The notes beneath the pieces were generated by a model. The model was not told the DNA's origin, did no database searches, and saw only the letters and a program-made list of their open reading frames with translations. From positions 1 through 37,054 of the forward strand of contig LNFR01000074.1 in the NCBI GenBank assembly GCA_001567185.1: a DNA stretch of 37,054 nt, in the 5' to 3' direction. The stretch comes from Bacteroidetes bacterium OLB12. Lineage in GTDB: Bacteria > Bacteroidota > Bacteroidia > Cytophagales > Cyclobacteriaceae. A program made the position numbers and the translations under genes. This document shows, piece by piece, positions 1 through 37,054 of the stretch; within the stretch, counting starts at the first letter, position 1, and every line of letters begins with the position of its first letter.

Positions 1-758
1 ATCGGCACCGCAGCCAGGGCGCTGATGCCGGAACCACTTTCACCAATAGCACCGGCAATCAACTTCCGCGAAAGCGGAGAAACCATTTGGGCACTTACCG
101 AAATTGATCCGGCTGATTCGCCAGCGATTGTTACTTTTTTGGCATCACCACCAAAGGCCGCAATGTTTTTCTGCACCCATTGCAATGCAAAGGCCTGATC
201 TAAGTAACCATAGTTACCAGAACCTTTGTATGTAGTTTCTTTACTTAAGTCGGGGTGTGCAAAAAAACCAAACAAGCCTAACCGGTAATTTACGGTTACC
301 ACCACAATTCCCTTCTTTGCCATGGCAGCGCCATCATACCGGGGCTCAGATCCATCGCCCGCTACAAAACCACCCCCATAGAAATAAACCAACACGGGTA
401 GTGACGCACCTTTTTTAGCTGGAGTCCACACATTCAAATACAAACAATCTTCACTCATCCCATCCGAGCGGGAGCCCATATCTCCAAATACAATTGCCTG
501 AATCGGGCGAGGTCCGAATTTTTTGGTTTGCTTAACCCCTGTCCAGGTATCCAATGGCTGGGGTGCTTTCCATCGTAAGTTGCCAACGGGTGGTTTGGCA
601 AACGGAACGCCAAGGTAATATTGCAAACCGGAACCGGTTTCGTACAACCCTTCAATGGTTCCATTTTCAATTTTGGTTTGAACAGCAAAACTATTGTTGC
701 CTTGCGACCAGGCCGTACCTACGGCCAGCATAAGAAGAATGTGTGTGATGTAATTCAT
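1..758 (-). CDS. Type-B carboxylesterase, 3' part cut off by the window edge
   Basis: Reading the minus strand from the ATG at 758 gives about 252 residues open to the window edge, so the C-terminal half is missing. The N-terminus is a signal peptide ending near AWSQG, which predicts export. Family landmarks follow in order: the early G-x-P-F-A-K-P-P-V-G segment (about residues 47-57), the SEDCLYLNVW motif, the oxyanion-hole YGGGF stretch, NYRLGLFGF, and the nucleophile elbow GESAGS near residue 225. The catalytic Glu and His lie beyond the window. Members hydrolyse carboxylic ester bonds in varied substrates, and the substrate cannot be told from the sequence. It diverges from a Nudix-type regulator across about 76 bp, so that regulator may control it, which is inference. 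Confidence 0.9.
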   Translation of the reverse strand, partial: MNYITHILLMLAVGTAWSQGNNSFAVQTKIENGTIEGLYETGSGLQYYLGVPFAKPPVGNLRWKAPQPLDTWTGVKQTKKFGPRPIQAIVFGDMGSRSDGMSEDCLYLNVWTPAKKGASLPVLVYFYGGGFVAGDGSEPRYDGAAMAKKGIVVVTVNYRLGLFGFFAHPDLSKETTYKGSGNYGYLDQAFALQWVQKNIAAFGGDAKKVTIAGESAGSISVSAQMVSPLSRKLIAGAIGESGSGISALAAVP

Positions 759-834
759 TATTGTCTCAATTTGTAACAATAATAATTCGTATTTTGGATA
801 TTTGCTATTTATTTTTGAGGAAAGGTAGCCCCGC

Positions 835-1530
835 ATGGCAAAGAGTAAATATTTACCGCATATAGCGTACGACTCCGTGATTTTCGGTTTTTCGGAGGGC
901 GAACTGAAAATTCTGATTATGGAGTATCATAACACCGGCTTGTTTGCCTTGCCAGGCGGTTTTGTAGAAACAACTGAGAATTTGAATGATGCCGTATTGC
1001 GGGGCTTACGCGAACGTACGAGTATTACCAATATCTACTTAGAGCAATTTTATACGTTTGGCGATATGAGCCGGTTTAAGCCAGCGGTAATGCAAACGCT
1101 GTTGGAAGCCAATGGTATAAATGTAAAAGGTGAATACAAGTGGATGCTGGATCGATTTGTTACGGTGGCTTATTATGCGCTCATCAACTACAAGGACGTA
1201 ACTCCGCAACCCGATGCGATTTCCGATTCGTGTGAGTGGTACCCGCTCAAAAAATTGCCGAAACTGATTCTGGATCACAAACAGATTGTTGATAAGGCCA
1301 TTCAGACTTTGCGCGATAACTTAGACCGCAAACTGGTGGGTGGGAACTTGCTTCCTAAAAAGTTTACCATGAATGAATTGCAGAAAGTTTATGAAGCTAT
1401 ACTGGGTATTAAACTACGCAGAACCACCTTTCAGCGGAAGATGCTGGCAGCAAATGTGTTGAAACGTCATGAGAAGCAGTTTTTAGGTAAGGCACATAAA
1501 GCACCATATTTATATAGTTTTAAGAAGTAG
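835..1530 (+). CDS. Nudix-domain transcriptional regulator of the NrtR type
   Basis: A 231-residue protein with an N-terminal Nudix-fold domain (about 1-150) and a C-terminal winged-helix domain (about 155-231, including FTMNELQKVYEAILG and RTTFQRKML). This is the architecture of NrtR-family regulators, which in Bacteroidota often control sugar or NAD metabolism with the Nudix domain as effector sensor. The Nudix box is degenerate: the expected R-E-U-x-E-E-x-G-U core reads RGLRERTSI, so the metal-binding Glu residues and final Gly are mostly lost and hydrolase activity is unlikely. A TATTTTTG at 810-817 resembles the Bacteroidota -7 element, but I see no well-spaced -33 TTG. The regulon is unknown; the divergent esterase is the only neighbour candidate. 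Confidence 0.85.
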   Translation: MAKSKYLPHIAYDSVIFGFSEGELKILIMEYHNTGLFALPGGFVETTENLNDAVLRGLRERTSITNIYLEQFYTFGDMSRFKPAVMQTLLEANGINVKGEYKWMLDRFVTVAYYALINYKDVTPQPDAISDSCEWYPLKKLPKLILDHKQIVDKAIQTLRDNLDRKLVGGNLLPKKFTMNELQKVYEAILGIKLRRTTFQRKMLAANVLKRHEKQFLGKAHKAPYLYSFKK

Positions 1531-1538
1531 CGGCCGGT

Positions 1539-1886
1539 TCAGGCAGATTCTCCAAATGTTAACAAGTTATTATCCGGGTCAAGAACTGAAAACTCTTTCT
1601 GGCCCCAGGACTTTGCATCGAGTGGCGTATAATTAATTCGGTTTGTTTTTGCCTTTTCAAACTCTTTCTCAATTTCGTTTACGCGAATGTAAACCTGGCC
1701 GTAATTTTCTTTGGGATTCAACTCCCTGAATTCAAAAAAATGAATCTCGATTTCGTCTCTTACCAGCATAAGGTATCCCTCGTAATCCGTATTGCCCAAT
1801 AATTTAAACCCCAATCTGGTTAGATAAAATTCTTTTGTAATGGCTTTGTTGCGCATGGGCAACTTGGGACAAATTTTTTGAAGCAT
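1539..1886 (-). CDS. VOC-superfamily (glyoxalase / bleomycin-resistance-like) protein
   Basis: A 115-residue single-domain protein. The N-terminal KEFYLTRLGFKLLG motif, the central EIEIHFFEF strand and the C-terminal FSVLDPDNNLLTFGE are typical of vicinal-oxygen-chelate proteins, most like the bleomycin-resistance subgroup. One metal-type His is visible in EIHFFEF, but a full 2-His/2-Glu glyoxalase I set is not obvious, so a binding rather than catalytic role is possible. It begins 4 bp after the sarcosine-oxidase-like gene and is probably the last gene of that operon. It converges on the Nudix regulator with an 8 bp gap. Ligand unknown. Confidence 0.8.
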   Translation of the reverse strand: MLQKICPKLPMRNKAITKEFYLTRLGFKLLGNTDYEGYLMLVRDEIEIHFFEFRELNPKENYGQVYIRVNEIEKEFEKAKTNRINYTPLDAKSWGQKEFSVLDPDNNLLTFGESA

Positions 1887-1890
1887 AACT

Positions 1891-3042
1891 TTATTGGTTA
1901 AAACGCATTGCGCTTAAAAAATCAATTGATAGTTCGGTTTTTCCCTTTAAGGAAAGGTCACACAAGATTTCACCAACTACAGAAGCAAATTTAAAACCAT
2001 GACCACTAAAACCGGCCGCAACTAACACGTTTTTGCAACCGGGTACAAAGTCAATTATAAAATTTTCATCGGGTGTGTTGGTGTACAAACAGGTTTTCGA
2101 TACGTGAATCGTATCGAAAGCATTGGGCAAATAATGATTAACCGATTTCATCAATCCCGCTTCTTCCTCGGGCGTTATGTTACGATTAACATGATTGGCA
2201 TTTGTTATTTGCCCCGGAAAATGATAGGCCGCTTTTAAACCAATCGGGCCTCCAAATTTTGAAACCGGCAAAATCGGAAAACCGTAATACATGCCGGGTT
2301 GTTGGGCATCATCAATTAACCAACAAGGAAAATTGCCCAGCGTAAAATTATTCCACTGTTGCGGAATAGCCCACGCCAATACTTGCCGCGTAACAGTTAA
2401 TTGTTGTTGCAACGCGGGCAAAACGTGCGAAGTCCACGCTCCGGCAGTAACAACAAGTTTTTTACAACTGTACGTACCTGCATTTGTTTGTACAGTTATA
2501 GAACTTCCCTCCTGTTTCCAGGAAACCAACTGTTCTTGTGTATGAATGGTTGCCCCGGATTTAATTGCCAACTCAGTAAAGGCAAGAATACATCGCTCCG
2601 GAGTTAAAAATCCGGCATCGGGCTCAAACAAGATTTCGAAATCCTGCTGGATGCTGAATGATGGAAACCTGTTCGTACATTCGGTTTGATCTATTTCCTC
2701 TAAGGTGATGTTGTATTGTTTTGCAGATTCTTTTACACCCTTAATTAAAACACCAGCTGGTTTGCCTGCATATACTAATCCGGTCGGAAAATAAAGTTGT
2801 GTACCAACTTCATTTTCCAATTGCTTCCAATTGTGATAGGCACGCTCCAACAATGGTACATAATCCGGATGTTCAAAATAGGCTTTGCGGATAATACGAC
2901 TTTGCCCGGCATGCGAACCATTTTCATGCGAAATACCGAATTGCTCAATTCCTAAAACCTTAGCGCCACTTTTTGCCAGGTAATAAGAAGCAGCAGCGCC
3001 CATCGAGCCCACTCCTACCACGATTACATCATACGAGGTCAT
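1891..3042 (-). CDS. solA: Sarcosine oxidase / N-methyl-tryptophan oxidase family FAD enzyme
   Basis: A 383-residue flavoprotein of the monomeric sarcosine oxidase (MSOX/MTOX) family, which oxidatively demethylates N-methyl amino acids to give H2O2 and formaldehyde. The N-terminal dinucleotide fold reads YDVIVVGVGSMGAAASYYLA, followed by the family segment around GSHAGQSRIIRKAY. Near residue 318 lies CLYTNTPDENFIIDF, matching the family site where FAD is covalently attached through Cys, and then AAGFSGHGFKF, the conserved C-terminal FAD-contact block. Length is normal. Its start codon directly abuts the stop codon of the upstream dehydrogenase (0 bp), so the two are almost certainly cotranscribed. 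The symbol is a family-level assignment; the true substrate could be another N-methyl amine. Confidence 0.88.
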   Translation of the reverse strand: MTSYDVIVVGVGSMGAAASYYLAKSGAKVLGIEQFGISHENGSHAGQSRIIRKAYFEHPDYVPLLERAYHNWKQLENEVGTQLYFPTGLVYAGKPAGVLIKGVKESAKQYNITLEEIDQTECTNRFPSFSIQQDFEILFEPDAGFLTPERCILAFTELAIKSGATIHTQEQLVSWKQEGSSITVQTNAGTYSCKKLVVTAGAWTSHVLPALQQQLTVTRQVLAWAIPQQWNNFTLGNFPCWLIDDAQQPGMYYGFPILPVSKFGGPIGLKAAYHFPGQITNANHVNRNITPEEEAGLMKSVNHYLPNAFDTIHVSKTCLYTNTPDENFIIDFVPGCKNVLVAAGFSGHGFKFASVVGEILCDLSLKGKTELSIDFLSAMRFNQ

Positions 3043-6000
3043 TTAGTCTTCATTCAACGAAGCCAGAAAACTTATTATATCGCGCATTTCTCGTTTGGTA
3101 AGCAAATACTGCATAGGTGGCATGCTGCTGGGCGAGTCAATACGTTTGGCTACATCGGTTTTGGCAATCAGGGTATCCGCTTTGTTGCCAGGCTTTATTA
3201 CAAAACCTGTTTCACTTTCTTGCTGCAAAATGCCAATCACTTTTTTGCCTGAGTTCAACTCAAGTGTTACCACCCCATAGCCGGGTGCAATGCGCGCGCT
3301 GGGCTTTATCAATGCTTCCAAAAGTTGTTTCCGTGTTAGCCGGGAGGCAACACCGTTAATGCGAGGCCCGGCACTACCTCCATAATCATCGATTGAATGA
3401 CACCGAATACATTGTGCATTTGCGTGAGTCCAGAACAACAGAGCACCGCGACCAAGATCGCCACCTGACAATGCTCCGGCATACAAGGCATCCAACGAAT
3501 CAGCCGACTGCGATTTTACGGCTGCGTAAAATCTTTTCTTCAACACCTCCGATTTACTGCTGTCAATCGCTTCCGATAATTCCAGTTGTAACTCCGGTTG
3601 TAGTTTGTTGTTTTCCAGTTGCTGCACAAGATTGGTAAACACAGGTTCGGTAACCGCAAGTGGTAAATTGCCCAACGTAGCAATAGCAGCCTGGCGTTCT
3701 TCCAACGTGCGGGTATTAATCACATTGCTAAGTAATTTTACTTTTGTTGGCTGATCGATATCCAGTTTCCCAACCAGGTCAAGGCCAGCTACACGCACAT
3801 TCTTTTCTTTATCAGCCAGCGCGGTGGTAATAGCATCTTTCATAAAACCGTGGTTCAGGTTGGCCAATGCACGCAAAGCTTCCGTACGCACCTTGGCATC
3901 CGCATCGCGCTTTAACACGGTGAGCAGGTTGGAAGCCAGGCCATCTAACTTAAGTTTGCCTGCTGCTTTTACTACTTGTTTTTTGATTTCCGAATTCTGG
4001 TTGGTTAAGAGTTTAGTAAGAACCGGAGTGGCCACCGTTTGAACAGGTTCCAATGCCCGGGTAACTTCACCACGGTAGCGTCCATCTACCCTGTCCAACA
4101 CCGAAGGCTTAGCCCACGTACTTAGTGCAGCGATAGCTTCTGCACGAAGGGCTGCCGGGGCTTGCTCGCGCTGGGCATAAGCAAGCAGGTTTTGCAAAGT
4201 TGCCTCGGTTCCAACTTCCAGGTTAGCATTAATGCTTCTTCGAATCAATGGCTCGTTGCTGAATGACGTTGTTGTGAGGAGATTGGCCAACGCAGGTAAG
4301 GCTTCTGTAATGGAAAGATCATCGTTAATAGCCCGCGCTGTTTCTGTTACAATAAACTCATCTACATCATTAAGGTAAATGGCAATGCCCGCATGTTGCA
4401 TCCGCCTTAATGCAAGTACCGCACCTAAACGAACTGCTTTGGAAGGATGACTATTGAGGTTCATCAATTTGTCAGCCTGGCCAATCCGCGCCAGCGCCAG
4501 TGCTGCTGCGTGCCGGATGTATTCGTCTGTATCATTGTTGGTTTGTAACAATTCCACCAGTCCATCAAATGCAGGTGCGTGTGCGATGCGCCCCAGCGCC
4601 TCTGCAGCAAAGAACTTAACGCGGGGTGCTTCATCTTTCAATAGTGGTATTAATCCGGATGCAGCCTTCGCATACTTTACATCGCCCAGCCAACGCGCGG
4701 CCTGCGCGCGAATTTCGGCATCTTCATCATGCAGGTATGGAATCAGATTATCGGCAACAGGTATATCCTTTCTGGCGATCTGACTTAATCCCCACACGGC
4801 ATGAACACGCGCCAGTTGATTCTCTTTCTGGCTCAGGTAATTTTTAAAAATTTCTACCTGCTTGCGCGAAGCCAATTCAAATTGTGCCTTTTGGCGCACC
4901 CGCATATCAGCATGAGTTAAAAGTTTTCCCAGTTCATCAGAGTTGTAGCGGGTAATGTCTGATTTAATCAACTTTTCGGTTTCGGCCCGAACAGCTTTAT
5001 CGGGGTTGCTCACATCTAATTTCCAGATGCGACCATAGTCTTTTGCGTTCCAGCCTTCAATCCAATCGCCCATATACAAAGCACCATCGGGCCCGAAGTC
5101 AATACCGGTGGCCAGTATCCCACTTAAAATCCTTTTCGATTCGGCAAACTCAAACGTAGCACCCCGGGGCTTCAACTTAAATGTATGAATACCCGATTGG
5201 GTTGGGGTGCCTACAAACTCAACAATAAAAAATGTATTCTTAAACTTATCACCAAGAGCGGTTCCTGGGTTATACAACATACCGGTTGGGCCATCCACAA
5301 AGTTTTTTATGGTAGGTAAAATGTAAGCGGCCTGCCCTTCATGGCGCGGAATGTGCATTTTCTCATCCATCCACACATTGTAGGTGTTGTTGTCCGGGTC
5401 GCGGTATTTTCCAAACTGCCAGTTGGTTCGCCAGCCTATATCCGCGCCATCCACCACGTAAACCAGCCGCTCACTTTCGCCTGCATGATCGCCATCGTTG
5501 TCTTCACTAATCATGTTGCCATATTCATCAAACACAAACTCGTGTGTGTTTCGATTGCCGTACGCAAATACTTCAAAGTTGCTGCCATCCGGTTCTGACC
5601 GTACAATTACCCCGCTGTTGGAATAGTTATACTTTTCGCCTCCATTAAAACCAATGTCGCCAATCTGCCAATAGATGCGGCCATCGGGGCCTACTTCTAC
5701 TCCCGACATGCCATGCCCACCAAAGCCAATATGAACTCCGTAGCCATGCGAGAGTGACGTTTTATTTTCAGCAAGCCCCCATTTGTTTTCCTTCACACGC
5801 CACAAATCGGGACCAATGGCTATAAACAAATCATCGCCATGTTTTAGAATACCACCGGCTGCATCGGTTGTTTCATCATGAAAATCTTCAATCACCAATT
5901 GCGATTTATCCGCAAAGCCATCGCCATCTGTATCTTCTATGCGGTAGATGTGTTCTTTTTGTATTGTCATGTCGCGCCAATCGTGCGACCCATCGTTATT

Positions 6001-6409
6001 CAAATCGGCTAACCATTTGTTTTTTGCGCTGAGTTCGGGGGCCAATACTTTTCTTAAAAATGCCCGCTTGTCTTCAATTGTTTGTAATGCAATAGAACCA
6101 ATTTCCCACTCCTGGTGCCCGCGAATATCAAACTCCGAATTTTTCTGACGGTTGGTGCGTGTGTAATAGATTCTTCCTAAATCATCAATATCGATGGACA
6201 CCGGATCGGCCACAAGCGAATCATTACCCCAAAGCGTAAGTACCAGCCCGGAATCAACCTGAGGAGCTACTGTTTTCTGAATACTTTGCGAAAGCGCTGC
6301 GGTTTCTGAGGGTGCAAACTGTTTTATTTTGAGATCAGCAGGTGGTTTTTCGCAACTTAAAAACAATCAGGATCAAAAGTAAGTACAGCGCTAAAGCTTT
6401 AGTATGCAT
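3043..6409 (-). CDS. PVC-type beta-propeller/HEAT/cytochrome c dehydrogenase, lipoprotein, frameshift at 5' end
   Basis: A very large periplasmic protein (about 1,120 residues reconstructed). Residues about 40-450 form a glucose/sorbosone-dehydrogenase-like propeller with Ca-binding-looking DLNNDG and DTDGDG loops. About 480-930 are HEAT-like repeats. The C-terminal cytochrome c domain has the haem motif CIRCH (about 986-990 in the uninterrupted frame) and a distal SSMPPM segment for the Met ligand. This is the 'PVC-type haem-binding' dehydrogenase family; substrate unknown. The uninterrupted frame opens only at a TTG (6366) straight after an in-frame stop. An ATG at 6409 in another frame encodes MHTKALALYLLLILIV, and losing one T from the T5 run at 6359-6363 joins it to LSCEKPP, giving a proper lipoprotein signal peptide. 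I therefore take 6409 as the real start with a 1-nt frameshift. Confidence 0.85.
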
Positions 6410-6624
6410 TGCTTTTTTGGTTAGATGCGAAGATAAGAAGTTTAGTAAATTATGCTGCCTTCGCTTACATAACTCGATTAAACTTTTAGGTGGCTACAAT
6501 TGAAGCCGTAGGAACGGACTACTTAGAGGTATTTTTACAATTTTAGATGTTGAAGAAGCCAGGCATGGATGGGTCACTGCCTCGTTTGAGGGATAGTGTG
6601 AGCACAAAGTACATGCTTTTATAA

Positions 6625-7170
6625 TTACAGGCTTGCCACCAAGGCAATCATATACGCATCATGGTTAGCTAAGGTTAAACAAGCATGCATATCGGGTTGA
6701 ACTACGCAGGTATATTGAACCCAATAAGCGCCTTTTACCGCGGAGTAATCATAACGCTCAGTACCCGCAATTTTCACTCTAAATCCGACTTCACCACCAG
6801 CATCAAAATCTTCGAGTTCATTGTCCGAGTGCACCAGATTTTTATCAGCATTGTAAGCAGACAAAGCATTAGCATTGCTCGGTGTTTTAAAAATAGAAAT
6901 TGTACCGATATAGTCAGGTTCAGTATTTTTCAATACATGTGCTAAACAAATGGTTGTTGCCCCTGCTTGTGGCGGTGTATCAAATGTAAAACTGGAAGGA
7001 AATCCCAGATTGCAAATGCTGTTTAAGTTAACCTTGCTCCAATAATTATCACAACTAAAGGAATTACCCCCTTTATTATCATCACCACCACAGGAATAAA
7101 AGCTAAGAGCAGCAATAAGCAATGGAAAAAAAACTGAAGTTGAACGCTTAAAATTGTTCGATCTTTTCAT
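6625..7170 (-). CDS. Hypothetical surface-type lipoprotein
   Basis: About 181 residues from the ATG at 7170; an in-frame ATG at 7191 adds seven residues, but the later one gives a cleaner signal peptide. The N-terminus is MKRSNNFKRS, then a hydrophobic stretch and the lipobox FYSC, followed by GGDDN. Acidic residues just after the lipidated Cys resemble the Bacteroidota lipoprotein export signal, suggesting a surface lipoprotein. Several Cys residues occur in the mature part (SFSCDNYW, NSICNLGF, TTICLAHV, YTCVVQP, HACLTL), so disulfides are possible. I do not recognise the family. It is preceded and followed by roughly 220-300 bp of non-coding DNA and appears monocistronic. Confidence 0.7.
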   Translation of the reverse strand: MKRSNNFKRSTSVFFPLLIAALSFYSCGGDDNKGGNSFSCDNYWSKVNLNSICNLGFPSSFTFDTPPQAGATTICLAHVLKNTEPDYIGTISIFKTPSNANALSAYNADKNLVHSDNELEDFDAGGEVGFRVKIAGTERYDYSAVKGAYWVQYTCVVQPDMHACLTLANHDAYMIALVASL

Positions 7171-7191
7171 GGTTATAGTTTGTTTTAACAT

Positions 7192-7476
7192 TAAAAAATC
7201 CTTCTAACACATTCTCAATCTAAGTCAAGCTAAAATTACCAATTGAATTCAATCTATCAAATTATTAATAACTTTTATCTAAAGCACATCTTCCCGCGCT
7301 TCTGATGCGCACTGCGGGTGTGCGCTTGTATTACGATCCGGCATTGCTTTATAGGAACTCAATTGATATTTTAAGGCTCGAGCCCGTAAGTAAAACTTGC
7401 CAACCATTCATGGATATCCATCCTTATGGAATGAATAAATGGTTTAATTTGGGGCATTATTTTCAAACCATACATT
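7192..7476. other. Non-coding gap between lipoprotein and DPP-IV genes
   Basis: This 285-bp divergent gap should contain promoters for both flanking genes. I see a perfect 12-bp palindrome ATGGATATCCAT at 7410-7421 and a TTAATTTG at 7444-7451 that matches the Bacteroidota -7 element at 7 of 8 positions, about 26 bp before the peptidase start. An open frame crosses the region but runs into the peptidase gene in another frame and resembles nothing known. Confidence 0.35.
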
Positions 7477-9531
7477 ATGAACAAGGTAACAAAACTCGTC
7501 TTATTGCTACTCTTACCGCTTGCCTCATTTGCCCAGGATAAACTTAAACGCATGCCGGGTTATGATCAATACAGTAAAATGGCTCCACAAATCCGAAATT
7601 CTGTTAAGCCTGGAAACCTTTCAGTTACCTGGAGTGAAGATGGTAGCGCATTCGAGTATGTACAGGATAAAAAACTGTATCGCTATTCGGTGAAAACAAA
7701 AAAGACGGTGGAGGTTGGTGATGCCCCGGTTTCTGAAAGGCGCTTCCCTTCCCGGCCTGCACGCGGCCGCCAATATGATTTTGCCAATTCGCCCGATGGT
7801 AAATGGAAAGCATATACTAAAGACCGCAACATGTACATAAGCGAAGCTACCGGTGCAAACCAGGTTGCCATTACCACCGATGGTAACGATCAAAATCAAA
7901 TCAAGTATGGAATTGCTACCTGGGTATATGGTGAAGAGTTGGGACAAAATACGGCCATGTGGTGGTCGCCCGATAGCAAAAAAATTGCCTTTTATAAGTT
8001 TGATGAAAAGAATGCTAAAAAATATTATGTATTGCTCGATCAGCTTAAGCTGCAGGACTCATTGGAAATTGAGGCCTACCCCAAAGTTGGCGCCCTCAAT
8101 TTGCCTGTTGACTTAATGGTGTACGACCTCGAAACAAAAAAAACAACGCTATTAGACTTACGCGATGGTAAGCCTTACCACGATGGCGACCTGGGCACGT
8201 ACATCTATGGTATGGATTGGACCCCCGATGGAAAAGAGTTGTTGTACCACAGCACCAACCGCAAGCAGGATATTATGGAATACCGTGCGGCTGATCCGGC
8301 AACGGGCAAAAGCCGCACTGTGGTGCGCGAAGAATGGTTAGCCAGTTTTACCAAAAACACTCCCGAGATTTATGTATTAAAAGATGGCAAGCGTTTTATC
8401 TGGGCTTCGGAGCGCAGTGGATTTAACAATTACTATTTGTACGACTTTAGCGGCAAGCTGATCAGCACGCTAACCAAACATCCATTTGAAGTTTCGCGCA
8501 TTGTAAAAGTTGATGAGAAAGAAGGAACAATGTACTACCTGGCACGCAGCGGGGATAACCACATGAAGATGCAACTGCATCGGGTACGTTTGGACGGAAC
8601 CAAAGACGTTCGGTTAACAAACCCAGCCTACCACCACACCGTTACACTCTCACCCGATAATAAATACTTTGTGGATGTAGCCGAAACCTATAACCAGGCT
8701 CCGTTCACCTCCCTGGTAGATGCCAAAGGCAAAGTAGTGGCCGAACTTGCCAAAAGCGATATGAGCAAGTTTGAAGAACTCGGCTTAAAGAAAGTGGAAG
8801 TGTACACCTTCACTTCTGCCGATGGTGTTACTCCCCTGCATGGTGTCATTCACTTTCCCTCCAACTTCGATCCCAACAAAAGTATCCGGTTATTCTTAGT
8901 AATTATGGTGGCCCGGCTACCAAGCTTCCGCGAAAACTTTACCTACCCCGATGCCTTAACGGAATACGGTTTCCTGGTGCTGAACATTGACGGACGCAAT
9001 GCGGCCGGTAAAGGCAAAAAATTACTCGATCAACTTTATGGCAACCTGGGGTTTGTAGAGATGGATGATTTTGCTGCCGGTGTAAAGGCACTTTATAACC
9101 GCCCGTATTTTGACAAGAATCGCGTAGGTGTTTACGGCACTTCTTATGGAGGTACCACAGCCGCTACGTTGTTGCTGCGGTATCCGGATGTATTTCATGC
9201 CGCGGTTGCCAACTCATCGGTAACGGATTGGCGTAACTACGATAACATCTACACCGAACGGTATATGAATACATTACAAAATAACAAAAAGGGTTACGAT
9301 GCATCCAGCCTGATGCCGATGGCTAAGAATCTGAAAGGCGAATTGATGATCTTTTATGGCACGGCCGATAATAATGTGCATCCCTCAAACTCATTACAAC
9401 TTATCGATGCCTTGCAAAAAGCCGGTAAAAGTTTTGAAGTACAAATTGCTCCGGATGGTGGCCACGTAGCCATGAACCGCGACCGGATGATGGAGTTTTT
9501 TATCCAGCATTTGGTGTTAAAGAAAGATTGA
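7477..9531 (+). CDS. Dipeptidyl peptidase IV family S9 serine peptidase (compensated frameshift inside)
   Basis: A 684-residue exported S9B peptidase that removes Xaa-Pro/Ala dipeptides from peptide N-termini. A signal peptide (MNKVTKLVLLLLLPLASFAQ) precedes an eight-blade-type propeller (about 40-430), with the double-Glu substrate motif in WVYGEEL, and an alpha/beta-hydrolase domain. The triad is visible: Ser in GTSYGG (about 556), Asp in YGTADNN (about 631), His in PDGGHVA (about 663). Residues about 468-486 read as nonsense. The +1 frame there encodes KYPVILSNYGGPATKLPR, which contains the conserved YGGP oxyanion Tyr. One A missing at 8878-8881 plus one CG missing at 8928-8932 would restore DPNKKYPVILSNYGGP and KLPRENF. 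If the indels are real the enzyme is probably crippled; sequencing error is more likely. Confidence 0.92.
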   Translation: MNKVTKLVLLLLLPLASFAQDKLKRMPGYDQYSKMAPQIRNSVKPGNLSVTWSEDGSAFEYVQDKKLYRYSVKTKKTVEVGDAPVSERRFPSRPARGRQYDFANSPDGKWKAYTKDRNMYISEATGANQVAITTDGNDQNQIKYGIATWVYGEELGQNTAMWWSPDSKKIAFYKFDEKNAKKYYVLLDQLKLQDSLEIEAYPKVGALNLPVDLMVYDLETKKTTLLDLRDGKPYHDGDLGTYIYGMDWTPDGKELLYHSTNRKQDIMEYRAADPATGKSRTVVREEWLASFTKNTPEIYVLKDGKRFIWASERSGFNNYYLYDFSGKLISTLTKHPFEVSRIVKVDEKEGTMYYLARSGDNHMKMQLHRVRLDGTKDVRLTNPAYHHTVTLSPDNKYFVDVAETYNQAPFTSLVDAKGKVVAELAKSDMSKFEELGLKKVEVYTFTSADGVTPLHGVIHFPSNFDPNKSIRLFLVIMVARLPSFRENFTYPDALTEYGFLVLNIDGRNAAGKGKKLLDQLYGNLGFVEMDDFAAGVKALYNRPYFDKNRVGVYGTSYGGTTAATLLLRYPDVFHAAVANSSVTDWRNYDNIYTERYMNTLQNNKKGYDASSLMPMAKNLKGELMIFYGTADNNVHPSNSLQLIDALQKAGKSFEVQIAPDGGHVAMNRDRMMEFFIQHLVLKKD

Positions 9532-9539
9532 GTTGTCTG

Positions 9540-9653
9540 GGCTGTCTCAAGAGTTTATCTGTCATCGCGAATTTATTCCGCGATCTCGATTTTGTGGTGC
9601 GTAAGGGATTCCGGCTAAAGGCCGGACGTACTTATTTCGAATTTGAGACAGCC
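9540..9653. repeat. Small hairpin-rich element with 11-bp terminal inverted repeats
   Basis: GGCTGTCTCAA at 9540-9550 is perfectly repeated in inverted orientation at 9643-9653. Inside are two hairpins: ATCGCG/CGCGAT (9564-9569 with 9579-9584) preceded by TGTC, and TCCGGC/GCCGGA near 9609-9626. It sits between the convergent peptidase and ABC genes, so its transcript could fold from either side and act as a bidirectional terminator. A similar design occurs at 34303-34430. No coding capacity. Confidence 0.65.
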
Positions 9654-9688
9654 TCGACTTTTAACCTGGAAATAGAGAAGTAGCCTGA

Positions 9689-10645
9689 TTATATTGACTG
9701 GTTTAATCTCAGTTCGGCAAACTCTCCCACTGCCCATTGGCGCAACGTAAACACCTTTATCCGTCTTTCCTGATATTCAACCGTAACCAGGTAATAACTT
9801 CCAAAATATTCTGTTTCAGAAACTACCCACCGGCCAGATTTTCTTTTAATGATTTCAAAATGCTCTGGCCTTAAAATCTTGTTGCTTACATTGGATTTGC
9901 CTAACAACCTGGCAAGCGGTTTATCAACCAGGTTGTATGCACCAAACAAACGTGCTACATATTCATTCTTCGGTTGTTGATAAACTTGTTGTGGTAATCC
10001 CTGCTGTACAATCACTCCGTTCTTCATGACAAGCACACGATGTGCCCACGGCAAGGTATCTTCCGGATGGTGTGATACCAACACACAGGTAACACCCAGT
10101 TTAGAACTGATTTTAGATACTACTTCTTTTAAAGTTGCCTTTAAACCGGTATCCAGGTGCGAATAGGGTTCATCCAGCAACAGTACTTGCGGATGAGTTA
10201 CTAACAACCGGGCAATGGCTATCCGTTGCTTTTCACCCCCCGAAAGTTGATCTGTCTTTCGCGCAGCAAGATGCGTGATCTTACAAATAGAAAGTATTTG
10301 GCGATGATACGCATCAGTCACATTACTGGCATACCTCAGCACCTGTTCTACTCTTAGAAATTTTGGTAACTCAAAGTGTTGTGATAAGTACGCAATCTTT
10401 GGATGACCCGGCACTAAGGTATCAGCGGGTCCTGCAACGGGTTTACCCTCCAGCGTAACCGTACCGCTATCCGGTTGTTCGAGGCCGGCAATTATTTTCA
10501 ACAAAGTACTTTTTCCAGAACCGGTTGCACCAGCTATCACCAGGTTTTCATGAAACTTAAGATCAAAACTCACCTTACTGAGTACTTTTCCAAACTCCGT
10601 TGCTTTAGTTATCTGGCTTACCTCAAGCAAATTTTTATCCGACAT
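9689..10645 (-). CDS. ABC transporter ATP-binding protein with C-terminal TOBE-like domain
   Basis: About 318 residues from the ATG at 10645 (MSDKNLLEVSQ); an upstream in-frame start at 10681 adds 12 residues without homology-like content. The nucleotide-binding domain is intact: Walker A GATGSGKST, Q-loop LSQHFEL, signature LSGGEKQR, Walker B VLLLDEP and H-loop VSHHPED. The roughly 100-residue C-terminal extension resembles the regulatory/TOBE region of PotA/MalK/FbpC-type importer ATPases (KILRPEHFEI, AVGEFAELRL). No permease or binding protein is adjacent, so the transporter and substrate are unknown. It follows the phospholipase-D-like gene by about 57 bp and may be cotranscribed with it. 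Confidence 0.88.
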   Translation of the reverse strand: MSDKNLLEVSQITKATEFGKVLSKVSFDLKFHENLVIAGATGSGKSTLLKIIAGLEQPDSGTVTLEGKPVAGPADTLVPGHPKIAYLSQHFELPKFLRVEQVLRYASNVTDAYHRQILSICKITHLAARKTDQLSGGEKQRIAIARLLVTHPQVLLLDEPYSHLDTGLKATLKEVVSKISSKLGVTCVLVSHHPEDTLPWAHRVLVMKNGVIVQQGLPQQVYQQPKNEYVARLFGAYNLVDKPLARLLGKSNVSNKILRPEHFEIIKRKSGRWVVSETEYFGSYYLVTVEYQERRIKVFTLRQWAVGEFAELRLNQSI

Positions 10646-10702
10646 GCATATTTTTTTAACAAACAAACTCCGAACAAGCACGGATCTCTAGCAATTGAAA
10701 TA

Positions 10703-11383
10703 TTAATACTCAGCCAATGTACTCCATAACTGGTCAAATTCCTTTGCAAAAGATTTGACAGCACCCGCGTCCCGTGTAAGTAAAATATTTTCATGATTAA
10801 ACTTTGCGGCACTGCGGGTCCAGTTGTAGCTACCGGTTATCAATGCTTTATTATCTGTAATCATAAATTTATGATGCATGTGGTTTGCGGTGCGGTCAAT
10901 CCGAATAGGAATACCCACACGGGCCAATTGATCAATATCCGAGCCTTCATCAAGCATCTTGTCGTTATCGGTAATAATCTTTACCGGAATCTTACGCTTA
11001 TGCGACTCAATGATGGCACTGGTAATCGTGTCATCGCTAATAGTAAACACACAAATCTGAATGTGTTGCGTGGCCTGCCTGATTTGCTGCATGATAATGT
11101 TCCGGCAGGTATCACCCGGGCTAAAGTACGCATCAGAACCAGCTGTATTGGGGGTGGTATTCATCAAGGCACTGGTGGCATCACGAATCCATTCAACAAT
11201 AAAACGATAATTTTCAGGAGTTGCTTTGCTGTTAGCTAGTTCAAAAATCTGGCTTCGCAAAAATGCAAGCTGGTTATCATTGGGCCTCACTTCTTCAACT
11301 ATCTCGCGCAATGATTTGCGCTCCGACTTAGAAAAGAACTGGTCTTCAATACTTAGCTTCAGAAAATCAATAATAGGTTGCAT
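10703..11383 (-). CDS. Phospholipase D-like (single HKD) protein, nuclease/cardiolipin-hydrolase type
   Basis: A 226-residue protein whose C-terminal half (about 85-220) is a single PLD domain with the full catalytic motif HHKFMITDNKALITGSYNWT (His, Lys, Asp, then GSxN). Enzymes with one HKD motif act as homodimers; relatives include Nuc-type endonucleases and mitochondrial cardiolipin hydrolase, so a phosphodiesterase acting on nucleic acid or phospholipid is likely. The first 80 or so residues (charged, helical) match nothing I recognise. No signal peptide is visible, so a cytoplasmic location is expected. Confidence 0.85.
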   Translation of the reverse strand: MQPIIDFLKLSIEDQFFSKSERKSLREIVEEVRPNDNQLAFLRSQIFELANSKATPENYRFIVEWIRDATSALMNTTPNTAGSDAYFSPGDTCRNIIMQQIRQATQHIQICVFTISDDTITSAIIESHKRKIPVKIITDNDKMLDEGSDIDQLARVGIPIRIDRTANHMHHKFMITDNKALITGSYNWTRSAAKFNHENILLTRDAGAVKSFAKEFDQLWSTLAEY

Positions 11384-11529
11384 AAGTTTATTTTTTTGGA
11401 CTAGTCAAAATCGTTTCTCAAACCTAAAAGTAAGTTAACCAATCAAATAATTTGATATTGACTTCAAACTTAACCACCACTTTAAAACCGAAAGGAGAAA
11501 TACGGATAGAATCTTAATTCGTCAAACTA

Positions 11530-11559
11530 TTGGGCACACCACAGAATCTGATATCTTTG
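11530..11559 (+). promoter_or_regulatory. Bacteroidota-type sigma-70 promoter for the ABC-F gene
   Basis: TTG at 11530-11532 and TATCTTTG at 11552-11559 are separated by 19 bp. This matches the TTG/TAnnTTTG -33/-7 consensus of Bacteroidota, with the ATG 20 bp downstream. It is the best-formed promoter I found in the window. Confidence 0.7.
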
Positions 11560-11579
11560 CGCGCTATTTTTATCTCTTT

Positions 11580-13218
11580 ATGATTTCGGTTGACGCAGTA
11601 ACAGTAGAATTTAACGGTTCGGCTCTTTTTAGTGACATCACCTTTAATATCAACGAAAACGATCGCATAGCCCTGATGGGCAAAAACGGGGCGGGTAAAT
11701 CTACCTTGCTCAAGATCATTGCCGGAAAGAACAAGCCTACCCGGGGCAAGATATCGGCTCCGAAAGATGCCATTATTGCCTACCTGCCACAACACCTGTT
11801 AACGGAAGATGATTGTACAGTTTTTGAGGAAGCGAGTAAGGCGTTTTCAAAAATTCATGGAATGAAAAACCGGATTGATGAACTGAACCATCAACTGGAA
11901 ACCCGCACGGATTACGAATCGGATGAGTATGCTAAAATAATCGAAGAAGTATCGGAGCTCAGTGAAAAGTTTTATTCAATTGAAGAGATCAATTACGATG
12001 CAGAGATTGAAAAAACCCTGATGGGCCTCGGCTTTGAACGCAGCGATTTTACCCGTCCCACCAAAGAGTATAGCGGTGGCTGGCGCATGCGGATTGAACT
12101 GGCCAAAATCCTGTTACAGAAGCCCGATTTGATTTTGCTGGATGAGCCCACCAATCACCTGGACATTGAGTCGGTACAATGGCTGGAAGAATTTTTAAAA
12201 ACAGGTGCAAAAGCTGTGATTGTAATCAGTCACGATAAAACATTTGTAGATAACCTCACCAATCGTACCATTGAAGTAACCATGGGCCGCATCTACGATT
12301 ATAAAACCAACTATTCGCACTATTTGCAGTTGCGTAAAGAGAGACGCGAACAACAACAAAAGCAATATGATGATCAGCAAAAAGAAATTGCTGACATCAC
12401 CGCTTTTATCGAACGCTTCAAAGGCACCTATTCTAAAACGCTGCAGGTGCAATCGCGCGTAAAAATGTTGGAGAAGATTGAAATTGTGCAGGTAGATGAA
12501 ATGGATACATCTGCTCTTAACCTGAAGTTTCCCCCAGCTCCTCGCTCCGGAAATTACCCGGTAATTGTAGATGGTCTTACTAAAGCTTATGGTGATCATC
12601 TCGTGTTTAAGGATGCATCGCTTACTATTGCCCGCGGTGAGAAAGTTGCTTTCGTAGGTAAGAATGGAGAAGGTAAATCGACCATGATCAAAGCCATTAT
12701 GGGCGAGATTGAGTATGAAGGTCGCTTGCAGGTTGGGCATAACAGCATGATCGGATACTTTGCACAAAACCAGGCCTCGTTGCTGGATGGCGAGTTATCC
12801 GTATTTGAAACCATCGACCAGGTGGCGCAGGGTGACATTCGCACTAAAATTAAAGATATGCTGGGTGCGTTTATGTTTAGTGGCGATAACATCGACAAGA
12901 AAGTGAAAGTACTTTCGGGTGGTGAAAAGACACGCCTGGCAATGCTGAAATTATTATTGCAGCCGGTTAACTTGTTGATTCTGGATGAACCTACCAATCA
13001 CCTCGATATAAAAACCAAGGATATTCTAAAGGATGCCCTGCTCGCTTTTGATGGCACGTTGATTCTGGTATCGCACGATCGTGATTTTCTTGACGGCCTC
13101 GCCAAAAAGAGTTTTTGAGTTTGGAAACAAGCGCGTGCGCGAGCACTTTGAAGATATAAATGTTTTCTTGCGGAATAAGAAGCTCGAAAATCTGAAAGAG
13201 ATTGAGAGAAAATCGTAA
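11580..13218 (+). CDS. ABC-F family ATPase (Uup/EttA-like), frameshift near 3' end
   Basis: Two tandem ABC domains without membrane segments, as in ABC-F translation factors and ribosome-protection proteins. Domain 1: Walker A GKNGAGKS, signature YSGGWRMR, Walker B ILLDEPTNHLD. A charged linker follows (about 240-300, RKERREQQQKQYDDQQKE). Domain 2: GKNGEGKS, LSGGEKTRL, LILDEPTNHLD. The uninterrupted frame stops at 13118 after LAKKSF. Removing one base at 13104-13110 continues the normal ending (VFEFGNKRVREHFEDI...) to the stop at 13216-13218, giving about 545 residues, the expected family length. The lost tail is about 35 residues. An antibiotic-resistance role is not supported specifically; a housekeeping role is more likely. 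Confidence 0.9.
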
Positions 13219-13253
13219 AACCTAAATTGTTCAATTAGTAAGACAATATTTAT

Positions 13254-13610
13254 ATGTCAGAATCAAGTATTTGCCCTAAATGTCAATCGCCCTACGGTTA
13301 TCCAACCGGTTCATCCATGATGTGTCCTGAGTGCGGCCATGAATGGAACCCCAATGAAAACACACCGGCAACTGAAACAGAAACCATTGCGGATGATGTT
13401 GTGAAAGACGCCAACGGTACCATCCTTCAGAATGGCGATACGGTTATTATCATCAAAGATCTTCCTGTAAAGGGATCTAGTAAACCCATTAAGTCCGGAA
13501 CCAAAGTAAAGAATATCAAACTCACCCATGGCGATCATAATATTGATTGCAAAGTGGAAGGATTTGGAGCGATGGGATTGAAATCGCAGTTTGTCAGAAA
13601 AAGCAACTAA
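13254..13610 (+). CDS. yjdM: YjdM/PhnA-family zinc-ribbon protein
   Basis: A 118-residue protein with an N-terminal zinc ribbon (CPKC near residue 8 and CPEC near residue 25) and a C-terminal beta-barrel-like domain containing [28 protein letters not shown] and [14 protein letters not shown]. These are diagnostic of the YjdM family, historically named PhnA 'alkylphosphonate utilisation protein' although a phosphonate role is not established for most members. GreB follows after 31 bp in the same direction, suggesting cotranscription. Confidence 0.9.
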
Positions 13611-13641
13611 TACAGGTTGAAAATTAACTTTCGATTGGCAG

Positions 13642-14115
13642 ATGAAAACGATGTTGATCACCCCCGAAGGTCTAGAAAAGTTAAAAGCCGAGTTGGATCA
13701 TTTGTGGCGTGTAGAACGGCCCGAGACCACGGCCAAGGTTTCGTGGGCGGCAAGTCTGGGCGATCGTTCCGAAAACGCAGACTATCATTATAACAAGAAA
13801 CGCTTACGAGAAATCGATAAACGGATTTTGTATTTACGCAAATGTATTGACGAACTGAAAGTAGTGCATTATTCCCCTTTTCAGGAAGGCAAAGTTATGT
13901 TTGGGGCCTGGGTAGAAATTGCCAATGCGAAAGGCATGAAGAATCGTTTCCGTATTGTAGGTGGCGAAGAACTTATAGGAGCCAAAGATTACATCTCGAT
14001 GGATTCACCCATGGCGCAGGCGTTGCTCAAAAAAGAAGTGGGCGATGAAGTGGTGGTAAAGACGCCTACACATCAGTTTGTATGGCGAATTATGAAGATT
14101 GAGTATGTGAAGTGA
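13642..14115 (+). CDS. greB: Transcription elongation factor GreB
   Basis: A 157-residue Gre factor that rescues backtracked RNA polymerase by stimulating transcript cleavage. The N-terminal coiled coil carries the tip motif GDRSENADYHYNKKRLREID, containing the acidic Asp/Glu residues that reach the polymerase active site; the YNKKRLREID form is GreB-like rather than GreA-like. The C-terminal FKBP-like domain has the expected GDEVVVKTP and Y-I-S-M-D-S-P-M-A-Q-A-L-L elements. Start at ATG 13642; an internal ATG follows three codons later. Confidence 0.92.
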   Translation: MKTMLITPEGLEKLKAELDHLWRVERPETTAKVSWAASLGDRSENADYHYNKKRLREIDKRILYLRKCIDELKVVHYSPFQEGKVMFGAWVEIANAKGMKNRFRIVGGEELIGAKDYISMDSPMAQALLKKEVGDEVVVKTPTHQFVWRIMKIEYVK

Positions 14116-14224
14116 GGCTGGTTGCTGGTCGCTTGTTTCTCGTTTCTTGTTACAAGCCTGACACGGTTAATAGATGGAGGTTTGTCTTGATGCAGTAAGG
14201 AACAAATTCAGAAATAACTTTCAT

Positions 14225-15163
14225 TTACTTACTAAAATCAACAGGAAAATAAACCAGTGTATCTACATTCTTACCAGCAATCTGTCCTGGAATAAAATTT
14301 ATGCCACATCCAGAAATAATGGTCATGGCAACTTTATATAGTTCATGTTTATCTTTCTCATATGGTTCCATATATTTCAGATCACCATTGGCTGAAACAA
14401 TCAGGATAATGTAACTTCGAAACTCATTTAGAGGAACATCCTTTAAGCCTGCCGTCATTTTATGCCGATAACATTCAATCGTTTCCTTTGACAATTGCGC
14501 AAGGGCAACGCCTTTGTCGAGTGCACTTTCGGAGGCAACAATCAATTTATCAGGAAGTGCAAAATATTCAGGCTTTAGAGGACGGGCAGTAAGCTTTGTT
14601 ACTTCATTGATCTCAAAGTGAGTTGTGTATTCATTAATCGATGTCATACTTACAGAACCCTTCACTTCCTTTATTTGGTTATACCAATCTCCAACCAAGT
14701 GGGAACTAAACGATTCAGGATCAATCTTAAGATCCAAGGCGTAATAGGTTTTGGAAATATAACCTTCGTAAACACGTTCAACCAGAAAGCATTTTTGTCC
14801 CAGAATTACTTTCGTGCTGTCTGGGTATATGATCGAACGAATGCGAGAAGTTTTTCCTTTTCTTGAATCTCGAAATGAAATATAATCTTTCCCTGCTACT
14901 TCGTCATACATACGTTTGGTATCTCCATGATAAGTATAGGAATATGTAACCTCCCCATTTTTGAAATATGTAGATTTATAGAAGCCATTGGTGATAGCAT
15001 AGACTGATGTAGTGCCCGGTTGTTGATTTAAGATACTGTCTACATTCAGGTTTTTAATCTTAGGGATTATTTTTACAGTGTACGAAATCTCGCCACTAAA
15101 AAACTGTGCAAGACCAGGTACCTGAAATGTCAAAAGTAAAGTCAATAGAAATATTGTTTTCAT
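14225..15163 (-). CDS. Secreted protein with TonB-C-like ending, unknown function
   Basis: 312 residues with a clear signal peptide (MKTIFLLTLLLTFQVPGLAQ). The middle (about 25-200) resembles the beta-rich GLPGLI/DUF4412-type secreted proteins of Bacteroidota (FSGEISYTVKI, YYALDLKIDPESF). The last 90 or so residues resemble a TonB C-terminal fold: SANGDLKYMEPYEK, then GINFIPGQIAGKNVDTLVYFPVDF, echoing the F-x-PG-...-GK-x-V-...-P-x-x-F pattern. A periplasmic or surface role is likely, but I cannot assign a partner. It converges with greB across about 110 bp that contains a GCTTGT/ACAAGC inverted repeat near 14130-14156. Confidence 0.7.
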   Translation of the reverse strand: MKTIFLLTLLLTFQVPGLAQFFSGEISYTVKIIPKIKNLNVDSILNQQPGTTSVYAITNGFYKSTYFKNGEVTYSYTYHGDTKRMYDEVAGKDYISFRDSRKGKTSRIRSIIYPDSTKVILGQKCFLVERVYEGYISKTYYALDLKIDPESFSSHLVGDWYNQIKEVKGSVSMTSINEYTTHFEINEVTKLTARPLKPEYFALPDKLIVASESALDKGVALAQLSKETIECYRHKMTAGLKDVPLNEFRSYIILIVSANGDLKYMEPYEKDKHELYKVAMTIISGCGINFIPGQIAGKNVDTLVYFPVDFSK

Positions 15164-15201
15164 ATGCGTAACTTCTAACTATTTAAGAACTGTCCCTTTC
15201 A

Positions 15202-15243
15202 ACTTCTTACTTCTTACTTCTTACTTCTTACTTCTTACTTCCT
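15202..15243. repeat. 7-bp tandem repeat (ACTTCTT)n
   Basis: Five exact copies of ACTTCTT run from 15202 to 15236, followed by one degenerate copy (ACTTCCT). The array overlaps the last codons and stop of the methyltransferase gene; on that strand the unit AAGTAAG supplies stop codons again within a few units. Confidence 0.85.
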
Positions 15244-15980
15244 AATTTCCACCAACCAATCCCACGGATATGGTGCATTTAAATTTTTGGGTGGGTTAGC
15301 GAATTCGGTGTTCCAATCGTACTCCAGTTTTTCGAGTTTGGTAATGGTAAAGCCTGCTTGGGGCATGATCACTTCCAATTCGGCAGCCGTGTAATGTTTG
15401 GTAGGCACCTTGTCGATATGCACAATACCTTGCAAGATGTCGTACTTCGGACCTTTAAAATAATGAAACTCATGAGCTGGAATATTACGTGGTTTCACAC
15501 CTTCCCTACCATACAATTGGATCAATCGCCACGAAGAGAACAAAGCTGATTCTAAAGCGGGCAATACCAATAGCGCAGTACCACCGGGTTTAAGCGCAGC
15601 GCAAATATTTTTAAATGCCAGGGAGTTTTTATGCAGATCGGGAAACATCACTACGTTGCAACAAAAAGCAAAGTCGGCCTTGGGTGCGTGTAGTTTGCGG
15701 GTTACGTCATGCATCTTAAGCGTAACATTTCTGAAATTCCGGGCACCGGCTTGTTTTAACAGACCCTTGGAAATATCTAATCCTAAAACGGTCTTAAATG
15801 CGGGCGCAGATAAGGAAACGATTTGCCATTACCACATCCAAAATCAATAGCTGTTTTAGTGGACGATGCATGCTTCCTGATATAGCGGGAAAGCCTTTTG
15901 AATTTGTCGCTGGCATAAACGTCAAATATTTCCGTATTATATTCCGGTGCTAATTTTTCCCAATGTTTCTTTTCGTTCAT
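15235..15980 (-). CDS. Class I SAM-dependent methyltransferase, frameshifted
   Basis: Two abutting minus-strand frames together encode one methyltransferase of about 248 residues. The first (from ATG 15980) carries the SAM-binding motif I, AIDFGCGNGKSF, and breaks at 15783. The second continues with VLGLDISKGLLKQ (the acidic end of strand beta-2), LKMHDVTRK, ADFAFCCNVVMF (motif IV) and KPGGTALLVLPALES. Adding one G at about 15806 (CTGCGC to CTGGCGC) fuses them through FPYLAPAFKTVLGLDI. As written, the protein is broken between motif I and the rest of the SAM site. Substrate unknown; it resembles the UbiE/Methyltransf_11 group. The start is 40 bp downstream of the nitronate monooxygenase gene. 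Confidence 0.8.
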
Positions 15981-16020
15981 AAGCTAAAGTGTTCGCAGTT
16001 AACAATCCATGCTTAATTTG

Positions 16021-16968
16021 TCAATGGTGTATGGTTAGCTGCTTTATTATTTCTTTCATAGTGCGCACATTATGCACATGCTCGATGGCTGGGCCGGCAC
16101 ACCATACGGTTTGGTAGGTAGCGCCAAAGGCAGCTTTTTCAATTTGTTTCATCCCCTTCCAGGCTATCAACAGCTTCACATACTTTTTTAATCGTTTGTT
16201 CTTCTGCAGCAGGCGCTCTAACCAGTTGGCCTCGGTACCCAACTGTTGCACATAAGGTGTATTAATCACCGTTAAAGGCGAACCCGATAGTTTGGAAGTC
16301 ATAACAATATCGTTCGCACCGTAATCAATCAATGCTTGTTTATACTCGGCTGAAATAGGTGCTTCTTCACTTGCCATAAAGATAGTACCTACCGATACTC
16401 CGGCCGCCCCCCAACTCATCACTTCCTCTACATCTTTAGCAAAGGCAATACCTCCAGCTGAAATAACCGGGATATTGCAATGAGTGGTAAGCAAGGTTAT
16501 CAACTCTTTGGGCGCAATTTTTCCGGCATGACCACCAGCCTGGTTGTTTACGGCAATCAAGGCATCCGCGCCAAGCGCTTCCACTTTTTTTGCATAGTCC
16601 AGATCAATCACATCGCAAAAAACTTTTATTCCTGCCGGCTTACATTGTTCAATTACTTCCTGCGGGCTGCCTAAGGAGGTGATGATGAAATCCACTTTTA
16701 GCCCGATGAGTGTTTTTAGTTGATCTTTATACTTAAAGTTGGATTTGTTTACAATCAGATTAACGCCAAATGGTTTTTGCGTGTGCGCTTTTATCTCCAG
16801 AATAGCAGCACTAAGTTCTTCATCGGTACGATAATTAAGTGCCGGAAAAGCAGCCGTAATTCCATTGTCCAGAGCGGCTTTCACCATTTTGGTGTTAGAA
16901 ATCAAAAACATGGGTGCAACCAGAATGGGGTGTTGAATACCCAGAAGTTTATCAAGTGTAACAGCCAT
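16021..16968 (-). CDS. Nitronate monooxygenase (2-nitropropane dioxygenase family)
   Basis: 315-residue FMN-dependent TIM-barrel protein that oxidises alkyl nitronates such as propionate-3-nitronate. Visible family motifs are the N-terminal HPILVAPMF segment, the catalytic-His motif NNQAGGHAG (about residue 145-153), the flavin-phosphate segment PVISAGGIA and GAAGVSVGTIFMAS. Length is slightly short but complete. The methyltransferase follows in the same direction 40 bp on, so the two may be cotranscribed. Some family members act as enoyl-ACP reductases (FabK), but the overall motif set favours NMO. Confidence 0.87.
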   Translation of the reverse strand: MAVTLDKLLGIQHPILVAPMFLISNTKMVKAALDNGITAAFPALNYRTDEELSAAILEIKAHTQKPFGVNLIVNKSNFKYKDQLKTLIGLKVDFIITSLGSPQEVIEQCKPAGIKVFCDVIDLDYAKKVEALGADALIAVNNQAGGHAGKIAPKELITLLTTHCNIPVISAGGIAFAKDVEEVMSWGAAGVSVGTIFMASEEAPISAEYKQALIDYGANDIVMTSKLSGSPLTVINTPYVQQLGTEANWLERLLQKNKRLKKYVKLLIAWKGMKQIEKAAFGATYQTVWCAGPAIEHVHNVRTMKEIIKQLTIHH

Positions 16969-17104
16969 GGTCTATTGTTTGAGTTGGAAGATGCAAAAAT
17001 AGTTTAGAACTGCACCGATAAATTTGATGCTACCATGAACTGGGGAATGAGTTAGGCGGATTTGCCCAACTCATAAAGTAATAAAACCTTTCTGAGATAT
17101 GGAA

Positions 17105-17485
17105 TTAGTTCCCAGACAACTGTTTCTGCAGCAACTCCATGTCGTGAAGAAGTAAGGGTTTCTCCACACATGTGTCGAAGCCCGCACTAAGCGCAGCCTC
17201 CCGGTCATCCTTCCGGATAAGTGCTGTCATAGCTACAAACCTGGTATGAGGCAACGCTACTTTTATATCTTTAAGCCAGTCATTACCCCTCATGTGGTCG
17301 CATTGCATATGCAAATCAACAAACAGGATATCCGGGTTAATTTCCTGAACTTTTTCAGTTCCCTCTGCACAGCTTTCAAAGATGTATGCATCCATTTCAC
17401 CAGGATGAAACTTAACCATGCGATTGTAAACAAAGCGGTTAGTAGAGTCTTTCTCCAACACGCCAATTACCAGTTTCTTTTTCAT
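17105..17485 (-). CDS. Stand-alone response-regulator receiver protein
   Basis: About 126 residues from the ATG at 17485 (MKKKLVIGVLEKDS); an upstream in-frame start at 17539 adds 18 residues with no receiver character. It is a bare CheY-like domain: acidic pocket in LEKDS, phospho-acceptor Asp in ILFVDLHM, switch Thr in AMTAL, and Lys in VEKPLLL. There is no output domain and no adjacent histidine kinase, so it probably acts by protein interaction with an unlinked kinase. Target unknown. Confidence 0.85.
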   Translation of the reverse strand: MKKKLVIGVLEKDSTNRFVYNRMVKFHPGEMDAYIFESCAEGTEKVQEINPDILFVDLHMQCDHMRGNDWLKDIKVALPHTRFVAMTALIRKDDREAALSAGFDTCVEKPLLLHDMELLQKQLSGN

Positions 17486-17834
17486 GCTAAACCTTATTAG
17501 CAGAATCATGCCACCAGTAAAAACGCTGTTTTTGATCAAATTTTAAGGATTCAGAGGTTTTTCTGATCCCGAATTGGGAAAAATTGTACTGATTTGGGGA
17601 CATTGCCGGGCTCCCATTTTCTCTCTCTTTCAAAGCATTGATATGAACAAACAAATGCCAAAACAGTTGCAACCATTTGCTATTGGTTCCCGTTCTCTAT
17701 GCGAATCCTGAACATTGAAAAACTACCTCTCTGAATTTAATTTTTTAAACTTCTCCGGTAGCGAATGAAAGTTCTGATTATCCTTTATTAAACGTTAGGA
17801 TATTTTTTAAAGCATGTTAGCAGGAAGAAAGTAT
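17486..17834. other. Non-coding divergent gap
   Basis: About 350 bp between the receiver gene and the small unknown gene. I see a GGAT(T)CAGA / TCTGATCC imperfect inverted repeat at 17547-17570, and no convincing promoter or coding frame. A short open minus-strand frame (up to 17672) has no recognisable features. Confidence 0.4.
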
Positions 17835-18155
17835 ATGGCATGGACAACATTATATATCAGCGGCCGGCCCGGTTTTAAAGAAGCGGTGATGGATAAACTA
17901 ACCCGCACCAGCAGGTTTTACTTACCTGGTTCAGTCGATTCGGAGCACGACTTGTTATTGTATTGGATTGATAATACCCTTCCCTTGCGCGATTTCAAAA
18001 ATGAATTGGGAAGCAAGTTGATCTTTAAATACCGGTTGCAATTCCACTATACTGTTCCGGAAGAATACACTGACTCCAAACTATCTGTGCAGGAAGAAGC
18101 GCTCATAAAGAAGATGACCAATTGGGAAGCGGAACATTACCGCCATAGCGCCTGA
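17835..18155 (+). CDS. Hypothetical protein
   Basis: About 106 residues from the second ATG (MAWTTLYISGRPGFKEAVMD); an alternative ATG lies at 17814. No signal peptide or membrane segment. The sequence is compact and mixed alpha/beta with an acidic, aromatic C-terminal half (YRLQFHYTVPEEYTDSKLS). I do not recognise the family. It precedes the OmpA-family gene by about 97 bp in the same direction. Confidence 0.6.
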   Translation: MAWTTLYISGRPGFKEAVMDKLTRTSRFYLPGSVDSEHDLLLYWIDNTLPLRDFKNELGSKLIFKYRLQFHYTVPEEYTDSKLSVQEEALIKKMTNWEAEHYRHSA

Positions 18156-18251
18156 AAAATCAGCATACCTTCTCAAAGGACTGGGCATACAAAAGCCAAA
18201 AAATCAATACCTTTATGGCCAATTTAACACCCAACCTGAACCATTATATCT

Positions 18252-20316
18252 ATGGCTATCGTTTTCAAACGCCTGCTTGCAATTGCTGTTTTGTCAACCG
18301 TTGGCTTCCCGCTTTTTAGTCAGCAAGATTCAATTGCCCTGTCGGAACAATACTATGCACAGGGAATGGAAATATTCGATTATGAACATCGCAAAGTAGC
18401 AACCGAGTTATTTATGCTGGCTGTGAAGGCCAATCCCAAAAGCGCCAAAGCGCAGTTTATGACGGGCCGGTCTATCATGCTTACTGTGCGCAAAGAACTT
18501 TCTCTGCAGTATTTCAAAAAACGCCTATCAGCTTGACCCAAAAATTGACGAAGATATTCTCTATTACCTGGGCCAGGCCTATCACTATTCTGAAAAGTTT
18601 GATAGTGCTATTATGTTGTACGATCGCTATAGCAGACTTCTCGCACGCTCGCTCAACTACGATAAGGCTAAAAAGATTAATGAAGTCAATCGGAAAATAT
18701 TTGAATGCCATAATGCAAAAATCATGGTGGCACAACCGGTTGATGTTAGCATTGCGCACCTTGGCACCAATATCAATTCCGAATGGCCCGACTATGCGCC
18801 AACCATCAATGCAGACGAAACATTTATGGTGTTTACTACCCGCAGGCCGGAGGAAAACCTGAACAATCGCCTGGCGCAAGACAATGAGTACTACGAAGAA
18901 ATATTCTATACAAAAAAAGTAGATGGCGAGTGGATTCAAGCCCGCAACCTTTCCGGGCCACTTAACAACAGCTACCACAATGCCAGCATTAACCTTTCGC
19001 CCGATGGAAAGGAAATGTTACTTTATCACGACAGTAATGGTGGCGATATCCTCATTTCTTACCTTCAGCCCAATGGCACCTGGACCGATCCAAAAGGAAT
19101 TCTGGAAATAAATACAGAGTATATTGAAAACTCAGCCACCATTACCGCAGATGGCAAGAACCTCTTTTTCACAAGTAACCGCTCGGGCGGATATGGCGGA
19201 ACAGATATCTACGTAAGTACAAAAGATGCGAAAGGCCGTTGGGGCACCCCTCGCAATCTGGGAAGAAACATCAATACCGAGATGGATGAAGATGGTGTTT
19301 ATGTTTCCGCCAGCGGCAAACATTTATACTTTAGTTCTAATGGCCATGCGGGCATGGGCGACATGGATATTTACCGGAGTGTATTTAATCCTGAAAAAGA
19401 TCAATGGGAAAAACCAATTAACATGGGCTACCCTATTAACTCGGTTGAGAATGATATCTACATTGTGCTAACCCGCGATGAAGATTTTGCTTACATCTCT
19501 TCTGTACGCCCCGAAGGCATTGGCGAACAAGACATTTATAAAATTGATATTCGTAATTGGAAAGAACCAGTTTATACACAACCTGATTTTGCAGATGCCG
19601 TGTTAGCCCTCGAAGATCAGGTGCCGTTGTTTGGCAACCGGCCGGTTACTGAAACCAAAACAGAAACCAACCCGGAGCCTACTGAAAAAATCGTTACACC
19701 CGCCAGTGTGGATTTAACGGTGTATGTGGCCCAGGGAGATACGAAACAACCTCTCTCGAATGTTCAGGTAAAACTAACTTCCGTGGGAACAGATTTGAAC
19801 CTGGCAGCTACCAAGCCCGGAACCTATTTTACAAACGTAAAGAATAAAACCACAGGAGTTGAACGGTACAAACTGCTGGTGTCCAGCACAGAACATATTC
19901 CCTATTCATCAACGTACTTGTTTGGGCCCGGTATGAGTACGGCTTTAACTGATACCATTTACCTGGATAAGATTGCTGTTAATTACAGGCGCACGTTAAA
20001 TGTTTATTTCGGACACGACAGCGATGTACCCAAATCGTTTGAAGATATTTTATACCTCGAGCAAATCATGAAAACCTCGGCTTCTATTAAAGTGGAAATC
20101 AGCGGCCATACCGATAATATCGGTTCACATGCCTACAACGTAGGCCTAAGCCAGAGGCGTGCACAGGCGGTAAAGAAACATCTTGTAAATGCAGGTATAG
20201 AAGAAGGCAGAATTACTGTGGTTGGATACGGACCGGATAAGCCAATTGCCGATAATAAGACCCGGGCAAATCGCCAACTTAACCGCAGAACAGAGTTTAC
20301 TATTATTGAAAAATAA
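18252..20316 (+). CDS. TPR/PD40/OmpA-family outer-membrane-associated protein (PorE-like), frameshifted
   Basis: Reconstructed length about 687 residues. Order: signal peptide (MAIVFKRLLAIAV...PLFSQ); TPR-like helices (about 30-150); PD40/WD40-like propeller repeats with S-x-D-G-x-x-L-F/Y-F-S/T-S motifs (SPDGKEMLLY, ADGKNLFFTSNRSGGYGGTD, ASGKHLYFSSNGH); a CarboxypepD-regulatory-like beta domain (about VDLTVYVAQGD on); and a C-terminal OmpA peptidoglycan-binding domain (ISGHTDNIGS, LSQRRAQAVKKHL, NRQLNRRTEFTI). This layout matches PorE of the type IX secretion/gliding machinery, but many Bacteroidota encode paralogues, so the role is only probable. One extra A in the A6 run at 18516-18521 breaks the TPR part; removing it joins LSLQYFKNAYQLDPKIDED. 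The stop overlaps the next start by one base (TAATG). Confidence 0.87.
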
Positions 20317-21656
20317 TGAACACAGGCCTGCGTACGTGGTTAATCAGGCTAAGTGTGTTTGTTGTTATCGTTGTAGCTATTTTTAACAGTACCGTTGGCC
20401 GGATTGACCGAACGCCATTAAAGAAACAGGGGTTTTACAAACGCATGATGGCACAGCTGGATACAATCAGACCAGCAGTTTACCCATCGCAAACCCTTTC
20501 GGCTGCCTGGGGAAAAGTCAACATTACACCTGATTACTCAATGCCCATGGCTGGTTATAATGCCAGGCCAAAATTTGAAAGTGTACACGATTCGCTTTAT
20601 ACCCGATTCATCCTTATCGATAATGGAAGTTCTGAAATAATTCTTGTCAGTGCCGATCTCCTGATTTTTCCGCCTGCACTAAAAAAAGAACTTGAAGACC
20701 AGCTTCCCCGTGCTGGTAAGCCCATGTTTTTGTATTACGGTGCTACCCATACCCATAACAGTGTGGGGGGTTGGCATAATGCCTGGGCTGCACAATTTGC
20801 AGTAGGATCCTATCACCCGGATTGGATTAAGTCCACCGCCCAATCGCTGACAACCGAAATTGTAAAATCAAGAACCAACCTGCTGCCGGCACAAACTTGG
20901 TATTGGCAAAGCGATGCAGAGAAGTATGCGGCTAACCGGCTTAAACCAGGCAATCCATTCGATGGCAAATTGCGTGGCCTTAAGTTTTCACGTTCCGACA
21001 GCACGCATGCTTACCTCGTTACTTTTAGTGCGCACGCTACCAGCATCAGCAAGAAGAGTACTGCCCTTTCGGGCGATTATCCGGCAGTTTTGGTTAACCA
21101 GATCGAAAACCAAAATGGAAATTTCGGAATGTTTATGGCGGGCATGGTTGGCAGTCATCGGTTGGATGGAATTTCAGAAACCGAATTTGCAGGTGCTGAG
21201 CAGGCAGGCAAAATTCTGGCCGATAAAACACTGCACCCGGGTTTTCAGAAAAAATTATCCGCTTCGGAGATTAAGACTATGCACATACCTATTCAGTATG
21301 GTAATTCTCAATTGCGTTTGAACAAGGATTATAAGCTACGCAACTGGATTTTTTCCAATGCCCTACAACCATTGCAGGGCGAGTTAACCTGTTTGCAACT
21401 TGGTTCTGCCTTATTGATCGGAACTCCATGCGATTTCTCCGGTGAAATTTTTGTAACACAAAGTCTGGCGTCATTTGGTGCCCGCTTCAATAAACAGTTA
21501 ATCATTACCAGTTTTAATGGCGATTACACCGGCTACATTACAGAAGACAAGCACTACGAAACCAGCTTGCGCGAAGAAGTGACTACTATGAATTGGGTAG
21601 GCCCTTACTTTGGCGAATACTATTCTGAAATGATCAGAAAAGTAATTGTCAAATAA
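20316..21656 (+). CDS. Neutral/alkaline ceramidase-fold hydrolase
   Basis: 446 residues. The N-terminus is hydrophobic (LIRLSVFVVIVVAIFNSTV), an uncleaved anchor or signal peptide. The body matches the N-terminal catalytic domain of neutral ceramidases: AAWGKVNITPDYSMPMAGY at the start, VSADLLIFP, the zinc motif GATHTHNSVGG (two His) and a further His in TFSAHATSIS. The C-terminal immunoglobulin-like domain of full ceramidases is absent. Members cleave N-acyl bonds of ceramides; several Bacteroidota make sphingolipids, so an envelope-lipid substrate is plausible but unproven. It is translationally coupled to the OmpA-family gene, and its stop abuts the convergent rhlE stop with no gap. Confidence 0.8.
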   Translation: MNTGLRTWLIRLSVFVVIVVAIFNSTVGRIDRTPLKKQGFYKRMMAQLDTIRPAVYPSQTLSAAWGKVNITPDYSMPMAGYNARPKFESVHDSLYTRFILIDNGSSEIILVSADLLIFPPALKKELEDQLPRAGKPMFLYYGATHTHNSVGGWHNAWAAQFAVGSYHPDWIKSTAQSLTTEIVKSRTNLLPAQTWYWQSDAEKYAANRLKPGNPFDGKLRGLKFSRSDSTHAYLVTFSAHATSISKKSTALSGDYPAVLVNQIENQNGNFGMFMAGMVGSHRLDGISETEFAGAEQAGKILADKTLHPGFQKKLSASEIKTMHIPIQYGNSQLRLNKDYKLRNWIFSNALQPLQGELTCLQLGSALLIGTPCDFSGEIFVTQSLASFGARFNKQLIITSFNGDYTGYITEDKHYETSLREEVTTMNWVGPYFGEYYSEMIRKVIVK

Positions 21657-22901
21657 TTAACCTCGCTTTCCACCCGGCTTTCCCCGAAAGGGTTTACGTC
21701 TGAAATTCTTTTTTCCACCACCACCGCGGTTGCCATGAGGTCCCCTTTTCACTTCCGGATTGTAAGCCGGACCTTCTCCCAACCCGGCAGGCAATGGCAT
21801 CTTGGGCACATCTTTGCCAATCAGGCTTTCTATGCGAAAGAACTTACGTTGATCCAGGTCGTTAATAAATGTAATTGCCGTACCTGTAGTAGCTGCCCGG
21901 GCCGTGCGGCCAATGCGATGGATATAATCTTCCGGGTCGGGTGGCACATCGTAGTTTATTACCAAATCAATTCCTTCCACATCAATTCCCCGCGAAAGAA
22001 CATCCGTGCCAATTAATACACTCAATTGTTTGTTCTTGAACTCGCGCAGGATGTGTTCGCGTTCCACCTGCTCCAGGTCGCTGTGAATGGATTTAGATTG
22101 AATCCCCAACTTATGCAGGTTGCGATCTAATTTTTTTACGTTCTCTTTGGTGGATGCAAAGATGATGACACTATTAAAAGTCTTATCCTTTAAGAGTATG
22201 TCAATCAATTTTTCTTTCTGCTCGTTATGCACCACGTAGGCTTGTTGCAATATTCCCTCCGCAGGTTTTGAAATTGCAATGTTAATCTCTTCCGGTTTAT
22301 TCAAGATTTTATTGGCCAACCCCCTGATTTTAGGAGGCATGGTTGCCGAGAACAAGAGTGTTTGCCGCTGCTGCGGTAGTTGGTTTATGATGCGGATGAT
22401 ATCGTCATAAAAACCCATGTCGAGCATCCGGTCCGCTTCATCCAATACAAGATGCTCAACCTGGTCGAACTTAATGGTGCCCATAGCCATTTGGGCAATC
22501 AGGCGGCCAGGGGTGGCAATGATAATATCCACGCCCCCTTCCATGGCCCGCTTTTGCTGATCCCAGGTGGCACCATCGCCACCACCGTAAATAGGAATTG
22601 AACTTACACCCAAAAAATAAGCGAAGCCTTCAATCTGTTGATCAATCTGTTGAGCTAATTCGCGCGTAGGCGCAATGATAACCGTGTTCAGTTGTCCGCT
22701 TTGTTTACTTACAATATTATGCAGAATAGGCAGTACATAGGCAGCGGTTTTGCCGGTACCCGTCTGGGCACAGGCAATCAGGTCTTTCTTATTCAGGATA
22801 ACCGGAATGGCTTGCTCTTGTATGGGGGTAGCTTTCGAAAAGCCCATGGCGTCCAGTCCGTCAAGTAAGCGGGCATGAAAACCAAACTCGTGAAATGTCA
22901 A
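21657..22901 (-). CDS. rhlE: DEAD-box RNA helicase RhlE
   Basis: ATP-dependent RNA helicase with all core motifs: Q-motif GFSKATPIQEQAIP, motif I AQTGTGKT, Ia PTRELAQQ, GG, TPGRL, motif II DEAD, motif III SAT, then ARGID-type RGIDVEG, motif VI HRIGRTAR. The C-terminus is a Gly/Arg/Lys-rich tail (KRGPHGNRGGGGKKNFRRK), typical of RNA-binding extensions. The longest frame starts at ATG 22970, but homologues usually begin M-T-F; here the codon just before TFHEFGFHARLL is TTG at 22901-22899, so I place the start there (about 414 residues). The ATG at 22970 remains possible. Confidence 0.9.
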   Translation of the reverse strand: MTFHEFGFHARLLDGLDAMGFSKATPIQEQAIPVILNKKDLIACAQTGTGKTAAYVLPILHNIVSKQSGQLNTVIIAPTRELAQQIDQQIEGFAYFLGVSSIPIYGGGDGATWDQQKRAMEGGVDIIIATPGRLIAQMAMGTIKFDQVEHLVLDEADRMLDMGFYDDIIRIINQLPQQRQTLLFSATMPPKIRGLANKILNKPEEINIAISKPAEGILQQAYVVHNEQKEKLIDILLKDKTFNSVIIFASTKENVKKLDRNLHKLGIQSKSIHSDLEQVEREHILREFKNKQLSVLIGTDVLSRGIDVEGIDLVINYDVPPDPEDYIHRIGRTARAATTGTAITFINDLDQRKFFRIESLIGKDVPKMPLPAGLGEGPAYNPEVKRGPHGNRGGGGKKNFRRKPFRGKPGGKRG

Positions 22902-23048
22902 AAGATAGAGTTTAAAAAATGAAACATGGTGCAAGGTACAATAAGTTAAGGAAACTGTGTTTTGCCTCATCTAAGCTACTATCGTAAAGCTTAGCCCAAG
23001 ACCAATTTTACAAATAAACCTTACCTTGAAATGCAATTGCTAATCTAA

Positions 23049-23447
23049 ATGACGCATTCAAACTATTACACACATCAAATTACGGTTGCTGCTGCAGACA
23101 TTGATACAATGGGGCATGTAAACAATGTGGTTTATCTGCGCTATGTGCAGGAAGCAGCTACCGCACATTGGCTGGCGGTTGCCGATGAAGCCATCAAAGC
23201 TGCTGTGCTTTGGGTTGTATTACGGCATGAAATTGATTACCACGCTCCTGCTTTTGTTAATGAAACACTTACTGCAAAAACCTGGGTAGGCGAAACAGGT
23301 GGTGTAAAGTCGGTTCGGTTTGTTGAAATCAGAAATGCAGCCGGCAAATTGATAATTAAAGCGCGCACGGTGTGGTGTATGCTGGACGCTGAAACTCAAA
23401 AACCAAAACGGATAGAACCGGGTATGATGCAACCTTTTATGGGGTAA
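23049..23447 (+). CDS. Acyl-CoA thioesterase, 4HBT hot-dog family
   Basis: 132 residues, single hot-dog domain. The family active-site region reads ADIDTMGHVNNVVYLRYVQEA, with the Asp and the GHVNN motif of 4-hydroxybenzoyl-CoA-type (YbgC/FadM-like) thioesterases; the remainder (RHEIDYHAPAF, VRFVEIRNAAGKLI, ARTVWCMLD) fits the fold. It hydrolyses an acyl-CoA thioester; the acyl group cannot be inferred. Divergent from rhlE. Confidence 0.88.
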   Translation: MTHSNYYTHQITVAAADIDTMGHVNNVVYLRYVQEAATAHWLAVADEAIKAAVLWVVLRHEIDYHAPAFVNETLTAKTWVGETGGVKSVRFVEIRNAAGKLIIKARTVWCMLDAETQKPKRIEPGMMQPFMG

Positions 23448-23499
23448 CGAGCCGGCCGGACCTTGTAATTTTGTTCTCGTCCTTCAACAGCTAAAAAGT

Positions 23500-23537
23500 T
23501 AAAAATAAAAAAGCCACCGCTTTTTGCGGTGGCTTTT
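23500..23537 (-). terminator. Rho-independent terminator for the tRNA-like RNA
   Basis: A perfect 10-bp stem AAGCCACCGC/GCGGTGGCTT (23511-23520 with 23526-23535) has a 5-base loop. On the minus strand it is followed by TTTTTATTTTT. It lies only 7 bases past the 3' end of the tRNA-like RNA. On the plus strand only four T follow, so it may also work weakly for the thioesterase gene. Confidence 0.85.
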
Positions 23538-23542
23538 AGTTG

Positions 23543-23689
23543 CTGTAGAGGGAGGGGTCGAACCTCCACGGAGAAGTTAGCTGCAAGGCATAAGAAAACA
23601 TTTTAGTGGTCAACCCATTACCTTGCGTTTATCCTTTGCTCTCCACCCCCGAGACAGGAGGGCATGTCTGCCAATTTCAACACCCTACA
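23543..23689 (-). ncRNA. tRNA-like RNA with an unusually large variable domain
   Basis: On the minus strand the ends pair into a 7-bp acceptor stem (TGTAGGG with CTCTACA, one G-U), with G as discriminator and no encoded CCA. Next come a D-arm whose loop AAATTGGCAGA keeps the G18G19 pair and has tRNA-Leu-like length but a weak stem, and a 5-bp anticodon stem CCCTC/GGGGG with loop CTGTCTC (formal anticodon GTC, unusual T37). The T-arm is perfect: GGAGG-TTCGACC-CCTCC. Between anticodon and T arms lie 78 nt (23568-23645) instead of the usual 4-20, themselves foldable: outer GGAGA/TCTCC and inner GCAAGG/CCTTGC. A strong terminator follows. It does not fit tRNA-Asp, tmRNA, or a tRNA with a normal group I intron (insert too short). 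Could also be a decayed tRNA. Confidence 0.6.
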
Positions 23690-23737
23690 ATTTTTAAGAA
23701 CATCCTGGCTTTTGGCCTTAAAATCACGTGTCTCGCT

Positions 23738-23759
23738 GATGTGATTTATAAATTACATC
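23738..23759. promoter_or_regulatory. 22-bp imperfect palindrome, candidate operator
   Basis: GATGTGATTTA followed by TAAATTACATC is an inverted repeat with one mismatch, AT-rich in the centre. It lies between the divergent tRNA-like RNA and the Lrp/AsnC gene, about 109 bp before the latter's start. Lrp-family regulators bind such degenerate palindromes and often autoregulate, so this is a plausible operator; that is inference. Confidence 0.4.
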
Positions 23760-23867
23760 ACAAAGTAACGAAAACATTGAGTCTATTGTCAATACTATTT
23801 ATAATTATTTGTATAATTTTTAATATTTTTGGTCAATATTTATAAAATCACTAAAAACAATGCTTCG

Positions 23868-24332
23868 ATGAGTCGCCATTTTGAAATTGATAACACAGAT
23901 CTTCGGATTCTGGAAATTCTGATGCAAGACGCCAAGCGCCCCTATACGGAAGTTGCCAAGCGGGTGAACGTATCGCAAGGAACGGTACACGTACGCATGA
24001 ATAAGATGGAAGATGCAGGCATTCTGGAAAAAACAACACTCAAAATCAACTATGCCAAACTCGGTTACGACATTACAGCTTTTATAGGTATTTATTTGGA
24101 AAAGAGTGCTTTGTATGAAAAAGTTTTAGCAAAACTTAAAGACATACCTGAGATAACCAACATCCATTATACAACTGGAAACTATAGCATGTTTGTGCGC
24201 ATTCATTGCCGCGATACCAACCACCTGAAAGAGGTTTTGCACGATAAAATGCAACAGGTAGAAGGTATTGAGCGAACCGAAACCATGATTTCGCTGGAAG
24301 AAAGCCTCGATCGGAATCTTAAACTCACTTAA
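23868..24332 (+). CDS. Lrp/AsnC-family transcriptional regulator
   Basis: About 154 residues from the ATG at 23868 (MSRHFEIDNTDLRILEIL). An upstream in-frame start at 23829 adds 13 residues that lack family similarity. The N-terminal helix-turn-helix (about 5-60: AKRPYTEVAKRVNVSQGTVHVRMNKM) is followed by the RAM/AsnC ligand-binding domain (YDITAFIGIYLEK, NIHYTTGNYSMFVRIHC, GIERTETMISLEE). It senses small molecules, usually amino acids, as an octamer or dimer. It directly precedes the suf operon by 89 bp in the same direction, but a regulatory link to Fe-S assembly is not shown. Confidence 0.88.
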   Translation: MSRHFEIDNTDLRILEILMQDAKRPYTEVAKRVNVSQGTVHVRMNKMEDAGILEKTTLKINYAKLGYDITAFIGIYLEKSALYEKVLAKLKDIPEITNIHYTTGNYSMFVRIHCRDTNHLKEVLHDKMQQVEGIERTETMISLEESLDRNLKLT

Positions 24333-24381
24333 ATCCAAAGAAATTTAGGCCGTTTGGAACCTTAAAACGGGAGTTTTGTTG

Positions 24382-24389
24382 TATTTTTG
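24382..24389 (+). promoter_or_regulatory. Candidate -7 element for the suf operon
   Basis: TATTTTTG matches TAnnTTTG and lies 32 bp before the sufB start. The nearest upstream TTG (24354-24356) is 25 bp away, wider than usual, so the promoter call is weak. An AT-rich ATTTA...TAAAT pair at 24396-24414 just downstream could be a regulator site. Confidence 0.35.
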
Positions 24390-24421
24390 AGTCAATTTAA
24401 AATTAGTCTAAATAGCCTGCA

Positions 24422-25867
24422 ATGAGTAAAAGCAACCAGGTTCTGGAGGAAATCACTTCGAAAGAATACGAGCACGGATGGACTGTAAACCTGGAGACCG
24501 ATGAGGCTCCTAAAGGGCTTAATGAAGAAATCGTTCGGTTTATTTCATCTCGCAAGAGCGAGCCTGAATGGCTGTTGGACTGGCGGCTAAAAGCATTTAG
24601 ACAATGGCAGAAGATGGTGGAACCTAAATGGCCCAACGTTACCTACCCTGCTATCAACTATCAAGATATAATTTACTACTCTGCCCCCAAGCAAAAAGTT
24701 AAACCAAAGAGTTTGAATGAAGTTGATCCGGAGTTGATCAAAACTTTTGAGAAACTGGGTATTTCATTAACGGAGCAAAAACGATTAACGGGAGTAGCCG
24801 TTGACGCTGTGATTGACAGTGTTTCTGTTGCAACCACCTTTAAGGAAAAACTCAGCGAGCTTGGCATTATCTTTTGTTCTTTTAGCGAAGCAGTAAAAGA
24901 GCACCCCGAGTTAGTTAAGAAATACCTGGGCTCGGTAGTGCCAATGAATGACAATTATTTTGCTGCCCTTAACTCAGCGGTATTTTCTGATGGTTCATTC
25001 TGCTACATTCCAAAAGGAGTTCGTTGCCCGATGGAACTATCTACCTACTTCCGAATTAACGCAGCCAACACCGGCCAGTTTGAAAGAACATTAATTATTG
25101 CCGATGAAGGTGCTTATGTAAGTTACCTGGAAGGATGCACCGCACCCATGCGCGATGAAAATCAACTGCATGCTGCGGTTGTAGAGCTTTACGCCATGAA
25201 AGGTGCTGAGATTAAATACTCAACCGTTCAAAACTGGTATCCGGGCGATAAAGATGGCAAAGGAGGTATTTACAATTTCGTAACCAAGCGCGGATTGTGT
25301 GCGGGCGATCATTCAAAAATCTCGTGGACACAAGTTGAAACCGGATCAGCCATTACCTGGAAGTATCCCTCCTGCGTATTGAAAGGCGATTATTCTGTTG
25401 GTGAATTTTATTCCGTGGCGGTAACCAATAACTACCAGCAAGCCGATACCGGTACCAAGATGATTCACATTGGTAAGAACACGCGTTCGCGGATTGTGAG
25501 CAAAGGTATTTCTGCGGGTAAATCCCAGAACAGCTATCGGGGCCAGGTACACATATTGAAGCGTGCAACAAATGCGCGTAACCACTCGCAGTGCGACTCG
25601 CTGTTGATGGGCGACCAATGTGGTGCACACACCTTCCCTTACATTGATGTTGAGAATAACTCGGCCCGCATTGAACATGAAGCTACCACATCAAAGATTG
25701 GCGAAGATCAGATCTTTTATTGCTTACAACGCGGCATCGATGAAGAAGCAGCTGTGGCCCTGATTGTAAACGGGTATGCCAAAGAAGTATTGAATCAACT
25801 CCCTATGGAATTTGCGGTAGAGGCGCAAAAGCTTCTCGCATTGACTTTAGAAGGAAGTGTAGGGTAA
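24422..25867 (+). CDS. sufB: Fe-S cluster assembly scaffold protein SufB
   Basis: 481 residues, the standard length. SufB forms the SufBC2D complex that assembles Fe-S clusters. Visible family segments include the N-terminal [91 protein letters not shown], and the C-terminal core [30 protein letters not shown] with the conserved Glu/His residues of the SufB-SufD interface. First gene of the suf operon; followed by the inserted four-helix-bundle ORF rather than directly by sufC. Confidence 0.96.
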
Positions 25868-25870
25868 CTA

Positions 25871-25930
25871 AATTCAAGATTTAAGATTCAAGATTTAAGA
25901 TTTAAAATTTAAGATTCAAGATTCAAGAGT
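25871..25930. repeat. TTCAAGATTTAAG repeat cluster, left side of inserted ORF
   Basis: A low-complexity string of related 7-10-mers (ATTCAAGAT, TTTAAGAT). The 17 bases at 25883-25899 (AAGATTCAAGATTTAAG) are perfectly inverted at 26351-26367 on the other side of the four-helix-bundle ORF, so the two clusters could pair in RNA or DNA. Confidence 0.75.
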
Positions 25931-25934
25931 TAAG

Positions 25935-26324
25935 GTGAGTAAAATAAATTCCTTTGAAGAATTGACGGTATGGCAGCTTTCGCGCGAGTTGGCTAAGGAA
26001 ATTTATGCAATAACTCAGGGAGAGGTATTTTTTAAGGACTATTCATTAAGAGACCAGATTAACAGATCGTGCGGTTCAGTAATGGACAATATTGCTGAGG
26101 GTTTTGAGCGCGGGGGAAACAAAGAATTTTGCCAATTTCTTTACATCGCTAAAGGCTCAAGCGGAGAAACACGTTCGCAGTTGTATCGTGCCTTTGATCG
26201 TGGGTATATAAACAGCAATGAATTTGAAATTCTGAAAGAGAAAGTAGAAAATATAAGTAAACAGTTATCAGGATTTATTCATTATATAAAAAAAATCAGA
26301 TATAAAAAGGAGAAAAATTTGTAA
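25935..26324 (+). CDS. Four-helix-bundle protein (S23 / 23S rRNA intervening-sequence-like)
   Basis: 129 residues starting at GTG 25935 (MSKINSFEELTVWQLSRELA). Diagnostic motifs are the F-E-x-L-x-V-W-x-x-(S/A) start, SLRDQINRSCGSVMDNIAEGFERG, EFCQFLYIAKGSSGETRSQLYRA and a helical C-terminus. The family is found inside 23S rRNA intervening sequences and widely as solo genes in Bacteroidota; its molecular function is not established. Here it sits inside the suf operon, between sufB and sufC, bracketed by inverted repeat clusters, which suggests it travels as a unit. It is in the operon direction and leaves both neighbours intact. Confidence 0.9.
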   Translation: MSKINSFEELTVWQLSRELAKEIYAITQGEVFFKDYSLRDQINRSCGSVMDNIAEGFERGGNKEFCQFLYIAKGSSGETRSQLYRAFDRGYINSNEFEILKEKVENISKQLSGFIHYIKKIRYKKEKNL

Positions 26325-26349
26325 CCGAACCAGAAACCGAATATCCTGA

Positions 26350-26396
26350 TCTTAAATCTTGAATCTTGAATTTTGAATTTTGAATCTTGAATTGAA
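26350..26396. repeat. TTGAATCTTGAATTTTG repeat cluster, right side of inserted ORF
   Basis: Starts with CTTAAATCTTGAATCTT (26351-26367), the exact inverse of 25883-25899, and continues with TTGAATTTTGAAT-type words up to 5 bp before the sufC start. Confidence 0.75.
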
Positions 26397-26401
26397 TAGA
26401 A

Positions 26402-27157
26402 ATGTTAAATATTAAGAACCTACAAGCAAAAATTGGCGAGAAGCAAATCCTTAACGGGATTAACCTGAAAGTAAATGCCGGAGAAGTACACGCTATTATG
26501 GGCCCAAATGGTTCAGGTAAAAGTACGCTTGCCTCGGTATTAGCCGGTCGTGAAGAATATGAAGTTACCGAAGGCCAGGTTGATTTTTTAGGCAAGAACT
26601 TGCTGGAACTTTCACCGGAAGACAGAGCGCGCGAAGGCATTTTCATGGCCTTTCAATATCCGGTAGAAATTCCGGGAGTAAGCACCATTAACTTTATGAA
26701 GACGGCCCTCAACCAGATTCGCGAATACCGGGGCCAGCAGGCATTAGATGCTGTTTCGTTTCTTCAGATGATGAAAGAAAAAATGAAGTTGGTGGAAATC
26801 GATCAGTCGTTGTTAAACCGTTCGCTCAACGAAGGTTTTTCGGGTGGTGAAGAAAAGCGTAATGAAATTTTTCAAATGGCCATGTTAGAACCCAAACTGG
26901 CCTTGCTGGATGAAACGGACTCCGGCCTGGACATTGATGCCCTGCGCATTGTAGCCAATGGCGTGAACAAACTTCGTAATAAGAACAATGCGGTTGTGGT
27001 TGTAACCCATTACCAACGCCTGCTTGATTACATTGTTCCGGATTTTGTGCATGTGCTTTATAAAGGCAAGATCGTGAAGTCGGGCACGAAAGAGCTTGCG
27101 CTTGAGTTGGAAGCCAAAGGGTATGATTGGATTAAAAGTGAAGCAACGGTAGCATAA
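26402..27157 (+). CDS. sufC: Fe-S cluster assembly ATPase SufC
   Basis: 251-residue ABC-type ATPase of the SufBC2D complex; its ATP hydrolysis drives scaffold rearrangement during cluster assembly. Motifs: Walker A GPNGSGKSTLA, Q-loop FMAFQYPVEIPG (the family-typical YP(V/L)E(I/V)PG), signature FSGGEEKRNEI, Walker B ALLDETDSGLDIDAL and H-loop VVVTHYQRLLDYI. The DETDSGLD form rather than DEP is characteristic of SufC. sufD starts 1 bp after its stop. Confidence 0.96.
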   Translation: MLNIKNLQAKIGEKQILNGINLKVNAGEVHAIMGPNGSGKSTLASVLAGREEYEVTEGQVDFLGKNLLELSPEDRAREGIFMAFQYPVEIPGVSTINFMKTALNQIREYRGQQALDAVSFLQMMKEKMKLVEIDQSLLNRSLNEGFSGGEEKRNEIFQMAMLEPKLALLDETDSGLDIDALRIVANGVNKLRNKNNAVVVVTHYQRLLDYIVPDFVHVLYKGKIVKSGTKELALELEAKGYDWIKSEATVA

Positions 27158-27158
27158 C

Positions 27159-28460
27159 ATGAATACTTCTGCAACCCGAAATCTTACAGCCGAAATCCTG
27201 GATGCACAACAGCCGTTTGATGTAGCTGTTGATTCGCGCAAGCAGGCATGGGAACAATTCCGCCAGTTGGAATTACCAACTGGCAAAAACGAAGAATATC
27301 GCTTCACCCCGGTTACACGGTACCTTGAAAAGAATTTTACCTGGAAAACAGATAATCCGGAAAGCACATTATCGTCAGTACAGGAATGTCTTATACCCCA
27401 ACTCGATGCGAATGTAATTGTATTGGTGAATGGCCGGTACAACGCCTCGTTATCTAAAATTAGTAGTCCGCAATCGGAAGTTACCATAACTCCGCTCAGC
27501 GAAGCTTTTCGAACAGGGCATCCTGCTATTAAAGAGCATTACAACAAACACCTTAACAACCAAAGCGATGCCTGTGCAGCCTTAAATAGTGCCGCCTGGC
27601 AAGAGGGTGTATTTATTTACGTTGGTAAAAATACCGTGGTAGGCAAACCTATTTTTATCCTTCAATTAAATGATGCGTCACAATCGCAGGTAATAACACA
27701 AACGCGTGTGTTTGCTGTTTTAGAAAAAGATAGCAGTGTAGCCGTAATTGAAAAATCAGATACCACCGGCAACCAGTTTGCATTTCATAATTTTGCCGAA
27801 GAATGGATTGTAAGCGAAGGTGCTCACCTGGAATATTGCAAAATCCAAAACGATGCCGGCAAAGTTTGCCAGGTTTCAAATTCGGTTATTTACCAGGCAA
27901 ATAACAGCAAGCTCAATACGTTTACGCTTACGCTGAATGGGCAATTAATCCGGAATAACCTCAACATCCTGATTGATGGAGAAAATTGCGAATCGCATTT
28001 TTATGGGTTGTATTTATTAACAGGAACTACCCATGCGGATAATCATACCGTGGTAGATCACCGAAAGCCTAATTCGTTCAGCAATGAAATGTATAAAGGC
28101 ATTATGGATGGAAATTCGAAAGGTGTTTTTAATGGTAAAATTTATGTGCGGCCACACGCACAAAAAACCAATGCCTTTCAATCCAACAGAAACATTATTG
28201 TTTCAGATTCGGCCACGATAAATACCAAGCCCCAACTTGAAATCTGGGCCGATGATGTGAAGTGCTCACATGGATGTACTTCCGGACAATTAGATGAAGA
28301 AGCATTGTTCTACCTGCGCTCGCGCGGAATTTCAGAAACCAACGCCAAAGCCATGCTTTTGTATGCTTTTGCTGCGGAGGTGCTGGCCCCTATTCAAAAC
28401 GAAACACTGAAAGTGTACCTCGATAACCTGATTGCAGAACGCCTTCACAAAAATTTCTGA
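27159..28460 (+). CDS. sufD: Fe-S cluster assembly protein SufD
   Basis: 433-residue partner of SufB in SufBC2D. The divergent N-terminal half is followed by the conserved beta-helix C-terminal half with HADNHTVVDH, SNEMYKGIMDGNSKGVFNGK, YVRPHAQKTNAFQSNRN and EIWADDVKCSHGCTSGQLDE, the last holding the His conserved at the SufB-SufD interface. The TGA stop shares bases with the sufS ATG (TGATG), so translation is coupled. Confidence 0.94.
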   Translation: MNTSATRNLTAEILDAQQPFDVAVDSRKQAWEQFRQLELPTGKNEEYRFTPVTRYLEKNFTWKTDNPESTLSSVQECLIPQLDANVIVLVNGRYNASLSKISSPQSEVTITPLSEAFRTGHPAIKEHYNKHLNNQSDACAALNSAAWQEGVFIYVGKNTVVGKPIFILQLNDASQSQVITQTRVFAVLEKDSSVAVIEKSDTTGNQFAFHNFAEEWIVSEGAHLEYCKIQNDAGKVCQVSNSVIYQANNSKLNTFTLTLNGQLIRNNLNILIDGENCESHFYGLYLLTGTTHADNHTVVDHRKPNSFSNEMYKGIMDGNSKGVFNGKIYVRPHAQKTNAFQSNRNIIVSDSATINTKPQLEIWADDVKCSHGCTSGQLDEEALFYLRSRGISETNAKAMLLYAFAAEVLAPIQNETLKVYLDNLIAERLHKNF

Positions 28461-29696
28461 TGAAAGTAGCAATGGTCAGCCTTGATGTACAGCAAATCAG
28501 AAGTCAGTTTCCGATTCTGCACCAGCAGGTTAACGGCAAACCATTAATCTATTTTGATAACGCGGCTACCAACCAAAAACCCAAGCAGGTAATTGATGCA
28601 TTAGCGCGTTATTATGAAAATGACAATGCCAATATTCATCGGGGTATCCACACACTTGCCGAACGGGCTACCAAAGCGTATGAAGCCACCCGGCAAGCTA
28701 TGCAGGCATTTGTACATGCAAAGCACGAAGAAGAAATCATTTTTACCCGGGGCGTAACCGAAAGCATTAACCTGGTGGCATCTTCCTATGGACGTGCCTT
28801 TTTACAAGCTGGCGATGAAGTGATTATATCCGGCCTGGAGCATCACTCCAACATTGTACCCTGGCAACTGATTTGCGAGGAGCGCAAAGCAATTCTAAAA
28901 GTCATCCCGGTAACGGAAATTGGCGAACTGGATTTGGATGCCTATAAAAAATTACTATCAGCTAAAACAAAAGTTGTTGCGGTAAACCATGCCTCGAATA
29001 GTTTAGGAACAATCAATCCGGTAAAAAAAATAATTGAGCTGGCCCATCAGGTTGGAGCTGTTGTGTTGATTGATGGTGCCCAGGCCGCTGCGCACCTTCC
29101 CATCGATGTGCAGGAACTGGATTGCGATTTCTATTGTATCTCCTCACATAAAATGTACGGCCCAACCGGCACTGGCATTCTTTACGGAAAAAAAGATTTA
29201 CTGGAAAAAATGCCGCCTTACATGGGCGGAGGGGAAATGATAAAGGAAGTAACGTTTGCCAAAACAACGTATAACGATCTGCCCTACAAATTTGAAGCAG
29301 GCACACCCAACATTGGGGATGTAATTGCCTTAAATGAAGCGGTCAACTTCATCCATGCGTTAGGCAAAGAAAATATTGCTGCGTACGAACATGACTTGCT
29401 TGTTTATGCAGCCGCCCGGTTATCTTCCATTCAAGGCGTACGGTTGATTGGCACTGCCAAAGAAAAAAGTGAGTGTTCAGTCGTTTGTTATTGATGGCAT
29501 TCATCACTTTGATATCGGGCAGATGTTGGATGCACGCGGTATTGCCGTGCGCACGGGCCATCATTGCACCCAGCCTTTAATGGATCGCTTGGGAATTGAG
29601 GGAACTGTACGGGCTTCATTTTCGGTTTATAATACAAAGGCCGAGATTGACCAGTTGGCGGAGGGTGTAGCCAGAATTGTTAACTTTATGAAGTGA
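28460..29696 (+). CDS. sufS: Cysteine desulfurase SufS, frameshifted
   Basis: PLP-dependent enzyme that takes sulfur from cysteine and passes it to SufE. The reconstructed length is about 411 residues. PLP Lys is in SSHKMYGPTGTG (about Lys231), with the supporting His in GLEHHSNIVPW and NHASNSLGTINPV. The uninterrupted frame stops at 29494. Dropping one A from the A6 run at 29463-29468 joins TAKEKVSVQSF to the C-terminal domain, which holds the catalytic Cys in RTGHHCTQPLMDRLG. As written, the enzyme would lack its persulfide Cys, which for an operon gene of this importance points to a sequencing error. A later ATG (codon 5) is an alternative start. Confidence 0.93.
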
Positions 29697-29860
29697 TGGA
29701 AAATTCAGAGTTTCAAATAATTAGGCTTTTAGAAAAACTAATTACGAAGCAGGAAGAAGCCCTCAAACTCCTTAATAAAAATTACAACCCAAAATCCATT
29801 ACAGAAGTTGAACGACAAAAGTACCGTGATTATGTTCAACAAAGGTTAAGTGGCTCATGA
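29696..29860 (+). CDS. 54-residue ORF between sufS and sufE, unknown
   Basis: An overlooked small frame: ATG at 29696 overlaps the sufS stop (TGATG) and its TGA overlaps the sufE start (ATGA), so it is linked on both sides by overlapping codons. The protein begins MENSEFQIIRLLEKLITKQE and ends VQQRLSGS. It is highly charged (many Glu, Lys), with no Cys and no signal peptide, and has an N-terminal half predicted by eye to be an amphipathic helix or short coiled coil. Leu/Ile spacing supports this. No known Suf component matches. The perfect packing argues that it is translated; a role in the SufS-SufE handover is speculation. Confidence 0.65.
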   Translation: MENSEFQIIRLLEKLITKQEEALKLLNKNYNPKSITEVERQKYRDYVQQRLSGS

Positions 29861-30291
29861 CGATAACTCAAATACAAGACGAAATCATTAACGAGTTTTC
29901 CCTGCTTGACGGAGACATGGAAATGACCGTGTTCTACATCATGGAGCTCGGCCAGAAACTTCCCGCGATGAATGAAGTGGATAAAACGGAAGACAATATT
30001 GTAAAAGGGTGCCAGTCGAAGGTATGGCTTACCGCTAAGATGAATAACGGTGGTGTTGTGTTTGAAGCTGACAGTAACACGGCAATCACCAAAGGGCTGG
30101 TAAGTTTACTGGTTAGGATTTTCAATAACCAAAAGCCGGAAGATATTCTGAATGCCGAGTTGTACTTTATGAATAAGATTGGCATGGAACGGTTTATTGG
30201 CACCCAACGCTCCAATGGCTTCGCGGCTATGATCAAGCAAATGAAACTGTATGCGTTGGCTTTCAAAACACAAAAGGAACTGGCAAAATGA
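29857..30291 (+). CDS. sufE: Cysteine desulfuration protein SufE
   Basis: 144 residues, the usual length. SufE accepts persulfide from SufS and carries it to the SufB scaffold. The acceptor Cys is in NIVKGCQSKVWL (about residue 52), followed by the family segment FEADSNTAITKGLVSLLVRIFNNQ and the C-terminal QRSNGFAAMIKQMKLYAL. Its ATG overlaps the stop of the small upstream ORF, and its own stop overlaps the next ATG (ATGA). Confidence 0.95.
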   Translation: MTITQIQDEIINEFSLLDGDMEMTVFYIMELGQKLPAMNEVDKTEDNIVKGCQSKVWLTAKMNNGGVVFEADSNTAITKGLVSLLVRIFNNQKPEDILNAELYFMNKIGMERFIGTQRSNGFAAMIKQMKLYALAFKTQKELAK

Positions 30292-30638
30292 ACGAAGAAA
30301 CAAAACATACTGAACCCGTAACGGAAATCCCGCAAGGTGATTTGCGCGAAAAAGTAATTGCCGCGATCAAAACTGTTTACGATCCGGAAATTCCAGTAGA
30401 CGTATATGAACTGGGGTTGATTTATGAGATTAGTGTGTTTCCGGTAAACAATGTGTATATCCAGATGACATTAACATCACCCTCCTGCCCTTCGGCCGAA
30501 GTAATTCCAGGAGAAGTGGAACAAAAGGTAAAAGAGATACCCGGTGTAAGTAGTGTAAAGGTTGAACTTACCTTCGACCCACCCTACTCGCAGGACATGA
30601 TGAGCGAAGTGGCGAAACTGGAACTTGGATTTATGTAA
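30288..30638 (+). CDS. sufT: SUF-system DUF59/MIP18 family protein (SufT-like)
   Basis: 116 residues. MIP18/DUF59 domain with KTVYDPEIPVDVYELGLIYEI, MTLTSPSCPSAEVIPGEVE (the conserved Cys near residue 66) and VKVELTFDPPYSQDMM. Such proteins help Fe-S maturation or carrier transfer and are regularly found in suf operons of Bacteroidota. Overlaps sufE by 4 bp; last gene of the tightly packed part of the operon. The symbol follows common usage for this family. Confidence 0.9.
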   Translation: MNEETKHTEPVTEIPQGDLREKVIAAIKTVYDPEIPVDVYELGLIYEISVFPVNNVYIQMTLTSPSCPSAEVIPGEVEQKVKEIPGVSSVKVELTFDPPYSQDMMSEVAKLELGFM

Positions 30639-30640
30639 TT

Positions 30641-30780
30641 CCAAATTCAATATTCAATATTCAATATTCAATATTCCAAATTCAAAATTGAACTGGATTG
30701 CGAAAACTAATGTTTACCTAAATACCGTAATTTTGAATCTTGAATCTTGAATTCTAAATCTTGAATTTTAAATTTTGAAT
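30641..30780. repeat. Paired repeat clusters without a gene between them
   Basis: Left: TATTCAATATTCAATATTCC-type words (30641-30692). Right: TTTTGAATCTTGAATCTTGA-type words (30730-30780), in the opposite sense. About 37 bp of unique sequence separates them. This is the same repeat vocabulary as around the four-helix-bundle ORF at 25871-26396, but here with no ORF. The AATTTTGAAT/ATTCAAAATT pair allows a hairpin. It ends just before the bacilliredoxin start. Confidence 0.7.
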
Positions 30781-30784
30781 CAAT

Positions 30785-31201
30785 ATGTATCCCGAACCAC
30801 TCGTTGCCCCCATGCGCCAGGAATTGACCGTGGCCGGCTTTAAAGAACTTAAAACTGCTGCTGAAGTAGATCAGGAATTAAAAGACCACAAAGGCACTAC
30901 CCTATTAGTTATAAACTCGGTGTGTGGTTGTGCAGCCGGTGCAGCACGTCCCGGCATTAAATGGGCCATACAACATTCGGCCAAAAAGCCAAACAGCCTG
31001 ACAACCGTTTTTGCAGGTGTAGATAAAGAGGCGGTAGCCAAAGCCCGCGAATACACCTTGCCTTATCCGCCCTCTTCACCTTCTATTGCCTTGTTTAAAG
31101 ATGGCGAACTGGTACACTTTGTAGAGCGTCACCATATTGAAGGCCGAAATGCCCAAATGATTGGCGAACACCTGGTTGAGGTTTTTGATGAATTTTGTTA
31201 G
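30785..31201 (+). CDS. BrxA/BrxB family bacilliredoxin
   Basis: 138 residues of the YphP/YqiW (DUF1094) family: MYPEPLVAPMRQELT start, redox motif SVCGCAAGAARPG (two Cys, C-G-C) and the conserved FAGVDKEAVAKARE and PPSSPSIALFKDGELVHF segments. In Firmicutes these reverse bacillithiol mixed disulfides on proteins; in Bacteroidota the thiol partner is likely bacillithiol-like but is not shown here. It follows the suf operon and could be read from it or separately, and it is closed by a strong terminator. Confidence 0.92.
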   Translation: MYPEPLVAPMRQELTVAGFKELKTAAEVDQELKDHKGTTLLVINSVCGCAAGAARPGIKWAIQHSAKKPNSLTTVFAGVDKEAVAKAREYTLPYPPSSPSIALFKDGELVHFVERHHIEGRNAQMIGEHLVEVFDEFC

Positions 31202-31225
31202 AACAACAAATAAATAATAGAACGT

Positions 31226-31247
31226 AAAGGCCTTCGGGCCTTTTTTT
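31226..31247 (+). terminator. Rho-independent terminator
   Basis: AAAGGCC-TTCG-GGCCTTT hairpin with a stable UUCG-type tetraloop, continuing into a run of seven T. It lies 25 bp after the bacilliredoxin stop and probably ends the suf/bacilliredoxin transcription unit. Confidence 0.9.
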
Positions 31248-31332
31248 GTTGGCCTGATTTTGGTAAACGGTAGCATAAAAATTCAATATTTCTGATAAGT
31301 TTGAATCATTAGTCGATCTAAAACTATTTCAT

Positions 31333-32115
31333 ATGAACATCCGGCATACCCTTACAACGTTAACCTTATGTGGTGCAGCATTTTTAACCAATGCGCAATA
31401 CACCAGCAAACCACCCGAAGTATCCCCCGCACCCATGAAACCTGAAATGACTGAAATCTGGGAGCCCGAAGTACGAGTTGTAACTCCTGCCAAAGTTGTA
31501 GGCGATGCGCCTTCCGATGCTATTATTCTTTTCAACGGAAAAAACCTGGATCAATGGGTAAGTCAGAAAGACGCAACCAAACCCGCTCCCTGGAAAATTG
31601 TGAACAACGACCACATGGAAGTAGTACCTGGCTCAGGTGGCATACAAACCAAAATGAAATTTGGCGATTGCCAGTTGCACATTGAGTTTAGCGCGCCTGA
31701 TGTTGTGGAAAGTGAAGGGCAAGGCCGTGGTAACAGCGGAGTGTTTTTTCAAAACCGGTACGAGCTTCAAATTCTGGATTCGTACAATAACAGAACGTAT
31801 CGCAACGGGCAGGCAGCCAGTATTTATAAAGACCATGCACCCCTGGTTAACGCAATGCGCAGTCCGCTGGAATGGAATAGTTACGATGTAATTTATACAG
31901 CCCCACGCTTTAAAGCCGATGGCTCATTAGACTATCCGGCTCGAATAACTGTACTTCATAATGGGGTGCTGGTACAAAACAATGTAACTATTAACGGCCT
32001 CACCCTTTACATTGGCTTGCATCATTATCCGGAAGCCCATGGCGAGGATGTGATCTCTCTGCAGGATCATGGTAACAAAACCCAATTCAGAAACATTTGG
32101 CTACGAAAACTGTAG
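31333..32115 (+). CDS. Secreted DUF1080 (3-keto-disaccharide hydrolase-like) protein
   Basis: 260 residues with a signal peptide (MNIRHTLTTLTLCGAAFLTNAQ). The jelly-roll domain (about 58-260) shows family motifs: ILFNGKNLDQWVSQ near its start, WKIVNNDHMEVVPGSGGIQTK, FGDCQLHIEFSAP, GRGNSGVFFQNRYELQILDS and the FRNIWLRKL ending. DUF1080 proteins are periplasmic lectin-like glycoside hydrolases acting on 3-keto sugars or related glycans. A TAAGTTTG at 31296-31303 fits the -7 consensus 30 bp before the start, but no well-placed -33 TTG is visible. Confidence 0.88.
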   Translation: MNIRHTLTTLTLCGAAFLTNAQYTSKPPEVSPAPMKPEMTEIWEPEVRVVTPAKVVGDAPSDAIILFNGKNLDQWVSQKDATKPAPWKIVNNDHMEVVPGSGGIQTKMKFGDCQLHIEFSAPDVVESEGQGRGNSGVFFQNRYELQILDSYNNRTYRNGQAASIYKDHAPLVNAMRSPLEWNSYDVIYTAPRFKADGSLDYPARITVLHNGVLVQNNVTINGLTLYIGLHHYPEAHGEDVISLQDHGNKTQFRNIWLRKL

Positions 32116-32256
32116 TGCCATACCTCCATGGGGAGTAAGTATAAGCCTGCCTAAACGCGGATTTCGGAACAAACCTTAAAAAACTTAATGTCTCTGATGC
32201 GAGATCAGAAACAATTTTGCTAATTTAAAGTCCAGTTCCGCTCTAACCCCGCACGT

Positions 32257-33177
32257 ATGAGATATTTTACAGCCCTTCTATTGCTTGTGGCATTAGGTAC
32301 ACCAGCCCTTGCACAGCAAGATCCTTTGTACGCGCAGTATATCAATAACCCAATCCTTCTTAACCCGGCCTACGCAGGCCTAAATGATAACTTTAATGCA
32401 AATGTTGCCTACCGCAACCAATGGGGTGGTTTTGATGGAAACCCGGTTACATTCAATTTTAACAGCCATATTTCTTTAGTTGACAATAAAGTAGGTGCCG
32501 GGTTGCTTGTTTCGCAAGACAAACTTGGAATTATCAAGAACACTGAAATTCAGGCGGCATTTAGTTATAAACTTCCGTTAGATGAAAGCCGCACGTTTAG
32601 TTTTGGAATGCAGGCCGGTTTTGTAAACTTCAGGGCCAACTATAATGATTTGAACATACCCGATGCCGATCGTGATGATATTGCTTTTTCCGCAAATGAA
32701 AATATCTCCAAGCCGAACCTCGGTGCAGGTATCATTCTGAAAAGCGACAGGTATTTATTAGGTGCTTCCGTTCCAAGATTACTTTCCACCACTATTACGG
32801 CATCCTCTACCGGTCAGAAATTTGAACTCTATAAACAGCACTTTTATTTCTTTGGATCGTATGTGATATTTTTGAATGAGAACATCCGCTTGAAACCCTC
32901 TGCCCTGGTGCGTGCGGTGGGTGGCTCCCCGGTTTCTATGGACCTTAATTTCAATTTTAACTTCAACGAAAAGTTTACTGCCGGAATTTTTACCCGAAAC
33001 TTTGCTGCCTATGGTCTGCAACTACAAGCTAAACTTGGTAACAACATCAAGTTGGGTTATATCTTTGAACTTCCCACAGGAAACTCCGTAGGTACACGCT
33101 TCCTTACACATGAAATTATGTTGGGAACAACCACACCGGTGTTCGACTTTCACGATCGTTCTGTAAGCACCTTCTAA
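32257..33177 (+). CDS. PorP/SprF family type IX secretion membrane protein
   Basis: 306-residue outer-membrane barrel protein. Signal peptide MRYFTALLLLVALGTPALAQ is followed by the family hallmark QQDPLYAQYINNPILLNPAYAG, then NVAYRNQWGGFDGNP and alternating beta strands, ending in an aromatic-rich strand. PorP/SprF proteins work with the type IX secretion system, often anchoring a specific adhesin encoded next to them; no such partner is present in this window. A TCTGAT/ATCAGA inverted repeat at about 32192-32208 precedes the gene. Confidence 0.92.
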   Translation: MRYFTALLLLVALGTPALAQQDPLYAQYINNPILLNPAYAGLNDNFNANVAYRNQWGGFDGNPVTFNFNSHISLVDNKVGAGLLVSQDKLGIIKNTEIQAAFSYKLPLDESRTFSFGMQAGFVNFRANYNDLNIPDADRDDIAFSANENISKPNLGAGIILKSDRYLLGASVPRLLSTTITASSTGQKFELYKQHFYFFGSYVIFLNENIRLKPSALVRAVGGSPVSMDLNFNFNFNEKFTAGIFTRNFAAYGLQLQAKLGNNIKLGYIFELPTGNSVGTRFLTHEIMLGTTTPVFDFHDRSVSTF

Positions 33178-33243
33178 CATTTTTCTGAATTTTAACATTT
33201 GAATTGAACCTTTTATCCGCGCAGGCGGGTTTTATTTGTATTC

Positions 33244-33655
33244 ATGAAAGTAGCTGTTTCCCGTAAAGAGCATTTTAATGCTGCGCACCGATTGTTCAAC
33301 CCCGGCTGGACTGACGAGCGAAATGCGGCCGTGTTTGGTAAATGTAGTAATCCACACTACCATGGACATAATTACGAATTGGTTGTTACAATTACCGGAA
33401 CTCCTGATGCGGAAACGGGTTATGTTTTTGATATGAAAAAACTAAGCGATCTGATCCGCCACCATATCGTAAATCAATTTGATCATAAAAATCTAAATCT
33501 GGATACTGCTTACTTTAAAAATCTTAACCCGACAGCCGAAAACATTGCAGTAGTAATCTGGCGAATTTTTAAGACAACATATTGACAACCAGTACGACCT
33601 AAAAGTGAAACTCTATGAGACAGAAAGAAATTTCGTTGAATATCCGGCCCATTAA
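33244..33655 (+). CDS. queD: 6-pyruvoyl-tetrahydropterin synthase / QueD family, frameshifted at 3' end
   Basis: Reconstructed length about 138 residues. Converts dihydroneopterin triphosphate to 6-carboxytetrahydropterin (queuosine route) or pyruvoyl-tetrahydropterin. Zinc and catalytic residues are visible: [24 protein letters not shown] (Cys and HxH) and [11 protein letters not shown]. The uninterrupted frame stops at 33585. A net +1 shift around 33561-33570 continues into [18 protein letters not shown], which contains the conserved pterin-anchoring Glu, and stops at 33653-33655. Restoring one CG (GCGAATTT to GCGCGAATTT) gives [12 protein letters not shown]. The 3' end overlaps folE by 41 bp, so the two are coupled and act in sequence. 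Confidence 0.85.
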
Positions 33656-34305
33656 ACCGCTTGACGAAGATTTTGATGATGACCACATCCTCACATCGTG
33701 GAATACTCCCTTGCGCGCGGATGCCTTCGAAATAAGCGATGACGAAAAGGTAGAGCAGATTGAAAAACGCTTTCGGGAGATAATGGAAATACTGGGTCTC
33801 GATCTGAATGATGATAGCCTGAAAGGTACACCCCGCAGGGTGGCCAAAATGTATGTAAAAGAAGTGTTCAGTGGGTTAAATCCCAAAAACCGCCCCATCG
33901 CACGCCTGTTTGAAAATAAATACAAATACGACCAGATGCTGGTTGAAAAAGACATTACCTTCTACAGCCATTGCGAACATCACTTTGTACCTATTTACGG
34001 AAAAGCCCACGTGGCATATTTCTCGGCTGGTAAAGTAATCGGGCTTTCTAAAATCAATCGCATTGTTCAGTATTTTGCGTAAACGGCCGCAGGTTCAGGA
34101 GCGGCTTACCGTTCAAATTGGTAAAGAGTTGCAACGGATACTGAGAACAGAAAGCGTAGGTGTTGTTATGGATGCCAACCACATGTGTGTAGCATCACGC
34201 GGTGTGGGCGATACAAACAGCAAAACCGGCACAGCCTTTTTTGGTGGTAAGTTCGAAGAAGAAAACACCAAACGCGAATTCCTCAACTACATCAACAGTA
34301 AGTAG
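33615..34305 (+). CDS. folE: GTP cyclohydrolase I FolE, frameshifted
   Basis: Catalyses GTP to dihydroneopterin triphosphate, the QueD substrate and folate/queuosine precursor. About 230 residues reconstructed. Motifs: [12 protein letters not shown], the zinc/catalytic [33 protein letters not shown] and, after the break, [16 protein letters not shown] and [12 protein letters not shown] with the third zinc Cys. The first frame ends in QYFA-stop at 34082. Restoring one CG at 34077-34079 (GCGTAAACGG to GCGCGTAAACGG) gives YFARKRPQV and normal length. The ATG at 33615 lies within the queD 3' end. Its stop codon TAG is also the first three bases of the repeat element that follows. Confidence 0.92.
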
Positions 34306-34430
34306 AAGCCATCTCAAAATACACTTAAGGATGTCATGCCGGATTATTCCGGCATCCCAACCTTTCTGCACAGATTCCGGGATAGCGGAACGCTGTCTGC
34401 AATGACAAGGTATTTTTGAGATGGCTTCTA
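34303..34430. repeat. Hairpin-rich element with 17-bp terminal inverted repeats
   Basis: TAGAAGCCATCTCAAAA at 34303-34319 is perfectly inverted at 34414-34430. Inside are an ATGCCGG/CCGGCAT hairpin (near 34335-34354) and a TTCCG/CGGAA hairpin (near 34375-34390), plus TGTCAT/ATGACA near the ends. The layout parallels 9540-9653: TIR with a TCTCA core, then TGTCAT, then a GC-rich hairpin containing ATTCCG. It looks like a small non-autonomous element or REP-type terminator cluster. Confidence 0.7.
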
Positions 34431-34530
34431 GTCAATTGTCCGTCAGTCGATAGTTCATAGTTTATAGCCTGTTTCCCGATGGGCAATTGTCTATGAACAA
34501 TTCAACTTTGGACTATCGACTTCTAACTAG
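34431..34530. repeat. Nested inverted repeats between folE and aconitase
   Basis: AGTCGATAGT (34445-34454) pairs with ACTATCGACT (34512-34521), and inside it GTTCATAG (34453-34460) pairs with CTATGAAC (34491-34498). CAATTGTC also occurs twice as a direct repeat. CTAG occurs near both outer ends (34429-34432 and 34527-34530). Function unknown; common style of intergenic word repeats in Bacteroidota. Confidence 0.55.
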
Positions 34531-34596
34531 GAATTGGCCTTCGTTCGGATTTCGCCATTATTTATTACTTTAGTGGCTCGTAAACTAATACGATTT

Positions 34597-37054
34597 ATGA
34601 CATTTGATTTAGACATGATCAAAGCCTTGTATGCAGCCATGCCAGGCCGTATTGCCAAGGCCAGAACCGTAGTGGGTAAGCCCCTTACACTCTCAGAAAA
34701 GATTCTTTACGCGCACCTCCATTCCGATCAAAAGCTTCAGAATTTTGAGCGGGGTAAATCCTACGTTGATTTCTCCCCTGACCGCGTGGCCATGCAGGAT
34801 GCAACCGCCCAAATGGCGCTGCTCCAGTTTATGTCGGCAGGAAGAGCAAAAGTAGCTGTGCCCTCCACGGTACATTGCGACCACCTGATTGTAGCCAAAA
34901 CAGGTGCTAAAGACGATTTGATTGTTGCCAATAAGGAGAGTAAAGAAGTGTTTGATTTCCTCTCGTCTGTTTCAAATAAATATGGTATTGGATTCTGGAG
35001 GCCCGGTGCCGGTATCATTCACCAGGTGGTGCTTGAAAACTATGCCTTCCCGGGCGGAATGATGATTGGAACCGACTCGCACACAGTAAATGCCGGAGGT
35101 CTAGGCATGGTAGCCATTGGTGTTGGTGGTGCCGATGCCGTAGATGTGATGGCCGGAATGGCTTGGGAACTGAAGTTTCCGAAACTGATTGGTGTAAAAC
35201 TAACCGGTAAGTTGAATGGCTGGACTTCTGCCAAGGATGTGATTTTAAAAGTGGCTGGTATCTTAACCGTAAAAGGTGGAACCGGTGCCATTGTAGAATA
35301 TTTTGGTGAGGGAGCAACTTCTATGAGCTGTACTGGTAAAGGTACCATCTGTAACATGGGTGCCGAAATTGGAGCAACTACTTCAACCTTTGGTTATGAT
35401 GATTCCATGGCACGATACCTGGTTGCTACCGGTCGCGCGGAAGTGGCCGAGTTGGCAAATAAAATTAAAGAACATTTAACCGCTGATCCGGAAGTGTATG
35501 CCAATCCGGAAAAGTATTTCGACCAGGTAATTGAGATAAATCTATCCGAACTGGAGCCACACCTGAACGGACCTTTTACGCCAGATCTTGCTACCCCAAT
35601 TTCCAAACTGAAATCAGAAGCTGAGAAGAATGGCTGGCCCCTTAAAGTAGAAGTAGGTTTAATTGGTTCGTGTACCAACTCTTCTTACGAAGACATTGCC
35701 CGGGCAGCAAGCTTAGCTAAACAGGTAGCCGAAAAGGGACTGAAAACAAAGGCTGTGTTTACGATAACCCCGGGTTCGGAACAAGTTCGTTATACCATTG
35801 AGCGTGACGGCTTTATCGATACTTTTAACAAGATTGGTGCAAAGGTATTTGCCAATGCCTGCGGCCCCTGTATCGGTATGTGGAGTCGTGTGGGCGCAGA
35901 GCGCAAAGAGAAGAATACGATTGTACACTCATTCAACCGGAACTTCCAATCCCGCAATGACGGCAACCCTAATACGTTTGCCTTTGTTGGATCACCCGAA
36001 TTGGTAACCGCGTTGGCAATTGCCGGAGATTTGGGATTCAACCCGATTACCGATTCCTTAACTAATGAGCAAGGTCAGCAGGTAAAACTTGATCCTCCAA
36101 CTGGCGATGAACTGCCGGCAAAAGGCTTTGATGTAAAAGACCCCGGCTACCAGGCTCCTGCCAAAGACGGAAGCAGTGTAGTGGTTAAGGTAAGCCCTAC
36201 GTCAGACCGCCTGCAATTACTGGCCCCATTCAAACCATGGGAAGGCACCGACCTGAAAGGATTACGCTTACTGATTAAAGCAAAAGGCAAGTGTACTACT
36301 GATCATATTTCAATGGCAGGTAAATGGTTAAAGTATCGCGGCCACCTCGATAACATTTCCAACAACCTGTTGATAGGAGCCACCAACTTCTATAATGAGA
36401 AAATTAACAGTGTAAAAAATGGTCTAACGGGCGAGTACGATGAAGTTCCAAAAGTACAGCGTGCTTATAAAGCACAAGGACTTGGTTCTATCGTAGTTGG
36501 CGATGAGAATTATGGTGAGGGATCATCGCGCGAGCATGCCGCTATGGAACCCCGCCACCTGGGTGTAAGGGCTATATTGGTTAAATCGTTCGCACGCATT
36601 CACGAAACAAACCTGAAGAAGCAAGGTATGTTGGCCTTAACGTTTGCCAACAAGGAAGACTACAACAAAATTAAGGAAGACGATAAATTTGATATCGTGG
36701 GCTTAACCACCTTTAGCCCGGAAAAACCGCTTACCTTGGTAATTCATCATAGCGATGGCTCCAGTGAATCCATTACAGTAAATCATACCTATAATGCCAA
36801 CCAGATTGCCTGGTTTAAGGCAGGCTCGGCCTTGAATGCGATGGGTGCTACAAAAACAAAAACTGCTGCACCCGCTAAAAAAGACCAAACCAAAGAAAGC
36901 CGTCAAGAAAATTTCTAAGAAAACCGCAGCCAAAAAGAACTGTAAAAAAGGTAGTAAAAAAAGCTACAAAAGAAGGCGGCCAAGAAAAGTGCAGAAAAAA
37001 GCAAAACCAGCTAAAAAGGCAGGCCGGAAGCTGGCAAAAAAAGCAGCCCGCAAA
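34597..37054 (+). CDS. Aconitate hydratase with lysine-rich C-terminal tail, cut by window edge
   Basis: TCA-cycle enzyme interconverting citrate and isocitrate, of the mitochondrial-type aconitase family (about 755 residues of enzyme). Start taken at ATG 34597 ([12 protein letters not shown]); the frame is open upstream to a TTG at 34534, but those residues are not family-like. The three 4Fe-4S Cys are visible in [12 protein letters not shown] and [11 protein letters not shown]. Substrate-site motifs include [25 protein letters not shown], and [17 protein letters not shown] in the swivel domain. The normal enzyme ends near [12 protein letters not shown]. An Ala/Lys tail follows; the written frame stops at 36918, but removing single A bases at about four A-runs keeps an AKK/KKA-type tail open to the window end. 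Confidence 0.93.

Follow-up and report, generated by a model that had tools for sequence, protein, structure and literature searches.

What kind of gene folds like a tRNA, carries a long structured domain between its anticodon and T arms, and ends in a terminator of its own? The window (the whole stretch of DNA that was analysed, 37,054 nucleotides) encodes such an RNA on the minus strand, at 23542-23689. Its 148 nt, which include a conserved C after G73, are conserved in relatives and coincide with a match to covariance model R1 (23542-23689). A preliminary description had proposed a minus-strand cloverleaf at 23689-23543 with a Leu-like D-loop containing GG, a perfect T-arm and a 78-nt gap holding stems, and the sequence reads as described.

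The acceptor stem has 7 bp: the 5' strand UGUAGGG (23683-23689, minus strand as for all parts of the RNA) pairs with CUCUACA, which is followed by the discriminator G73 (23543) and by C74 (23542; 3' part 23542-23550). The D arm (positions 8-26; 23664-23682) reads UG UUG AAAUUGGCAGA CAU G, with C20 and A20a and no U20a, and is tRNA-Leu-like by sequence and by comparison with tRNA-Leu. In the anticodon arm (23645-23663) the stem GCCCUC/GGGGGU closes the loop CUGUCUC (23657-23651), which gives the formal anticodon GUC (23655-23653) and U at position 37. This copy has U33, lacks a purine at 37 and carries all five of G34, U35, C36, C38 and G73. Between the anticodon and T arms lies the 78-nt variable domain (V-domain; 23568-23645). 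It consists of an outer stem GGAG/CUCC, a 3-bp extension AAG/CUU after a bulge, an internal loop GAUAAAC/AGCUAA, an inner stem GCAAGGUA/UGCCUUGC and the apical motif GGGUUGACCAC (23606-23616). With the T arm GGAGG-UUCGACC-CCUCC (23551-23567), the features of a tRNA elbow are present (acceptor and T stems, T-loop UUCRA, D-loop GG).

The terminator claimed earlier is confirmed as an intrinsic terminator-like hairpin of 12 pairs followed by a T run (23537-23509, minus strand). Upstream, TTGAC (23792-23788), a 19-nt spacer and TTACTTTG (23768-23761) form a putative promoter (23761-23792, minus strand). The Bacteroidota promoter consensus is TTTG/TAnnTTTG, and the element in the window is one letter off. 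TAnnTTTG occurs upstream of 64 of the 126 RNA copies linked to an AsnC-type gene (see below), against a shuffled mean of 12.9. The folding energy (MFE) of the single window sequence is ordinary (z -0.96), and the case must therefore rest on relatives.

Such relatives are plentiful. Blastn against 58 genomes of the genus (the own genome included) gave a best E value of 2e-17 or lower in 47, five of which (G001, G004, G007, G035, G039) align the RNA only in part; the main matches span query positions 12-161, which is the RNA, and the flanks diverge. For the genus alignment, made with MAFFT, 33 copies were extracted (32 distinct), and one (L007) was left out for a palindrome insert. Among the remaining 31, the 33 pairs are formed in 99.0% of cells and 10 pairs have changed on both sides (shuffled mean 5.5; 0 of 500 shuffles reach 10), against 49-59% paired in slid versions. 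In 35 diverse short forms pairing holds in 97.7% of the cells, with changes on both sides in 15 of 25 pairs (shuffled mean 7.3; 0/500). Compensatory changes, which the preliminary description had named as a check, are thus found at both distances, and its idea of a tRNA-derived RNA that carries an additional structured domain is borne out: the V region is conserved and covaries in its outer stem, its AAG/CUU extension and its inner stem. In the acceptor stem of the short forms, compensated changes occur in pairs 3 to 7, and pairs 1 and 2 are constant. That this is a real, conserved and structured RNA family can be regarded as practically certain.

The family is found in several Bacteroidota families and in their phages. 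Model R1 matches 99 of 118 genomes of the bacterial family at E <= 1e-15 (112 at E <= 0.01) and 49 of 295 genomes of the class at E <= 1e-15 (127 at E <= 0.01, where the matches beyond the 49 are mostly 83-85-nt and of tRNA-Leu type). At E <= 1e-13 it matches 31 of 296 genomes of the phylum, two of which (G698, G706) belong to another class. Among the named-record matches listed are Cyclobacteriaceae, Dyadobacter, Emticicia, Chitinophaga, Niabella, Ferruginibacter, Saprospiraceae, Marivirga, Fulvivirga and others.

Copies were required to end in GC, as do 214 of the 219 model-fetched sequences; of the other five, three are fragments at contig edges, one is a tRNA-Tyr and one a 58-nt remnant (L166). 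From the 262 copies, three were removed (L087, genuine with an unpaired 5' end; L153, truncated; L212, a false match at a tRNA-Val locus), and the 259 parsed copies measure 109-211 nt with a median of 148. The V-domain is present throughout the family, so that the earlier suggestion of a tRNA with a new insertion falls away: there is no recent insertion or intron. Its apex motif, loosely G[AG]T[TCG]GACCAC (GGGTTGACCAC-type), occurs in 137 of the 262 copies. Many loci (L043, L082, L147, L251, L253 and others) hold tandem arrays of 2-3 RNA copies, some with identical bodies and some with differing V-domains. A palindrome, TCCCGATAGCTATCGGGA (with variants), is inserted in several copies or remnants like a small repeat element: in the V-domain of L007, in the anticodon arm at L050:1674-1806 and L050:1854-1986, and in upstream remnants at L005 and L030.

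Standard tools do not recognize the RNA. In the window, ARAGORN reports no tRNA or tmRNA gene and Rfam 15 gives no match at the gathering threshold. A permissive Rfam scan of 391 bases returned 20 weak matches, mostly of sRNA models on the terminator, and no tRNA or tmRNA among them. Over 55 RNA loci ARAGORN called a single gene, a separate tRNA-Tyr, and missed the RNA itself. The own genome has 35 tRNA matches, none at the position of the RNA, and its genuine tmRNA sits elsewhere (G000:C39). An ordinary tRNA, a tmRNA or an Rfam family is ruled out by these scans and positions. The two checks advised at the outset, with ARAGORN and with Rfam, thus gave no ordinary tRNA or tmRNA in the window, and the stems are conserved in relatives; the labels 'noncanonical tRNA' and 'tRNA-derived RNA' were right in kind. 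The RNA resembles tmRNA in its tRNA-like ends, in being probably non-decoding and in occurring in phage tRNA arrays, but it has neither a tag frame nor pseudoknots. The molecule is a tRNA-derived noncoding RNA. Among open-licence papers we recognized none that describes it, and the family, missed by Rfam and by tRNA finders, appears to be undescribed.

What the RNA might do is suggested by the letters that are held fixed. They were counted only in those 145 distinct copies that came from blastn or a covariance model; loci fetched by pattern (from named records and viruses) were not used for loop counts because the pattern itself dictates the greater part of both the D-loop and the anticodon loop. 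U1-A72, G2-C71 and G73 are each present in 145 of 145 unselected copies, and C20-A20a in 144, the remaining one being a misparse. The anticodon loop could be parsed in 141 copies: U35, C36 and C38 occur in all of them, G34 in 139 and A34 in two. At position 37, where a T had been pointed out in the window copy, 138 loops have T, 2 have C and 1 has G. U33 is found in 105 of the 141, with G, A or C in the other 36. The four unparsed loops read UGUCUC by eye, and two of them are disrupted by the palindrome.

The tRNA-Asp genes of relatives have the loop CUGUCAC in 13 of 13 cases, together with G1-C72 and U20a (13/13). The RNA loop CUGUCUC is therefore the tRNA-Asp loop with A37 changed to U, and the GTC anticodon, earlier regarded as a misfit, becomes the most informative part of the molecule. 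The D arm points elsewhere: GGGUGAUGAAAUUGGCAGACAUG / GGGTGATGAAATTGGCAGACATG are identical in the tRNA-Leu at L297 and in the RNA copy at L040. Judged by its sequence, the RNA is a mosaic of a tRNA-Leu-like D arm, a tRNA-Asp anticodon loop altered at position 37 and a long V-domain. It shares with canonical tRNA-Asp(GUC) six of seven anticodon-loop letters, G73, G2-C71 and a gene-encoded C74, but differs in having U1-A72 rather than G1-C72, no U20a, a Leu-like D arm, U37, a loose U33 and the long V-domain. With class II tRNA-Leu it has the D arm and the position of the V-arm in common (ordinary tRNA-Leu genes match the RNA models at 36-56 bits), whereas anticodon and acceptor differ (G73 in the RNA, A73 in tRNA-Leu) and its V-domain is 4-10 times longer. 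The GatCAB substrates tRNA-Asn and tRNA-Gln offer a third likeness, since U1-A72 is found in the tRNA-Asn and tRNA-Gln of the own genome as well as in the RNA; they differ from it in that the RNA has the anticodon GUC and lacks the U20a (GGUUA) of the single tRNA-Asn gene.

Published recognition sets can be laid over these letters. G73, G34, U35, C36 and C38 are reported as strong determinants of aspartate identity, and G1-C72 and G2-C71 as strictly conserved in bacterial tRNA-Asp, where G1-C72 helps the E. coli AspRS (PMC9976931). Amidation of Asp-tRNA-Asn is reported to be conferred by U1-A72, and to be blocked in tRNA-Asp by G1-C72 and U20a (PMC9976931). The RNA carries the published aspartate set except for G1-C72 (U1-A72 in 145/145), and it carries the published amidation signature, U1-A72 without U20a. 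With the one set lacking only G1-C72 and the other exact, the RNA reads as if it could be loaded by a discriminating AspRS and amidated by GatCAB. Decoding tRNAs usually carry U33 and a purine at 37. In the RNA the former is relaxed and the latter lost, so that selection is seemingly not for decoding.

An AsnC-type regulator of the Lrp/AsnC family (23868-24332, plus strand) is transcribed divergently, its start 178 bp from the 5' end of the RNA. Across 199 distinct loci, a Lrp/AsnC-family gene lies divergent on the 5' side of the RNA, 51-465 bp away, in 123, and one further locus has such a gene in another arrangement. The other 75 have no AsnC gene nearby; 62 of these have more than 800 bp of flank, and one (L212) is the false match. 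L251 and L253, which come from a different class of the phylum, also have the divergent neighbour. Loci L089-L168 comprise 42 that are AsnC-linked, 25 that are unlinked and 7 too short to tell. In nine multi-locus genomes, whose neighbourhoods were partly fetched, one locus lies beside an AsnC gene in six, and none does in G103, G151 and G169.

Model scores favour AsnC: the window protein reaches 171 bits with the AsnC model against 46 with Lrp, and nine of nine diverse representatives, including one of the other class (L251), score best with AsnC at 156-187 bits (next best <=97), in every case below the NCBI cut-off of 227. Among solved structures E. coli AsnC is the nearest (2cg4, E 6e-36); in E. 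coli itself, asnC is divergent from asnA. A possible operator-like palindrome occurs between asnC and the RNA in 45 of 102 intergenic regions, with a log ratio of 94.7 against 28.9 and 19.5 for two mononucleotide shuffles, too weak a control for an operator to be claimed. Directly downstream of the AsnC-type gene the window holds a SUF operon (SufB, SufC, SufD, SufS; 24422-29494), and 59 loci, duplicates counted, have a SufB-like gene close to the RNA.

Viruses carry the RNA too. A pattern search of IMG/VR contigs yielded 51 viral stretches, all of which match the broader model R2, as the search pattern makes likely. At least one ARAGORN tRNA or tmRNA is present in 30 of the 51 and a canonical tRNA-Asp in 7; an AsnC gene was found in none of the 51. 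Two of them (L329, L363) encode phage proteins: endolysin, exonucleases and head maturation protease. In the acceptor letters, which the pattern leaves free, 39 distinct viral copies have U1-A72 in 37, A1-U72 in 2 (L349:13126-13286, L356:6939-7099) and G73 in all 39. All parsed viral loops have U33 except for one misparse, though the pattern allowed T or G there. Spread by plasmids or GenBank phages is rejected, as blastn of a plasmid collection and a GenBank phage collection gave no match to the RNA. The 51 viral stretches stand alongside a conserved chromosomal AsnC locus. In the phage tRNA arrays, tmRNA genes are predicted beside the RNA (L339:5143-5517, L348:1511-1856). A second class of tRNA-like RNA is also seen in such arrays (L334:5129-8251, L335:4587-10112, L336:4332-5974, L365:3000-3299, L366:5064-5412, L369, L370, L371). 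Its two ends read AGTCAGG...CCTGACTAC, and it has a Leu-like D arm, a T arm and a variable 79-150-nt body without an evident anticodon arm.

Co-occurrence with enzymes was examined in 80 genomes hand-chosen from the family, class and phylum searches (40 RNA-positive, 40 RNA-negative). All 40 RNA-positive genomes exceed the cut-off for GatB, from which GatCAB presence was judged, against 28 of 40 RNA-negative ones (Fisher p 2e-4, kinship ignored), and GatB is encoded in the own genome. The link is one-way and kinship could be its cause. In the 28 GatB-bearing genomes that lack the RNA, GatCAB must do other work, and the presence of GatB because of the RNA is therefore rejected as a general rule. 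AsnA is found in 1 of 40 genomes of either group, and all 80 have a match to AsnB-type synthetases (over the cut-off in 74), by which trade-offs of the RNA with AsnA and with AsnB are both rejected. With AsnB-type enzymes near-universal and AsnA equally rare, the RNA is not the sole source of asparagine. Model R2 gave, among the matches listed for the 40 RNA-negative genomes, only hits of 72-89 nt, and the 30 of these fetched as loci are tRNA-Leu; to the extent of this listing, those genomes lack the RNA. A pattern search detected a canonical tRNA-Asp in 24 of 26 RNA-positive genomes, by which replacement of the decoding tRNA-Asp is rejected; the exceptions are G698 and the own MAG (G000, assembly 92% complete), where none was found by pattern or among the 30 of 35 tRNA loci fetched.

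The reading we prefer, held tentatively and somewhat short of an even chance, is that of a tRNA-like RNA charged by AspRS, possibly amidated to Asn, that acts in asparagine homeostasis. The RNA would be transcribed from its own promoter and ended by its own terminator and, given its elbow and N73-C74, would be trimmed and CCA-tailed like a tRNA. AspRS would load aspartate by way of the anticodon loop and the discriminator, and U1-A72 with no U20a would make this aspartate a substrate of GatCAB, resulting in an asparagine-bearing RNA. The drifting position 33 and the pyrimidine at 37 would make it a poor decoder, the divergent AsnC-type regulator would control it according to asparagine, and its role may be asparagine supply or sensing. 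The V-domain, whose internal loop is conserved, might be a docking site for a partner, which is a guess. The steps differ in strength: as far as the identity letters can tell, charging by AspRS is probable, and the whole chain (charging by AspRS, then amidation by GatCAB) is a possibility that we put below one half. A little more conjectural is the full picture of an amino acid made on a dedicated non-decoding RNA, first by AspRS and then by GatCAB, with a gene tuned by an AsnC regulator and with phages carrying the same RNA. Against the preferred reading stand the missing G1-C72 of tRNA-Asp, the 28 GatB-bearing genomes that lack the RNA, the AsnB-type synthetases found with or without it, the 75 loci with no AsnC gene close by, the 51 viral stretches that encode none, and AsnC model scores below the cut-off; with U33 in most copies, decoding also keeps some probability.

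The anticodon-loop and G73 evidence also fits an RNA that binds AspRS or is charged with Asp and is never amidated, serving as a decoy, a sink, a scaffold (for example of a transamidosome) or a signal. Under the control of AsnC, it would tune either AspRS or the balance between aspartate and asparagine; the AsnC neighbourhood agrees with this, a bound partner is suggested by the conserved motifs of the V-domain, and there are published tRNA-like RNAs that use anticodon mimics to bind AspRS or ThrRS (PMC9976931). The fixed U1-A72 and the absence of U20a are explained less simply, however, and two copies have A34; this reading seems rather unlikely, at about one chance in a few.

Slightly less likely again is a structured RNA that is never charged and works in regulation or in protein binding; the tRNA shell would serve processing and stability and the Asp-like loop would be a relic or another binding site. 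In its favour, the V-domain motifs and GUCUC, in which position 37 is a pyrimidine, are conserved to a degree that charging does not require. Against it, that the acceptor end is fixed and that the letters agree with a published identity set would both be coincidental. By a rough estimate, the discriminator and position 38 would fit a given anticodon by chance about once in ten, which leaves this reading some probability. The tRNA-Other of Bacillus cereus provides a precedent, being a tRNA-like element outside translation and within a regulatory RNA (PMC3399842). It differs as an element of a single-species island without the Asp/Asn identity set, and the abstract describes no AsnC link (PMC3399842).

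A tRNA specialised in decoding Asp codons, which would insert Asp or (after amidation) Asn as a backup, as a deliberate mistranslator or in phage translation, is improbable. The tRNA or tmRNA genes called by ARAGORN nearby in 30 of the 51 viral stretches would suit it, as would U33 in 105 of 141 cellular loops and in the parsed viral ones. It is opposed by the canonical tRNA-Asp found by pattern in most RNA-positive genomes (24/26) and in 7/51 viral stretches, by the pyrimidine at 37, by G, A or C at position 33 in 36/141 loops and by a V-domain of 45-100 nt. Allo-tRNAs and other non-canonical tRNAs likewise depart from the standard tRNA fold, but those described have 8/4 to 9/4 acceptor/T branches and are translational, whereas the RNA is 7/5 with a giant V-domain (PMC7609411). 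An artefact, a decayed tRNA gene or a chance cloverleaf, for which the ordinary single-sequence folding energy and the existence of degenerate copies (e.g. L005) might be cited, is refuted by the compensatory changes and opposed by the wide conservation, and its probability is negligible.

Returning to the proposed AspRS-charged and possibly amidated RNA, its fixed letters join two published recognition sets that were never meant for one tRNA, aspartate loading and amidation to asparagine. This makes an open question testable, namely why many bacteria keep GatCAB besides direct Asn-tRNA routes and asparagine synthetases. GatCAB in such bacteria has been left as possibly vestigial (PMC4206432). 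If the preferred reading is true, it would suggest what GatCAB is for in bacteria with a direct route to Asn-tRNA. The RNA gene stands where E. coli has asnA. Should the Asp-to-Asn chemistry hold, this would be a new kind of RNA; should it not, the AsnC-type regulators of Bacteroidota still gain a likely target in this family.
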